Assembly: GCA_031264185.1 (NCBI GenBank)
Contig: JAISEL010000122.1
Coordinates: 1 to 48,458 of the forward strand
Reading direction: 5' to 3'
DNA: 48,458 nucleotides
Source: Deltaproteobacteria bacterium
Lineage (GTDB): Bacteria > Desulfobacterota > Desulfarculia > Adiutricales > Adiutricaceae
Part shown: positions 1 through 48,458 of the stretch, in pieces
Position numbering within the stretch: the first letter of the stretch is position 1
How the letters are laid out: the number at the start of each line of letters is the position of its first letter
Position numbers and translations under genes: made by a program
Notes under the pieces: model-generated
What the model was told of the DNA's origin: nothing
Seen by the model: the letters and a program-made list of their open reading frames with translations, nothing else
The model's database searches: none

Positions 1-119
1 AAAACATAATATTTTTATAAATGAACTAACAGCTACTCAAAAGGAAATTTTTAAGATATTTGATATCCCTGCGCCAGACAGGAAAAGTAGGTTATAAAAT
101 TTTCCGGGATTTCAGGTTA
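1..119 (+). mobile_element. Left terminal repeat: 3' end of an insertion sequence
   Basis: Bases 1-119 are the exact reverse complement of 48340-48458. Reading from base 2 gives 31 uninterrupted codons ending in TAA at 95-97, with a peptide of the kind that closes IS transposases (TQKEIFKIFDIPAPDR); about 22 bases follow before the repeat stops at 119. I infer the 3' end of a transposase gene plus the IS terminus, lying inward at both ends. The IS family is not assigned; an IS4/IS1634-like DDE transposase is only a guess. The repeat ends just where an Rpn gene resumes without its N-terminus, so this IS probably disrupted that gene. Confidence 0.6.
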
Positions 120-1013
120 AAAGCTTGATTCTGGGATTCATTCCCGGAAAGAGGGTAGGCCAACTGAATTTCAAGACTCTGGAAAAAGTTAGCGGTCAGT
201 TTGTAACCGATGACCTGCGCCTGCGCTACAGTGATCTGGTCTGGCGTGTCAAGAGCAAAGACGGGGTCTGGCGTTACATTTATTTTCTTCTGGAATTCCA
301 GCAAAAAGTAGATCCCTGGATGGCTGTCCGGATCATGACCTATGTCTGGTTGCTGCACCAGGATTTGATCAAGGCTGAAATAATAGAAAAGTCCGACCAG
401 CTGCCGTTGGTGTTTACGATGGTTTATTATACCGGAAGAACCCTCTGGTCAGCGCCTTTGGATGTCGGGGAGATGCTCGCCCCTGTACCGTCCGATCTGC
501 AGAAGTACTGTCCGGGACTGCCCTGTTTTCTTCTGGAAACCGCCCGGTTTACTGAAGAAGAATTGGACAGGAGCAATATCGCCTCTCAGCTGATGCGAAT
601 GGAAATATTGTCCCGGCCAGAATAGCAGAACCGATACAATCCCTGGCAGGAATGCTTAAGGCTGAAAAATTTAAGGCTTTGAAGCAGACTATAGTAGAGT
701 GGTTATGCCGGTCGTTTGAGAACCGGTCTGGGTTCCAATGGTCGGCGCTGGAAGGTCTGAAACTTGAGGATGTGTCAAAAATGCTTACGCTTAGTCAAAA
801 TCTCGACGAATGGGAGCGGAAATTTGAGCAGCAGGGAATGCTGAAAGCCAGGGGATAGAAGTTCTGTCGAATCAGATGGCTGAACGGTTCGGTTCGAAGA
901 TTACCGCCGTCTATGCGGAGGAACGTCTTTGGAATGCCAGTTCCCGACAGATTGACATCTGGCTCAAACGGATTCTGACAGCCAAGACAGTCAACGAAGT
1001 GTTTGACGGTTAA
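120..1013 (+). pseudogene. Rpn-family (transposase_31/PDDEXK) nuclease, truncated and frameshifted
   Basis: Three consecutive reading-frame pieces make up one Rpn-like recombination-promoting nuclease. Bases 120-625 encode the catalytic part, including SDLVWRV, YIYFLLEFQ and a D...E-x-Q arrangement. The middle part continues in another frame from about 616 to 858, and the C-terminal piece in the third frame at 861-1013 contains the typical AERFG...ERLWNAS region. The expected first 30 or so residues are missing because the left terminal IS lies there; an in-frame stop sits at 95-97. Intact relatives bind and nick DNA and are often multi-copy. With two frameshifts and no N-terminus this copy should be non-functional. 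Confidence 0.8.
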
Positions 1014-1246
1014 AGACCCATAAAAAATCCATCTCTGCGGCTTATGCTGGTGCGGCGCTGACTCGGACCTTCGGCTGCTGGGCGGGGCATGACCAGTGGA
1101 CCGGCGAACCTCAAAGCGAATTCAACGCAGCGTTTGTTCTTGTTGACGATTTAGCCGGTAATCCAAAACTTCAAATTAGATTATGTCGTAAACTCTTTAT
1201 CAGTTCACTGGAACCACATCTGAGAACTCTGTCCCTCAAGCCTTAA
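1010..1246 (+). pseudogene. Unidentified coding remnant without a start codon
   Basis: A 78-codon open frame runs from TTA at 1010 to TAA at 1244. It has a protein-like composition (for example FGCWAGHDQW and FVLVDDLAGNPK) but no plausible start or ribosome binding site. It overlaps the end of the Rpn pseudogene in another frame. I do not recognise the family. It may be the C-terminal remnant of a decayed gene; chance openness cannot be excluded. Confidence 0.3.
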
Positions 1247-2308
1247 AGAAAAATTTTAGGGAGATCCAAAAATGATGTACACTTTGGCACACTGATTTTC
1301 ATTGAAGCGATACACATTAATGTTCCTCTTATGTGAAATGATTTATTTAAATTACTTAATGAATAGTTAATATTAAAGTTATAGATTATAATAATATTAT
1401 TATTAATCCTGATGAGTTTTTATGCTATGATTATATTTTAAATTTTATAAATTGTCACCCCAATAGTAAACTTAACTCGATTATTTTTCTATTTTTCAAA
1501 GTATCATTGATTTTTTATATTCAATAAACTTTAATCAGTGTATTTTAGAAAAAGATAGCCGTTGGTTGCACTTCCTGATGTTCTTATAATTTGGAATATC
1601 GTTTTTTCAGGCTTGCCTTTGGCCGACTGGGCCGGTCGTCTGTTGAAAATCGCTGGGTTAAACTAAACAGTGACCATAATTAGTGTCATTCTTAATTGTG
1701 CTTCAACTTGACTAGCTTTATGAACTTGGATAGCTTTATGAAGGCCTTGCAAAAACGGACAGTTTTGGACTTCGTGAAACAAAATAAAATAAATGAGAAT
1801 GTCACAACCTCTTGATTTTCCAACATATTTCCTCTTTTGATGGCCCGTGAACGGTTAAAAAATAAAAGCCGCATAATAATTTTTTTTGAGTTTTTTTTGA
1901 CCTGAATTTAAGAGATAATTTGACCGGAAATACTTTTTAAAAATTCTTAAATAAATTTACATATATCTGTAAAATCTTTATTTTACTATATTAGTATTGT
2001 TATCGCTAAACCAGACAGACCTGACTCAAGCTGTTGAGTGAGTTCAGAATTTGAGCCCAATAAAATCCAGCCTGAAACAAATCCTCGTAAGTCAGGTCCC
2101 GGTAAGTAAAGCCGATATGACCGGGAACTGATTATTTAACCTCTTTACTAATACCTTAAAATTTTATAATATATGGCTAAGGATAGCGCGATTTATAGGA
2201 TAATTATAATAACTATAACTTGCGGTTCAGGTTTGGGCAGGACCCAAAATATACGACTGTTTTGGACTTTGGTAGGCTTAAGTCCTCTTTTGACAACAGG
2301 TTACGGCC
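1247..2308. other. AT-rich intergenic stretch
   Basis: No supported gene. Most of 1300-2000 is very AT-rich. Two small hairpins lie ahead of the NlpC/P60 gene: ACTCAA at 2024-2029 with TTGAGT at 2034-2039, and TCCCGGT at 2097-2103 with ACCGGGA at 2120-2126. They could belong to a leader RNA, but I could not match them to a known riboswitch class. Confidence 0.5.
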
Positions 2309-2779
2309 ATGCTGACCCTAAAGAAAAATAATCCTTTATTCATCTTCCTTTTGATTCCGGCTCTTGGTCTTCTTTTCTCCGGTTGCGCCAAAAGGCCTCA
2401 GGGCAGTCCTCTGGGCCAGGCGGCGGTCAAGACGGCTAAAAAATATTTAGGCGTCCCTTACCGGTACGGCGGACGGTCGCCCAAAGGCTTTGACTGCAGC
2501 GGACTTGTTTGGTATGTCTACCGCCAAAACGGACTGGAACTGCCAGATGCCTCCTGGAAACAGGTCAAAGCCGGTCAAAAAGTGACCAAGGCCGAACTGC
2601 GGCCTGGAGATCTTGTCTTCTTCCAGTCCAAAGGAAAAGTTAACCATGTGGGCATTTATATAGGCGGAGGGGAGATGATCCACGCTCCCGGCCGGGGCAA
2701 GAACGTGACCAGAGCCAATCTTTCCGAGAAATACTACCAGCGCCACTACGCCACTGCCCGGAGGGTAGCCGGACGATAG
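2309..2779 (+). CDS. NlpC/P60 peptidoglycan endopeptidase lipoprotein
   Basis: This 156-residue secreted lipoprotein has a lipobox ending at Cys26 (LFSGC) and one NlpC/P60 domain. The catalytic triad is visible: Cys63 in FDCSGL, His113 in VNHVGIY and His125 in MIHAPG. The family cleaves the D-Glu-mDAP (gamma-D-glutamyl to diaminopimelate) bond in peptidoglycan stem peptides. It should act in the periplasm, anchored to a membrane. It converges on the helicase gene with only 11 bases between the stops. It is paralogous to the larger protein at 5062-6306, which has lost all three catalytic residues. The ATG start is favoured because it gives a clean signal peptide, although the Shine-Dalgarno is weak. 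Confidence 0.92.
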   Translation: MLTLKKNNPLFIFLLIPALGLLFSGCAKRPQGSPLGQAAVKTAKKYLGVPYRYGGRSPKGFDCSGLVWYVYRQNGLELPDASWKQVKAGQKVTKAELRPGDLVFFQSKGKVNHVGIYIGGGEMIHAPGRGKNVTRANLSEKYYQRHYATARRVAGR

Positions 2780-2790
2780 AAGGTTTTATT

Positions 2791-4872
2791 TCAAATGACC
2801 GGCGGCTTTAGGAGGAGTTTTCGGGCTATGGAGGCGTTGGCTCCCAGCTCCGGCTGTCCGGGCAGATCCCTTAACTGGTTTAAGTGTTCTGCGGTCCGGA
2901 GGATCAAACGCACAGCGTCGCCTTCGTCCTGACCGTACAACCTGGAAACATGCCTGAATTTCCGGCCTTCGGCCCAGGCCCAGACAGCTGCGGCCTCAGT
3001 CTGATCCTGACTGGGGATGCCAAAGCCTGCGCCGGATAAAAGTTTTTGCATCGGCCGGACAGCCAGGCGGACGGATTTTAAGGCCGCACGCAGTTCCTGC
3101 GGCATGGCCGGCTGAAAAACATTGCCCCTTTTTTCCTCAAGGTAACCGGCCATAACTCCGGCCAGTAATGCCGGGTCATCAGCCGGCAGAGCCTTTTGGC
3201 GGATGGCCTCACAGATAACCAGAGGATGATCCAGTCTTAAGCGGGCCGCCAGTTCCCCCCACTCGGTCAGCCGGTTATGTTCGTCTATTAATCCAACTTT
3301 TCGTAAAAAAGCGAATATTTCCTGAAACAGTTTCCAGATTCCGTTGGCGGCCCGGTTAAGACCTTCAGGAGTCTTTTCTTCGGCCAGCTGCCAGGCGGCC
3401 AGAGATTTGTTCAGTAAGGAGCGGATCTCTTTTAACTCAAAGGCTCCGACCAGATTTAAGACCATGGTAAACTCAAGGTTAAGCTGGCTTATGATCGGTT
3501 CCGGCGGGGAAGAAAAAAGAGTATCCAGATGAGTCAGCTTCATGAAACGGCCGGGCAGAAGGACGGCAAAACCGATGTTATCCCGGCCACGGCGGCCGGC
3601 CCGGCCGGTCATCTGGGCCAGTTCGGTAGAGGTAATCGGACTGAAGTTCCGCCCGTCAAATCGGTCGCTCTGGTCTAAAACCACGGTTCTGGCCGGAAAA
3701 TTAACCCCGGCCGAAACTGTGCTGGTGGCAAAGATAGCCGAAAGCAACCCTTTGCTCATGAGTTCTTCCACCAGCATCTTATAGATCGGCAGGTGACCGG
3801 CATGATGGGAGGCCACAGCCGAGTTTTTTAAGAGCTTTAAATGACGGTGACGGCCTAAGAAGGGGTATTTGGCCACATAGCCGTCAATTAAGGCCAGACG
3901 GCCGGCCCGGCGTTCGGAGTTTTCCTGGAGAGTCGGGGGAACAGATTCAGCGCACTGATCGCACTGACGCCGGGAGGTCTGAAAAAAAATGGCCGGAGTT
4001 AAAGACAGTTCATCTAAAGATTTTAGGGCTCCTAAAACCGGAGCGGTTCCAAGCTGGGCAAAGTCACGTTTATTCCGGTCAGCTTTTTTCATCAGCTGGT
4101 CAAGAGTCAAAAGCCTTTTATGGCCGTAGTACAGACTGACCAAAGGCACCGGTCTTTGTCCGCCTGAGACCACTTTTGCAGGCCGGCCTCTTATATCAGT
4201 CAGCCAGTCGGCCAGTTCCCTGGCATTATCAATGGTGGCGGACAGCAAAAGAATCCTGACCCTTGGGGGCAGATAGATTAAAACCTCTTCCCAGACCACC
4301 CCTCTGTCTCTGTCACCCAAGTAATGGGCCTCATCTAGGATGACCAGGTCGCAGTTAACCGTCCCGCCCAAAGACTGGGACATGGCGTCATAGAGCTGAT
4401 TGCGGAGGATTTCCGTGGTGCCGATTATAATGGGGGCCGAAGTATTGAACCTTAAATCCCCAGTCAGAAGTCCGACTGTCTCCGCCCCGAATTTCCGGCT
4501 GAATTCCAGGTATTTGGCATTGGACAGAGCTTTCAGGGGCGAGGCGTACCATGACTGACCGCCCCGGGCCAGTTCCCGCGACATGGCCTCCTGTGCAATC
4601 CAGGTCTTTCCGCTGCCGGTGGGGGCCGAGACAATCACATCGTCAGTTTCGATCAAGGCCGCCGCTTCGGACTGAAAAGGGTCCGGCACAAAAGGCGACT
4701 CGGCTGGCTGACCGATTTTTTTTAAACAGCTGGCGGCTTCTTTAGAGATAATAAAAGTGTCGGCCTGAGCTTCGGGTTTGAAGTTTTTTTTCCTGCCTTC
4801 TTTGGCCGCAAAGGCCTTAGGTTTCATTTTGGAACGCTTAGGTAAAACAGAATCACGGTATCTTGGGGGCAT
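2791..4872 (-). CDS. Ski2-like superfamily II DEAD/DEAH-box helicase
   Basis: A 693-residue helicase with ATP-binding motif I APTGSGKT at 83-90, motif II DEAH at 180-183, motif III SAT at 211-213 and motif VI QMTGRAGRRG at 420-429. The last pattern and the long C-terminal region resemble Ski2/HelY-type RNA or DNA unwinding enzymes. A CxxC pair (QCDQC, near residues 303-307) lies between the two RecA-like lobes. The first 45 residues are basic and low in complexity. An AGGA motif about seven bases upstream of the ATG supports the start. The substrate cannot be read from sequence; RNA turnover or repair are both possible. No neighbour suggests a specific partner. Confidence 0.88.
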   Translation of the reverse strand: MPPRYRDSVLPKRSKMKPKAFAAKEGRKKNFKPEAQADTFIISKEAASCLKKIGQPAESPFVPDPFQSEAAALIETDDVIVSAPTGSGKTWIAQEAMSRELARGGQSWYASPLKALSNAKYLEFSRKFGAETVGLLTGDLRFNTSAPIIIGTTEILRNQLYDAMSQSLGGTVNCDLVILDEAHYLGDRDRGVVWEEVLIYLPPRVRILLLSATIDNARELADWLTDIRGRPAKVVSGGQRPVPLVSLYYGHKRLLTLDQLMKKADRNKRDFAQLGTAPVLGALKSLDELSLTPAIFFQTSRRQCDQCAESVPPTLQENSERRAGRLALIDGYVAKYPFLGRHRHLKLLKNSAVASHHAGHLPIYKMLVEELMSKGLLSAIFATSTVSAGVNFPARTVVLDQSDRFDGRNFSPITSTELAQMTGRAGRRGRDNIGFAVLLPGRFMKLTHLDTLFSSPPEPIISQLNLEFTMVLNLVGAFELKEIRSLLNKSLAAWQLAEEKTPEGLNRAANGIWKLFQEIFAFLRKVGLIDEHNRLTEWGELAARLRLDHPLVICEAIRQKALPADDPALLAGVMAGYLEEKRGNVFQPAMPQELRAALKSVRLAVRPMQKLLSGAGFGIPSQDQTEAAAVWAWAEGRKFRHVSRLYGQDEGDAVRLILRTAEHLNQLRDLPGQPELGANASIARKLLLKPPVI

Positions 4873-4932
4873 TCAGGTTCCTGAGTCAGACCAATTTAAA
4901 AACCGGCCCAGAGGAACTTAAGCCGGCTGCTC

Positions 4933-4967
4933 AAAAAAATGGGGGCCGATTAAAAAATCAACCCCCC
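4933..4967 (-). terminator. Rho-independent terminator after the inactive NlpC/P60 lipoprotein gene
   Basis: On the minus strand a G-rich arm, an inner GATT/AATC stem and a C-rich arm form a hairpin that is followed by ATTTTTTT. It lies about 95 bases beyond the stop of the gene at 5062, which makes it that gene's terminator. Confidence 0.8.
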
Positions 4968-5061
4968 GTGAAATACTGTAATTTAAAAGATAGGACACTA
5001 ATTAAAGATGAAATTAAACTGATTTTCTTATTTTTTAAAAATATATTCTTTAATTATATAA

Positions 5062-6306
5062 CTATCTTTTAGAACGTGACTTTGTTGTGACCTTTTTGGT
5101 TGCTTTAGTCGCAATCTTTCTGACCGTACTTTTGGATTTAGAGCTTTTTCGGCTGGTTTTGCCTTTTTTGTAATAAGTCTTCGCTTTGACTTTTTTGGCT
5201 GCCCCGCCGTATATATTGGCCGGTTTGGGGATATTGTCCCCCAGTTCGGCTAAAGCCAGCTTAACGCCCCCGTTGGTGGCTTCGGTTTTTATTTCATCCG
5301 ACAGCGGGGCGGCTTTGGGATCATCGACAAAACGCCGGCCGCCGACAAAATAAGGACCGTATTCCGTATCAAAAGCGGCGGCTTCGGTAATGCCCCGGTG
5401 TCTTTGGGAGGCTAAAATGATATTGCCGTTACCGGAATATAAACCCACCACATAGCCCTGGGCTTTGGGCAGCTTATAGACTAAAAGATCGCCGGGCCGG
5501 AGTTCATCTCTGGCGACAGCCTGACCGGCAGCCACTTGAGCAGCAGCGGTCGTCGGCAGCCGGACCCCTTCCTGGGCAAAGAGCCAGGAAATAAAACCGG
5601 CATCGTCAAAACCGGTCTTAGGACTGCGTCCGCCGTCCTGGAAAGGCCGGCCGGTCTGACTGTAGGCGCTGACTAAAAGACGATCGGTCACCCCCTGACT
5701 CATCCTAAGAAACCGGGTGGAGCGGGGGGCGCTGTCATAATCTAAAGCGGCCAGACTTTCGCCCAAGACAGTGGCAGATTTTCTGGGCAGACGGCCGTAT
5801 TTGGCTAAGAAATCGGTGCCGGCCGAACCGGTCGTCAGTCTGCCGGTCAGACCCTGAACCGCTGTAGGCACATTAATAAGTTCCCGGGCCTCCAGAATTA
5901 CGCTGTCAGAAACATCGTAACCATTGAACAAAACAAAAGACTGGCCGTCTGCGACTGCGGAGGTCTCCGGAAGCTCCGTGGCTCCGGCCAGAGGTTCTTC
6001 GGATCTTTCGGCTAAAGTATATTCTTGAGGCAGGACTTTAAATTCTGGGGAGATCCAGGCTGTTTTAACCGGCTGAGCAGGAGGGGTTTGAACTGCAGGG
6101 TCGGGGGCCGCCTGAGGGGCTCGGTCGTCTGTGACCGGCAGATCAGCGGCTGACATAACGGCCGGTTGGGTCTTATCAGTTCGGAAACTCAGAGAGCCTT
6201 TTTCGGATAAACAGGCTGGTAAGAAAAACAAAGGCAAAATCAACAGAAGGCTCAACCGGGCCAGGGAAATTTTTCCGGCCAGGATATTGGCCTTAAATCG
6301 GAGCAT
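5062..6306 (-). CDS. Catalytically inactive NlpC/P60-like lipoprotein with lysine-rich tail
   Basis: A 414-residue lipoprotein (lipobox FLPAC, Cys32) with a proline/alanine-rich linker, a central region and an NlpC/P60-like domain at about 212-325. It aligns clearly with the protein at 2309 (GGRSPKTGFDDAGF against GGRSPKGFDCSGL; LRPGDL in both). The catalytic Cys is Asp235, the first His is Val286 and the second His position is Leu298. It therefore should not cleave peptidoglycan. Residues 371-414 are a K/S/T/R-rich tail. I infer a peptidoglycan-binding or regulatory pseudoenzyme. A strong AAAGGAGG five bases before the ATG fixes the start. The gene is monocistronic, with its own terminator. 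Confidence 0.85.
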   Translation of the reverse strand: MLRFKANILAGKISLARLSLLLILPLFFLPACLSEKGSLSFRTDKTQPAVMSAADLPVTDDRAPQAAPDPAVQTPPAQPVKTAWISPEFKVLPQEYTLAERSEEPLAGATELPETSAVADGQSFVLFNGYDVSDSVILEARELINVPTAVQGLTGRLTTGSAGTDFLAKYGRLPRKSATVLGESLAALDYDSAPRSTRFLRMSQGVTDRLLVSAYSQTGRPFQDGGRSPKTGFDDAGFISWLFAQEGVRLPTTAAAQVAAGQAVARDELRPGDLLVYKLPKAQGYVVGLYSGNGNIILASQRHRGITEAAAFDTEYGPYFVGGRRFVDDPKAAPLSDEIKTEATNGGVKLALAELGDNIPKPANIYGGAAKKVKAKTYYKKGKTSRKSSKSKSTVRKIATKATKKVTTKSRSKR

Positions 6307-7372
6307 GTCTTCCTCCTTTAGGGAGACCTCAGAAGCACAATCAGGTCAGGCTCAGGGTTTGGAAGGCTGAAATTAGGAAAAAGTAAGTTCTGCCCATTAT
6401 ATGGGCTTTTAAATAAAAGTCAAGAATTATTTAAGTTGATTGAAATCCGGGCTTATGGAATTAATGCACAAAAGTATGGATTTCGGTTCAGGGATCGAAT
6501 TTCGGACCTGACTTCGGAACTGGTCCGGAACCGGAGACTGAGACAAGAATGCTCAAGCCGGAAACCATTTTAAAGAAAAAAATCATTTTAGTCAAAGTAT
6601 TTTCTCAAATTAAACGCTAATAAAATCAAAATTTATCTTTAGGCCGGGGAAAGTTATTTCCCGGCACAAGGCGAACGTTTTTTTATTGGGCATAACTTAG
6701 ATTAAAATCATGGTTTAATAATTTCAATTAGATATAATAATACAAAAAATAGTAGCCCAAATTTCAAGCCAACTCCGGTCAGGCTTACCACTAGACTCTT
6801 GACTTTTTGGAAAAAAAGCCGCATTTTAGGGGTAAGTTTTGGGTATTTCTTCTTGATTGACTGCATACCGGCCTCTGACGGTCAGGCGGCGGATTATTAT
6901 TTATATTTAATTAGATTAATTTGCTGTATAAATTGTAATTTATATTGACTTATTGTTATTTTTTATTTTGTAATTTAACTTCATTCTATACATAATTTAT
7001 TGCAAATAAATACTGCCTATTGTTAGTTAATCTTGCCTGGGTTGTAATTAAAAATTATTTTGGAGCAGTTTATAATAATAATGGTCTAAAAAACCCAGAA
7101 TGCCTTGCGCCTTTAATTTATTCAGTCTTACTTAAAAATTTTGGCCGCAGCAATTTCGGATTATTCTGACAGGGAACTGAGTCCTGTTCTTCCCGGGTAA
7201 GAATAACTGGTTTGACTGTAAGTATGTATCAGAATAGTTTATAATATTTGTATATTTTCGCCTTATTTTAGTGATATTTATCAAACAGACGATTGTTTTA
7301 GTGTTTCTTTGTGCGTAAAACGGGACAGCCGGCCTTCAGGCTGGTTTTTTAAACTGTTGAGCAGGTAAAGTT
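6307..7372. other. Long AT-rich intergenic region upstream of the H2 sensor
   Basis: No supported gene. The stretch is AT-rich, above all 6900-7120, and separates two divergently transcribed genes, so promoters for both must lie here. I could not place them with confidence. The last 45 bases contain a terminator-like hairpin, listed separately. Confidence 0.5.
7329..7350 (+). terminator. Terminator-like hairpin in the leader of the hydrogenase-MCP gene
   Basis: CCGGCC at 7329-7334, loop TTCA, and GGCTGG at 7339-7344 form a six-pair stem (one G-U pair) directly followed by six T residues. It ends 22 bases before the ATG of the gene at 7373. It is either an attenuator for that gene or the terminator of a short leader transcript. 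Confidence 0.5.
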
Positions 7373-9136
7373 ATGGGCCGATTGAGACCGGTAATAAAAA
7401 CTATTGAAGAAAAGTGCGTCAACTGCCACCGCTGTGTGGCGGCTTGTCCGGTTAAGTTCGCCAACGATGCCACCAACGGCAAAATTGTCCGAGTGGTTGA
7501 CAATCTGTGCATCGGTTGCGGTCACTGTATCTACGCTTGTCAGCACGGAGCCAGGGTAGGTTTGGACGATTTCCAAAGCTTTATGCGTGATATCGGCAAC
7601 GGCGCTAAAATGGTGGCCATTGTGGCCCCGGCAGTGGCTTCCACTTTTCCGGATCAGTATTTGAACTTTAACGGCTGGCTGAAATCTCTGGGGGTTGAGG
7701 CGGTCTTTGATGTCAGTTTCGGGGCTGAATTGACCATTAAAAGCTACGCCGAGTACATCAAAAAGGAAAAGCCCCATACAGTTCTGGCTCAGCCTTGTCC
7801 GGCCATTGTTACCTACTGCGAGGTTTACAGGCCGGAACTGCTAGGCTACCTGGCTCCCTGCGACAGTCCCATGCTCCATTCCATGAAGATGATCAAGCGC
7901 TTCTTCCCGGAATACAAAAACTATAAGATAGCCGTCATGTCGCCCTGCTATGCCAAAGGCAGGGAGTTCGACGAAACGGGGTTCGGCGACTACAACGTCA
8001 CCTTCAACAGTCTGGCCGACTATGTAAGCCGCCAGAATATTCGCCTGGATTCTTATCCGGAAGTCCATTATGAAGGGCCTCTGGCCGAGCGGGCTGTTTT
8101 GTTTCCCACGCCGGGCGGTCTGATGAAGACCCTGGAGAGGTACACCCCCGAGGCCACCAATTTTACCCGAAAAATTGAAGGCCCTGAAGTTGTCTACAAT
8201 TATCTGGAATCTTTGCTTCAGTCCATCCAGCTGGGGGTGGCGCCGCTTCTGATAGACGCCTTAAACTGTGAATCCGGTTGCTCCGGCGGTACGGCCGTGC
8301 CCGGTCTCCACGAAAAAACTTTCGATCAGTTGGAGTACAAAGTCAAAGAACGGGCGTACATGCTGCGGCAGCACTATAACGCCGGGTTTAAAAAGAGAAA
8401 GACGTTTTTTAAAAAGATTAACCCGGTGGCCGAACTCAATAAACTGGTGGCCGGCTACTGGCTGCCGGGGCTGTATGACCGGACTTATGTCGATCACTCC
8501 GATAACTACAGGGCTGACAAACTGAATGTCATGGAGAGAAACGAGATCATTAAGCAACTTGGAAAAACCGGAGAAGACGACTTCTTCAACTGCTCCGGCT
8601 GCGGTTACAATTCCTGCGAAAAGATGATCATGGGCATCCATTTAAAGGTCAATACCCCGGACAACTGCCAGCATTACCTTTTAAAGCGTCTGTCCAGAGG
8701 CCGGGAAAATATGGACAAAATTTTGGATATCTCGGTTATGACCCATAAGTCCATTGTGGAGGCCGAGGATACTATTACCAAGATGTCCGAGGCCATGGCT
8801 GAAATTGACGGCCTGACAACTCAGATAGTATCTGTTTTAAAGTCCATTGAAGACATCTCTTTTCAGACCAATATTCTGGCTTTAAACGCTGCGGTCGAAG
8901 CGGCCAGGGCCGGGGAGTACGGCTCAGGTTTTGCTGTGGTGGCCGATGAAGTCAGGAATCTGGCCGTCAAAAGCGCTAACTCCGTTTCCGATACCCGGAA
9001 AATGATCGATGTCACTCTCCAGAACGTCAAAAACGGAGTCAATAACTCCAAGGAAGTTCAGTCTAAATTCAGTCAGATAGAGAACAACTCCTCCAGTATT
9101 TTAGATTTGGCCAAAGCTGTCCACGATGATGTTTAA
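7373..9136 (+). CDS. Soluble H2-sensing [FeFe]-hydrogenase-like protein fused to a chemoreceptor signalling domain
   Basis: A 587-residue fusion. Two 4Fe-4S ferredoxin motifs come first (Cys15/18/21/25 and Cys46/49/52/56). A hydrogenase large-subunit domain follows, with H-cluster cysteines 142 (QPCP), 192 (MSPC), 299 and 303 (CESGC). An extra Fe-S domain has Cys407/410/415/432, and a chemoreceptor signalling hairpin spans about 485-545 ([26 protein letters not shown]). The proton-relay Cys that precedes the first H-cluster Cys in catalytic enzymes is Pro141, as expected for a sensory rather than a turnover enzyme. There are no membrane segments, so it should be cytosolic and signal to CheA/CheW. 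No maturation genes are present in the window. An AGG-type Shine-Dalgarno supports the ATG. Confidence 0.87.
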
Positions 9137-9142
9137 AACCGG

Positions 9143-9224
9143 TTTTCCGCAGGTTGCTGTCTGATTTTCTGATTTTTTTGCGACGGGTAAATTTTACCGT
9201 TTTTGCTCTGGGACCTGCGGAAAA
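9143..9224. terminator. Bidirectional terminator between the H2 sensor and Rpn remnant
   Basis: A 12-base perfect inverted repeat (TTTTCCGCAGGT at 9143-9154 and ACCTGCGGAAAA at 9213-9224) encloses an inner stem CGGGTAAATTTTACCG followed by TTTTT. It lies directly after the sensor gene and would serve convergent transcription. The duplicated copy near 9711-9737 keeps the inner stem and T run but has lost part of the left outer arm. Confidence 0.65.
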
Positions 9225-9249
9225 TCTGGTAAAACTCTGTGTGAAGGTT

Positions 9250-9457
9250 TCACTGCCGCTGCAATTCCTCTGTCTCCGCTCGGGTCAGACCGCTTAACTC
9301 TTCAATCAGTTCAGCCGGCAGGTTTTTGGCAATAGCTGTTTTTGCCGACTTATCATGTTTTCTGTCCGGCCTTCTTCCTTGGCGTCATTCAGTCTGGTAT
9401 TTCCGCGCAAAGTACACATATGCCAGTTGAAATATTATTGGCGAACATCCGGGTCAG
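9250..9457 (-). pseudogene. 3' fragment of an Rpn-family gene left by tandem duplication
   Basis: On the minus strand this piece matches the last 65-70 codons of the intact Rpn gene at 9777-10763. It has in-frame lesions and a single EEGR unit where the intact gene has five. It breaks off at the duplication junction (about 9457), so it has no start and cannot be functional. Confidence 0.8.
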
Positions 9458-9460
9458 CGG

Positions 9461-10034
9461 CCAGAGCCGGGGAGTGCGGCTCTGGCTTGCCGTGGCGGCT
9501 GATGAAGTCATGAATCTGGGCCGCCAAAAGCGCCAACTCCGTTTCCGGTACCAGGAAAATGATCGATGCCACTCTCCAGAGCGTCAAAAACGGAGTCAAT
9601 AATTCCAAGGAAGTTCAGTCTAATAAATTCAGCCAGACAGAGAACGACTCCTCCAGTATTTTAGATTTGGCTAAATCAGGTCGCTGTATGATTTTCTGAT
9701 TTTTTTTGCGGACGGGTAAATTTTACCGTTTTTTCTGGGACCTGCGGAAAATCTGATAAAACTCTGTGTGAAGGTTTCACTGCCGCTGCAGTTCCTCTAT
9801 CTCCGCCCGGGTCAGACCGCTTAACTCTTCAATCAGTTCAACCGGCAGGTTTTTGGCAATAGCTGTTTTTGCCACCTTTAACATGTTTTCTGTCCGGCCC
9901 TCTTCGCGGCCCTCTTCGCGGCCTTCTTCGCGGCCCTCTTCGCGGCCCTCTTCCTTGGCGTCATTCAGTCTGGTATTTTCGCGCAAAGTACACATATACC
10001 AGTCGAAATATTCCTGGCGAACATCCGGGTCAGC
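9461..10034. repeat. Tandem duplication, copy 2
   Basis: Diverged copy of 8904-9457. Bases 9461-9680 repeat the chemoreceptor 3' part of the H2 sensor with substitutions and indels that destroy the frame. Bases 9690-10034 are the 3' part of the intact Rpn gene. The short match GCGGCCAG at the junction suggests duplication at microhomology. Confidence 0.85.
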
Positions 10035-10763
10035 TGTCACATCGTCATAGCGACTGACAAACTGTTCCGCGCCAGGGTCGCTCCCGACAAATTCTTTTAT
10101 TCCGGGTTCCATCGCATATACCTCAGCAGGCAGTTTTTTATTGAAATGCATCTCATACAGCAGTCTGCACCAGCAGTAAAATGGATTCGAGAATTCTTCC
10201 TTAACCGAATTCATATAGGGCAGCTGCAGATTAAACACCGAGAATTGTCGTATGGCCACATTACGCGGCTCTTTATCATAGACTAAATGGACAGGCTGAA
10301 GTATTTCCTTGTTTTCCTTGCGGCAGTTGTTTACATGCCCCAAAATGTTGATAGCCGAAATGTACGGCATTCGAGACGCCATTTCTTTTGACTTAGTCCC
10401 TTTCTCCGCCGTTTCTGTGATCAAATGGGATGCGGACAGAATGTTTCGTTGGAGTATCGAAGAATCGTAATACAGCTGAACTTCCTGAAAAATTATTCTG
10501 TTAGTGTCGCTCACAGCAAGCACATCAACAATACAGCCCCGCCGATTTTCCAGCCCCATCAGCCGGGCCTGCGTCCTGAGTCTGACAACTTTTCCGAATT
10601 TCTCTCCGCATTCGGCCAACACCGCGCCTATAAAGCTGCCCGCCGCCATTCCGGCCGTTATTTCGTCTTTGAAGATCTTCTCAACAATAGGATCCGCCAG
10701 GGGTGACATCACGTCTGTTACTGATTCCAGATCCGAATCCTCAAAGAAATTTTCACCCGCCAT
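9777..10763 (-). CDS. Rpn-family recombination-promoting nuclease / PD-(D/E)XK transposase-like protein
   Basis: A full-length 328-residue member of the Rpn/PDDEXK group. The nuclease core shows Asp80 (CIVDVLAV) and the E-x-Q signature at 94-96 (FQEVQLYY). Residues 271-290 are five tandem EEGR units encoded by 12-bp repeats, forming a charged helical linker to a C-terminal helix (ELIEELSGLTRAEIEELQ). Known relatives nick DNA and promote recombination; they are not proven transposases. GGGAGG ahead of the ATG supports the start. The gene converges on the H2 sensor, and its 3' third is duplicated at 9250-9457. It looks intact, one of only two undamaged members of these nuclease families in the window. 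Confidence 0.85.
   Translation of the reverse strand: MAGENFFEDSDLESVTDVMSPLADPIVEKIFKDEITAGMAAGSFIGAVLAECGEKFGKVVRLRTQARLMGLENRRGCIVDVLAVSDTNRIIFQEVQLYYDSSILQRNILSASHLITETAEKGTKSKEMASRMPYISAINILGHVNNCRKENKEILQPVHLVYDKEPRNVAIRQFSVFNLQLPYMNSVKEEFSNPFYCWCRLLYEMHFNKKLPAEVYAMEPGIKEFVGSDPGAEQFVSRYDDVTADPDVRQEYFDWYMCTLRENTRLNDAKEEGREEGREEGREEGREEGRTENMLKVAKTAIAKNLPVELIEELSGLTRAEIEELQRQ
9894..9953 (-). repeat. Five 12-bp tandem repeats encoding EEGR
   Basis: Five near-identical 12-bp units (GCGGCCCTCTTC on the plus strand, one unit with a T) lie within the Rpn gene. The duplicated 3' fragment has one unit only, at about 9354-9377, so the array has expanded or contracted since the duplication. Unit length is a multiple of three, so changes stay in frame. 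Confidence 0.9.
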
Positions 10764-11208
10764 TCAGGCCTTTCCTCCCCATTTAGAAAACCTAATGAAT
10801 TAATTGTAGCATGATGACCGATGTGTTTCAATTATTTTCTGTTAGTATGGTAATATGGTATTCACAGCATAATCGCCGCCGTTAGCAGTTATGTCTTCGC
10901 AAAACCATCTGTCTGTTTTTCCAAAATATGAATAAAAAGATAATAATATCAAAGTGTTATGAATCTAATTTTGGAAAACGGACTTTTTTTAAGGCCGTCA
11001 GCAATATTGATGTCTTCGCAAGCTGTCTGAAGCCGGTACTTCACCCCAGGGGCATGAATCAGTTCACTGCAACGACTCGGCACCCCCGTATATGGTTGGC
11101 AAAATTGCCAAAAATACAGCATGTTGTCTGATTCACGGTAATCATAAGGGAACCTGCTGGAAAACCTTTTAAACCTGGCGGTTTGATTCAAAATGCCGGA
11201 TTTCGGCC
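10764..11208. other. Intergenic region with dispersed repeat
   Basis: No supported gene. It holds the promoter side of the Rpn gene and, at 11011-11141, one copy of a dispersed non-coding repeat that recurs near 27.8 kb. The short motif ATGTCTTCGCAA occurs twice here (near 10890 and 11010). Confidence 0.5.
11011..11141 (+). repeat. Dispersed non-coding repeat, copy B
   Basis: It aligns with the reverse complement of 27765-27942 over nearly its whole length. Conserved blocks are TTCACCC, TGAATCAG, CGACTCGGCACC, GCCAAAAATAC and TGTCTGATTCA. It contains the hairpin TTGGCAA (11096-11102) with TTGCCAA (11105-11111). It has no open frame of note, so it may be a mobile repeat or a structured RNA. 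Confidence 0.65.
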
Positions 11209-11913
11209 TTATATTTCCAGGTCCCAGATTTTGGCAACCGGCAGCAGGGTAACCAGAGGCTCCTGACTTTCCGGTTTGGTTACGATCCAAAATCTGGCGG
11301 GATAAAGGTCCAGAGAGCTGACAGCCAACTGAACATTACTGAAGAGACGGTGGCCCCGGTACCAAAGACGATTCTTGTATATAAGGGGTCCGGGGCCTAA
11401 GATTTCCAGATTTTTCAGCTCTTTAAAAGATGAATCCGCCAGTCCCCGGCCGGTAGCCTTCAGTAAGCTCTCCTTTAAAGTCCAGACAGCCAGAAAATAT
11501 TCTGCCGGATTAGCCGAAAGAATAAACCGGTTAAGTTCCGAAGAGGTCAGAATTTTTTCAGCCATGAGCCGGTATTTCCGCTCTTTTGGCACTTCCAGAT
11601 CTAAACCGACCGCCTGTTGGCTGACGGCCAGAGCGGCCCAAGGACCGGAGTGGCTGAGGCTTATAAAGGCGCGGCTGAGGGCTAAACCGGGCTGCCCGAA
11701 CTCATTATAAATCAGATCCCTATCGTGCTTGACCGACAGAATATGACGCAAAAGAAGACCGGCGCCTAGAGATCTGAGCTTGTCAGCCGGGATTTTTAAG
11801 CGGTTTATTTTATTTAACCTGGCCGGAGGGACAAGGCTTAGGCTTTGGGAAAAGCAATCGGCCAATGGCCGGACATCAGTCAGATAAATGTCAATAAAGG
11901 AGTGACCTGTCAT
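11209..11913 (-). CDS. Sfp-type 4'-phosphopantetheinyl transferase
   Basis: A 234-residue enzyme of the Sfp group, which moves the phosphopantetheine arm of CoA onto acyl or peptidyl carrier proteins. The diagnostic motifs are SLSHSG at 85-90, GLDLE at 103-107 (metal-binding Asp105 and Glu107) and WTLKESLLK at 144-152. Its length matches the family. It starts eight bases after the ABC ATPase stop, so the two are probably co-transcribed. A palindrome AAGGCC..GGCCTT lies between them. No polyketide or peptide synthase is nearby; it may serve fatty-acid synthesis or a distant cluster. Confidence 0.88.
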   Translation of the reverse strand: MTGHSFIDIYLTDVRPLADCFSQSLSLVPPARLNKINRLKIPADKLRSLGAGLLLRHILSVKHDRDLIYNEFGQPGLALSRAFISLSHSGPWAALAVSQQAVGLDLEVPKERKYRLMAEKILTSSELNRFILSANPAEYFLAVWTLKESLLKATGRGLADSSFKELKNLEILGPGPLIYKNRLWYRGHRLFSNVQLAVSSLDLYPARFWIVTKPESQEPLVTLLPVAKIWDLEI

Positions 11914-11921
11914 AAGGCCTT

Positions 11922-12725
11922 TTAGGCCCTGACCTCACGGAGGCGGTAGAGAAATTTGTCAATATAAGGATCGCCTAAGCTTTCCATCTGAGCCATAGAG
12001 CCTCTGGTATAAACCAGACCGTCTTTAATGAGTACAATGTCATCGGAAAATCTTCGGGCAACTTCCGGATCGGCTGTGGCCAGAATCATGGCCGCTTCTC
12101 TTTTTTCGGCCAGAGAGTTTAATAAATTAATAATGAGGCTTGAGGTCTGAGGATCTAAACCGGCTGTGGGTTCGTCAAAAATAGCCAGTTTAGGTTCGGC
12201 AATTAAAGCTCTGGCTAAAGCCGCTCTTTTGCGCATACCGCCTGACAGGGAAGCCGGAATACGCCCGGCAGCTTCTTTCAGGCCGACCTGTGAAAGCATC
12301 TCTAAAATTTCATCTTTCGTGGCCGGTTTTCTGTCCATGTCTCCTCTGGAGCTTTCCTCGCTGGCCAGTTGGAGGTTTAAAAAGACGGAGGAAGAGTCAA
12401 ACAGGGCCCCGGCCTGAAACTGCATGCCGATATGTCTTCTTAAAGCGGCTCTGGCCCGGTTGCCCAGGGCCGCCAGGTCGCGGCCGAATAAATACACCTC
12501 ACCGGAATTTGGAGGAACTAAACCGACCATGGTCTTTAAGACCGTGCTTTTCCCGCAGGAAGACTCACCCATTAAAGCGACTTTGGAACCGGGCTTTAGT
12601 TCTAGGGAAAATCCTTTTAAAATCTGGTGGTCGCCAAAACGTAAATGGACATTTTTCAGAACGGACACCGAAGTATCGTCCCGCTCCGGGGCCGGACTCA
12701 GGTTTTGGCCCAAAGCTACAGTCAT
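11922..12725 (-). CDS. ABC transporter ATP-binding protein, MlaF-like
   Basis: A 267-residue ATPase with Walker A GESSCGKST at 53-61, a Q-loop in MQFQ (101-104), signature LSGGMRKR at 160-167 and Walker B FDEPT at 183-187. The LSGGM form and the QAGALFDSSSVFLNL segment are typical of MlaF, the ATPase of the Mla lipid transport system that keeps outer-membrane asymmetry. The permease, MCE-domain protein and other partners are not adjacent, so the gene is an orphan here. GGGGAG six bases before the ATG supports the start. Immediately upstream lies a TnpB-type element end, so insertion may have separated it from its operon. Confidence 0.8.
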   Translation of the reverse strand: MTVALGQNLSPAPERDDTSVSVLKNVHLRFGDHQILKGFSLELKPGSKVALMGESSCGKSTVLKTMVGLVPPNSGEVYLFGRDLAALGNRARAALRRHIGMQFQAGALFDSSSVFLNLQLASEESSRGDMDRKPATKDEILEMLSQVGLKEAAGRIPASLSGGMRKRAALARALIAEPKLAIFDEPTAGLDPQTSSLIINLLNSLAEKREAAMILATADPEVARRFSDDIVLIKDGLVYTRGSMAQMESLGDPYIDKFLYRLREVRA

Positions 12726-12746
12726 GTCTGCTCCCCTTGGTTATAA

Positions 12747-12764
12747 ATAAGGTCAGCCTTATTG
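12747..12764. promoter_or_regulatory. Palindrome upstream of the MlaF-like gene
   Basis: AATAAGG-TCAG-CCTTATT is a perfect seven-base inverted repeat, 22 bases upstream of the ATPase start and abutting the mobile-element end. It may be an operator or a feature of the insertion site. Confidence 0.3.
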
Positions 12765-12905
12765 ACATCACCCGCCTAAAGTCGGGGGATTCTAACCCAG
12801 CCGGAAAGGAAACGTTATCGCTCCCGGTCTCCACAGCGGTTTTTCGCGTCAACGGCCGGCTAACGACAGTTACATGCGGCTCACAGTACTATTTGGTTTT
12901 TATGG
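12762..12905 (-). mobile_element. IS200/IS605 (IS1341)-type right-end remnant with omega-RNA-like sequence
   Basis: Read on the minus strand, this segment has the layout of a tnpB element 3' end: TGTGAGCCGCATGTAACTGT, then GTGGAGACCGGGAGC, then a hairpin CCCCGACTTTAGGCGGG followed by TGATGTCAA at the terminus (12762). In such elements this part carries the 3' end of the omega RNA that guides TnpB. No TnpB coding region is present. The remnant lies where the AAA-ATPase fragment at 12941-13171 is broken. The assignment comes from my recollection of family consensus, not a search. Confidence 0.55.
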
Positions 12906-12940
12906 CTTCCATGGCCGCCGCCGCCAGTTTTTTTACCGCA

Positions 12941-13171
12941 GTTCTCCGAAAAGCTCCCGCCGGTTAAGATATCCTCCAAGGAGCTCATCATGGAGGATTT
13001 GCCGAACCGGCGGGGCCGGGAAAGAAAATAAGGCGTCACGTCCCCAACCAACCGGTTTAGAAGTTTGGTTTTGTCGGCGCAGATATAGTTTCCACGGCGG
13101 AGCGTCTCAAAATCGGCTGCCAATATTGGTATTTTTTTATACTGCCTACGGTTACCCTCCTTTCGGTTCAA
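12941..13171 (-). pseudogene. 5' fragment of an AAA-ATPase-like / PD-(D/E)XK nuclease gene
   Basis: The first 77 residues match the N-terminus of the AAA-ATPase-like (DUF1703-associated) family: IPILAADFETLRRGNYICAD, then the phosphate-binding SRPRRFGKSS at 51-60 and MSSLEDIL. The rest of a usual 500-600-residue protein is missing because a tnpB-type element end follows. The nominal start is TTG at 13171. It is a dead fragment. Confidence 0.8.
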
Positions 13172-13762
13172 ACAGGCGGCCTTTGGGAGCGGGATACGGT
13201 TAAGGCAGGCTGCCGCCGCTGCGGAGTAACGCCGGCAGGCGCTTTTACGTATTGCAGCGGGCAGGTTCAGGACCGATTTTAAGCAGCTTTTTTGACCTGA
13301 ACCCTTTTAAATAACAGCATTCTGTCAATTGAAGCAGATTTTTGACCATTGTAATAACTCGGATAAACATCTAAAAAAATCAAATCACCAGTATTTAAAC
13401 TCCTTAAAATGTATCTAAATTTCTTAAAATGGAGGTCAGCTGACTTTATTTCTATAAAGTCCTGCCTTTCAAAGAACCAAATCTATTGTCCGAAAAATGT
13501 CTCTTAACCGGCCATTTTTCAGGCCGGATTTAGAGGTCAGCGTACAGGAAGTCCAGATTTATCGGCCCCCAATTTGCTGTCAGAATTTAAAATCCGGGCC
13601 GTTATAATTCCGCGAATTGCATCTCCTGTCCTTTCCAGGAGACGGGTCAAGCAGTTCGGACATACATTTAAGGCATTTGAATTCAGCCCTGGTTTCTTCA
13701 AAATGCGGCTTATCTCCCGCCGGTCGGAATTTTATAGCGTTTTGGGTAAAATTTTAAGGCGG
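13172..13762. other. Intergenic region upstream of the AAA fragment
   Basis: No supported gene. Open frames here on the plus strand overlap the 3' end of the CheZ-like gene and have no start signals. Bases 13330-13450 are AT-rich. Confidence 0.5.
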
Positions 13763-15238
13763 CTACTTAAAAAGGTTTTTCACCAGGTCGTCCACTTCCT
13801 TTTGAGTCAGCTCGTCTTCGCCGCCAGGACCGGCTAAGGATTTGTCCCGGTTTTTGGACATCGCCTTCAATCCTTTCGCTGGCTCCGACTGGCCTTCGGT
13901 CTTTTTCCGGGAACTTCTGACTGTTTTAGAGTCTGTGGTTTTCCAGGTCTTTTTAGTCCGGCTCTGGCCGTCTGCCTGTTCTTCAACCACTGGAGCAGTC
14001 AAATCCACTTCCAGGCCCAGTATGCCGCCCAGCGCCTGGGCCAGAGAACTTAAGCAGTCATAAATTCTGATAAGACGCTGACCGACCAGGTCGTGAAAAC
14101 CGGCCAGGTTGACCATTAAATCGGCTGATTCCCCGAAAAGGGGCAGAGTTTCGGTCAAAGCCCGGATGATCGCCGGCGGGATGGTCATGGTCTCCAGAAC
14201 CGGAGCGTCCTGATCAAAACCGGCTTCGGTATTATTAGCTGCATCCTGGCAGAATTCGGCCAGACGCACGGCGCCTTTTAAAGAAGTGATAAAAACGCTC
14301 ACTTCTTCGGAGATCTTTAAAAGATCATTAGCCGTTTTATCCGAAATGGCTTCAATCTCGTCTAAGCGCTTTATAGCCATCGGCAATTCCCGGACAACAG
14401 CCGCTTCAATAGCCGACCGGTGCTGGGATTTTAAGGTCAGAGGTTTCTTAGCCGACGTCCGGGGCTTACTGGTTCCCATTCCCCGAAAGGAGCCCTGAGT
14501 CCGGGGCAACCGTCCCTTGGGAGATCCGCCGTTGCGCTCGAAAGAAGGTTTCCGGTCTGAACCGGCCGAACTGCGGGTCGATGTTCCGGATTCTGCGTAA
14601 CTGCGGTCAGACCGGCGGCCGGCGGCAGAACCGGTCTTTGGATAATTATTTTTGGCTCGGGGATATTGGGTGCCGGAGTTTTTTCCGGGGTAATCGTCCC
14701 CGGAATTTCCGGCCGACGTTCTTCTTCCGGGGTAATCGTCCCCGGAATTTCCGGCCGATGTTCTTCTTCTGGGGTAATCGTCCCCGGAATTTCCGGCCGA
14801 CGTTTTTCTTCTGGGGTAATCATCCCCGGATTGACCGGCTGAAGTTCGTCTTTTAGGATAATCATCACCGGACCTGCCGGCCGAAGCCCTTTTTCTGGGA
14901 TAATTATCGTCCCCGGAACGCCGGGCCGAAGACTTGGGAGAATAATCCTCCCGCTCCCGGGGACTGCGGCGGTCTGAGGGCCTGGGATTTTTATAGCTGG
15001 AACCTGAGCGGCCCTGCTTTTGGGAAAAGCCTTCTTTGTCCGGCTTACCCCCGGTCCCTCTGACCGCCGAACGGCGGGGCGGGGAGTCTGAGCCGGTTTC
15101 CGGTCTTTTGTAGATCACCCGGCCCTGGGGTCCGTCGGCCGACTGGTAGTCAGGCAGTTTAACCCGGCCGTAGCGGACAGGGGCGGAAGTATCGGAGTCG
15201 GTCTTAGGTTTAACAGGCCGTCTTTTTATTTGGGACAT
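13763..15238 (-). CDS. CheZ-like protein with long repetitive disordered N-terminal extension
   Basis: A 491-residue protein. Residues 275-405 look like the CheZ helical hairpin: AIKRLDEIEAISDKT..., then FHDLVGQRL, where Asp383 and Gln387 sit as the catalytic D...Q pair of E. coli CheZ. The C-terminus LTQKEVDDLVKNLF resembles the CheY-binding tail of CheZ, joined by a flexible linker. CheZ dephosphorylates CheY-P. The first 270 residues are low-complexity and charged, with about six 14-residue repeats (SGDDYPRRRTSAGN-like) at about 104-186, whereas classical CheZ is about 214 residues. GAGG before the ATG supports the start. The H2-sensing chemoreceptor at 7373 is a possible upstream input. 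The CheZ call rests on motifs, not full alignment. Confidence 0.65.
   Translation of the reverse strand: MSQIKRRPVKPKTDSDTSAPVRYGRVKLPDYQSADGPQGRVIYKRPETGSDSPPRRSAVRGTGGKPDKEGFSQKQGRSGSSYKNPRPSDRRSPREREDYSPKSSARRSGDDNYPRKRASAGRSGDDYPKRRTSAGQSGDDYPRRKTSAGNSGDDYPRRRTSAGNSGDDYPGRRTSAGNSGDDYPGKNSGTQYPRAKNNYPKTGSAAGRRSDRSYAESGTSTRSSAGSDRKPSFERNGGSPKGRLPRTQGSFRGMGTSKPRTSAKKPLTLKSQHRSAIEAAVVRELPMAIKRLDEIEAISDKTANDLLKISEEVSVFITSLKGAVRLAEFCQDAANNTEAGFDQDAPVLETMTIPPAIIRALTETLPLFGESADLMVNLAGFHDLVGQRLIRIYDCLSSLAQALGGILGLEVDLTAPVVEEQADGQSRTKKTWKTTDSKTVRSSRKKTEGQSEPAKGLKAMSKNRDKSLAGPGGEDELTQKEVDDLVKNLFK
14668..14925 (-). repeat. 42-bp tandem repeats in the CheZ-like gene
   Basis: About six imperfect 42-bp units, each containing GGAATTTCCGGCCGA and GGGGTAATCGTCC on the plus strand. 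They encode the 14-residue SGDDYP-containing repeats. The central units are nearly identical and the outer ones diverged, as in an array growing from the middle. Unit length keeps the frame. Confidence 0.9.
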
Positions 15239-15384
15239 AAAGCCTCGCTGACCGTAGTGTCAGCTTTGTTGGTTAATTTAGGCCCAGATGTTCGACTCTG
15301 AGCCAAAAAAGTGCTGAGCCAGAAGCTCCATATTTTTGCGGCCGATAATTTACAACAGGTATTTCTGGACCGGAGGCCTGAACC

Positions 15385-15924
15385 TTAGGCTAACAAAAGC
15401 CCTTTTTTAACCGTGTCCGCAGCCTCCTGAGAGACAATGAGGCGGATTATTTCCAGGGCAAACCAGGGCGCTGTGCCCGGTCCTCTGGACGTGGTGATTA
15501 AGCCGTCAGTGACAACGGGGTCCTGCAGGATGTCGGCGCCTTTAAGTTCATTTTCAAATCCAGGGTAGCAGACGGCTTTTTTGCCATTTAATATGCCCAG
15601 ACGGCCAAAGACGGTCGGGGCGGCGCAGATGGCCGCCAGTCTCTGGCCTTTTTCGGCCCGAGCGCCTATAAGTTTCATAAATTCCCCGTGATTGACATAA
15701 TCAATGGTGCCTCCGGGGATGATTAAAATGTCATAGTTCTCCGGCTTTAAGTCTGACAGCAGCAAGTTCGTTTCAATATTAATTTTATGGCTGCCTTCCA
15801 CAGTTTTAGCCGGCCCCAGGGACACGAGAACAGTCTCCACCCCGGCCCGTCTGAGAAGATCAACAGCCGTGACCGCCTCCACTTCCTCAAATCCTTTGAT
15901 GACAAATACTGCCGCTTTTGCCAT
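15385..15924 (-). CDS. DJ-1/PfpI family protein, YajL-like
   Basis: A 179-residue single-domain protein of the DJ-1/PfpI superfamily. Family landmarks are GFEEVEAV near the N-terminus, holding the conserved Glu, and AICAAP, holding the nucleophilic Cys. Relatives act as protein chaperones or glyoxalase/deglycase-type enzymes against oxidative or carbonyl stress; the exact reaction is debated. I chose the ATG at 15924 because AAGGAG lies six bases before it. A longer frame reaching 15957 lacks such a site. It follows the CheZ-like gene's start by about 150 bases and precedes it on the opposite side of a short gap from pyrR, same strand. Confidence 0.85.
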   Translation of the reverse strand: MAKAAVFVIKGFEEVEAVTAVDLLRRAGVETVLVSLGPAKTVEGSHKINIETNLLLSDLKPENYDILIIPGGTIDYVNHGEFMKLIGARAEKGQRLAAICAAPTVFGRLGILNGKKAVCYPGFENELKGADILQDPVVTDGLITTSRGPGTAPWFALEIIRLIVSQEAADTVKKGLLLA

Positions 15925-15980
15925 ATTCTGCTCCTTGAATTGCGATTGACCGCCCATCAGCCCTGCACCCCGCGCCGGTC

Positions 15981-16523
15981 TTAAGTCTTAGGGGAACTGT
16001 TCAGTAAAAGGATTCTGTCCTCGCCGCCTTCCCCGGCAAAACAGACTTCAACCATTTCTGCGGGTTTAATTGAGACTGTAAAGGCTTTATAGTCAGCCTG
16101 GATAGGCATCTCCCGCTGGCCGCGGTCGACTAAAACGGCCAGTTCTATGCGGCTGGGCCGCCCGAAATTGGTCAGCTCCTCTAAGGCGGCTCGAACAGTC
16201 CGTCCGGTAAACAGAACATCATCGACCAGAATGACCCGCAAGTGATCTAATGACTGTCTGATCTCCGTCCGGCCGACTTTGGGCAGCGCTCTGACTTTGG
16301 TCCAGTCGTCCCGGTAGAGATTAATGTCCACACTGCCCATAGGCGGTTCCTGGCCTAAGGAGGCGGCCATCAGGGAAGCCAGTCTGGCCGCCAAAGTCAC
16401 TCCGCCGCGCCGAATGCCCACCAGAACAGGAGTTTCGGGTCTGGCCGCCAGAATTTCTCCCGACAGAGCCGAAAGTCCCCGGGCCAATTCCTGAGGACCG
16501 AATAAGATGGTGTTTGAGGTCAT
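15981..16523 (-). CDS. pyrR: PyrR-type bifunctional uracil phosphoribosyltransferase / pyr regulator
   Basis: A 180-residue phosphoribosyltransferase. The PRPP-binding loop is VILVDDVLFTGRT, and VGIRRGGVTLA near the N-terminus is typical of PyrR. PyrR makes UMP from uracil and, in many bacteria, binds pyr mRNA to cause attenuation; RNA binding cannot be judged from this sequence. I use the ATG at 16523; a TTG at 16535 is an alternative and neither has a strong Shine-Dalgarno. It starts 25 bases after the larC-like stop, so they are likely co-transcribed. No pyr operon is nearby. Confidence 0.85.
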   Translation of the reverse strand: MTSNTILFGPQELARGLSALSGEILAARPETPVLVGIRRGGVTLAARLASLMAASLGQEPPMGSVDINLYRDDWTKVRALPKVGRTEIRQSLDHLRVILVDDVLFTGRTVRAALEELTNFGRPSRIELAVLVDRGQREMPIQADYKAFTVSIKPAEMVEVCFAGEGGEDRILLLNSSPKT

Positions 16524-16547
16524 GTTTAAATCCAAAAATCACAAAAT

Positions 16548-17342
16548 CTATTTAGTTTTATCTTCAAGAGTTTCTTCTCCGTCTGAAGACAGGCCCCAGG
16601 CAAAGAGCGCCCCGTTGGGCACGTCCGGCAGAAACCGGCTGCCGTAAACCAGAGCCTGAGTCTCTATCACCATTTCCGGCCAGTTTCCAAAGACGGCCCC
16701 AAAAGTTTTAAGCAGGCTTAAAGCCGTCGGCGTGACTGTCTCCCCGGCACTGTTAAGCCCTGTCACCCGAACCCCGCTTAAAAGATAGGCCACAGCCGGA
16801 GCCGGGGCTGGCAGGAGACCGTGGGCGGCCTTAATAACTCCGTCGCACAGCGGCAGTGGACCGCAGACAAAGAGATCAGGATTAAGGAGGTCAAAGAGGA
16901 TGGAAGAAAGACCCATATCCAGCAAACTGTCCATAGCGCCCACTTCATGGAAATGGACTTCCTGAGGTGTCTGGCCGTGAACAAAGGCCTCGGCTTCGGC
17001 CAGAAGCCTAAAAGACTCCAGAGTCAGTTCCCGGGCCAGTGGAGTCATATCGGCTGCCTCAAAAAACTGGGTAATGTCGGCTAAATGACGGTGTTCGTGT
17101 TCCTCGGGTAAATCCAGGTCCAAACCGTAACCCCTGATACTCTGGTGAGATCTGGTCACCAGTCGGACCCGGCCGGTTAAATGGGGCAGGTTCAGCTGGA
17201 CTAACAGCTTATCAAGATCATTTTTGGTAAGACCGGCCAGCTGAGCCAGTCCGGTCACCAGCATGTCCCCGGACAGGCCGGAATTGGGACGGATAACTAA
17301 GATTTTTTTAGAGCTTCGGGCAACTTTCGAATTTAAGACCAT
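16548..17342 (-). CDS. LarC-like nickel-insertion protein, N-terminal (LarC1) part only
   Basis: A 264-residue protein of the LarC/DUF111 family. It keeps the N-terminal SGLSGDML (near 21-28), a His-rich loop EEHEHRH, HFHEVGAMDSLLDM and a C-terminal TPTALSLL. In Lactobacillus LarC puts nickel into the pincer cofactor of lactate racemase, and the full protein of about 400 residues is made by frameshifting LarC1 into LarC2. Here the gene stops at the LarC1 boundary and pyrR begins 25 bases later, so no LarC2 is encoded. No larA, larB or larE lies in the window. It may be a stand-alone metal-binding protein. Confidence 0.75.
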   Translation of the reverse strand: MVLNSKVARSSKKILVIRPNSGLSGDMLVTGLAQLAGLTKNDLDKLLVQLNLPHLTGRVRLVTRSHQSIRGYGLDLDLPEEHEHRHLADITQFFEAADMTPLARELTLESFRLLAEAEAFVHGQTPQEVHFHEVGAMDSLLDMGLSSILFDLLNPDLFVCGPLPLCDGVIKAAHGLLPAPAPAVAYLLSGVRVTGLNSAGETVTPTALSLLKTFGAVFGNWPEMVIETQALVYGSRFLPDVPNGALFAWGLSSDGEETLEDKTK

Positions 17343-17394
17343 TAAATGCCGTAATTTCAGGTCATTGACCTTTTAATTGGTCCAAAACGGGCCG

Positions 17395-17433
17395 AAAAAA
17401 TAAAATGGAGCCCTGGATAATTAAAAGGCTCCA
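17395..17433 (-). terminator. Rho-independent terminator after corC
   Basis: On the minus strand TGGAGCC (17427-17433) pairs with GGCTCCA (17406-17412) and is followed by TTTTATTTTTT. It lies about 90 bases beyond the corC-like stop and should end the FHA-protein/corC transcript. Confidence 0.8.
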
Positions 17434-17519
17434 ATAGGCCGCCAAAAGAGGCCAAATTATTCTACAGTATTAATGTAAGGCTGACAATGAAAAAGGCTTG
17501 AATTAATTTTTAATCCGGT

Positions 17520-18365
17520 CTAATCCAGAGCTTCTTTCAGGCGGATTTCCACCTGATCGACTTTGCGGTTGTCAGCAGCCCGGATATGGAAAACATAGTC
17601 CTGAAATTGGATCTGTTCGTTTTTTAAAGGCACCCGGCTGACCTGATCGGTCAGAAAGCCGCCTAAAGTCTCATAGTCGCCTTCCGGGAGGGGATTTATG
17701 AGTTTGTCGTTTAAGTCCGAGATACTGGTCTGACCGGTGGCCAGAAAAATGCCCGGGGACAGTTCCCGGATGTTTTCTTCCTCTTCCTGGTCGTATTCAT
17801 CATGGATATCGCCGATGATTTCCTCAATAATATCTTCCATGGTCACAAGACCGGCCGTACCGCCGTACTCGTCTAAAACAATGGCCAGATGATTTTTGCG
17901 GTGCCGGAGTTCATTCAGTATTTCCACGATTTTGCGGTTGCCGTGAACCAAAGTGATGGGCCGGATCAGCTCCGGAGGCAGGGGCTGTTCTGAATCCCCG
18001 CCCCAGTGGCCCAGAAGATCCCTGACCATCAGAAAGCCCGCAATATGGTCCAGATCGCCGTGAAAAACCGGCAGTCTGGAGTAGCCCTCCTCTCTGGCCA
18101 GCTGAATCACCTGGCCGATAGTCGCTTTCCGGTCAATGCCAACGACAGCAATGCGGGGGGTCATGATCTGTCTGGCCACAGTCTCATTGAAATCAAAGAT
18201 ACTTTGGATCATTTCACCGGAGATTTTATTTATGGTTCCGGCTTCGGCGCCCTGATCCAAAAGATCGGTTATTTCTTCCTCAATCTTAGCCGGGGAAAGG
18301 GAATTCCTGCGAAAAGGCCTAAACAGCCAGGCCAGAATTCCCTGTTTCGATGTGCCATCATCCAA
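17520..18365 (-). CDS. CorC/HlyC family CBS-domain protein
   Basis: A 281-residue protein with two CBS domains (about 65-190; QIMTPRIAVV and NHLAIVLDEYGGTAGLVT) and a C-terminal CorC/HlyC transporter-associated domain. The acidic stretch EYDQEEEE lies between them. It lacks the N-terminal DUF21 membrane segment, so it is the short soluble CorC (YbeX-like) type, linked to magnesium/cobalt efflux and, in other bacteria, to ribosome-associated functions. The start is TTG, with AAGGAG ten bases before it. It follows the FHA protein by 40 bases and probably shares its transcript. Confidence 0.87.
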   Translation of the reverse strand: MDDGTSKQGILAWLFRPFRRNSLSPAKIEEEITDLLDQGAEAGTINKISGEMIQSIFDFNETVARQIMTPRIAVVGIDRKATIGQVIQLAREEGYSRLPVFHGDLDHIAGFLMVRDLLGHWGGDSEQPLPPELIRPITLVHGNRKIVEILNELRHRKNHLAIVLDEYGGTAGLVTMEDIIEEIIGDIHDEYDQEEEENIRELSPGIFLATGQTSISDLNDKLINPLPEGDYETLGGFLTDQVSRVPLKNEQIQFQDYVFHIRAADNRKVDQVEIRLKEALD

Positions 18366-18405
18366 TGGTGGCCGACTCCTTGGGTTAGAGGTTAAAAGAC
18401 CCGCC

Positions 18406-20328
18406 TTAAACCGGAACTCTCTGTTCGTCGGGTGGCAGCGGGATTTGGCCCGGAGTGACGACCGGGCTGTAGGGAGCGGAGGACTGATAATCCAGAGGAT
18501 CCAAGCCGTAAGTCCTGGACTTTATAATAACATCCTCCGGAGAGAGATTTAATAGCCCGGCCACCATCTCAATGTCTCCGGCCTGACAAGCCAGAGCCTT
18601 CAGAAGGATATAGCGTTCTGCCTCGCCCAAAGGAGAATCGACCGGGATCTCTCCGTGGCTGAAAACTTCCATCGCCAGACGCAGATGACCCGGCAGAGCA
18701 TCGGTCACTACATGGCCGCTGCGGGTAAAATGGGCCAGAAGGGCGCATTCGCTTCGAAGCTCGGAAATATTGCCCGGCCAGGGGTAAGCTCTTAAGCATT
18801 CCAAAGCCGAGTGGTCAATGGAATCAAAGGGCAGACCCAGATGGCGGGCAGACTTGGTCAGAAAACTGTTGACCAGGCCTTCAATGTCGTTTTTAGTCTC
18901 TCTTAAAGGCGGCAGATATAGATTTACCCTGGTCAGGCGGGCGTAGAGATCTTCCCGGAAAGAGCCGTTTTCAACTTTTTCGTGGAGTTTAGCCGAGGAG
19001 GAGGTAATGAACCGGGTCGATATGTTTCGGGAGAAACGCGAGCCGACCGGATAGATAAGGCCTTCTTCCAAAGCCATGAGAATGCTTTTCTGGGCGTTCT
19101 GGGTCAGGTACTCAATGTGCCTCAAAAAGATGCTTCCGCTGTCGGCTAAAGCAATGAGTCCCAGATGATTGTCATTGGCATCTTCCTGGCCGAACAGCAT
19201 TCTGTCCATTTGGGACGGGGGCATGTCCGACAGGGTCACAATAACCAGACGGCCGTTTTTTCTGGGGCTTTGCTGGTGAATATGTTTAGCCAGACTGGTT
19301 TTGTCCGTCCCGACCTCACCGGTCAGAAAGACCGGATCTTCGTCTTGGGCCACGTGAGAGGCGGTGGAAAAGACGATTTTAACCTGAGTGTCCCTGGTGG
19401 CGATATCGGACAGCAGATCATCGCTGGCCGAGGCCATCTGGATCTTTTCCTTGTCCAGTTCATCCTGGGCCACCGCATTGACTAAAAAGGGACTGAAAAT
19501 CTGAGCGACCATGGCGGCCAGATTTAAATCCGGCTCCTCCAAGGGATTTATATTATTTTCAATATACAAAAGGCCGACGCTTTTGGGATCAGAGCCGTAG
19601 ACCGGTACAAGAATGCAGTTCTGTTTCAGCTGGCCCACATGGCGGTTGCCGGAATTAAAATCCAGTTCCGTGATTATTCTGGGCCAGATAAGCGCCTGAC
19701 CTTCTTCCACCACCCGGTTGTAAGGTACGTGAGACAGTAAAAGTCTTTTGTCTTCCGGGTAGGACACATATGAACTCATTTGCCGCCCCCCGGAACCGCC
19801 CGGCCAGAGGATGGACACTGACGTGGCGCCGAGGTGTTCAGTCAAAAAAGCTATTATTGTTTTATTGATTCCACCGACGGCCGAGCGGCACAGGGCGCCG
19901 GATAAACCGGCGGCCAGAGCGGCCTGCTCGGCGGTCAGGGAAGCGGCAGCTTCCGAAGCCGGCCGACTGACCAGATTCTGATGACTCTCATTGACTGAGT
20001 TTAAAATCAGAGAGGCCGGAGCCGATCCGGTGATGATATCCAGATAAGGATCAAATATGAAGATTTCCTGGCCGATTTTGATGCAGTCAAAACTTTTCAG
20101 TCTGGTTTGGAGAGTTATAGGCAGATCATTGACTAAAGTGCCATTGGTACTGTTTAGATCAACAATAAAATAGTTATCGTCGATTTTAGAGATCTCAGCG
20201 TGGTTTCTGGACGCACTCCGGTCGAAGAGGATCAGGTCGCAGTCGGAAGAGCGACCCAGGACCGTCTTTTCCTTGAGGGTTACCCGAAAACCCAGTCTGT
20301 CCTCACGAAAAGCTACAAGCTCTGACAT
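18406..20328 (-). CDS. FHA-GAF protein with degenerate sigma-54-activator AAA+ domain
   Basis: A 640-residue protein. An FHA domain (1-95; GRSSDCDL, SRNHAEI, NSTNGT) binds phosphothreonine. A GAF-like region (about 140-285) follows, then an NtrC-type AAA+ domain (about 315-550; FREDLYARL at 457-465, WPGN at 517-520) and a Fis-like HTH (about 570-608). The AAA+ module is broken at key points. Walker A is GEVGTDKT (337-344) with Asp342 in place of Gly, the Walker B acidic pair is Arg403-His404, and the GAFTGA loop that contacts sigma-54 is absent. It should neither hydrolyse ATP normally nor activate sigma-54. It may act as a phosphopeptide-responsive DNA-binding regulator. Confidence 0.85.
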   Translation of the reverse strand: MSELVAFREDRLGFRVTLKEKTVLGRSSDCDLILFDRSASRNHAEISKIDDNYFIVDLNSTNGTLVNDLPITLQTRLKSFDCIKIGQEIFIFDPYLDIITGSAPASLILNSVNESHQNLVSRPASEAAASLTAEQAALAAGLSGALCRSAVGGINKTIIAFLTEHLGATSVSILWPGGSGGRQMSSYVSYPEDKRLLLSHVPYNRVVEEGQALIWPRIITELDFNSGNRHVGQLKQNCILVPVYGSDPKSVGLLYIENNINPLEEPDLNLAAMVAQIFSPFLVNAVAQDELDKEKIQMASASDDLLSDIATRDTQVKIVFSTASHVAQDEDPVFLTGEVGTDKTSLAKHIHQQSPRKNGRLVIVTLSDMPPSQMDRMLFGQEDANDNHLGLIALADSGSIFLRHIEYLTQNAQKSILMALEEGLIYPVGSRFSRNISTRFITSSSAKLHEKVENGSFREDLYARLTRVNLYLPPLRETKNDIEGLVNSFLTKSARHLGLPFDSIDHSALECLRAYPWPGNISELRSECALLAHFTRSGHVVTDALPGHLRLAMEVFSHGEIPVDSPLGEAERYILLKALACQAGDIEMVAGLLNLSPEDVIIKSRTYGLDPLDYQSSAPYSPVVTPGQIPLPPDEQRVPV

Positions 20329-21130
20329 GGCCCCTATTTCCTCAACTTAGCCTCCTCAAAAAAGGAGACCTAAATAAACCAAAGACCTAAAACCAAAAAC
20401 ATCAAAGCCAGACTTTAAAAAAATAAAGCCTCTTCAACTGGCTCAGTAAAATATCACTGCCAGTATTTCAGAAATCATCTGTAAAGTCAATGACCCTAAT
20501 AATAGTTTATTCGGCCCTTTTGGGTTTAAATAAAAATAACCTGGATAATTATGATTCAAGAGTTTTTAAATATATTTACAAATTTTTTACTTGACAGATA
20601 GCTGAAACTACTAGTAAATTTTAACTTTTTCTAATACCAGGCAATAAAGCTTAATCAACCGGCCGCCTTTGGGCCCGAAAAAGGCCTGGAGCCGTCTGGC
20701 CGCAGCCTCTCAAATTGGTCATATTACAGAAAATAATATATCTTGCTGTTTACATTATTTATACTGCTAAAATATTTAATAATAACTTAATTATAATTTT
20801 TATGGTAAACAGACAGCTAATTTTTTGTTTCAGGCCCGGACTTTTTGTCGGACCCGCCTGATTATGTTATATTTTACTTGAGCCTGAATTCAGGGCTTGA
20901 TTCCGGTGCGCCTTTTGGTTCTTATTTTTTTGGAGCAGGTTTTTTTAGTCAGTAAAGAAGCCGTGAGACTGAGGGAATAATTGTCTTACTGTCTTTGAAA
21001 GATATTGCGAAAGACATAATGTTCTTAAGTCTTGGTTTTTTCAGGCCTTTCTAAGTTCATATTTTCTGGCAGCCAAAAACTTCTGATCCTTTAGCGCCGT
21101 AAATTATCTGGGGTTTTTGGGGGTGAATTG
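20329..21130. other. Long AT-rich intergenic region
   Basis: No supported gene between divergent genes. TTGACA at about 20592 followed by an AT-rich region is a possible promoter, but the -10 box is weak. Bases 20730-20810 are very AT-rich. Confidence 0.45.
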
Positions 21131-21934
21131 ATGAAGGATATTCCGGCCATACTGCCTGTTTTGGACGATTTTGTCTTCCGGCTTATCTTTGCTGATCCGG
21201 AAAACCCCCAAATTCTGGCCAAATTTATTCGGGCTTTAATGCCAGAGGCGGCTAAGTTCATGAAGGATCTGTCCGTAATTGACCCGAGATTCAATCTGGA
21301 GAATGAACCCGTCAGAACCGGTCTGGTCAGCGCTTTAGTCACCACTGATCTGGAGCTGGTCTATAATATCGAAATTATTGTCTCGGCCGATCCTTTGGAG
21401 CGGGTTGACGCCCTGGTTTACTCCAAAAGCCGCCAGGTCAGAAGGATGTTCCAGTGTCTGCCAGCAGCCTGGCTGAAGAGTCTGGTCACAACTATCTTTA
21501 TTGCCGATTACCCTTTAACTCAGGATGCCAGTCATTTTATTAACCGGGTGGATTTTGAGCTGGCTAACCGGGCCCAGGGAGGGGAAATTAAAGCTTCCGG
21601 GGCCTTATGGTCATACGAACTGCCCAATATGCCGGAAAATTATGATGAGCCAGTTCTGGTAAGCTGGCTGAGCTTTTTAAAAGCTAAAACTCAGGAAGAG
21701 CTGAACCGTTTAGTCAAAATTAACACTGACCTCCGCGAACCGGTCGAACTTCTTCTGGCAAAAAGTTCTGACCCTAAAACCCGCCGGCTTTATGGTGACT
21801 GGCACCGGGCCAATGACGACCGGATGTTGGAACTGTACCGGACCAAAAGTCCCGGTGAACTCTGGCCGGAAGCGGTCAAGCTTTTTTCTGCCTGCTCTTC
21901 CGGCGGTAATAAAGGGCCCCAGACCCGCCACTAA
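21131..21934 (+). CDS. Rpn-like PD-(D/E)XK family protein
   Basis: A 267-residue protein of the Rpn/PDDEXK_2 type: LPVLDDFVFRLIF and a core strand ELVYNIEI. The usual E-x-Q signature reads Glu81-Ile-Ile83, so the conserved Gln is missing and nuclease activity is doubtful. The Asp of the pair is probably Asp73. Its length is close to the family's usual 250-300 residues and the frame is undamaged. The ATG at 21131 is preferred because GGGGGTG lies about ten bases upstream; an adjacent TTG at 21128 is possible. It stands alone between long intergenic stretches. It belongs to a different subgroup from the Rpn gene at 9777. Confidence 0.75.
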   Translation: MKDIPAILPVLDDFVFRLIFADPENPQILAKFIRALMPEAAKFMKDLSVIDPRFNLENEPVRTGLVSALVTTDLELVYNIEIIVSADPLERVDALVYSKSRQVRRMFQCLPAAWLKSLVTTIFIADYPLTQDASHFINRVDFELANRAQGGEIKASGALWSYELPNMPENYDEPVLVSWLSFLKAKTQEELNRLVKINTDLREPVELLLAKSSDPKTRRLYGDWHRANDDRMLELYRTKSPGELWPEAVKLFSACSSGGNKGPQTRH

Positions 21935-22414
21935 ATGACTTATATTCCAAAGATCCAAAATATACTTGTTTTTACAACCATGGACCATTAAAATAGCGAC
22001 AGGTCTGCCGGGGCTAAAAAATCCTCCGGCTGAGATTTTTCGTGAACAGGTTTTTTATGAATAAACACCCCCACAATATGCCGAAGGCCCGGAAAATCAA
22101 ACCGGCGGCGCGTCTGTCTCCGAAAAACCCGAATCCCGCCGACACTATGCACGTCTCGGTCTATATAAAACCAGGGGTTAAAGTATCATCTGCCATGGGT
22201 CGGCTGGAGGATAAAGGCCTGGCCGTCACCGAACCTCTGGACCTGAAACCGATAGTTGACAGCTCGAACACCCCAGCTGCAGCTGATGAAGACAAAATTC
22301 TGGATATTTTTTCCTGAAAACTGTTTTTTGTCTGCTGGCGTTTTTTCCCCGGCCGGACGGGACATTTGTGAGCCAAATTCCGGCTGTTTCTAGTTTAAAG
22401 AAAAGTAACCGTTC
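21935..22414. other. Intergenic stretch with one doubtful small frame
   Basis: A frame at 22042-22317 (91 codons) has no Shine-Dalgarno and no recognisable domain. It is more GC-rich than typical spacers here, so it could be an unrecognised small protein or a decayed piece of a gene. I give it no independent call. Confidence 0.3.
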
Positions 22415-22790
22415 CCATGCTGCCGGACGCCTTACTCCTGATGTCTGAAGAAACAAAAATGCTGCGGTGTGCAAGGATAAAGATTGCATTGCTGAGATGA
22501 AAACCGCTGAAGACAGCCGAGCGGCTTTTTCGGCCGCCCAATCGGGCTAGCCGGGATCCGGGAGCATGATTACAGAGGCTGTGCCAAAAATCCCATCCTT
22601 GGTTATTTTGCCCGGTGATTTTGAAAAACGCAACATCGCGGCCTGGGTCTTCAGAAAAAAGGGCAGACTTATGATCTTAACAATCTGGTTTTCTTCCGGC
22701 TGTCTTTTCCGTAAAGCAAGTCAGGCTCTCTGTGACAGCCTTCTTATCGGAACCTGGAGGCCTGGAAAATGTCCGCGAAAGATTACTGAA
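22415..22790 (+). pseudogene. 3' remnant of an AAA-ATPase-like / PD-(D/E)XK nuclease gene
   Basis: The DNA aligns with the reverse complement of about 25510-25830, the 3' end of the pseudogene at 25507-27391. Both read EMKTA-DS-AA..., then NPI, then RGL-L and K-G before the end. Here several stops and frameshifts break the frame, for example after SAAQSG. It therefore is the C-terminal fragment of a second family member in opposite orientation. Confidence 0.75.
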
Positions 22791-22905
22791 AAGTAAATTT
22801 TAATATTTTTGCAAATTAGTCGTTTTTATCGTACAATTCTATATATTTATAGTAAATTAGAGTCACTCTTCTCCTGACAAAAAAAATAAGCGGCTAAAAA
22901 ACTCT

Positions 22906-23403
22906 ATGTCCCAAAAACTCATCCTCCACGATCTGGACAATCCTCCCCGGGACTGGACTAAGCCGGAAACTGTGGTCTGGTCAGCCAAACCAAAGATCAG
23001 GCCCTGTCTGGGCTGTTTCGGCTGCTGGGTTAAAACTCCGGGGCAGTGCGTAATTAACGACCGGGGCCGGGAAATGCCCTCTCTGCTGGGAAACGCGGGG
23101 GAGATTATTTTTATAAGCCGCCTCGTTTTCGGGCACCTGTCGCCGGAGGTCAAGACGGTTATAGAGCGGAGTCTGGCCAGTCTTCTGCCTTTTATGATCA
23201 TTAAAAATGGCAGAATGGTTCACGAAGGCCGCCGGACGCATGATTTTAGTTTAAAGGGCGTCTTCTACGGACATAATTCTGAAGAAGCCAGAAGTTTAGC
23301 TGCCGATATCATAGCCGGCAATGCCTTAAATCTGGGAGCCCAGATCTGTGAGACCCTCTTTTTTAACAACTTACCTGAGCTTTTGGAGAAATTTTGTCCG
23401 TAG
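22906..23403 (+). CDS. Iron-sulfur flavoprotein-like NAD(P)H reductase
   Basis: A 165-residue protein of the NADPH-dependent FMN reductase/iron-sulfur flavoprotein group. The compact cysteine cluster at 34/37/40/48 (CLGCFGCW...GQC) resembles the 4Fe-4S motif of those proteins. The usual N-terminal GSPR-type flavin loop is not obvious, so the first strand may be divergent. It probably carries electrons or detoxifies O2 or peroxide in the cytoplasm. The next gene starts inside its last codons, giving a tight two-gene unit, and the two products may form a complex. There is no clear Shine-Dalgarno before the ATG. Confidence 0.7.
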   Translation: MSQKLILHDLDNPPRDWTKPETVVWSAKPKIRPCLGCFGCWVKTPGQCVINDRGREMPSLLGNAGEIIFISRLVFGHLSPEVKTVIERSLASLLPFMIIKNGRMVHEGRRTHDFSLKGVFYGHNSEEARSLAADIIAGNALNLGAQICETLFFNNLPELLEKFCP

Positions 23404-24047
23404 CTTTTATTTGCGGAAGTCCTAAAAAGTCCCGTCTTCCCAGTACCAGCTTAATGCTGCTTGATCGTTTGCGGGGGCTTTTAGACCAGTCCGAAGAGAT
23501 ACTGAGCGTGACCGGGGCCAATAATTTTGAGGAAATAAGTCCTCAAAGGATCGCATCCTCCCGGGCTCTGATTTTTTCTTGGCCTCTGTACGTGGACGGG
23601 CTGCCGGCCTGGCTGTTAAGCTACCTGGAAACCTTAGCCGAAACTATCGTTTCCGGACACCTCCAACAGGCCGGCCGGGTCTACGCTCTGGTTAACTGCG
23701 GCTTTTATGAGGCCAGGCTTAATTTACCGGCTGTCCGGGGATTAAAGCTTTTTGCCAAAACCGTAAACCTGAACTGGGGTCAGGCTCTGGCTCTGGGCGG
23801 CGGGGGCATGTACTCGTCTTTGCCTTCCGGGGTGGCGGCCGGACCATGGCCTTTTGGCCGTCTGACCCGGGCTCTTAAAATTCTGGGCCAAAATATTAAA
23901 GTCAGTCGATCGGGGGAAGATCTGTTGGTTGAGCCGTCCTTACCGCCCTGGCTGTACGCCTTTATGGCCAACCAAAGGTGGCGCCTCATGGCTTTAAAGG
24001 CTGGGGTGTTCGGGAAACTCAAAGACAAATGTCCGGAAGTAAAATAA
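23394..24047 (+). CDS. NAD(P)H-dependent flavin oxidoreductase (flavodoxin-like fold)
   Basis: A 217-residue protein. ICGSPKKSRLPSTS near the N-terminus is the flavin phosphate-binding loop, and SWPLYVDGLPAWL is the usual substrate-side motif of this fold. The start is TTG at 23394, overlapping the previous stop by ten bases, which implies translational coupling. A hydrophobic Gly-rich segment (LALGGGGMYSSL) lies in the middle. With the preceding iron-sulfur flavoprotein it probably forms a small redox pair. The substrate is unknown. Confidence 0.72.
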   Translation: MSVAFICGSPKKSRLPSTSLMLLDRLRGLLDQSEEILSVTGANNFEEISPQRIASSRALIFSWPLYVDGLPAWLLSYLETLAETIVSGHLQQAGRVYALVNCGFYEARLNLPAVRGLKLFAKTVNLNWGQALALGGGGMYSSLPSGVAAGPWPFGRLTRALKILGQNIKVSRSGEDLLVEPSLPPWLYAFMANQRWRLMALKAGVFGKLKDKCPEVK

Positions 24048-24063
24048 ACTGCAGAAGGTATGT

Positions 24064-24543
24064 ATGACATCCGAGCCCAACGGTCCCGTCGAACGCGGCG
24101 GTCCGAATGTTACGTTTAAGCGATTAAGTCCTGATCCGGACTGGCCTTTGCCGTCCTATGCCTCATCAGGGTCGGTGGGCCTGGATTTATCGGCTCATCT
24201 GACCGAACCCCTGACCTTCTCTCCCGGCCAGATTCAGCTCGTGCCGACGGGCTGGGCCGTGGCTCTGCCGGCCGGCTACGAAGGCCAAGTCAGACCCAGA
24301 AGCGGTCTGGCTTTAAGAAAAGGTCTGACTTTAATTAATTCCCCGGCCACTATAGACTGGGACTACCGAGGAGAGATTGCTCTGCCGATGATCAATTTAG
24401 GACACAAAACAGTGGTCGTTGAAAGAGGTGACCGGGTGGCTCAGATGGTCATTGCCAAAGTGGAAAAAGCAGTTTTAACCGTCAGCCAGTCACTGGAAGA
24501 TACCAGGAGGGGTTCAGGCGGTTTCGGCTCTACCGGCCGCTGA
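24064..24543 (+). CDS. dut: Deoxyuridine 5'-triphosphate nucleotidohydrolase
   Basis: A 159-residue trimeric-type dUTPase that converts dUTP to dUMP and pyrophosphate, keeping uracil out of DNA and feeding dTMP synthesis. All five motifs are visible: SVGLDLSA, VRPRSGLA, SPATIDWDYRGEI, RVAQMVI and the C-terminal P-loop-like RGSGGFGSTGR. AGAAGG seven bases before the ATG supports the start. An extension of about 15 residues precedes the core. It is followed one base later by the metallo-hydrolase gene. Confidence 0.95.
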   Translation: MTSEPNGPVERGGPNVTFKRLSPDPDWPLPSYASSGSVGLDLSAHLTEPLTFSPGQIQLVPTGWAVALPAGYEGQVRPRSGLALRKGLTLINSPATIDWDYRGEIALPMINLGHKTVVVERGDRVAQMVIAKVEKAVLTVSQSLEDTRRGSGGFGSTGR

Positions 24544-24544
24544 G

Positions 24545-25312
24545 ATGCGCTTTTGTCTGCTGGCCAGCGGCAGCCGGGGTAATGCTCTGTGGATAGAGGA
24601 AAATGACCGGGCTGTGGCCATTGATAACGGGCTTTCGGCCAAAGACTTCACGGCCCGGGCTTTCAGCCGGGGTTTAAAGCTTGATATTTTGCGGGACATT
24701 GCTGTAAGCCACGAACACTCCGACCATGTCCGGGGCATCGGGCCTCTGGCCAGGCGTTATCGGCTAAATGTCTGGGCCACGGATTTGACTGTTCAATCCG
24801 GCAAAGTCGAGCTGTCCGGGGTCCGGGTCAATTCCCTCAAATCTGGAGAAGAGCTTAGTTTGGGCACCTTAAAAATCCAGCCGGTCCCTGTCTCCCACGA
24901 CGCAGCTGAACCTGTGGGCTTTGTGATCCGAGGTCAGACCGGCTCTTTGGGAGTAGTGACCGATTTAGGGGTAGTGACTCATCAGATAAGAGACTGTTTC
25001 CAAAACCTCAATGCATTGATTCTTGAGTTCAATCACGACTTAAATCGGCTATTAGAAGGACCTTATCCTTATTACTTAAAGCAAAGAGTTAGAAGCAGAA
25101 CCGGCCATTTATCCAATGAGCAGGGAGCGGAACTGCTGGCCCAACTGTATCATCCGGATTTGAACCGGGTCATTCTTGGCCATCTGTCGGAAACTAACAA
25201 TACTCCTGAACTGGCTCTGGCCGCCGCCGGGGAGTGTTTAAGCCGACTGGGGGTCAGTCCTTTTCTTATGGCGGCGGCCCAGGATAAACCCACCCCGGTC
25301 TTTGACTTTTAA
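24545..25312 (+). CDS. Metallo-beta-lactamase-fold hydrolase, YycJ-like
   Basis: A 255-residue enzyme with the metal-binding motif SHEHSDH, a later His in PVSHDAAEP, Asp in GVVTDLG and a C-terminal LGHLSETN. The opening CLLASGSRGNALWIE is typical of the YycJ/WalJ branch, proposed to be a 5' exonuclease or phosphodiesterase. It should bind two zinc or manganese ions. The gene begins one base after dut and is probably translated with it. Confidence 0.88.
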   Translation: MRFCLLASGSRGNALWIEENDRAVAIDNGLSAKDFTARAFSRGLKLDILRDIAVSHEHSDHVRGIGPLARRYRLNVWATDLTVQSGKVELSGVRVNSLKSGEELSLGTLKIQPVPVSHDAAEPVGFVIRGQTGSLGVVTDLGVVTHQIRDCFQNLNALILEFNHDLNRLLEGPYPYYLKQRVRSRTGHLSNEQGAELLAQLYHPDLNRVILGHLSETNNTPELALAAAGECLSRLGVSPFLMAAAQDKPTPVFDF

Positions 25313-25506
25313 TCTGCGGCCCTGTTGCTGTAAACAATTTGCAGGCATTTTCGCGGGGTTTCAGGAGTCAAACAGTAAAGAAGTTTACAGAGCCTCTGGC
25401 CTGTCTTGAAGAAATGAGCGCCGGAGGGAGACTTCGAGCGATAAAGACACGAAGACTGGATTACGGCTTCTCTGCCCAGCTCTCTTCCTATTAGGGCAGC
25501 CTGATT

Positions 25507-27391
25507 TTAATCCGCTTCTTCAGCAGACTGCTCACTGAGCCGCACCAAATCCTGGCTGTCCAGGAAGAGGCCTGCCCGTTTTTCACAAAGACGCAGGCCA
25601 CGGTATTCCGGGCCTTCAAATCCACAGCTGAAGATAATAAAGATGGGGTTTTGGGAGGCGCCGCCGCAGTTACGGTCACGGAACCGGGGCAGCCCGGCCT
25701 GGGCCGACTTGAGAGCCGCCGGGCTGTCATCCGCAGTTTTCATCTCAACATGTAATTGAGATTCTTGTACTTGACTTCCATATAGGCCTGGCCCCGGTTT
25801 TTACCGGCTTCCGGACAGACATCGGCCCCGGCCGACCGCAAGCAGACAGGTCTGCAAGACGCTCCGGTAGAAAATTTCGCCCTTTTTCAGACTCAAGGAT
25901 TCCATGAAATTCACGGCCGAATTTGGTTCGGACACGCCCGGCCTCTCTTCGGCCTGCTCCAGAGCCGTCCCGGTCAGAATATCCTGGTCCGTTTTAACGG
26001 AAACCGCATCTTTATAGCCCCGGCAGGACAGGCCCGAAAACAGACGCATAAAAACGACCAGCATATCGGTTACATCGCCTGCGGCCAGATACTGGTCCAA
26101 TTCGACGGCCGCCGCCTCAGCCATTCTTTCAGATGAATAAAGATTATCCATAAACAGGGCCGGCAGCGCGGTCGGACTCCGAAGCTGGGATAGTCCAGGG
26201 TGCAGGAACCGTTACTGCCTTCCTGCAGGGTCAGGTCAGGCGCCCGGCCTGATAAAGAAACCCTTCCGGAGGCGCGGAGCCGATTTTCCCCGGTGTTCCG
26301 GCGAAATCCCAGGTGACAGGAACGCCGGAAAACTCTTCAGCCGTGAGTTTTTTGTCTCGGAGAATTTTCTGATAAATCCGCTGGAGCCGGATTCTATCCG
26401 ACTATTTATTAAATTTGCTGTCCGTGAAGAAGAGCAGAACGGAGAAGGGGTTGCAGACTCTGGTCTTTCCGTCAAAGGAGAAGCCGTCATAGTACTCCCG
26501 GATACGCTCCAAAAATTCTTTTTTCTCAGCCGGAGCTTATCGGCCGTGGCCCGTAAATGCGGGGCGAAATTCTCCTCCAGTTCCTTATGGGTCAGGCCCG
26601 TGAAGGGCGGCGAACTGGAATCAATGGAGATGTCCGCAAGGTTATTGAGAGGCGAAAAGCTCCCCGTGCTGGAAAACTTGGAAATCCAGGTGATGAAGAC
26701 GAAGTCCAGGACTTTATTACCTCGGCGGATTATTATGATAATCTATTTCTTTATTGATTTTACCTTATGGTGATTTGTTTGTATCAAAATTATCCGCCGG
26801 GGTAATATCATGGGATTTTATTTTAGAAAAGAAACTTCGCATTAAGTTTCGGGGTTGTTCCGCCAGCTTGGGGTCACAGGTCAGTTCCCCCAGGATCAGA
26901 CTCATAACAGGAGCATTGTATTCGCCAATCAGCAGGACGATTTTTTGGGCGGCGGCCTCGCCGCTGACATCCTTCAGTAAATTTGAAAAGGCGCCGGCCG
27001 CATCATACCGCTGTAAGGAGACTTTTTACTGTTCAGCGGTGCCCGTCAGATATTTTCTTATTTTTCCTTCCAAAATCTCCAGACTCCGGCTGTTGTCAGA
27101 TTCGATCATGTCCAGATGAATGACCGGTTTTGGGGTGAATTCAGGTGAATTCATGAATTCTTCGGCCGCCAGTCCCTGAAAAAGCTCCTTCCTCCAGGAT
27201 AAGAAGGCATCCGGAACTGAGACGGTCAGGAATTTGCCGAAACGCCTGGGCCGGGCACAGAAGACGACTTCTCCTTCCTCCGGCAGCAGGGGAAAATATT
27301 TCATTTTATCCACAATATACTGCCCTCTTGGCCCGTAACTTCTCAAAGGCCTGTATTCCAAAGGGCAGTTCCGTAAGGTCCATCTAATCAT
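25507..27391 (-). pseudogene. AAA-ATPase-like / PD-(D/E)XK nuclease, multiply frameshifted
   Basis: Pieces in several frames make up one family member. The start region (27026-27391) has RPRRFGKFLTVS, a damaged Walker A. KIVLLIGEYNAPV (about 26900) is a damaged Walker B with Gly for Asp. FVFITWISKFSS lies near 26650 and REYYDGFSFDGKTRVCNPFS near 26480. The nuclease end (25507-26151) has SVLQTCLLAVGADVC and EMKTADDS before GFEGPEYRGLRL. A palindromic insertion at 26715-26807 breaks the coding region further. Intact relatives pair an ATPase with a C-terminal nuclease; their role is unknown. This copy is dead. Confidence 0.85.
26715..26807. mobile_element. MITE-like palindromic insertion
   Basis: Arms 26715-26740 and 26782-26807 are inverted repeats of 26 bases with about three mismatches. 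They enclose about 41 AT-rich bases and begin TATTACC and end GGTAATA. The element interrupts the AAA pseudogene where relatives have no extra residues. TA could be the target duplication, as for Tc1/mariner (IS630)-type elements. There is no coding capacity. Confidence 0.6.
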
Positions 27392-27463
27392 CCTTTTGCT
27401 AATGGCATCGTGATACAGTTTATTTAATCTAGCATAACTATATCCGGGTAACTAAAGTTTATA

Positions 27464-27640
27464 TTATAACATTTTGGTTTCTTCAAATGGGAGGAGAGAC
27501 CGAGAGACCTCCTTCAGGCAGGAACACAGCATGTGAATTGTTACTCCTACTAAATTCCCGCTGACGCTGATAACATACATCCATACAGCAAAAGATTTAA
27601 AGGAAAACCGGAAATAATCGGAAAAAAATTTATATCCCAT
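27464..27640 (-). CDS. Possible small single-pass membrane protein
   Basis: A 58-codon frame begins with ATG at 27640, nine bases after a consensus GGAGGTG. The first 11 residues are charged or aromatic, then residues 17-40 form a hydrophobic span (FAVWMYVISVSGNLVGV) long enough for one membrane helix. A short polar tail follows. No family is recognised. The strong ribosome binding site and hydrophobic core argue against chance, but there is no neighbour to suggest a function. A GTG start four codons upstream would bury the Shine-Dalgarno. Confidence 0.45.
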   Translation of the reverse strand: MGYKFFSDYFRFSFKSFAVWMYVISVSGNLVGVTIHMLCSCLKEVSRSLLPFEETKML

Positions 27641-27764
27641 GATTTTTTTCACCTCCAGTATGTCATTATCTTAATAACGTACTGAAGGCCTAAAATATAG
27701 CGTTTATAATTCCTATTAATATATAAAATTTATGTTAATTATTGATAAATAGCATATATATTTC

Positions 27765-27942
27765 TGCCATGAATCAGACAAAGACGATATGTTAGTTTTT
27801 CTGTACTTTTACCATGAATAAAACAACGCGCAGACTTATTTAGTATTTTTGGCAGCCATATGTTGTGGTGCCGAGTCGCTGCCAATAGCCTGATTCAGGA
27901 CCAGAGGGTGAAACCCTGGTCTTATGACAGTTTGCAAAGGCA
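27765..27942 (-). repeat. Dispersed non-coding repeat, copy A
   Basis: The reverse complement of this stretch aligns with 11011-11141. It contains a perfect stem TTGGCAGC (27849-27856) with GCTGCCAA (27878-27885), and a second stem GACCA..GGGT (27899-27909) with ACCCTGGTC (27913-27921). About 45 bases are present here and absent from the other copy. Confidence 0.65.
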
Positions 27943-28141
27943 ATCAAAATTTATAAAAACCGGGGTTTGACATAGATCAGGGCCGGAGAGTAGAATATCG
28001 CTTACTTTTGGTGTCTGGGCCATGGTTCTTGGGGAATTATTTAATGTCCCCTGATTTACTTTACCCTTCTTGTCAAAAGCTCTTGAAATATAACTAAGAC
28101 AAGCTATATTTAATTATTTTAACTGATAGTTCAGGTTTTTT

Positions 28142-30073
28142 ATGAGATATTACGTCACTACCCCCATCTATTACGTCAACGCCAGGCCCCATTTAGGTCA
28201 CGCTTATACCACTATCGTCAACGATGTTCTGACCAGATTCCATCGTTTAGCCGGCTATGAGACTTATTTTTTAACCGGCACCGATGAACACGGGGACAAA
28301 ATAGTCCAGGCCGCGGCCAAAGCCCAAGTGACGCCCCTGAATTACGTTGACCGCATAAGCGCCCTTTTTAAGGCAGCCTGGCCTAATCTGTCGGTCACCA
28401 ATGACGACTTTATCCGGACGACCGAACTCCGGCACAAGGAAGTTGTGGCTCGGTTTATGGATTTGGTTAACCGGAAAGGGGAAATTTATTTCGGGGAGTA
28501 CGGCGGCTATTACTGTTTCGGTTGCGAGCGCTTTTACACCGAAAAAGAGCTGGCGGACGGTCTTTGTCCCGACCATCTGACCCAGCCCCAGTTTATCTCG
28601 GAGAAGAATTATTTTTTCCGCATGGGCAATTACCAGGACTGGCTGATTGACTATATTACAAAAAATCCAGACCTGATCCGGCCCGAAGGCTACCGTTCCG
28701 AGGTACTGGGCTTTTTGCGGGAACCTTTGGAAGATCTCTGCATAAGCCGGCCTAAAAGCCGTCTGACCTGGGGCATTGATCTGCCCTTTGACAATAACTT
28801 TGTTACTTATGTCTGGTTTGACGCCCTGATCAACTATATATCGGCCTTAGGCTGGCCGGACGGCGAGAAATACAGTAAGTTCTGGCCGGTGGCCGAACAC
28901 ACCATTGCCAAAGATATATTAAAACCCCACGCCATTTTCTGGCCGACTATGCTTAAAGCCGCCGGGGAACCTGTCTATAGACACTTAAATGTCCACGGTT
29001 ACTGGCGGATCGGCCAATCCAAAATGAGTAAAACCGTCGGCAATGTGGTGGAAGCTTTGTCCATGGCCGAAAAATACGGTTCCGACCCCTTCCGCTATTT
29101 TTTGATGAGGGAGATGAACTTCGGCCTGGACAGCGAGTTTTCCGAAGACCGGTTAGTTGAGCGGTATAACGCCGACTTGGCCAATGATCTGGGCAATCTC
29201 TGGCAGAGATCCGTGGCCATGATCCAGAAATTCAATCAGGGTTTGATTCCTGTTCCGCCCCCGGCGGCCGATGACGGCGAATGGTTTTTACGCCTGGATA
29301 ACTTAAAATCGTCTTACGAACAGGCTTTTTTGAATGTCAATCCTCGGGCCGCTTTAACTTCTGTCTGGGAACTGATCAGCTTTTTGAACAAAAGCATTGA
29401 TGCCGAGGCGCCATGGATCCTGGCCCGGGATCCCGGCAAAAAAGATCGCCTGCTGACAGTCTTAGCCCGTTTAGCTCAGGGTCTGTCTTATATCGGGGCC
29501 TTGATCTGGCCGGTTATGCCCCAGACCGGGTCGGATATCTGGTCAAGGCTGGGTTTAAACGCCCATGAGATGACTTTAGACTGGCGGCCTATTTTCTCTT
29601 CATTTGACCCGACCCTGGTCATTTCTCCGGGTGCAACTTTTTTCCCCAGGGTGGAAACAGAGACGGCCAAAACCAGGCAGCCGCAAGGTTCCCCCGACGG
29701 GACTCCGGCGAAAACACCAGAGGGACTTATTACTGCGGACTTAATAAATATTGAAGACTTTCAGAAAGTAAAGCTCAAACTTGCCAATATTCTGACCGCC
29801 GAAAAGGTTAAAGGCAGCGATAAGCTTATTAAACTGACCTGCGCCTTAGAAACTGACGGTATCCCGGAAGAAAGGACAATTGTGGCCGGTATCGGCAAGT
29901 ATTATGAACCGGACGAACTGGTCGGCCAGACTGTGGTCATCTGCGCCAACTTAAAACCGGCCAAGCTGATGGGTCTTAAGTCCCAGGGCATGATTCTGGC
30001 CGCTTCCTCAGACGGCCGGATGTCACTTTTATCGCCCAGCCGCCCTGTCCCTCTGGGGGCCAGGATCTCTTAA
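28142..30073 (+). CDS. metG: Methionyl-tRNA synthetase
   Basis: A 643-residue class I aminoacyl-tRNA synthetase that charges tRNA-Met. HLGH at 17-20 is the HIGH motif and KMSKT at 294-298 the KMSKS motif. The connective peptide holds one zinc site (Cys125, Cys128, Cys142, His145). The C-terminal region from about 535 is a Trbp111-like tRNA-binding domain (EDFQKVKLKLANIL), which promotes dimerisation and tRNA binding. It is full length, with no T-box or SAM riboswitch visible in the leader. trkA begins seven bases after the stop. Confidence 0.97.
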   Translation: MRYYVTTPIYYVNARPHLGHAYTTIVNDVLTRFHRLAGYETYFLTGTDEHGDKIVQAAAKAQVTPLNYVDRISALFKAAWPNLSVTNDDFIRTTELRHKEVVARFMDLVNRKGEIYFGEYGGYYCFGCERFYTEKELADGLCPDHLTQPQFISEKNYFFRMGNYQDWLIDYITKNPDLIRPEGYRSEVLGFLREPLEDLCISRPKSRLTWGIDLPFDNNFVTYVWFDALINYISALGWPDGEKYSKFWPVAEHTIAKDILKPHAIFWPTMLKAAGEPVYRHLNVHGYWRIGQSKMSKTVGNVVEALSMAEKYGSDPFRYFLMREMNFGLDSEFSEDRLVERYNADLANDLGNLWQRSVAMIQKFNQGLIPVPPPAADDGEWFLRLDNLKSSYEQAFLNVNPRAALTSVWELISFLNKSIDAEAPWILARDPGKKDRLLTVLARLAQGLSYIGALIWPVMPQTGSDIWSRLGLNAHEMTLDWRPIFSSFDPTLVISPGATFFPRVETETAKTRQPQGSPDGTPAKTPEGLITADLINIEDFQKVKLKLANILTAEKVKGSDKLIKLTCALETDGIPEERTIVAGIGKYYEPDELVGQTVVICANLKPAKLMGLKSQGMILAASSDGRMSLLSPSRPVPLGARIS

Positions 30074-30080
30074 CCAAATT

Positions 30081-31430
30081 ATGAAGATAATTGTCGCCGG
30101 GGCCGGAGAAGTTGGGTTGTCCATTGCCGAAAAACTCTCCCGGGAAAAAGAAGATGTCGTAGTCATTGACTGCAGCCAGGAACGCCTGGACGCAGTCAGT
30201 GACTCTATTGATGTTCAGACCATCTGCGGGTCAGCGGTCAGACCGCAAATTTTAGTGGAGGCCGGCATCCGGGAGGCCGATCTTTTAGTGGCCGTAACCA
30301 GCAACGACGAGCACAATCTTTTAGCCTGCCGTCTGGCCCAGATTCTGGCTCCTGAGGTCAGGCGGGCAGCCAGAGTCCGGGATTCTTCTTTTCTGGAAGA
30401 ACTTAACCAGACCGGGGTTTTAGAAGGTCTCGGGGTAACTTTAATTATAGATCCGACTACTCTGGTGGTCGATACGATTATGGACTTTTTAGATATCCCC
30501 GGAGCCGGAGACGTGATCGATGTTTCCGGGGGCCGCTTAAAACTAATCGGCCTGCGCTTGAGCCGCACCCACCACTGTATAGGTCAGACCCTGGCCGAAG
30601 CCCTGCCCCGAGAAGACGGCTACCACATCCTTATAGTGGCCATTTACCGGAATCATGAGCTTTTGATTCCCCAGGGCGATACGGTCATGAAAGGCGGGGA
30701 TCTGATGTATCTGGCCGCCACGCCCGAGCATCTGCCCCAGGTCAGCGAGTTTTTCGGCATCGACTGGCGGCCGGTCAAAACAGTTTTTATCTTAGGCGGC
30801 GGGGAAGTTGGTTTGACTTTGGCCCGGCGTTTGGAAGAAAGAGACCTGGCGGTTAAGCTCTTTGAGAAAGACGTGGAGAGGAGTACTTTTTTAAGCCAGG
30901 AACTGACCAGAACCATTGTTTTAAAAGGGGACGCCACGGATCAGGATCTGTTGGAAGAAGAAGGCATAGCCGACTGCGATGTCTTCATTGCTGTGGGGAC
31001 AGACGATGAAAAAAATATGATCGCCTGCTTAATTGCCAAGCGGCTGGGGGTGCCGAGCACCATTACCAGGGTTAACCGCTACAATTATGTGCCCCTTGTC
31101 TCGGCCATCGGCCTGGAGTCTTTGGTTTCCGCCCGGGTGGCTGCAGTCTCGGCGGTTCTGAAACATATCCGCAAAGGTCTGGTCATTTCAGTGGCCACGT
31201 TAAAGAACGAGGATGCCGAAATCATTGAAGTGGAAGTTCCGGAAAAGTCCCGCCTGGCCGGCATGACCTTCAGCCAGGCCAAATTTCCCTCCGGCACCAT
31301 TGTGGCCGCACTTTTAAGAAACAGTGAAGTCATTATCCCCCGCGGTCAGACATCCATTTTGGCCGGGGACATCCTGGCGGTGGTGACCAGATTCGAGTCC
31401 ATTGAGCATTTGAACAAAATTCTGTCTTAA
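30081..31430 (+). CDS. trkA: Trk potassium uptake regulatory subunit TrkA
   Basis: A 449-residue cytosolic subunit with two tandem RCK units. Each has an NAD-binding Rossmann start (GAGEVG at 7-12; GGGEVG near 236-241) and a C-terminal RCK_C ligand domain. TrkA gates the TrkH membrane channel in response to nucleotides. It follows metG by seven bases. Its partner trkH lies 3.5 kb downstream; a decayed AAA/nuclease gene now lies between them. A terminator follows immediately. Confidence 0.95.
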   Translation: MKIIVAGAGEVGLSIAEKLSREKEDVVVIDCSQERLDAVSDSIDVQTICGSAVRPQILVEAGIREADLLVAVTSNDEHNLLACRLAQILAPEVRRAARVRDSSFLEELNQTGVLEGLGVTLIIDPTTLVVDTIMDFLDIPGAGDVIDVSGGRLKLIGLRLSRTHHCIGQTLAEALPREDGYHILIVAIYRNHELLIPQGDTVMKGGDLMYLAATPEHLPQVSEFFGIDWRPVKTVFILGGGEVGLTLARRLEERDLAVKLFEKDVERSTFLSQELTRTIVLKGDATDQDLLEEEGIADCDVFIAVGTDDEKNMIACLIAKRLGVPSTITRVNRYNYVPLVSAIGLESLVSARVAAVSAVLKHIRKGLVISVATLKNEDAEIIEVEVPEKSRLAGMTFSQAKFPSGTIVAALLRNSEVIIPRGQTSILAGDILAVVTRFESIEHLNKILS

Positions 31431-31859
31431 AAGAGCCATTAAGCGGAGCCCCAAGCGCTGCCTTGGGATTTTTTTATTAAATTCAGGCTCAAGTCGGACA
31501 TCTGGATTTTGTAATTTTCGGTATTCATTACATATTCTGATAGTTCAAAAAATGCAGTAAAACTTGCTTTATCCCGCCGAAATGATGGAATAGGCGAAGC
31601 ACTGTAACCGTTCACGGGTGTATTTCCTGAAGAGGCCTTCTCAGCGCTTTCATCTGAAGAGATCAATTTGCTGCAATGTAGTTGCATAAAGATAACCGGC
31701 GGTTTCTGACAAACAGGAAATTTGACAAAAACCGTTGACAACGAGTAGTTTATTGGGCATTAAAGCCTATGATGTTGGGGTTGGCAGCTCTGAAAGTTAC
31801 TTTTTCCGCTCGATTCATCTAGGGAAGTTTGGCTTCAGATGCAAAAGGCGCTTTTGACT
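31431..31859. other. Spacer after trkA
   Basis: Apart from the terminator just after trkA I see nothing supportable. A 100-codon frame on the minus strand (31439-31741) ends inside that terminator and has no recognisable features. Confidence 0.45.
31450..31475 (+). terminator. Rho-independent terminator after trkA
   Basis: CCCAAG (31450-31455) and CTTGGG (31462-31467) with a six-base loop are followed by ATTTTTTTA. It starts 20 bases after the trkA stop. Confidence 0.85.
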
Positions 31860-33547
31860 TCATCGTATAGGCTGCGGCTTCATAAGATCGCAGGTCACGA
31901 AATCCGATCTGACGTGCTTCCTTCCGTACACGGCCAGGGAAAGACCGGCGATCTCTTTGGCCATGCCCCTGATCGGTCCGGCGTAGTCATTTTTAACAAT
32001 CTGCTTCAAGGCTTCGTTTGAAGCTTCCGCCAGTTCCTTCTTCAAGTCAGGTTCAGTGTGGCCCTCTTCTTTTTTCCGATATTTGACCTCAATTATCAGA
32101 TACCTGTCCCCAGGGCGCTCCGCAATGATGTCCGTGCGTCCGGCGGCCCCGGCCGCCTCGCCCAGCGCCTTAAGCCCTCCGGCAGCTAAACAGCCGTGAA
32201 AAATGGCGTGATAAAATGACTCATCCGGCGTATGCTGACAGAAAGTGATGGAGGACAGCAAATTTGTGAACAGAATCCCGACGGCCCCGGAGTCCCGGCC
32301 GTCCACGGCGGCCAAAAATCTGGGAGTCAGGCTTAAAATGCTGCCGTAGCCAGTTTTGCCGAAAACGTCCTTCAATATACCCGAATAGCCGTCCTTAACC
32401 TCTTTGTTTGGAAACTTGAAGGTGTAGCTGGGCGGACCGCCGCCGGAATCATCAGCATTACTGTTCACGGGGTGGATAATCTCCCGGTCAATGGTCAGGC
32501 AGCCGGAATGAAAAAGAATCGGCGCCGGTTCCGGATAATGCAGATCGGCTTTTCTTATTTCGCTTGAAAAATACTCCCCGGCCTGAGGAGCCAGAAAATC
32601 CTGGGGCCTTTGACGGATCATCGTCTTGAGATGGGAGGGCTGTCCGCTCCGAACCCAGTAAGCGTCGAATGATTGTTTAGAGAAGAGATTCACTAGCGCG
32701 TAGGGATTCAGAACTCTCTCCGGTCCCAGCCAATTGCAGCCGTCATACCAGGCCAGTATTATTTCTCTCAGATCGCTGACCCGGCTGTCAGGCGGCATGT
32801 ATCCGCTTTCAATTTGGGCCTGAAGCAGATCCTCCATTCTGTCGCCGAAATACCGGTCGAACTCAGAAACAGTAAAGCCGCAAACCCCGCTGTAATCAGG
32901 CAAAAGGGAGATGTCCTCGAAATTGTTGGGTCCGGAATCCAGGGCGGTCACGGCGAATCTGGTTATGCCGGTCACAAAGACGAAACGGATGTGCTCTTCG
33001 GATACCTTGAGGGAAGTATAAAGCCCATGGAGGACTTCGCTGTTGGCCCGGGCCAGGTCCGGGGCGTCAATATGCCTGGCACCGGGGCGTCATACTTGTC
33101 AATCAGGACCGCCGCGCCCGCGCTGTGCTTCTTGGAGAGCTTTTTCAGAAGTTCCTCTAAAATGCTGTCGTATTCAGTTTTGTTGATGGTTACTTCCATG
33201 GATTCAGCCGTTTCCAGAAGATCCCCAATGATGTAGTTTTTTAGTTTTTCAGGGCTGTCAGTCACGGAGTAGTTCATGGACAGACGAATGACCGGATGAG
33301 GCTGGAAATCATAATCGGTTTCCCGGCTGATCCAGAGATTTTCAAAAAGATGGCGGCGGCCTAAAAACAACTCATTGAGCGTGTCCAGCAGCAGGGTTTT
33401 CCCGAAGCGTCTGGGCCTGGAGAGGAATAAATAGTAGACATCCAATTCCGTTAACATTTTGTAAATGTAAGGTGTCTTGTCGACATAAATCCGATTTTCA
33501 GAAATTATCTCCTGCAACTTCTGGCGAGTTCCGGGAAGTCTCTTCAG
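31860..33547 (-). pseudogene. AAA-ATPase-like / PD-(D/E)XK nuclease with a single frameshift
   Basis: Two long frames form one protein of about 560 residues. The N-terminal frame (to 32972) has RPRRFGKTLLLDTLN and the Walker B-like VLIDKYDAP, where Lys replaces the usual Glu. The C-terminal frame from 32975 holds FVTGITRF, ILAWYDG and LIIEVKYRKKE, the nuclease E-x-K. They join if one base is restored near 33080, giving RHIDAPDLARAN. The likely start LKRLPGTRQ at 33547 is CTG where relatives have ATG. It separates trkA from trkH. The damage looks recent; a sequencing error at 33080 is possible, but the start loss and E-to-K change argue for decay. Confidence 0.82.
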
Positions 33548-34913
33548 CTTTTATTTTCTGACTATTGTTTCTTTCGTATAGCCTCCTGCTTAGGGACATT
33601 GGCGGCAGTATTTTGGGGCCCGGTCTTTTGAGCAGTCGCGAGCAGTTAAATGGGAATAAAGGTTTTGCCGGAGCAGGGAACAGAGCTTTGAAAAACTCCG
33701 TTGCCGTGGTTGTCCTGTCCAGCGACCTGAGTCAGCAAAATCAGCTCCAAAGGAACGATCTGAGGCTTATGGCGAAAAGTCTGGCCAGCAGTCAGATTAT
33801 TGTACCACAGGGTCCTAATGATTTCTATAGCCGGCCGGCGGCTTCGGCAAATCCCCGGGACCATTGATCCAAAAAAAGGTCGGTCCATAGCCGGCCAACC
33901 GACCTCCCGTCCAATCTGACCGGGCAGGATTCCCCATAGCGGAGGAACGCACCAGAAAAGGCTCAGATAATCTCCGTCCTCCCTGTCCGTCTGGAATTAT
34001 TTGAGGCAATACTGGGCAGAGCCGTCAAAAAACATAAGCCTCAGGCCTGCTTTTGACAATGACATATATCACATTTTAATAAGTTTTTGGACTGACTTCT
34101 GGCTTAACGCTTTTTAAATTTAAAAGTAAAAAATATGAAGCCAAAGGCTCATCGGACCTGGGGTCAGAAGATCTAGCCCGACTTTGACCGGATCTCTGAC
34201 AAAAACCCCAGAAAGCCAGAACAAGCGCCGGTCATAATTGACCGAATACTATTGCGATGTCCCGATCAGTAAAACAATGATAATCCGACTTTTGGAGACA
34301 TTTTTGCGAATCCGGCTTATGAACAAAGAAGCCGCAATAATGGCAGACCGATGCCGAAGGAAAGTTTTCAAAATCAGAGTCCCTGACTGCTCGTCCGTGA
34401 AAATTTCACCATACTCGGCCAGGATGCAGCACAATCCTTAATTGTTAAAGGGATTCTGATAAAAATGAGCATTTGATTCAATTTTCGGGAAAAGCAGCAA
34501 AAAACACCCCTTCCCGCAAAGTAGTGCCTTCTGTTGTCAGCATTGTTTACTGGCTTGAAAAATCGTTTAACCGTCCGACTTCAGTCCGGCCCTGACATCC
34601 AGGCTTTTTGGTTTCGGACAGCTTTTTGGCTCCAATATAATTATATTGATTTTACCGTCAATAATGTGATAATTTTGCCAAGATGTTAGGTTTTCCGGGC
34701 TCTCTAGCCTGGGGCGCACCAAAGTGGCATTACTGACGGGGCCATGTTTATTGTCAAAAATGAATCCTCAAAACGGTGACATCGACGACCAGACTGTAGA
34801 CTGATTATTTTAGAAAATTTAATTTTGTTTCCTTTTTAACTTTAAAGTCATAATTCTTTAAAGGCATTTTTGGCCGCAGGGCCGACCGGGACCGCAGGGC
34901 CAGGGACTTAATT
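33548..34913. other. Long intergenic region upstream of trkH
   Basis: No supported gene. A 100-codon plus-strand frame at 33565-33867 has a reasonable composition but no start signal or recognisable domain. Opposed frames at 34238-34441 are also unassigned. Some of this may be decayed coding DNA. AT-rich sequence at 34630-34860 precedes trkH. Confidence 0.4.
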
Positions 34914-36362
34914 TTGATCAATCCAACTTTAATCGTCGGTCTGGCCGGCTGGATCATAACGGTTTTTTCGGCCGCCTTTCTGTTACCGCTGCTCTCTTCT
35001 TTTATCCTCCAGGACGGCTCGGAACGCTGTTTTTTGCTGTCCTTCATCATATCTTTGGGCTTGGGCGGGTTTTTAGTCTTTCTTGGCGGTCAGGAAGTCC
35101 GCCACCAGGAACCCAGATACCGGGACGGTCTGGCCGTCGTCGGTCTGACCTGGCTGGCTTTAAATATTTTAGGGGCCCTGCCGTACTGGATAAGTGAGGT
35201 TTTAGGCTTCTGGGACGGTCTTTTTGAGTCATTTTCCGGACTTTCTTCCACCGGAGCCACAGTCATTGCCGATTTACGGCCTATTCCCCGGGGACTGCTA
35301 TTCTGGCGGAGTTTAAGCCAATGGCTGGGCGGCATGGGCATCATCGTTCTGATGGTGGCTGTTCTGCCTTTTCTGGGTGTAGGCGGCCAGATGATGCTCA
35401 AAAACGAATCCTCCGGGCCTTCTTCGGAAAAATTGCGGCCCCGGGTAACCCAGACGGCTAAGTTTCTGTGGCTTATTTACTTAGGGCTGACCGTTCTGCT
35501 TTTCGGTCTCCTGACATTAGGCGGGGAGTCGATTTTTCAGGCTCTGTGTCAGAGCCTGACGACCATCTCTACCGGCGGTTTTTCCAATTTCAACGAGTCG
35601 GCCGCTGTCCACGAAAGCTATTATATTAAGTGGGTCCTGATTATATTCATGTTCATTGGCAGCTTAAGCTTTGCCATTTTATTCCAGGTTCTGACAGGTC
35701 ATTTAAAAGCCATTTTAAATCCCGAAGTCATTTTTTTCGCGGTCATCGTCTTAGGGGCTTCGTTTTTAGTGGCCATACCTTTGATGGCTGTCAGATTCTA
35801 TTCTCCGGGCCAGTCTTTATTTCAGGCTCTTTTCCAGGTTATCTCGGTCATAAGCACCACCGGACTTACGACAGCCAACTGGGGCTTGTGGCCGGATCTG
35901 AGCCGGGCCGTACTTCTGGCTCTTTTCTTTGTCGGCGGCTGTTCCGGTTCGACTTCCGGCGGACTCAAGTGCGTCCGGTGGCTTATTTTATTTAAAAGTC
36001 TCCACCGGGCCTTCCGCCGTTATATCCACCCCAGGGGAGTCTTTCCCATCCGCTTGGGCGGCAAGTCTGTCCCGGACTCAGTTCTGGAGAAAGTCTGGCT
36101 ATTTTTCCTTCTGTACCTGATCAGTTTAGGGGCCGGGACATTAATTTTATTATTCATGGGTTTAGACTTAGGCACTTCATTTTCGGCCACTGCCAGCGCT
36201 TTGGGTAATGTCGGTCCGGTTTTAGGCAGCTTAGGCCCAACCGAGACATTAGCTTCCCTGCCAGGACCGGCCAAAGGTGTCCTTTCCATCTGTATGCTTT
36301 TGGGCCGGCTGGAATTTTACAGCTTTCTGGTCTTACTCTTCCCAGAGTTTTGGAGCCGTTAA
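34914..36362 (+). CDS. trkH: Trk/Ktr potassium transporter membrane subunit TrkH
   Basis: A 482-residue polytopic inner-membrane protein. The four filter-like segments are recognisable: SGLSSTGATV, TISTGGFS, VISTTGLTTA and ALGNVGPVLG. Many hydrophobic helices lie between. It forms the K+ channel gated by TrkA. The start used is TTG at 34914, with no strong Shine-Dalgarno. It opens a run of seven plus-strand genes; mpl starts at the base after its stop. Confidence 0.93.
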   Translation: MINPTLIVGLAGWIITVFSAAFLLPLLSSFILQDGSERCFLLSFIISLGLGGFLVFLGGQEVRHQEPRYRDGLAVVGLTWLALNILGALPYWISEVLGFWDGLFESFSGLSSTGATVIADLRPIPRGLLFWRSLSQWLGGMGIIVLMVAVLPFLGVGGQMMLKNESSGPSSEKLRPRVTQTAKFLWLIYLGLTVLLFGLLTLGGESIFQALCQSLTTISTGGFSNFNESAAVHESYYIKWVLIIFMFIGSLSFAILFQVLTGHLKAILNPEVIFFAVIVLGASFLVAIPLMAVRFYSPGQSLFQALFQVISVISTTGLTTANWGLWPDLSRAVLLALFFVGGCSGSTSGGLKCVRWLILFKSLHRAFRRYIHPRGVFPIRLGGKSVPDSVLEKVWLFFLLYLISLGAGTLILLFMGLDLGTSFSATASALGNVGPVLGSLGPTETLASLPGPAKGVLSICMLLGRLEFYSFLVLLFPEFWSR

Positions 36363-37787
36363 ATGGAACTGGCCAAAAACTTAAACAGACTGCCCGGGAA
36401 GGTCAACTTCCAGACCCATTTCCATTTAATCGGCATCGGCGGGGTTGCCATGACCGCTCTGGCCGGCTTGTTGAAGCAGGAAGGCTATAAAGTGACCGGC
36501 TCGGACGAAAACCTTTATCCGCCGATGAAGGATATTCTGGCCAGACTGGAACTGACGGTCTGCCAGGGCTACGGTCCGGAAACTTTACCCCCGGACAGCG
36601 TGGCCGTGGTCGGCAATGTGGTGACCAGAAAATTTCCGGTCATTGAAACTTTAATGGAAAGAGGCCAGTATTATGTTTCCCTGCCTCAGCTTATGGGGGA
36701 GCTTTTTTTAGCCGAAACGAAAAATTTGGTCATAAGCGGCTGCCACGGTAAAACAACCGTCACCAACCTGGCGGCCGCGCTGATGGAAAATCTGGGCTTA
36801 AAGCCCGGCTTTTTAATCGGCGGGCAGAGTCTCGATCTGCCCAGGGCTTATGAAGTGCCTTTAGGGGAATGGTTTATAATCGAAGGCGATGAGTATGATT
36901 CGGCTTTTTTCCAGAAAGTGCCGAAATTTATCTTCTATAAACCCAGAACAGTTATCCTGACTGGGGTTGAATTCGACCACGGTGATATTTATCCCGACCT
37001 GGCGTCGGTCACGGACGCTTACCGGGGTTTAATTGAGCTTATTCCCCCGGAGGGACTGCTTTTGGCTAACGGCGACGATCCCATCTGCCGGGAACTGGCC
37101 CGCCTCTGCCGGGGCCGGGTTGAGTTTTACGGCCAGGTCTCCGATAATGACTGGGTCGTGACCGATTACCGGGCCGGGGAGAGTTTTTCCTTTAATTTAA
37201 AGGGTCCTGGGGTAAATTTAGCTCTTAGCTGGTCCAGGCCGGGATTGTACAACGCTTTAAATGCGGCTGCGGCTCTGGCTTTTACCATCCGGGCCGGAGC
37301 CGACCCCGGCCAGCTGCCGATCATTTTGTCCCAGCTGAGAGGCGTTAAAAGACGGCAGGAAGTTTTGGGTAACTTCGGGGGTGTCAGGGTCATAGACGAT
37401 TTTGCCCACCATCCCACGGCTGTTCTGAACACCTTAATTGGCCTTAAAAGCGATCTGAAAGGACGTTTGGTGGCCGTTTTTGAACCCCGGAGCAATACGA
37501 CCAGACGGGCGGTGTTCCAGAATGCTTACCAGAAGGCTCTGGCCGCAGGCGATCTGGTCTTTCTGGCCGGGGTTAACCAGCCTGATAAAGCCCCGCCCGA
37601 TGACCGCTTAGACCCTCTGGCTCTGGTCCGGGCCATCGGACCAAAAGCCCGCTACTGTCCGGAGCCGGGTAAACTTTTGGCAGAGCTTATGGCCGCTTTA
37701 AAACCAGGGGATACGGTAGTTTTGATGTCCAACGGGGATTTTGGGGATCTGGCCCGAAAACTGACGGCCGGGTTAAGCTCCCGATGA
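36363..37787 (+). CDS. mpl: UDP-N-acetylmuramate:L-alanyl-gamma-D-glutamyl-meso-diaminopimelate ligase
   Basis: A 474-residue Mur-ligase family enzyme. Mpl rejoins the tripeptide freed from old peptidoglycan to UDP-MurNAc. The N-terminal HLIGIGGVAMTALAGL, the VTGSDENLYPPM segment, P-loop GCHGKTT at 126-132, VEFDHGDIYPD and FEPRSNT support Mpl over MurC, as does FIIEGDEYDSAFF. The Mpl ATP loop usually reads GTHGKTT, so Cys for Thr is a minor variation. The stop overlaps the rnc start (ATGA). The AmgK/MurU-like genes downstream also fit cell-wall recycling. Confidence 0.87.
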   Translation: MELAKNLNRLPGKVNFQTHFHLIGIGGVAMTALAGLLKQEGYKVTGSDENLYPPMKDILARLELTVCQGYGPETLPPDSVAVVGNVVTRKFPVIETLMERGQYYVSLPQLMGELFLAETKNLVISGCHGKTTVTNLAAALMENLGLKPGFLIGGQSLDLPRAYEVPLGEWFIIEGDEYDSAFFQKVPKFIFYKPRTVILTGVEFDHGDIYPDLASVTDAYRGLIELIPPEGLLLANGDDPICRELARLCRGRVEFYGQVSDNDWVVTDYRAGESFSFNLKGPGVNLALSWSRPGLYNALNAAAALAFTIRAGADPGQLPIILSQLRGVKRRQEVLGNFGGVRVIDDFAHHPTAVLNTLIGLKSDLKGRLVAVFEPRSNTTRRAVFQNAYQKALAAGDLVFLAGVNQPDKAPPDDRLDPLALVRAIGPKARYCPEPGKLLAELMAALKPGDTVVLMSNGDFGDLARKLTAGLSSR

Positions 37788-38500
37788 CTTCAAATTTTCA
37801 CCAGGAACCTCTGAATATTTCCGGTTTAATGGCCGTACTGGGTGTTAAATTTAATGACCTTGATCTTTTGGAACTGGCCATGACTCATCCTTCCGTGTCC
37901 GGTGAAGCCGCAGGCCGGGAGAATCAGCGTCTGGAGTTTCTGGGGGATTCTGTTCTGGGCCTTTATGTCAGTGAGCTGATTTACCGGTTACGCCCCGGTT
38001 TTTCCGAAGGACAGATGTCCAAGGCCAGAGCGTCGGTGGTTAACGAAAAAACTCTGGCCATGGTGGCCCGGAAGCTGGATGTGGGCAGTTATTTGAGACT
38101 TGGCCCAGGAGAACAGGCCTCCGGCGGCCGGAATAAACCCTCCATCTTAGCCGATGGCCTGGAAGCGGTGCTGGGGGCAATCTATTTAAGTAACGGCCCG
38201 GCCACGGCCCGCCGATTTGTCTGGCGTCTGTGGACTCCTCTGGTCCAAAAAATAAATCTGACCGATTCTCTTACGGCAGACTATAAATCCCGCCTCCAGG
38301 AATTAACCCAGGGTCTGGGTTTGGGGCTGCCCGGCTACCTGCTGGTCCGGAAATCCGGACCGGACAACGACCCCGTCTTTACCATGGAAATTTCAGTCCC
38401 CGGCCGGAAAAGTCTCCGGGCTGCCGGACGGACTAAAAAAGAGGCCAGTCAGCAAGCGGCCAAAGCTATGCTGGCCCAAATCCAGGAAAAAAATGTCTGA
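37784..38500 (+). CDS. rnc: Ribonuclease III
   Basis: A 238-residue double-strand-specific endoribonuclease for rRNA and mRNA processing. The catalytic signature RLEFLGDSVL is at 49-58, with ADGLEAVLGAIYL as the second metal-site helix, and a dsRNA-binding domain from about 160 (SRLQELTQG...ASQQAAKAML). It overlaps mpl by four bases and era by eight. rnc-era linkage is common in bacteria. Confidence 0.95.
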   Translation: MTSNFHQEPLNISGLMAVLGVKFNDLDLLELAMTHPSVSGEAAGRENQRLEFLGDSVLGLYVSELIYRLRPGFSEGQMSKARASVVNEKTLAMVARKLDVGSYLRLGPGEQASGGRNKPSILADGLEAVLGAIYLSNGPATARRFVWRLWTPLVQKINLTDSLTADYKSRLQELTQGLGLGLPGYLLVRKSGPDNDPVFTMEISVPGRKSLRAAGRTKKEASQQAAKAMLAQIQEKNV

Positions 38501-39398
38501 TCTCCGTTGCGGATTTGTGGCCATTGTCGGGGCCCCGAGTGCCGGCAAATCAACATTATTAAATCGTCTTTTGGGAGAAAAAGTGGCAATTGTGGCCTCC
38601 AAACCCCAGACGACCAGGCACCGGATTTTAGGTGTCCTGACCGAACCCCAGGGCCAGTTAATATTTTGGGACACCCCCGGTTTGCATCAGTCGGAAAGGC
38701 TGCTTAACCGGGAAATGCTCTCCCGGGCCCAGTCGGCTCTGGCCGAAGGCGATGTTATCCTGTGGGTTGTGGATGGGCTGAAAAGAGGTCCCGATCACCG
38801 GGTAGCTCAGGCTATGGTCCATCAGGAGGTCCAGAAAAGAAAACCGGTCATTGTGGCCATTAATAAAGTCGACAAACTGACCAAAGGAGGCCGGGCTCTT
38901 CTGGCGCCCTTAAGCCACGAACTTGATCCCGGATCTGCGGGCAAAGTCATTGAGATCTCGGCTAAAACCGGCTTAGGTATCTATGCTTTAAAAAACGAAC
39001 TTTACCGCCGCCTGCCGCCCCAGAATAATCTCTACCCCCCGGAAACCCTGACTGATCAGCCGCTGAGGACTATGGCCGCCGAAATGATCCGGGAAGCGGT
39101 TTTTCGGCTGACGAGTCAGGAAATTCCGTACGCCACTGCGGTCACGGTCGACGAATTCAAAGAACCCTCCGATCACCGGGGCTACGGCATAAGCGCCACC
39201 ATTCACGTGGAAAAAACCAACCAGAAAAAGATGGTCATCGGCCAGGGCGGCCAGATGCTGAAAAATATCGGCCAGACGGCCAGGATAAATTTAGAGAAGT
39301 TTTTGGGCGAAAAGGTCTTTTTGTCCTTATTTGTCAGGGTGACTAAAGACTGGAGCAAGAACATCAGGGAGATTAAGGAGTTCGGCTACGGTGACTGA
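38493..39398 (+). CDS. era: GTPase Era
   Basis: A 301-residue GTPase that binds 16S rRNA and aids 30S assembly. GTP-binding motifs are GAPSAGKST, the switch region with KPQTTRHRI, DTPG and NKVD. A C-terminal KH domain has the loop IGQGGQMLK. It overlaps rnc by eight bases and the nucleotidyltransferase gene by eight. Confidence 0.97.
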   Translation: MSDLRCGFVAIVGAPSAGKSTLLNRLLGEKVAIVASKPQTTRHRILGVLTEPQGQLIFWDTPGLHQSERLLNREMLSRAQSALAEGDVILWVVDGLKRGPDHRVAQAMVHQEVQKRKPVIVAINKVDKLTKGGRALLAPLSHELDPGSAGKVIEISAKTGLGIYALKNELYRRLPPQNNLYPPETLTDQPLRTMAAEMIREAVFRLTSQEIPYATAVTVDEFKEPSDHRGYGISATIHVEKTNQKKMVIGQGGQMLKNIGQTARINLEKFLGEKVFLSLFVRVTKDWSKNIREIKEFGYGD

Positions 39399-40308
39399 AA
39401 AGCCGCCCATCAGTCAAGCTGTCCTGCTGGCCGCCGGTTTCGGCACCCGGCTGGCCCCTTTATCCGGAATTTTACCAAAAGCTCTGTTTCCGGTCTTAAA
39501 CCGGCCTATGCTCGGTTATTGGCTGAAGAAATGCAGTGAGGCCGGGGTTAGGCGCGTGGCCGTTAACTGCCACCATAAAGCCGAACAAATTAAAGACTAT
39601 CTGGCCAGGTCTGAAGACGAATTTCCGGAGCTGGACATTTTCTTAAGTTATGAGCCGGAAATTTTAGGTACGGGCGGAGGAGTGAAAAAAGCCGCCCAAA
39701 ACTTCACCGGGCCTCTCTGGGTCATTAACTGCGATATCTACGCGGATATAGACTTACAAAAAATTTCCAGGGATTTTTTACCCCGTAATATTCCGGCCGT
39801 GATGGCCGTATCCGATTCAGCCAGGCCGACGGTCAGCATTGACCGGGCAGGCCGTATAGTCGGTTTAAGAGAACAGAAACAGGTCCCAAATGAAGTTAAG
39901 CGTCTTTTTGGGCTGGGTATTATGGCCGTAAGCCAGACATTCAGAGATCTTCTTCCTGACGGACCATCGGATATCATAGAAGTCCTGGCCCGGTATTTAG
40001 ACCAAAAGCCGGAGACCAGAAACCTGTCCGAAATTTTCTGGTCCGACATGGGCACACCTCAAAGCTACTGGGCCTTAAACCGTGACTTAAGCCGGAATTC
40101 CTTAATTTTAGCCTCAGGCGCAGTTCTGGACGGGGAGGGGACCGGATTTGTGGTTATGGGGCCTGGCAGCCGGGTTTTTCCGGGGGCCAGGGTTCAGGAT
40201 TCAGTCATTTGGAGTAATGCGGACATCCGGCCCGGTGCTGTTGTTAAAAATGCCGTGGTGACCAAATCGGTGCCAGAAGATTCGGAGGTTGAGGGTGTCT
40301 GGGTCTAG
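39391..40308 (+). CDS. murU: MurU-like sugar-1-phosphate nucleotidyltransferase
   Basis: A 305-residue nucleotidyltransferase. LLAAGFGTRLAPLS...KALFPV at about 12-35 is the nucleotide loop, GTGGGVKKA binds the substrate and NCDIYAD carries the metal Asp. A short left-handed helix-like tail (GPGSRVFPGARVQDSVIW) extends beyond the classic MurU core. MurU makes UDP-MurNAc from MurNAc-1-phosphate. The next gene encodes an AmgK-like kinase, the known partner in Pseudomonas, which is the main reason for this call. A mannose-1-phosphate or glucose-1-phosphate uridylyl/guanylyltransferase is the alternative. The start is GTG inside the era end. Confidence 0.68.
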   Translation: MTEKPPISQAVLLAAGFGTRLAPLSGILPKALFPVLNRPMLGYWLKKCSEAGVRRVAVNCHHKAEQIKDYLARSEDEFPELDIFLSYEPEILGTGGGVKKAAQNFTGPLWVINCDIYADIDLQKISRDFLPRNIPAVMAVSDSARPTVSIDRAGRIVGLREQKQVPNEVKRLFGLGIMAVSQTFRDLLPDGPSDIIEVLARYLDQKPETRNLSEIFWSDMGTPQSYWALNRDLSRNSLILASGAVLDGEGTGFVVMGPGSRVFPGARVQDSVIWSNADIRPGAVVKNAVVTKSVPEDSEVEGVWV

Positions 40309-41332
40309 ATCTTTACTGCCCGCAGATGCCCTTGACTGGGCTGAGTCTGTCTGGCCGGAACTAAAAAAAGTCCCCGGTTCCCTCAAAACGGAGCTCCTGG
40401 CCGGAGAGGCCTCAGGCAGGCGTTATTTCCGGCTTGAAATCCCCGGAACAGACGAGAGCCGCCTTTTAATGGCCGGTTCTTTTCCAGGAGAAAATCTCCT
40501 GTGGCAGAATATGGGAAATATGCTGATCCAGAGGCTGCCATTGCCGAAGATTTACGGCTACCTGGAAACTGACCAAAACGGGACCGGCGATTATGCTTTA
40601 CTGGAGGATTTAGGTGACCGGCGGCTGGACCGGCAGTTTTTCTCCGCCACCGGGGAGTCTAATGCCGCCCTTTATAAACCGGTTATAAAAATTTTAGCTC
40701 GGTGGCATAAAATAGCTTTGGATCTGGTCCGAAATTCGCCCTCGTTAGGACAAAATCCTGACTACAGCCCGGCGTTTGCTTATAAGGCGGAATGGCGCTA
40801 TTTTCTGACGACTTTGGCAGATTTAGGCCTGCCGGAGATTGGTTCGGCGGCCGGGGAAAAATCACTGGCCTGGCTCATGGAATTTCCGGCCTATCCGGAG
40901 GTCTTAATTCACCGTGATTTTCAGAGCCGCAACCTGATTGTGGCTGGCGCCCAGGTTTACATCCTGGACTGGCAGGGCGGCAGAAAAGGTCCGGCCGCCT
41001 ACGATCTGGCCAGTCTTCTCTATGATCCCTACGTGAATTTGACTGATGATGACAGGGAGCAGCTTTTAGACCAATACCAAAAAGAGCGCCCGGAACCAGG
41101 GTTAAGGGCAGTTCTGACCAAAATAGCGCCATTAAGACTTATGCAGACCATAGGCGCTTACGGTCATTTAGTCAGTCGCGGCCTGCCCTACGGAGCTTAT
41201 TTAGCTCCGGCCCTGACTAGATTAAAAGTGTTACTCCTGACCAGGCCCGATTTTTCGGAATTTTGCAGCCTGCTCGATTTGGCTATAGATAAAGCCAAAA
41301 AACTCCATCCCTCTCCGGCGGCCTTTTACTAA
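40289..41332 (+). CDS. amgK: AmgK-like anomeric sugar kinase (aminoglycoside phosphotransferase fold)
   Basis: A 347-residue kinase of the APH fold: RRYFRLE as the ATP-binding strand, LLEDLGDR, catalytic loop HRDFQSRN at 208-215 and metal-binding LDWQGG at 226-231, then GPAAYDLASLLYDPY. AmgK phosphorylates MurNAc/GlcNAc at C1, giving the substrate of MurU. It overlaps the preceding gene by 20 bases, so the products are made together. The start is TTG at 40289, or GTG two codons later. The product has no signal peptide. Confidence 0.68.
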   Translation: MRVSGSRSLLPADALDWAESVWPELKKVPGSLKTELLAGEASGRRYFRLEIPGTDESRLLMAGSFPGENLLWQNMGNMLIQRLPLPKIYGYLETDQNGTGDYALLEDLGDRRLDRQFFSATGESNAALYKPVIKILARWHKIALDLVRNSPSLGQNPDYSPAFAYKAEWRYFLTTLADLGLPEIGSAAGEKSLAWLMEFPAYPEVLIHRDFQSRNLIVAGAQVYILDWQGGRKGPAAYDLASLLYDPYVNLTDDDREQLLDQYQKERPEPGLRAVLTKIAPLRLMQTIGAYGHLVSRGLPYGAYLAPALTRLKVLLLTRPDFSEFCSLLDLAIDKAKKLHPSPAAFY

Positions 41333-41417
41333 GACGGCAGGCAGTTTATAATTAACGATATTTTTATTATGAGACAGACAAAACATAAAAAACAGCTGAA
41401 CTCATAAAGGAGGGCCC

Positions 41418-42788
41418 GTGAGTACAGTAGCTCTGGTGGGGCGGCCCAATGTTGGCAAGTCCTCCCTTTTTAACAGGCTTCTGAAGAGATCGGCCGCTTT
41501 GGTAGACGATCGCCCCGGCGTCACCCGGGACCGCCATTACGGGCGCCTGGTCGTAGACGACCGGGAAGGACTTTTAGTTGATACCGGCGGTTTTGAGCTG
41601 GCTTCTGAGCCTCTGTCCGGTCCGGTCAATACCCAGATAAATCTGGCTGTCGAAGAATGCGATCTGGTCGTTTTAGTAGTGGACGGGTTACTGGGCTGCC
41701 ATCCCCGGGACCTGGAACTGGCCGCTCTAATCCGCCGCACCGGACGTCCGGCTTTGGTGGCGGTTAACAAAATAGACAGCCCGGAGAAAGAGAATTTAGG
41801 GGCTGACTTTTATCAACTGGGGTTAGAAAATATTCAGCCCGTTTCAGCCGCTCACGGTCTGGGGGTGGAGGATCTAAAAACCGCCCTTTATCCTTATTTA
41901 GAAGAAGCTTTAAAAAGTGACGACCAGGCAGCCGAAGTCCCTAAGGTGGCGGTCATCGGCCGACCAAATGCCGGCAAGTCGTCCCTTATTAACCGCCTTT
42001 TAGGTCAAAACCGCCTGGTTGTGGATTCTACTCCGGGCACAACGAGAGACGCAGTAGACGTCACTTTGGAAATAGAGGGGCGGCCGTATATTCTGGTGGA
42101 TACGGCCGGAGTCAGAAGAAAGGGGCGGGTGAGCGAAAAACTGGAAAAACTCTCCGTCTTGAGAGCTTTAAAGAGTCTGGAGAGGTGCGATCTGGCCATT
42201 TTAGTCATCGACGCTGCCCAGGGTTTGGCCGACCAGGACGCCCATATTGCCGGATACGCCTTTGAGCGGGGTCGGCCAGTTATTCTGGCCGTTAATAAAT
42301 GGGACACTGTGACTGAAAAAAACCGGGTTCGGGCTGATTTTCAAAAGGATCTGGAATTGAAGATGGCTTTTTTGGAAAAAGCGCCATGGCTGACGGTTTC
42401 GGCGCTAAAAGGCCAGGGTCTGCAAAAGCTTTGGCCTTTGGTCGATGAGATTATGGCCCAGTACCGCCGCCGGGCTTCAACGGCCGAAGTCAACCGGATA
42501 ATTACCGCCGCCACCGAGGCCCACACTCCGCCCCAGGTGGGCCGAGGGCGTCTTAAATTCTATTATTCTACCCAGGCCTCCACCGGACCGCCCAGTTTTG
42601 TACTCTTCACCAATCATCCCGAGGCGGTTCACTTCTCGTACAAGAGATTTTTGATTAACCGCTTGAAGCAGGCCTTTGGTCTGACCCTTGTGCCGGTGCG
42701 GCTGTTTTTCCGGAGCCGTCATGAGGATTGGGCGAAAAGTCCTCCAAAATCCTTTAAAAAACTGCCAGGTAAAAAATACCGGAAGTAG
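41418..42788 (+). CDS. der: Ribosome assembly GTPase Der (EngA)
   Basis: A 456-residue protein with two GTPase domains and a C-terminal KH-like domain. Both P-loops are clear (GRPNVGKSS at 8-16 and GRPNAGKSS near 180), with DTGG and NKID in the first half and DTAGVRRKG and NKWD in the second. It aids 50S maturation. AAAGGAGGG lies four bases before the GTG start. An 85-base gap separates it from amgK, so it may have its own promoter. Confidence 0.97.
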   Translation: MSTVALVGRPNVGKSSLFNRLLKRSAALVDDRPGVTRDRHYGRLVVDDREGLLVDTGGFELASEPLSGPVNTQINLAVEECDLVVLVVDGLLGCHPRDLELAALIRRTGRPALVAVNKIDSPEKENLGADFYQLGLENIQPVSAAHGLGVEDLKTALYPYLEEALKSDDQAAEVPKVAVIGRPNAGKSSLINRLLGQNRLVVDSTPGTTRDAVDVTLEIEGRPYILVDTAGVRRKGRVSEKLEKLSVLRALKSLERCDLAILVIDAAQGLADQDAHIAGYAFERGRPVILAVNKWDTVTEKNRVRADFQKDLELKMAFLEKAPWLTVSALKGQGLQKLWPLVDEIMAQYRRRASTAEVNRIITAATEAHTPPQVGRGRLKFYYSTQASTGPPSFVLFTNHPEAVHFSYKRFLINRLKQAFGLTLVPVRLFFRSRHEDWAKSPPKSFKKLPGKKYRK

Positions 42789-44568
42789 AGGGTGCGGCAT
42801 AGACAGTCATCCTGTCTGAAAAGCCAAAAACTTCCTGACATCCGTTTGTCCGATTTGACCTCAAAACACCATCATTCCCAGAAACTTCATGACATTTACC
42901 GTCTGACATATGACCCTGATTTTTGGCGGCTGGTCTGAACAAAACGGCAAGTAGCTTATTTCGGAAATTATAAGTCTGATTCCTTATGAAACAGAATCAT
43001 CAGATAGAAGTCAGACGTACTGCTGTATTTTAATAAAATCAAGCATACATAAATATACAATACTATGTTTAAACAGTTACTATATAAATTTTTAGTACAA
43101 ATTTATAAATTAATTTTTCTGTTAAAAATATAAATTTAAAAGAATATCATGAGATTTATATTTATTGCATAGTTATAAAATGATAATATATCAACAATTA
43201 ATTATATAAAGATAATAAAAATACTAATTATAAGTAAATTTTATATCAAATTTAAATTTTGACTCAAGACGGTTCATTTTTGTAATTAAATTCAATTTTA
43301 AGATTGTCCATTCTGTAACCAAAGCTACCTATTTTATAATTAATAACATAGATAACAAACATTATTAATATTAATTTATAGCTTATTTGTTTTACTTCAG
43401 ACTCATGCATCCCAATAGGTTAACTTTAAATTTGTTTCAGAAGGCATGGTCTCTTATTCCCTCGTAAAAGATAAAACCATATACTATGTATTTTAACGTT
43501 CTTCAAGAGGCAAACTGCTGCAGTTTTTTGCCAAACAAACTGTGACTATTCAGGGGATGGTGTTCAAATAACCTGTTTAAAATCCGCTTAAAATTAGTCG
43601 CCATATCCGAATAAAAATTTAAATCTTTTTTTGTCAGCGGATGAAACAAATAGTTTTAGCAAATCTGTCAAAATCAACCTGCTATAATTTTTATTATAAT
43701 TGAGAGGGAAAAAATGTGTTAATCAAAAAAACAAAAAATTTCCAATAATTATCCATTATTCTGGACGGTTTGACGGTACTTGACAGGCAGACATTTGCAG
43801 CCTAGCCCTGAGACGGGACGAATCTTGGGGCAGTCCAGCCAATATAGTCCACATAGCCCAGCATCATTTATTCCAAAAAGGTAACACCAAAGTGTAATTT
43901 TCAGGTCAAGAGTTGGGCAATGGAAGAACTGCCAAAATCCAAACAAAATGCCATATAGCCGCCGGTCCACATATATTTCCGATTGACTAAACAGTCGACT
44001 CCAAAGCTCTCTGCCGACATACGTCTTTGCTCTTTTGTGTAAAAGTCCGATGTTTCCGGTTGGTGGGCAGCAATCTGGTTTGAAACCCAGAGGTACAACT
44101 TAACCTGTAAAAAACCAGACAACCGGCCGCACTTTTAGAAAACCTTTCGATAAGGCGTTCAGTTTGGCTCAAATACTCGATATCAACTTTACTTCGAAGC
44201 CTAAAAGTTGTCGAAATATGGATAAATTGGAACTTAGCTCTCTTGGGAGCCAGAGATTATGCCCACGTATCAAGGAAATTGAAACAATGAGGAGCGGTGT
44301 TATATGACATTGGACGGAGACAGGAAGAATCTGACCTTCCACGACAAAGTTGCAGTTCGAAATTAAATGGCCTCGGAACAAGATGAATAGTCGCAAATTA
44401 AACCTGCAAAGCACTATTATCTCTGTCAGAGTCTCCTGCGGCCGGCCAGTGACGGAGCTGCTCCGCCACTGCGATTCAATGGTCAGACCTCTTAGTTTTA
44501 CCTTTGGACAAAAAAGATAGTCAGTAATCTTTTAGAAGCAATTTCCTATAGTGAACAAAAAACTAGAT
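42789..44568. other. Long AT-rich non-coding region
   Basis: No supported gene. Bases 42990-43430 are extremely AT-rich. From 43740 to 44520 the composition is more coding-like and several short minus-strand frames of 60-80 codons adjoin, which could be a heavily decayed gene, but I recognise no family. A small hairpin AGACAG/CTGTCT (42801-42817) after der lacks a T run. Confidence 0.4.
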
Positions 44569-45255
44569 TCAGCGTTTAGCCGGAACGGATTTTTGAGCCA
44601 AAGCTTTTTCTATGGCCTGGTTTACGGTTTTAAAAAAAACATCCGCACCCCTGTTTGCATTATAGGGGACCAGAAGTTGACCGTTCACGACCACAGCCGG
44701 AACTGTTTCCAGGCGGAATTTTTCAATGTAGTTCAAAGCCTTTTCTATTTTGCGGTCAGTTTTCTCTGACTCCATTGCCTCCAGATATTCTTTCTGAGTA
44801 ATATCATACTCTTTCAAAAAACCCAGCTGATAGTCCATGTCAACCAAGGCGAATTCTCCGGTATTGGCCAGAGTATCCATAACTTTCTGAAATATTTCGT
44901 TTCTAAGCATTTTTTCCTGGCCAAAGTAGTCAAGAGTGAAGAAAAGGTCGGCGTACTGGTTTACCGTATAGTACTCTTCCTGGGAAACGTAACTGCGAGC
45001 GACCACGACCGGCAGTACCTCAAAAGAGACGTTTTCGGGCAAAGAAGCAGCGAAAGCTTCCAGTTTAGGCTCAATGAGCTGGCAGTCAAAATTACCGTAG
45101 TAAATGAAGTAGACAACGTCGATTTTCTTTTCAGAAGTCGCTTGCGGTTGGACAGCAAAGGTCTGGTTATTGGTCGGAGTATTGAGTTGAGCCAAAACCA
45201 GTCCGGGAATCAAAAGAAGGCCAAAGACCAGGGCCAGAGATAACAGCTTCTTCAC
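44569..45255 (-). CDS. DsbA-like thioredoxin-fold periplasmic protein with incomplete active site
   Basis: A 228-residue secreted protein. The signal peptide MKKLLSLALVFGLLLIPG (initiated at GTG 45255, with GGAGGG five bases upstream) ends near VLAQ. The thioredoxin-like core has VVYFIYYGNFDCQ, where a DsbA enzyme would carry CxxC; here only the second Cys remains and the first is Asn. The cis-Pro loop TVPAVVVNG is kept. It cannot act as a normal disulfide oxidase. It may be a chaperone-like or redox-sensing relative. The upstream AT-rich region probably contains its promoter. Confidence 0.75.
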   Translation of the reverse strand: MKKLLSLALVFGLLLIPGLVLAQLNTPTNNQTFAVQPQATSEKKIDVVYFIYYGNFDCQLIEPKLEAFAASLPENVSFEVLPVVVARSYVSQEEYYTVNQYADLFFTLDYFGQEKMLRNEIFQKVMDTLANTGEFALVDMDYQLGFLKEYDITQKEYLEAMESEKTDRKIEKALNYIEKFRLETVPAVVVNGQLLVPYNANRGADVFFKTVNQAIEKALAQKSVPAKR

Positions 45256-46858
45256 ATCAACCCTCCGTGATTTTGATTTAATGAATAATAGTATTAATAC
45301 GCGATTAATCGCACTAACCAATAAATTATATAATTATACTAGTATTGTAAAATAATATAATTAGTTTAATATAAATACTATTATATCTTATATAATATTA
45401 ATTAATTATGTTTGATCGATATTGTTATAGTAATTAATGCTGTTTTAAAGTAAGCCGATTTTTTTCTACTGGACAAAATCTTACGGTTCAGGTAGTCTAT
45501 TGTCAAGTTTTTTTTAACCCAACGGCTTGGCGCAGAGACTGTAGTTTAGATCTTGTCTGGACCTGTTTTCTGTTGATTTAGCATTTAAATATTTGAAATA
45601 GCTATTTTTAAAATTCGGTTAAGAGTCTCATTTTGATGAAAAAAGTCCTGATTATTTCGTTAAAAAGTTTAGATGACGTGGTAGCGACGACTGCATTTTT
45701 GCTATTAATTATTAATCAAAAAATTCTGGCCGGAAGCGGCAATCCATTATTTAGTGGCCAAACCAGACGGTCACCTTTATTGTGACCAATCGATCTCTGT
45801 TCAAAAAAGTCTGGATTTTTTCTGGCAACCTGGCAACTTAGAAGGGAAAAATGCAAGATTTGGTTCTGGATTATTCGGAAAATGCCCAGGAGCTAATTTA
45901 ACTCTGGTTTCATGCGTCAAAACCAGAGTTGGCTACAGAGCAAAAAAGCACCAAATCCTAAGACACGTCTGGTTTAGCCACTTGATGACCTCAAGATCCC
46001 GGGACTGGTCTTGAAACAGACCAAACTCTCTACCCAAAGCTATTCCAGCCTGAGGCAAAATTGAGGTTCTGAATCTTCTGGTCAAGCATAAAGTTGGTCC
46101 TGAACAATAATAATATATTGCTCTTCACTTAGCTTCCTCCTACTGGGGAGGTCATCTGGCATCAGGTTTGAAGAACATTGCCTGTCTCTTTTTTTAGACC
46201 GTCCAGCGGGGTTCATTGGGCAGCTCAAAGGTCCTTTAGTCAGAACTTGTTTTGTCCCCCCGGACGACAGACCATGTAAAGAGTTCTTGCCGTCCCCAGG
46301 GTGAGGCGGTCTCCTGTCAGGTGTTTTAAAATGCTTGTTGATTTAAATTTTGACCAGTATGTTCAGCCAGTAGGTTGAGAAAGTCTAGACTGTAACCTGA
46401 AATCCAGGATTTGTTTGCCTATTTACAGGTTAAAAATGGAAAATATTTCAATATAGGACATTTATAATATATAAAAAATGATTCCACCACTTAATTATAA
46501 AACTTATATGGTTAAATAGACATATATTGTAGTAATAAAAATTAATTATTCTAAATTACAATTTTTATGGTTTTATAATATTAAATAGCTCAAAAATGGT
46601 CTTTTTATAATTTTTTAAACTATTTAAAGTAGATAAAAACTGTAAGTTTGTATAGTGACTTCTTTGTATGTTCTGCATTTGATCGACCGGATCTTGACCC
46701 AGCTTCAGAGTAGAACAGGCCCAAGTGAACATGACCGAAAGGTCCCGTACTTAACCACATAACAGAATTTATCTAAAGAAATTAATATTACTGATACGGA
46801 TTATTTGTTTTAATTTAAACTAAACATAAGGAGGCGGCGTTTCCCCCGGCCTGACCTG
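45256..46858. other. AT-rich, hairpin-rich non-coding region
   Basis: No supported gene. An 86-codon frame at 45754-46014 lies across strong inverted repeats and has no start signal, so I do not call it. Bases 46120-46400 are more GC-rich without a clear frame; 46440-46660 are very AT-rich. Confidence 0.45.
45753..46015. repeat. Cluster of inverted repeats
   Basis: Four stems lie together. AACTCTGGTTT (45900-45910) pairs perfectly with AAACCAGAGTT (45920-45930). GGTCAC/GTGACC lies near 45769-45787. AGTGGCCAAACCAGACG near 45753 pairs, bar one base, with CGTCTGGTTTAGCCACT near 45967. TGGTCT/AGACCA lies near 46000. None is followed by a T run. The set could fold into one branched structure. Confidence 0.55.
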
Positions 46859-47203
<345 letters not shown>

Positions 47204-47257
47204 AACAAAAAATCCAGATCTTGGCTTGAGAATTACAGTTTTACGTTTATACGGGAT

Positions 47258-48136
47258 ATGAAGAAAAACATGAGTAACAAAAGAATTGAAAACAATGACA
47301 TTCTGGAAGATAAAGTAGGTCCGTGGCGAATCCAGTGGAAGAATGACGGTTTTGATTATCAGACCTTATTAAACAGCTTCATGGACAATGAAATTCAGGG
47401 CCAAAGACTGACAACTGGCTCGCCTTACCGTATTGTCCATAAAGTTGAATATGCTGGGCGCACTTTTGTGTTAAAAAAGGACACAGAAACCGACCGGCGC
47501 CTGGAAAAAAGGCTGTGGACGCGGTTGGCCGGAACATTCTACTCCAGGCTTATTCACTTAACGTCTAAAGCAATCAAAAAGGGGTGTCCAGTTCTCCAGG
47601 ATGTCTATCTGGTGGCTGAAAAAATGGAAGGTTCATTCTGCCGAGAGGCTTATATTATTGCCGAATATATACACGGCCAAAGTTTTATCAAAGAAGTTTA
47701 CGAAGAAGGCCAGCCTGTCGTTTTCCTGCGGCCGGGAGTCAATTTAAGCCGCATAGCTGAGGCTCTGGCAATTCTCCATGATTACGGTCTGGCCTCCAAT
47801 GACGCCATTGTCAGTAATTTCATCTTAACAGAGGACAAAAAAATCAAGGTCATTGATCTGTGTACCAATGGCCCCGTATTCATTGCCATGGCCAATGACA
47901 TCATGAAGATGCGCCGTTCTTATAACACTGAAGTTCCTATCCGCCGACTGACTGTCAAGATCCTGACTGTGTTTTTATCCTGGCAATACCGGTTAAAACA
48001 ACGTTTAAGGATTTGGCGCAAACGAATTCCACCGCCTATACCTCCGAAAATTTGGGAAGACCTGCCGGAGGCGGTCTCAAAGCCAGAGTCAGAGGCGGTT
48101 AAAGGTGTTGTTGATTCCGGTGTCCAGCCTGAATAG
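47258..48136 (+). CDS. LPS core heptose kinase-like protein (RfaY/WaaY-like)
   Basis: A 292-residue small-kinase-fold protein. VLKK at 71-74 could supply the ATP lysine, AEYIHGQ is hinge-like, HDYGLASNDAIVSN at 174-187 stands for the catalytic loop and KVIDL at 197-201 for the DFG-type metal Asp. The overall layout fits RfaY, which phosphorylates heptose II in the inner LPS core. The catalytic loop is weaker than canonical (Asp is in NDAIVSN). The last 35 residues are proline-rich and charged. ATG at 47270 is an alternative start. Its identity is inferred from motif order only. Confidence 0.6.
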   Translation: MKKNMSNKRIENNDILEDKVGPWRIQWKNDGFDYQTLLNSFMDNEIQGQRLTTGSPYRIVHKVEYAGRTFVLKKDTETDRRLEKRLWTRLAGTFYSRLIHLTSKAIKKGCPVLQDVYLVAEKMEGSFCREAYIIAEYIHGQSFIKEVYEEGQPVVFLRPGVNLSRIAEALAILHDYGLASNDAIVSNFILTEDKKIKVIDLCTNGPVFIAMANDIMKMRRSYNTEVPIRRLTVKILTVFLSWQYRLKQRLRIWRKRIPPPIPPKIWEDLPEAVSKPESEAVKGVVDSGVQPE

Positions 48137-48339
48137 ATACCACGGCTACGTTCAGGTTAGCATAGATTAAGGCTTTAATTTGAAAATATTGTTGGTCAGA
48201 CCCATAATGAAAAGCTGGAGAACTCCGATCTGTTACCCAAAGCTCAGAAGCCATCTATGTGAAGTCAGATCTATTTTACAAGGCCAGTCAGACTAGCCAG
48301 CTTCTGTTCACACATTTTTATAGACGTGGTGAACATATA

Positions 48340-48458
48340 TAACCTGAAATCCCGGAAAATTTTATAACCTACTTTTCCTGTCTGGCGCAGGGATATCAAA
48401 TATCTTAAAAATTTCCTTTTGAGTAGCTGTTAGTTCATTTATAAAAATATTATGTTTT
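48340..48458 (-). mobile_element. Right terminal repeat: 3' end of the same insertion sequence
   Basis: Perfect reverse complement of bases 1-119, so position i pairs with 48459 minus i. On the minus strand it encodes the same 31-codon transposase tail. The two copies point their 3' ends inward. The 203 bases between the kinase-like gene and this repeat hold nothing recognisable. Confidence 0.6.

Follow-up and report, generated by a model that had tools for sequence, protein, structure and literature searches.

The window analysed here (positions 1-48,458, the whole 48,458-nucleotide stretch) is from contig JAISEL010000122.1 of a termite-gut Deltaproteobacteria bacterium of the Adiutricaceae (GCA_031264185.1). 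It contains a gene whose predicted product joins an [FeFe]-hydrogenase H-domain to the signalling hairpin of a methyl-accepting chemotaxis protein (MCP) in one chain (Table 1). Its neighbours encode a helicase, an NlpC/P60 protein, a PD-(D/E)XK transposase-family protein, an ABC transporter and others, none of which has a functional link to it. No hyd or che operon was found around the gene in the window, where it is a stand-alone unit, and this counts against the interpretation we favour below. A degenerate tandem copy also lies in the window, and in genomes G012, G019, G020, G024, G027, G030 and G033 two full sensor genes were found side by side.

Table 1. Features of the fusion gene and its surroundings, in window coordinates.
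Feature	Position	Strand	Basis
H-domain/MCP fusion gene, 587 aa, ATG start	7373..9136	+	ORF call; orthologues
Two ferredoxin-type [4Fe-4S] sites, residues 10-60	7400..7552	+	Pfam Fer4/Fer4_10
[FeFe]-hydrogenase H-domain, residues 79-306	7607..8290	+	Pfam Fe_hyd_lg_C, E 4e-29; alignment; fold
Pro141 and ligand Cys142 in QPCP motif	7793..7798	+	72/72 clade rows
Cx2Cx4Cx16C Fe-S module, C407, C410, C415, C432	8591..8668	+	invariant in alignment
MCP-type helical hairpin, helices 433-512 and 514-586, without methylation helices	8669..9130	+	AlphaFold2; alignment with the genome's own MCPs
Conserved CheA/CheW-binding tip, 30 residues	8852..8941	+	Pfam; conservation in relatives
Degenerate tandem copy of 8899-9424 (broken MCP 3' fragment and downstream DNA)	9456..10000	.	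repeat search

The original prediction placed ferredoxin clusters, an H-domain, a four-cysteine Fe-S module and an MCP tip in a single soluble chain, and the Pfam scan and alignments agree with it, coordinates included. The ferredoxin-site cysteines (C15, C18, C21, C25 and C46, C49, C52, C56) are invariant in 19/19 alignment rows, and the MCPsignal family matches residues 457-575 (E 1e-30). The match of residues 406-433 to the FeS family PF04060 is below threshold in this protein and above it in most of the relatives scanned. The highest 19-residue mean hydropathy is 1.33, indicating that the 587-aa protein has no transmembrane segment, as had been expected. In the same family, 26 of 36 sampled genomes have a full-length or near full-length orthologue, which rules out contamination or a chimeric ORF, and the full-length orthologues at 53-77% identity likewise rule out chance or a chimera as the origin of the fusion.

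An AlphaFold2 model built with 39 family sequences had a mean pLDDT of 87.7. Residues 1-377 superpose on CbA5H (Z 39), CpI (Z 35) and DdH (Z 32), the fold comparison bearing mainly on these residues and not on the hairpin. The hydrogenase fold, the four H-cluster cysteines and the L1-L3 motif frame place the protein in the H-domain superfamily. In the model the first helix of the hairpin is unbroken and begins at the residue following C432, the last of the four cysteines in the C-terminal Fe-S motif; a turn and the second helix come next, and no HAMP, PAS or linker separates the Fe-S cluster from the hairpin.

Pocket residues were compared in a 114-row alignment, with CpI letters taken from the PDB alignment; the QPCP clade, to which the protein belongs, makes up 72 of these rows (78 listed minus six group A/B/C rows, counted by hand). 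All four H-cluster ligands (C142, C192, C299 and C303) are invariant. The position of the proton-relay cysteine, CpI C299, is occupied by Pro141, so that both statements made earlier about the active site were correct. The equivalents of CpI K358, A230, P231, C300, C355, C499 and C503 are unchanged in 72/72 clade rows, a pattern that favours a bound diiron site. Every clade row also has Pro at C299, Leu at M497 and Leu at V423 (CpI numbering), and the M353 position is Ser in 68 of the 72 (three Gly, one Thr). In the protein from the window, S190 and L297 replace M353 and M497, the Ser/Leu pair also seen in group D, and the group A proton-path positions C299, E279 and S319 are all altered (P141 and A161 among them). 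TamHydS has A137, S191, L291 and the proton-relay residue E252 (PMC11803613, PMC10407848); its residue 252, which we place in the CpI V423 column on the strength of a Glu there in 3/3 D-type rows, is Leu250 in our protein and Leu in all 72 clade rows. TmHydS has Gly at M353 and Ser at M497 (PMC8163306). The pocket, combining P141, S190 and L297 with L250, fits neither of these characterised sensory types, and the fusion links a modified, probably slow hydrogenase domain to the signalling part of a chemoreceptor.

Classification against the [FeFe]-hydrogenase groups, proposed at the outset as a check, was done with an IQ-TREE phylogeny (LG+C20) of 67 H-domains, in which group labels were assigned from residues, size and domain layout and which covered sequences other than the TmHydS and TamHydS references. 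The QPCP clade, which includes one long GAF-type row (L033), was split 100/100 from groups A, B, PAS-type C and D, so the protein falls outside the catalytic hydrogenases. Membership in group A or B is ruled out by P141, A161 and tree position; in group D (M2e), by Leu250 in place of Glu and the separate clade, despite S190 and L297; and in PAS-type group C (M2f), by residues, the tree and the lack of any PAS match in the Pfam scan of the protein. The two further H-domain proteins of the genome fall in group A. The genome's bifurcating-type HydA (L001; G000 contig C158) carries TSCSPGW, with Ser at the CpI C300 ligand position, as does A. woodii HydA1 (7q4v).

Beyond the family, none of 23 genomes from the same order or class has an orthologue, save a relative at 32% identity in one (G046), and relatives at 40-50% identity occur in Spirochaetes and Bacteroidetes. 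The QPCP clade as a whole ranges over termite-gut Deltaproteobacteria, Spirochaetes, Bacteroidetes, Ignavibacteriota and the phylum of a Lachnospiraceae genome.

The output hairpin has the CheA/CheW-binding tip in a coiled coil that characterises MCPs, and its alignment with the tip region of four other MCPs of the genome has no internal gaps. The genome encodes six MCP-type proteins, counting the fusion; the MCPsignal match of the fusion stops early, covering profile positions 7-122 of 172 in one scan and ending at position 124 of PF00015 in the comparison of all six, and those of the other five reach 172. The hairpin ends 72 residues past the apex, the MH1 and MH2 regions of the genome's own MCPs are absent, and the Fe-S module stands in place of MH1. 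With a hairpin that ends before the methylation helices, "methyl-accepting" is probably the wrong name for this protein. The short form is shared by same-family orthologues; outside the family, treponemes have a longer hairpin and Melioribacteraceae a complete one (PF00015 positions 6-172). That the hairpin of the fusion is shorter than in the other MCPs of the genome counts against the interpretation we favour, since it makes the sharing of an array with them uncertain.

Among relatives the output is exchangeable. Treponeme MAG relatives carry MCP outputs, and SpoIIE replaces the MCP part in two others (L070, L073). A QPCP-clade H-domain in G210 (L134:106-2808) is followed by PAS, a sigma-54 activator and a Fis-type HTH, and is possibly a direct H2-responsive transcription activator. 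In G074, a 1125-aa H-domain protein with HATPase and CheX domains (L204:4990-8364) lies among CheW, CheR and CheB-like genes, an architecture in which the H-cluster domain is built straight into a chemotaxis-kinase-like protein; a related H-domain is found in the genome of Gracilibacter sp. BRH_c7a (L115). A group C-type H-domain protein of Labilibacter marinus (L170:3885-6918), with a sub-threshold PAS, precedes a SpoIIE phosphatase in a HydA/HydB locus, an arrangement that fits the "phosphatase-linked" group C3 of HydDB.

HydE, HydF and HydG, as well as CheA and CheW, had been named as genes to look for elsewhere in the genome, and all are present, together with CheR, CheB and FliG. Seven proteins have a CheW domain, at least four of them CheA-sized, which leaves more than one candidate partner for the fusion and also weighs against the favoured interpretation, and there is a CheA-CheW-CheR-CheB cluster, in which CheB was assigned from its position and the start of its sequence only. 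In related genomes the sensor gene follows HydB-HydA (L171; order HydB-HydA-sensor in the same-family genome G015), is found together with HydA in L039, precedes HydG-HydE in L061, and lies in the order HydG-HydF-group C-sensor-HydB-HydA in L200 and L201. A spirochaete operon (L048:482-9974) runs CheW-CheB-CheR-CheA(receiver)-receiver/guanylate cyclase, with the H-domain MCP gene last, and in L173 a cheW belongs to the gene run of the sensor, with a HATPase and a D-type hydrogenase gene downstream of the cheW. Over all 59 relatives, HydG and the sensor co-occur (p=6e-6), a value confounded by kinship; within the family, HydG was found in 21/26 genomes with the sensor and 7/10 without (p=0.66, not significant), and it was undetected in five sensor-bearing MAGs. 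Co-occurrence was therefore not used as proof of maturation.

We consider it probable that the gene encodes a soluble cytoplasmic chemoreceptor in which an H-cluster, responding to H2 or to H2-coupled redox state, provides the input to CheA. The direct H2-to-chemotaxis sensor of the original prediction remains the best reading because chemotaxis genes are present and the tree sets the protein apart from catalytic hydrogenases; H2 as the stimulus, like diiron occupancy, the CheA partner, the direction of the response and the lack of adaptation, is what we infer in addition. HydEFG would install the [2Fe] subsite in the H-domain, and H2, or electron exchange between the N-terminal clusters and ferredoxin, would switch the H-cluster between its oxidised and reduced states. 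Since no protons would pass via Pro141, turnover would be slow and the reduced state would persist as the signal. A structural change would then run through the H-domain and Fe-S module into the first hairpin helix and alter CheA activity at the tip. TamHydS, which also lacks the relay cysteine, turns over slowly with a stabilised Hred state, and its secondary structure changes in response to H2 (PMC8163306, PMC13104023); signal transfer along the helix to CheA is proposed by analogy with this last property. The C-terminal cluster of TamHydS is not reduced by H2 (PMC13104023), making a purely electronic signal through such a cluster doubtful. Lacking methylation helices, the receptor may report the current H2 or redox level with no adaptation of its own, as an energy-taxis input beside five conventional MCPs. 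A more specific version can be offered only tentatively: an H2-taxis receptor with a proline-fixed relay and a long-lived reduced state, in which the helix attached to a [4Fe-4S] ligand drives CheA directly, without methylation-based adaptation, and which in some lineages would belong to a dedicated H2 chemosensory pathway that includes the HATPase-CheX fusion.

The same architecture could instead serve as a general redox receptor, similar to Aer, in which Fe-S chain and H-cluster come to equilibrium with the ferredoxin pool and report reductant load rather than H2. The invariance of the two N-terminal ferredoxin clusters is consistent with this, as are the presence of bifurcating-type HydA-HydB, which also use ferredoxin, among the operon partners and the precedent that Aer operates via a redox cofactor (PMC9668731), but a plain Fe-S sensor would need neither a full diiron pocket nor the adjoining maturation genes (L061, L200), and we regard this alternative as unlikely. 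Less likely still is an output other than chemotaxis, with the tip engaging a CheA-type pathway whose targets are gene expression, pili or second messengers instead of flagella. Several CheA-like proteins are encoded in the genome, MCP is swapped for SpoIIE, PAS-sigma54 or HATPase-CheX in relatives, a receiver-guanylate cyclase lies in the spirochaete che operon and the hairpin lacks methylation helices, all of which would suit such a pathway; strong conservation of the tip and the presence of FliG argue against it. It is very improbable that the protein is a remnant like Nar1/NARF, binding only the [4Fe-4S] part of the H-cluster, with no diiron site and no contact with H2: Pro141, other changed second-sphere residues and the sensor-bearing MAGs in which HydG was undetected point that way, but the equivalents of Lys358, Pro231 and Ala230 are invariant and maturation genes adjoin the sensor in L061 and L200/L201. 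That the protein is a catalytic hydrogenase carrying a tethered signalling tail, a reading for which the fold and ligands would speak, is hardly credible given the loss of the C299, E279 and S319 equivalents, the 100/100 separation from groups A and B, and the separate group A enzymes of the genome.

The chemoreceptor interpretation has precedents. Contrary to the original prediction, the MCP fusion is not the part that stands out, as HydDB already defined in 2016 a group C2, "Chemotactic (putative)", acting via methyl-accepting chemotaxis proteins (PMC5037454), a designation repeated later (PMC9431212). The protein resembles C2 as a sensory-type [FeFe] protein tied to an MCP, here in one chain, its identity with C2 being inferred from the group's description and the function of C2 being putative as well; the HydDB text consulted makes no mention of a short methylation-free hairpin or a QPCP signature (PMC5037454). 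The protein is thus best regarded as an addition to a predicted chemotactic kind of [FeFe] protein, a fusion type that had already been predicted.

Among termite-gut bacteria, hydrogen sensors of treponemes were reportedly the subject of a 2012 paper by Ballor et al., to go by its title as cited in PMC12483993, which would make them H-domain sensors from the same habitat. TamHydS (group D, M2e) shares the two N-terminal clusters, the Cx2Cx4Cx16C module, the loss of the relay Cys and the M353 to Ser and M497 to Leu changes, but it has Ala137 where our protein has Pro141, Glu252 (the group D proton relay) where ours has Leu250, and no output domain, and D-type rows form a separate clade. TmHydS and other PAS-type group C proteins (M2f) share the Fe-S layout and a fused sensory output, but with PAS in place of MCP, Gly instead of Ser at 353 (12/12 rows), and a separate clade. 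In Aer of E. coli, too, a redox cofactor domain drives a CheA-control hairpin, but Aer has FAD-PAS, a membrane anchor and HAMP, and the sensor parts are not homologous.

Termite guts, like other anoxic systems, have hydrogen as a central currency, and to our knowledge there is little direct physiological evidence for putative H2-sensing [FeFe] proteins. The literature searched, mostly outside subscription papers, yielded no account of an H-cluster receptor that mediates H2 taxis, nor did we find there a description of the features that appear to be new here, namely the host group, the QPCP pocket, the short hairpin and the operon links. By differing from both the TmHydS and TamHydS types, the conserved QPCP pocket offers H-cluster chemistry a new active-site variant. 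The cell most likely steers by hydrogen or redox state via the fusion protein, and a one-chain receptor from H-cluster to CheA, if true, would provide a simple readout, in CheA phosphorylation and swimming, of H2 signalling by the H-cluster.
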